A stretch of DNA of 5,249 bases from positions 2,380,521-2,385,769 of the forward strand of contig CP070726.1 in NCBI GenBank assembly GCA_020350865.1, written 5' to 3'. The notes under the pieces were generated by a model. The model searched no databases. It saw only the letters and a program-made list of their open reading frames with translations, and was not told where the DNA came from. Position numbers and translations under genes: made by a program. This document shows positions 1 through 5,249 of the stretch, in pieces. Position 1 is the first letter of the stretch. Every line of letters begins with the position of its first letter. The stretch is from Thermoplasmata archaeon. GTDB lineage: Archaea > Thermoplasmatota > Thermoplasmata > GCA-020350865.

Positions 1-177
1 AGGCAGGGAGGTTTCGATGGATATTGTCTTAATGTCTGTTGAGCAAACAGAAACAGCAACACATTCCTTGGTTTCCTATGCCACCCCTTCCAGGATGTTA
101 GAGAGTTTAAGAGCGTTGCCTCCATATCCTTTCTCGTACGTCTTGTAGTTCACAATTATCACAGGCGTTCTTAGCAT
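1..177 (-). pseudogene. tpiA: Triosephosphate isomerase, 5' part, interrupted by an in-frame TAG; runs off left edge
   Basis: Starting at the ATG at 177 the minus strand encodes MLRTPVIIVNYKTYEKGYGG, then about 13 more residues ending LEGVA. This matches the first beta strand and helix of archaeal triosephosphate isomerase, the glycolytic/gluconeogenic enzyme interconverting dihydroxyacetone phosphate and glyceraldehyde 3-phosphate. The active-site pair of the N-x-K motif is present as Asn10 and Lys12 (codons at 148-150 and 142-144). Codon 34 is TAG (76-78). After it the same frame stays open to the window edge for 25 codons (ETKECVAVSVCSTDIKTISI, then ETSLP). This fits the next part of the family, where a strand is followed by a D-L/I and a Leu/Ile-Pro segment. 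In relatives the TAG position normally holds a sense residue such as Lys or Glu. Possibilities are a nonsense mutation (pseudogene), a sequencing error, or TAG decoded as pyrrolysine. No restart codon is visible between the TAG and the edge. Family identity is from recognition, not a search; the remainder of the gene lies outside the window. Confidence 0.72.
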
Positions 178-206
178 CTCAATCCCTAGAGGAAATGATG
201 TTAGGA

Positions 207-214
207 TAGTTAAA
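207..214 (-). promoter_or_regulatory. Candidate archaeal TATA box for the triosephosphate isomerase gene
   Basis: The minus strand reads TTTAACTA, centred about 34 bases upstream of the ATG at 177. This spacing nearly equals that of the TATA-like boxes in front of the ferredoxin and peptidase genes. Transcription would begin roughly 8 to 10 bases before the ATG, giving a nearly leaderless mRNA. Only a weak Shine-Dalgarno match (AGGGATTGAG) sits before the start. The match to consensus is modest. A second AT-rich palindrome, ATTTTAAAAT at 253-262, could be an alternative box further upstream. Confidence 0.33.
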
Positions 215-311
215 GGTTTATGGTTGCAGATATTGAGCGAGAGGCATTTCCAATTTTAAAATAGAGGTGCTGGCCCCCACAAGGCATTCCTTTTGGTGCA
301 ATATAGTCTTG

Positions 312-956
312 TCATTGAATTGTAGTTCTTTTTATCATCTCGATGCCGTTTTCGGGGCACGTACTCACACATAGGCCGCAGCCGAAGCACTTGTCATCAT
401 GGAATACGAGCAGGTCATCGATGATCTCCCTGGCCCCGAATTGGCATCTCTCCTCACATTCACCGCAGTTGATGCACATTCCCGGGTCGTGTGTGGCTAT
501 GAATTTGGAAGAAAACACATGGTCCGGATATCGAAACCTCAGGGCTGCGCTCATGGAATGACAGCAGCAGGAGCAGCAGCTGCATATGATGTCCACCTTG
601 TCCTTCCCCTCGTAGGTGTAGGCTAAATGCACAAAACCTGCATCATAGGTACGCTTCATGGCCTCCAAGGCATCCTCCACACTGATCCTCTTGGCGACTC
701 CCCTCTCGATTTCCTCTGTTGCCTCGGCATCGAGACTCAGGCAACCGTCCATTGGATCGATACAGTTGCCCATTCTCTTTCTGCAGTAGCATTCCTCCTG
801 TGCTATTACCTCCGCATTATTGAGAATTCCCCTCAGCTCACCCATTTCTATTATCCTATGCTCTCCCGAAAAAGATACGTTGACGGGAATGGTGACAGCC
901 GTCATCTTCCCCACATATTCTTTCTCCAACTCTTCCCTCGTCCAATCCTTCTTCAT
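312..956 (-). CDS. Cysteine-rich 4Fe-4S dicluster ferredoxin-like protein
   Basis: A 214-residue soluble protein with no signal peptide or membrane segment, ending in TGA. The C-terminal third is a double [4Fe-4S] ferredoxin domain: CxxCxxCxxxC at Cys161, 164, 167 and 171, and CxxCxxCxxxCP at Cys190, 193, 196 and 200. The first motif has Gln instead of the usual Pro after its last cysteine. Two more cysteine groups precede it: Cys56, 58, 65 and 72, beginning EECYCRKRMGNC, and the dense run CSCCSCCCH at 125-133. The section between them (about 88-112) resembles the 'EDALE...AGFVH' segment of a family of uncharacterised archaeal and anaerobic bacterial iron-sulfur proteins. Its role is probably electron transfer for an unidentified partner oxidoreductase; the partner and substrate are not visible here. 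The ATG at 956 follows a G-rich sequence (GGGGGG at 963-968, six bases away) that can pair with the 16S tail. It lies 94 bases downstream of the transporter gene and has its own candidate promoter, so co-transcription is not certain. Confidence 0.88.
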   Translation of the reverse strand: MKKDWTREELEKEYVGKMTAVTIPVNVSFSGEHRIIEMGELRGILNNAEVIAQEECYCRKRMGNCIDPMDGCLSLDAEATEEIERGVAKRISVEDALEAMKRTYDAGFVHLAYTYEGKDKVDIICSCCSCCCHSMSAALRFRYPDHVFSSKFIATHDPGMCINCGECEERCQFGAREIIDDLLVFHDDKCFGCGLCVSTCPENGIEMIKRTTIQ

Positions 957-988
957 GACCTTCCCCCCTTACCGTATCAATCTTGTCC

Positions 989-1003
989 TTTTAAAATTTT
1001 GGC
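989..1003 (-). promoter_or_regulatory. Candidate BRE/TATA promoter for the ferredoxin gene
   Basis: The minus strand reads CCAAAATTTTAAAAG here, an A-rich BRE-like stretch running into TTTTAAAA (989-996). Its centre is about 36 bases before the ATG at 956. That predicts a transcription start about 10 bases upstream of the ATG, within the G-rich ribosome binding sequence. The element lies downstream of an oligo-T tract that could end the preceding unit. This is the best-matched promoter-like element in the window, but it is called by eye. Confidence 0.42.
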
Positions 1004-1013
1004 CTTTCTTCTC

Positions 1014-1027
1014 AAAAAACAACGAAA
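1014..1027 (-). terminator. Candidate oligo-T terminator after the transporter gene
   Basis: On the minus strand the sequence TTTCGTTGTTTTTT begins 23 bases after the TAG of the transporter gene. It includes a run of six T (1014-1019). Archaeal RNA polymerase can terminate on oligo-T tracts without a hairpin, and none is evident here. Its position between the transporter stop and the ferredoxin promoter candidate fits the end of the peptidase-transporter unit. Confidence 0.35.
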
Positions 1028-1050
1028 TCGGTATATTCTGGTGAGATTAC

Positions 1051-2577
1051 CTATACTGGCTCAACCTCTACAAGCTCCAAATCAGGCTCTTTCGGCTCGT
1101 ACAAAGGCATCTGGTTCAGGCGGTCATTTAAGATGATCAAGAAAGCTAGCGCTAGTCCCCATTGTATGACGATGGTCATGAATCCCTCAGCCTCAAGCGG
1201 ATTCCACCAGGAGCCTGGGTGGTTCGCAATAGACTGGCCGAAGAACCACAGCATGAGGAAGGTAAACTGCAGGGGAAACAGGTATTTGATTACATATTCC
1301 CACCATTTGCCGATATACAGGTCGTTCCATTCCGTATTTATGAGTCCCTCCCTGAACTTGGAAACCCCGTACTTCCAAATGGAGAAGGCCACAAACAGGC
1401 CGCTGACTATCAGTCCGAAGGACCACACGTGATCCTGGTTCTTAAGAAAGGCGGGCACTCCCCCGTCCACAACTATCAGGGCGGATGGCAGACCGAAAAC
1501 CAGCATTGCCAAGGATGTGACCCTAAGGGATTTGCTTCTGCTCCATCCATGGTCCATGAAGTTTCTCACCGTGATCTCCATGCCTGAGATCATGGAGGTG
1601 ATGGCGGCAAAGGCCATGGCCAAAAAGAAAATCGCTGCAATGGCAACTCCCCCGGGCATGAGCGTAAACAGTCTTGTCAGGTGAATGAAGGCAAGACCCT
1701 CGTTGCCTGACTGCATGACACCAATGGCCTCGACATTGGTCGATGACAGGGCAAAGACCGTGCAAATGACTGCAATGCCCGCAATGAGGGAGGCTGCGTT
1801 ATTGCCGAAGCCTGCGATGACCGCATTTAACGTGGTGTCCTCCCTTTTCTTCATGTAAACCGCATATGTGATGGCCATGCCAAAACCCGCACTGGTGGAA
1901 AATGCGCTCTGGGAGAGTGCAGACACCCACGTGTCGGCCTTCCACAACGCATTGCCGCGGATGCTGAACATGTATTTCAGGCCGTTCAAGGAACCGGGGA
2001 GTGACAGGGCCCATAACATGGCGATAATCAACAGAATGAACATGCCGGGTATGAGAATCTTGTTGGTCTTTTCGATGCCCTGGGCAATGCCCTTGTAAAC
2101 AACGAACGTGGAAATTCCAATGGCCAGAATCTGAAAGAACACCACCTGGGCGGGGTTGTTTATGAAACCGTCCCACATGACCTCCGTGTCCACACCTTCA
2201 GTCAGCCCTCCAGAAGCCGCCACAGTGAAGTACTTGATGACCCACCCCATGACAACCGCATAGTAGAACATGATGAAGATGTTTACAAGCATCATCCACG
2301 CACCCATCCAGGCATATCTTTTGCCTGCGAATCTTTTGAACGAGCCAATGGTCCCGAATCGGGTGCGTTTTCCTATTGTGAACTCGGCGATAAGCAGCGG
2401 AATGGACCAGGAAAACAGGAACAGAAGCCAGGGAATCATGAAGGCCCCTCCACCGTTCACTGCCGTCTCCCTTGGAAAGCGCCATATGTTCCCTGTGCCG
2501 ATGGCAGCACCCATGGCAGCAAAGATGAGACCCCACCTCGACCCCCACTGTTCTTTCGCCTCACCTTCCCCTGCCAT
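1051..2577 (-). CDS. Sodium-dependent transporter of the neurotransmitter:sodium symporter (SNF/NSS) family
   Basis: A 508-residue integral membrane protein with about 12 hydrophobic segments: roughly 16-40, 46-66, 88-118, 146-162, 174-193, 219-241, 250-279, 304-336, 350-370, 383-400, 430-449 and 464-484. It imports a small substrate, most likely an amino acid, with Na+. Segment 1 carries the family signature GTGNIWRFP and NGGGAF (27-45). Aligned by eye to LeuT, Gly23 and Ile26 with Ala324, Thr327 and Ser328 fit the Na2 site. Ala25, Asn30, Ser227 and Asn259 fit Na1. Ser227 replaces the Thr254 of LeuT but keeps the hydroxyl. There is no acidic residue in segment 1 of the kind found in monoamine carriers, so a neutral amino acid is favoured; the exact substrate cannot be read. 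The ATG at 2577 has GGTGA four bases upstream. It starts 24 bases after the peptidase stop, so the two are probably one operon, pairing extracellular peptide trimming with uptake. The stop is TAG; read through, the frame would add 12 residues before TGA. Confidence 0.95.
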   Translation of the reverse strand: MAGEGEAKEQWGSRWGLIFAAMGAAIGTGNIWRFPRETAVNGGGAFMIPWLLFLFSWSIPLLIAEFTIGKRTRFGTIGSFKRFAGKRYAWMGAWMMLVNIFIMFYYAVVMGWVIKYFTVAASGGLTEGVDTEVMWDGFINNPAQVVFFQILAIGISTFVVYKGIAQGIEKTNKILIPGMFILLIIAMLWALSLPGSLNGLKYMFSIRGNALWKADTWVSALSQSAFSTSAGFGMAITYAVYMKKREDTTLNAVIAGFGNNAASLIAGIAVICTVFALSSTNVEAIGVMQSGNEGLAFIHLTRLFTLMPGGVAIAAIFFLAMAFAAITSMISGMEITVRNFMDHGWSRSKSLRVTSLAMLVFGLPSALIVVDGGVPAFLKNQDHVWSFGLIVSGLFVAFSIWKYGVSKFREGLINTEWNDLYIGKWWEYVIKYLFPLQFTFLMLWFFGQSIANHPGSWWNPLEAEGFMTIVIQWGLALAFLIILNDRLNQMPLYEPKEPDLELVEVEPV

Positions 2578-2581
2578 CGGT

Positions 2582-2586
2582 TCACC
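2582..2586 (-). promoter_or_regulatory. Ribosome binding site of the transporter gene
   Basis: The minus strand reads GGTGA, four bases before the ATG at 2577. It matches the GGAGGTGA complement of the archaeal 16S rRNA 3' end. It supports this start, and it supports translation of the transporter as an internal cistron of a peptidase-transporter mRNA rather than from a leaderless transcript. Confidence 0.6.
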
Positions 2587-2601
2587 CGAAAATTACTGCC
2601 A

Positions 2602-4461
2602 TCAGACTGAACTCTTTCGTTTCTCTGCCTCTACTGCCATCTTCAGCGACTTGCCCAATCCAGAATAAACGATACCGAAGATCAAAACCATCATGATGAT
2701 CATGGCCGCGATATCTCCAAACGTATCACCAAGGCTGATATCAACGAAGTACGAGTATGGATCGTACCGGCCGTATTTGGGTGTGCTGACATAGATGACC
2801 TCGCTGATGCTCTTGGCTTCATTGTAATTAGCTTTACCCTCGATATAGTAATAGACTTTTTTACCGCCCTTCTGCCGGGGAATCGTGGCGCTGTAATGCA
2901 CTTCATCCCTGGTATTCATGCGTTTCTCTTTCCATTCCCCGGATTCACCCACCTTGTAATACAGATAAATAGAGTTTTTATTGAGGTTCCCTGCATTCGA
3001 CAGCTCAACTTCCACTGTATACGAGAAGTCGGAATTGATCACCGTCTTCTTCTGGGTGTGATTGATCACCGGCAGCCCGATGTCCAGATTCGGAATGAAC
3101 CGCTCCCTGGCCACCTCCATTACGGGGGCATTTTCCGCAAGATAGAGATGGCTGGGAAGAATCAGCATGCTTATGTTTATCAATTCCTCTTCGGGGACCT
3201 TGCGCACGGTTCCCAGCTCAAAAGTGTATGCTAATATTCTGTGTATTCCGTAGAGCCAGTCGTCCACGTCACCGCTTGTGGGATAGAGCTCGGTTCCTTG
3301 GATGACATCGTAACCGCAGGACTCGGACATCTCCTCGCCCATGAACTGGAAGAGTGCGTCATTTGGTGTGGGCTCACTGGTGTATCCCCATGGGTATATG
3401 ATAAGTTCGCTGAACGTGTGGTGCGAAATGGAGGCGATGATGTCCGATTGACCGTCATCGTTCCAGTCCAGCAATTCAACAAGATTGGCTATGGCCAGGG
3501 TTTCGGGTTCAGATAATCCCCCATCGGGGTCCTCGTCGATTTTACCGTCGTTATCGTCATCCAATCCGTTAACAGGGTCCTCATCCACGTTATTGGGATC
3601 CTGCCTCCACCTGAATATTCCTGGGCGGTATTCCTCCTGAATCCAGCTGTCGCCGTCATCGTCGTAACCATCCTTGGGTCCCCTGTACTCGCTGGCCTGG
3701 GGATTGGGCGTGTCCATGGTCTGGCCTGTGCCCGGGTCGTACGGGCTGCCCCACATGTAGGGATAGTTCCTGTTGGTGTTAACGCCGTCTGTTGGAACGG
3801 TTTCGCCAAAGAGGCCGGGTACGGTTTCCCTGCCGTTCTTCCGCGTATCCGCCACCACGCCGTCGGGGTTCTGCATGGGTACTATCCATATCTCCCTGTT
3901 GTCCACAAGCCATGTTGCCCTGCCCTCGATTCCATCCTCATCTATTGCGCCGTCACCATCGTCATCCAAACCATTGATGGGGTCCTCGTTGATCTCGCCG
4001 TCCCCATCATCATCGGTAGGCTCCATCCCGTAGTTCTCCACCAGGTAGAAAAGGAAGTACATTGCGACTTCAAAGCCTGTCCACTCGCTTCCGTGATGGG
4101 CCCCCATAATTAAGATGTCCGCTTCCTCTGGGTCGCTGTAATAATCGGGTTCGCTATCCACACCGTCCGAGACCTTCACAGCCCAGACCTTTCGTCCCTG
4201 CCATGTTTCGTCGGGAATACCCTTCCTGTTCTCATCTATAGTGGCTGTTATATCGTAAACCTTGACAATCTCAGGGTATCTGGTTGTGATATTGTTGAAG
4301 GCATCCAGCATGGAATCGTAAGTGAAGTACTCCTGAAAATAAGCGTGAAAATCCTCTTGGGCGCCATTCTCCTCGGGTCCATCGGAGGCCAAGGCTTGCG
4401 ATTCCGCTACATTTGCGAGGATTAACAGAAGCAGTAATACAGCCAGTCCGCGCTTCATCAT
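2602..4461 (-). CDS. Secreted, membrane-anchored M14 zinc carboxypeptidase with calcium-type loop insertions
   Basis: A 619-residue protein counted from the ATG at 4461; three further codons extend to a TTG at 4470. A signal peptide occupies residues 1-25 (Lys-Arg, a Leu-rich core, then ALA before Ser). The M14 metallocarboxypeptidase domain follows. Zinc ligands are His123 and Glu126 (HGSEW) and His348 (HTFSEL). Other active-site residues are the NPDG motif at 198-201, substrate-binding Asn230-Arg231 in NTNRNY, Tyr393 and catalytic Glu415 in YTFELG, so the enzyme should be active. It removes C-terminal amino acids from peptides outside the cell. Asp400, in the SGDVDDW segment, falls where carboxypeptidase B has its Asp255, hinting at a preference for Lys/Arg ends; this is weak inference. 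Two acidic DxDxDG-rich insertions interrupt the domain. A beta-sandwich-like region spans about 460-560, then a membrane helix (about 581-601) and a Lys/Arg-rich tail. It sits 24 bases upstream of the transporter gene. The stop is TGA. The family call is firm; the specificity is not. Confidence 0.93.
   Translation of the reverse strand: MMKRGLAVLLLLLILANVAESQALASDGPEENGAQEDFHAYFQEYFTYDSMLDAFNNITTRYPEIVKVYDITATIDENRKGIPDETWQGRKVWAVKVSDGVDSEPDYYSDPEEADILIMGAHHGSEWTGFEVAMYFLFYLVENYGMEPTDDDGDGEINEDPINGLDDDGDGAIDEDGIEGRATWLVDNREIWIVPMQNPDGVVADTRKNGRETVPGLFGETVPTDGVNTNRNYPYMWGSPYDPGTGQTMDTPNPQASEYRGPKDGYDDDGDSWIQEEYRPGIFRWRQDPNNVDEDPVNGLDDDNDGKIDEDPDGGLSEPETLAIANLVELLDWNDDGQSDIIASISHHTFSELIIYPWGYTSEPTPNDALFQFMGEEMSESCGYDVIQGTELYPTSGDVDDWLYGIHRILAYTFELGTVRKVPEEELINISMLILPSHLYLAENAPVMEVARERFIPNLDIGLPVINHTQKKTVINSDFSYTVEVELSNAGNLNKNSIYLYYKVGESGEWKEKRMNTRDEVHYSATIPRQKGGKKVYYYIEGKANYNEAKSISEVIYVSTPKYGRYDPYSYFVDISLGDTFGDIAAMIIMMVLIFGIVYSGLGKSLKMAVEAEKRKSSV
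3514..3675 (-). other. Second calcium-type insertion in the M14 domain, splitting YRGP from SEPET
   Basis: In M14 enzymes the segment Y-x-G-P is normally followed within a few residues by S-E-P-E-T. Here YRGP (259-262) and SEPET (317-321) are separated by 54 residues. These contain two aspartate-rich loops, YDDDGDSWIQEE (266-277) and LDDDNDGKIDED (300-311). The Asp-x-Asp-x-Asp-Gly spacing resembles thrombospondin type 3 or EF-hand-like calcium loops. A further loop, DWNDDGQSDI (332-341), lies just after. Calcium binding is inferred from the motifs alone. Confidence 0.7.
3554..3582 (-). repeat. Coding repeat, copy 1 (EDPxNGLDD unit)
   Basis: This 29-base stretch is closely repeated at 3959-3987, differing at only a few positions. 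Both encode an E-D-P-[IV]-N-G-L-D-D unit, followed by the rest of a DxDxDG loop, in the two insertions of the carboxypeptidase. The likeness at DNA level suggests that one insertion arose by copying of the other, though selection on the same peptide could also keep them similar. Confidence 0.5.
3931..4014 (-). other. First calcium-type insertion in the M14 domain
   Basis: Residues 150-177 hold two tandem acidic loops, DDDGDGEINED (150-160) and LDDDGDGAIDED (165-176), between the zinc motif HGSEW and the NPDG motif. The zinc Glu to NPDG distance is 72 residues, around 30 more than in pancreatic carboxypeptidase A by my recollection of that sequence, so this looks like an insertion. Calcium binding is inferred. 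Confidence 0.7.
3959..3987 (-). repeat. Coding repeat, copy 2 (EDPxNGLDD unit)
   Basis: Partner of the stretch at 3554-3582, about 405 bases away and in the same reading frame. It links the first insertion's two loops. The differences are clustered around the I/V-N-G codons. Confidence 0.5.
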
Positions 4462-4492
4462 TGTAACCAACCTGGTATTATGTTCACTATGC

Positions 4493-4504
4493 TATAACTT
4501 TTTG
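4493..4504 (-). promoter_or_regulatory. Candidate BRE/TATA promoter of the peptidase-transporter unit
   Basis: The minus strand reads CAAAAAGTTATA: an A-rich BRE-like stretch followed by TTATA (4493-4497). The centre is about 34 bases before the ATG at 4461, predicting transcription starting near 4469-4471. That leaves a leader of about 8 to 10 bases with no good Shine-Dalgarno sequence. It would put the alternative TTG at 4470 at or beside the transcript's first base, which favours the ATG at 4461 (or the adjacent ATG at 4458) as the start. Confidence 0.42.
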
Positions 4505-4522
4505 CATGGGTGAAGACCCATG
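4505..4522. promoter_or_regulatory. Perfect inverted repeat directly upstream of the BRE/TATA; candidate operator
   Basis: CATGGGT, a four-base GAAG spacer, then ACCCATG: seven perfectly paired bases on each side. It abuts the BRE-like A-rich stretch of the peptidase promoter. This is where archaeal activators often bind and where repressors can also block transcription factor access. The RNA hairpin it could form is not followed by a U tract on either strand, so it does not look like an intrinsic terminator. The neighbouring winged-helix regulator is an obvious candidate binder. A weaker repeat, TGGATG (4526-4531) with CATCCA (4543-4548), lies further upstream. Confidence 0.4.
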
Positions 4523-4575
4523 GATTGGATGGTCTCAGGGTGCATCCATTTACAGAAAATACAGATATAGATTAC

Positions 4576-5249
4576 CTAGGGCCAAGGTTCTGCTTCTTTC
4601 CAGAAATGCCCGAATATGGCATCCACCCACCGCCTGAAGGATTCATCCTCGCCAATCAATCCCATGCTGTAATCCACTTTGCCACGGGCATCCCTTATGG
4701 CCACACCCGCCATTTTCTCGGTCATCTTGAGACCAAGTGGCACCATCTTTAGGGTTCTGATTTCGAAACTCTCCCCTGTTCTGGACCTGTACTCCTTGGG
4801 GATATCGGCATCCTCCGGATATATCTTCTTTATTACCACGCCCTCGTCGTTCTTTTTACTGTCCAGCTCCACCAATCCTCTCATCACTTCCACAGATATC
4901 ACATGGATATATTCTTCGGCATTGATGCTCGCTTCTTTGATTATCGACGAAGTCTCCAGTGTACCCGAGGTAAAGCTTCCTTTGGCCATGGAATCGAGCC
5001 AATGAAGGTGTTCCGGTAGGTGCGAGAGGTCGTGAGCGAGAAAAAAGTCGATATTTTTGGTGAGGAATTCCAGCTTCGCAATCTCACCGATTATTATTGC
5101 GGAAAATGGGGTGATGCTGTAGTTGCTATCACTGTCCCGGTCAATCAATTTGGCCTTTGACAGCCTATCCAGATGTCTGGACACTTCTGCTGTTGTGATC
5201 TCCAGTTTTTTCGAAAGTGCGGACAGCCTCATGGGCTCCTCCCTTAACA
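4576..5249 (-). CDS. Archaeal winged-helix transcriptional regulator of the FilR1/COG4742 type, N-terminus beyond the right edge
   Basis: Residues are counted from the ATG at 5232. An HTH with its recognition helix at about 13-30 (TTAEVSRHLDRLSKAKLI) is followed by a short wing (NYSITP). Then comes the segment FFLAHDLSHLPE (63-74), a hallmark of the archaeal FilR1-type family. The rest, to about residue 215, resembles that family's alpha/beta sensor domain. It probably binds DNA as a dimer and senses an unknown signal. The frame is open upstream of this ATG to the window edge, adding L-R-E-E-P. In relatives the first HTH helix ends with just such a sequence before the MRLSAL position, so the true start probably lies outside the window and this Met is internal. 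Against that, AGGGAGGAG just before the ATG could serve as a ribosome binding site. It ends in TAG, 114 bases before the peptidase ATG, and may control that unit. The family call is fairly firm; the target and ligand are unknown. Confidence 0.83.
   Translation of the reverse strand, partial: LREEPMRLSALSKKLEITTAEVSRHLDRLSKAKLIDRDSDSNYSITPFSAIIIGEIAKLEFLTKNIDFFLAHDLSHLPEHLHWLDSMAKGSFTSGTLETSSIIKEASINAEEYIHVISVEVMRGLVELDSKKNDEGVVIKKIYPEDADIPKEYRSRTGESFEIRTLKMVPLGLKMTEKMAGVAIRDARGKVDYSMGLIGEDESFRRWVDAIFGHFWKEAEPWP

Follow-up and report, generated by a model that had tools for sequence, protein, structure and literature searches.

Organization of the window

All genes of the window, by which the whole analysed stretch of 5,249 nucleotides is meant, lie on the minus strand (Table 1). 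The frames of the four genes besides that of triosephosphate isomerase (TIM) are open; these genes are complete, with TAG as the stop in two of them and TGA in the other two.

Table 1. Features of the window.
Feature	Position	Strand	Basis and remarks
TIM gene, codons 1-59, truncated by the window edge, with Asn10 and Lys12	1..177	-	NF003302, TIGR00419; orthologues 66% and 59% identical
In-frame TAG, TIM codon 34	76..78	-	ORF reading; Glu codon in both close relatives
Conserved leader/promoter region ahead of the TIM start codon	178..227	-	45/50 bases identical to G434, 42/50 to G429
4Fe-4S ferredoxin-domain protein, ends in TGA	312..956	-	ORF and Pfam; between transporter and TIM, absent there in G434
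SNF-family sodium-dependent transporter, ends in TAG where that of G434 does	1051..2577	-	ORF and Pfam
M14 zinc carboxypeptidase, ends in TGA	2602..4470	-	ORF and Pfam
Winged-helix regulator; its FilR1-like middle domain scores under the Pfam cut-off; ends in TAG	4576..5232	-	ORF and Pfam

Two close relatives, here called G429 and G434, were found in a draw of 235 genomes; their transporters are 83% and 82% identical to that of the window. The gene order in G434 is regulator, M14 peptidase, SNF transporter and TIM, with 164 bases from the transporter stop to the TIM start. The window shows the same order, plus the ferredoxin gene (312-956), which parts the two genes that adjoin in G434 and has its closest homologue in G429 at 1.60 Mb. 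Judged by gene order, it appears to be an insertion or rearrangement. In G429, TIM lies about 30 kb away from the SNF gene. A single TAG recorded in the ferredoxin matches of two further genomes (G382 and G018) proved to be the normal terminal stop.

An M14 gene is located directly upstream of the SNF transporter gene on the same strand, as in the window (1051-4470), in 41 of 97 transporter-match loci (L001-L098, of which L001 and L082 coincide; 8 of the others include less than 1 kb of upstream sequence). The two genes perhaps form a peptide-degrading and uptake pair. The translated M14 protein contains stretches rich in Asp that resemble DxDxDG, as well as a hydrophobic segment at the C terminus, and may perhaps be calcium-binding and membrane-anchored.

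Ten bases including the stop codon, TAGGTAATCT, recur at the end of both the transporter and the regulator gene (1044-1053 and 4569-4578, minus strand). Allowing one mismatch, the expected number of matches is 0.23, and two or more occurred in 4 of 200 shuffles. The motif is not conserved at the corresponding gene ends of the two relatives. A near-match search against plasmids gave no match to the window, and no transporter match at E≤1e-120 was found in 80 genomes of the class of G100. A scan for sigma-70 promoters and terminators was set aside, since the organism is an archaeon.

A triosephosphate isomerase fragment with an in-frame TAG

Read on the minus strand from 177 to 1, the window translates as MLRTPVIIVNYKTYEKGYGGNALKLSNILEGVA*ETKECVAVSVCSTDIKTISIETSLP. 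This corresponds to 59 of about 224 TIM codons, and about 165 codons lie beyond the edge. Codon 34 is an in-frame TAG (76-78), behind which 25 further codons continue in the same frame up to a Leu-Pro at the window edge, and no second stop occurs within these 25 codons. Both Asn10 and Lys12, which we take to be catalytic residues of TIM, are present, and their columns are invariant in an alignment of 157 archaeal TIMs (120 of the sequences from one single search). Position 34, by comparison, is very variable in these proteins.

The archaeal TIM model NF003302 matches residues 3-58 of the fragment (59 residues, X at the stop) with an E value of 2.1e-9, so that the match runs across the stop. 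A second archaeal TIM model, TIGR00419, matches residues 6-55 (E 5.1e-5). The scores are far below the whole-protein cut-offs of both models (for NF003302 37.5 bits vs 132), because the window holds just a quarter of TIM. Pfam gave no family at E≤1 for the 59 residues. When the fragment was compared by sequence with three archaeal TIM chains, E values of 0.0006, 0.0009 and 0.015 were obtained, and it resembles the solved chains 1hg3, 2h6r and 1w0m in sequence and catalytic residues; from known archaeal TIM it differs by the one in-frame TAG at codon 34. When the bases of the 25-codon stretch past the TAG were shuffled, a stop was present in 76% of the trials. The identity of the gene is beyond chance, because its orthologues in G429 and G434 are 66% and 59% identical over all 59 residues.

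Intact orthologues in the two close relatives

Both relatives possess an intact TIM orthologue of 224 codons, and these full-length proteins exceed the cut-offs of NF003302 and TIGR00419 (311.5 and 312.6 bits). Alignment at codon 34 revealed Glu in G429 as well as in G434; the in-frame TAG is thus not kept in these relatives. The 50 bases ahead of the TIM ATG, which are conserved between the window and both genomes (Table 1), agree at 42 of 50 positions between G429 and G434. Locus and leader of the window gene are therefore like those of the intact orthologues, from which it follows that this is the ordinary TIM of the lineage with a conserved control region. The first-pass annotation had described a TIM gene interrupted by TAG at codon 34 and a homologous frame past it; frame reading, both family models and the orthologues agree with this description.

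No second TIM was found in the searched DNA of the relatives, which included 2.2 of 3.2 Mb of G429, where one TIM was seen. With the TIM of another genome (G031) as query, nothing from the window's own contig was among the best 120 of 7,972 matches. An earlier search, for which the fragment had been joined to another TIM, yielded one candidate and no match and had suggested that no close relative has this TIM; this was wrong and the search insensitive, because the G429 orthologue is 66% identical.

Age of the stop

If the gene were an older pseudogene in decay, loss of coding constraint would be expected past the stop, and some values point in this direction. The GC content at third positions (GC3) of codons 35-59 is 0.40, compared to a mean of 0.65 in the neighbouring genes (294 windows of 25 codons). 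The downstream half of the fragment scores below all but 1 of the 157 TIMs, and the upstream half reaches 49.1 bits vs 56.7 and 55.9 in the relatives, which is about 7 bits lower. However, the same codons of the intact orthologues have a GC3 of 0.20 in G434 and 0.60 in G429, and the downstream score of the window (28.4) is no worse than that of the intact G434 gene (28.7; G429 32.5). There is thus no loss of coding constraint in that half. Together with the conserved leader, the conserved catalytic residues and 25 visible codons free of a second stop, these values make an older pseudogene very improbable. Decay had previously been considered on the grounds of a fragment that was an outlier relative to the divergence of the transporter, a poor family score and odd codon use, and was dropped, as the intact orthologues are similar in the downstream half.

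The differences between the window and the two relatives within codons 35-59 (8, 4 and 13, and 9, 7 and 17, at codon positions 1, 2 and 3) resemble those between G429 and G434 (7, 4 and 17). The third-position share is 0.52 in both comparisons with the window and 0.61 for the intact pair; taken alone, the third-position bias past the stop is not significant (P 0.087 and 0.078). The window has five specific TIM residues ahead of the stop and five past it, while the corresponding numbers around codon 34 are 2 and 1 in G429 and 2 and 5 in G434. Because the leader and the frame past the stop are conserved and both relatives have Glu, the stop is either not real or of recent origin.

Is TAG decoded in this lineage?

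Decoding of TAG, as pyrrolysine or by another amber suppressor, would yield a full-length TIM; pyrrolysine was among the alternatives of the first-pass annotation. The intact frame would fit, and the variable codon 34 would tolerate many residues. Also in amber codons decoded as pyrrolysine, as in Methanomassiliicoccales (PMC4153887) and Sifarchaeia (PMC9723677), an in-frame TAG lies in a conserved gene and the frame is kept. In favor of decoding, 16 predicted TAG-containing proteins are reported for 'Ca. M. alvus' besides the methylamine methyltransferases (PMC4153887).

An argument against decoding is that the relatives of the window commonly use TAG as a stop and differ in this respect from those pyrrolysine systems. 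TAG ends 291 of 1,231 ORFs in G429 (24%; ORFs of at least 150 amino acids) and 28 of 114 in G434 (25%; 200 kb), so the reduced TAG usage that is usual, with exceptions, in pyrrolysine decoders is not seen in either genome. Figures given in PMC4153887 for gene ends in TAG are 1.6% for 'Ca. M. alvus', 4-5% for Methanosarcina and 11.3% for M. luminyensis. Two TAG ends among the four complete genes of the window, a small sample, would have a probability of 0.0015 to 0.066 at rates of 1.6-11.3%, vs 0.245 at 24%. The transporter genes of the window and of G434 share the position of their TAG stop, and the G434 TIM itself terminates in TAG. Frequent use of TAG as a stop is not by itself sufficient to exclude pyrrolysine, because both are reported together for Sifarchaeia (PMC9723677).

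For PylS, the 2.2 Mb of G429 that were searched (from a total of 3.2 Mb; 28.7 kb masked) gave nothing above weak matches of 27-30%, which are taken to be other synthetases. No tRNA with a CTA anticodon was among the 22 tRNAs found in these 2.2 Mb with introns allowed (11 without), a clearly incomplete set that makes this a weak negative. Among 389 genomes drawn from the phylum, 36 have PylS above the cut-off. No such PylS occurs in the 18 genomes that have a transporter match (G022 has a sub-threshold match), in the 5 that have a ferredoxin match or in the 37 of the order of G360. The regulator lends decoding some support: a search of 68 genomes gave four homologues, and 2 of these 4, with 25-27% identity, occur in PylS-bearing genomes. 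An all-TAG pyrrolysine code exists in some archaea; our literature search returned nothing on such an archaeal code.

Taken together, a decoded TAG in TIM is quite improbable, and the pyrrolysine reading is not supported.

Lone in-frame stops in the closest genome

G429 was scanned for stops that are flanked on either side by coding-like sequence. Under one filter set, 10 of 38 such stops were TAG (test for an excess relative to the frequency of TAG at ORF ends, P 0.39), and over five threshold sets P was 0.35, 0.09, 0.07, 0.39 and 0.60. TAG was hence somewhat over-represented at two of the five, which would agree with decoding. A wider list held 87 candidates (TGA 33, TAA 29, TAG 25), and the top 40 of them (TGA 16, TAG 15, TAA 9) were submitted to Pfam; an earlier run had covered 8 of 14. 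In 5 of the 40, a Pfam domain runs across the stop: SRP54 and PAPS_reduct with TAG, POR with TAA, and CPSase_L_D2 and UbiA with TGA. The other 35 have the look of adjacent genes, no Pfam match, or one that is too marginal.

In the SRP54 gene (L207:17500-19998, minus strand), the in-frame TAG lies within the GTPase domain and the M domain then follows in frame. SRP54 is generally essential, and no second copy was found in the 2.2 Mb of G429. A CopA-like gene with the domain order HMA-YHS-YHS-ATPase (L165:10178-11140, minus strand) has a TAG between its YHS domains, where G434 has Lys. Past this TAG there are a Shine-Dalgarno-like stretch and, three codons on, a GTG; therefore, the gene may be split and is not counted as firm. 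Both TAGs would be compatible with decoding. The PAPS_reduct frame has another stop 36 codons on. POR has paralogues at 76% and 57% in the same genome, and UbiA has weak ones, so the stops in these two could be those of real pseudogenes. Two candidates were left out of the count, namely AsnA, where the match passes the stop by 5 residues only, and a Fer4_16 match in L232, which is weak, has no stretch passing alone and spans a gene boundary.

The stops within domains are not specific for TAG. TAG accounts for 2 of these 5 stops (3 of 6 if the CopA-like gene is included), and single-base changes would be expected to give it a share of 0.40 (P 0.66 and 0.46); the shares expected from codon usage are 0.40 for TAG, 0.36 for TAA and 0.23 for TGA. 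Decoding of TAG is improbable, and its only positive support is the stop in TIM itself and the TAGs in the relative, which are matched by the TAA and TGA cases. Highly improbable is also the related reading that the lineage reads some TAGs through in core genes, i.e. in the TIM of the window and in SRP54 and the CopA-like ATPase of G429, with a suppressor that may not be the known PylS and with TAG still a common stop.

A two-way comparison, based on 64 and 77 best matches with at least 50% identity, revealed 9 and 4 stops inside the alignments. Nine of these 13 lie within about the first 35 or the last 3 residues of the query. The remaining four are the TAG of the CopA-like gene, a TAA at position 80 of 415, and a TAA (residue 8) and a TAG in ORF o116, which is the antisense of another ORF.

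Stops of all kinds in such genes of G429 are best read as consensus errors of a metagenome assembly or as strain variants. They are like the stop in TIM in being single, with the frame kept and a conserved domain or orthologue on both sides; they differ from it in gene and genome, and in that each of the three stop codons is represented. With about 6 detected events per 2.2 Mb, a window of 5.2 kb holds one with a chance of about 0.014, and scanning many windows will turn up such lone stops. Our literature search found nothing on premature stops in long-read assemblies.

Error or mutation

Observed are an in-frame TAG, intact orthologues with the same leader, a frame that stays conserved past the stop, relatives that use TAG as an ordinary stop, and lone stops of all three kinds within conserved domains in the record of the nearest relative. 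The most probable explanation, to which we assign a probability of roughly 0.57, is that an isolated one-base change has placed a nonsense codon in the record of a TIM gene that is otherwise intact and conserved, most likely through a consensus error in a metagenome assembly or the base of a minor strain. The living cells would then have a sense codon at this site and produce an ordinary TIM. We infer that the base is wrong rather than truly and recently mutated, that the about 165 codons beyond the edge are intact and that the window stems from the same kind of assembly as G429.

A true, very recent nonsense mutation, with TIM lost or its role covered by a second isomerase or by dihydroxyacetone phosphate from elsewhere, is rather unlikely. 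All signs of a young stop suit it, and they fit equally well with an error. The records of the relatives do look good, as none of 55 and 63 orthologue comparisons contained a frame-changed pair, from which it follows that these records are not grossly error-prone. Further points speak against an error: the record of the window is that of a different genome from G429, POR and UbiA of G429 could be real pseudogenes, and the PAPS_reduct frame has its second stop. On the other hand, TIM is a core enzyme, and because only one TIM was seen in 2.2 of 3.2 Mb of G429, its true loss should be costly. Our literature search found nothing relevant on TIM pseudogenes. An error is more likely than a true mutation.

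The expectation of the first-pass annotation that a plain knockout would be surprising is consistent with the one TIM seen in the searched 2.2 of 3.2 Mb of the closest genome. Of the alternatives that it lists, the best fit is an erroneous base or a nonsense change of very recent date, whereas decoding as pyrrolysine is not supported, with TAG ending about one quarter of the ORFs in both relatives, the transporter TAG placed as in G434, no PylS in the part of G429 that was searched and lone stops that are not restricted to TAG.

Biological meaning

A decoded TAG would make a core enzyme of sugar metabolism reliant on an expanded genetic code, in a lineage in which no sign of such a code was found. 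As it stands, the finding calls for caution, since the record of a relative contains lone in-frame stops of every kind within conserved genes. A single TAG in a core gene is not evidence of recoding, because all kinds of stops occur and TAG is the most expected of them (0.40). The finding is a correct reading of the sequence, and it is best explained by a one-base nonsense event without wider meaning, probably an error, in the ordinary TIM gene of this lineage.
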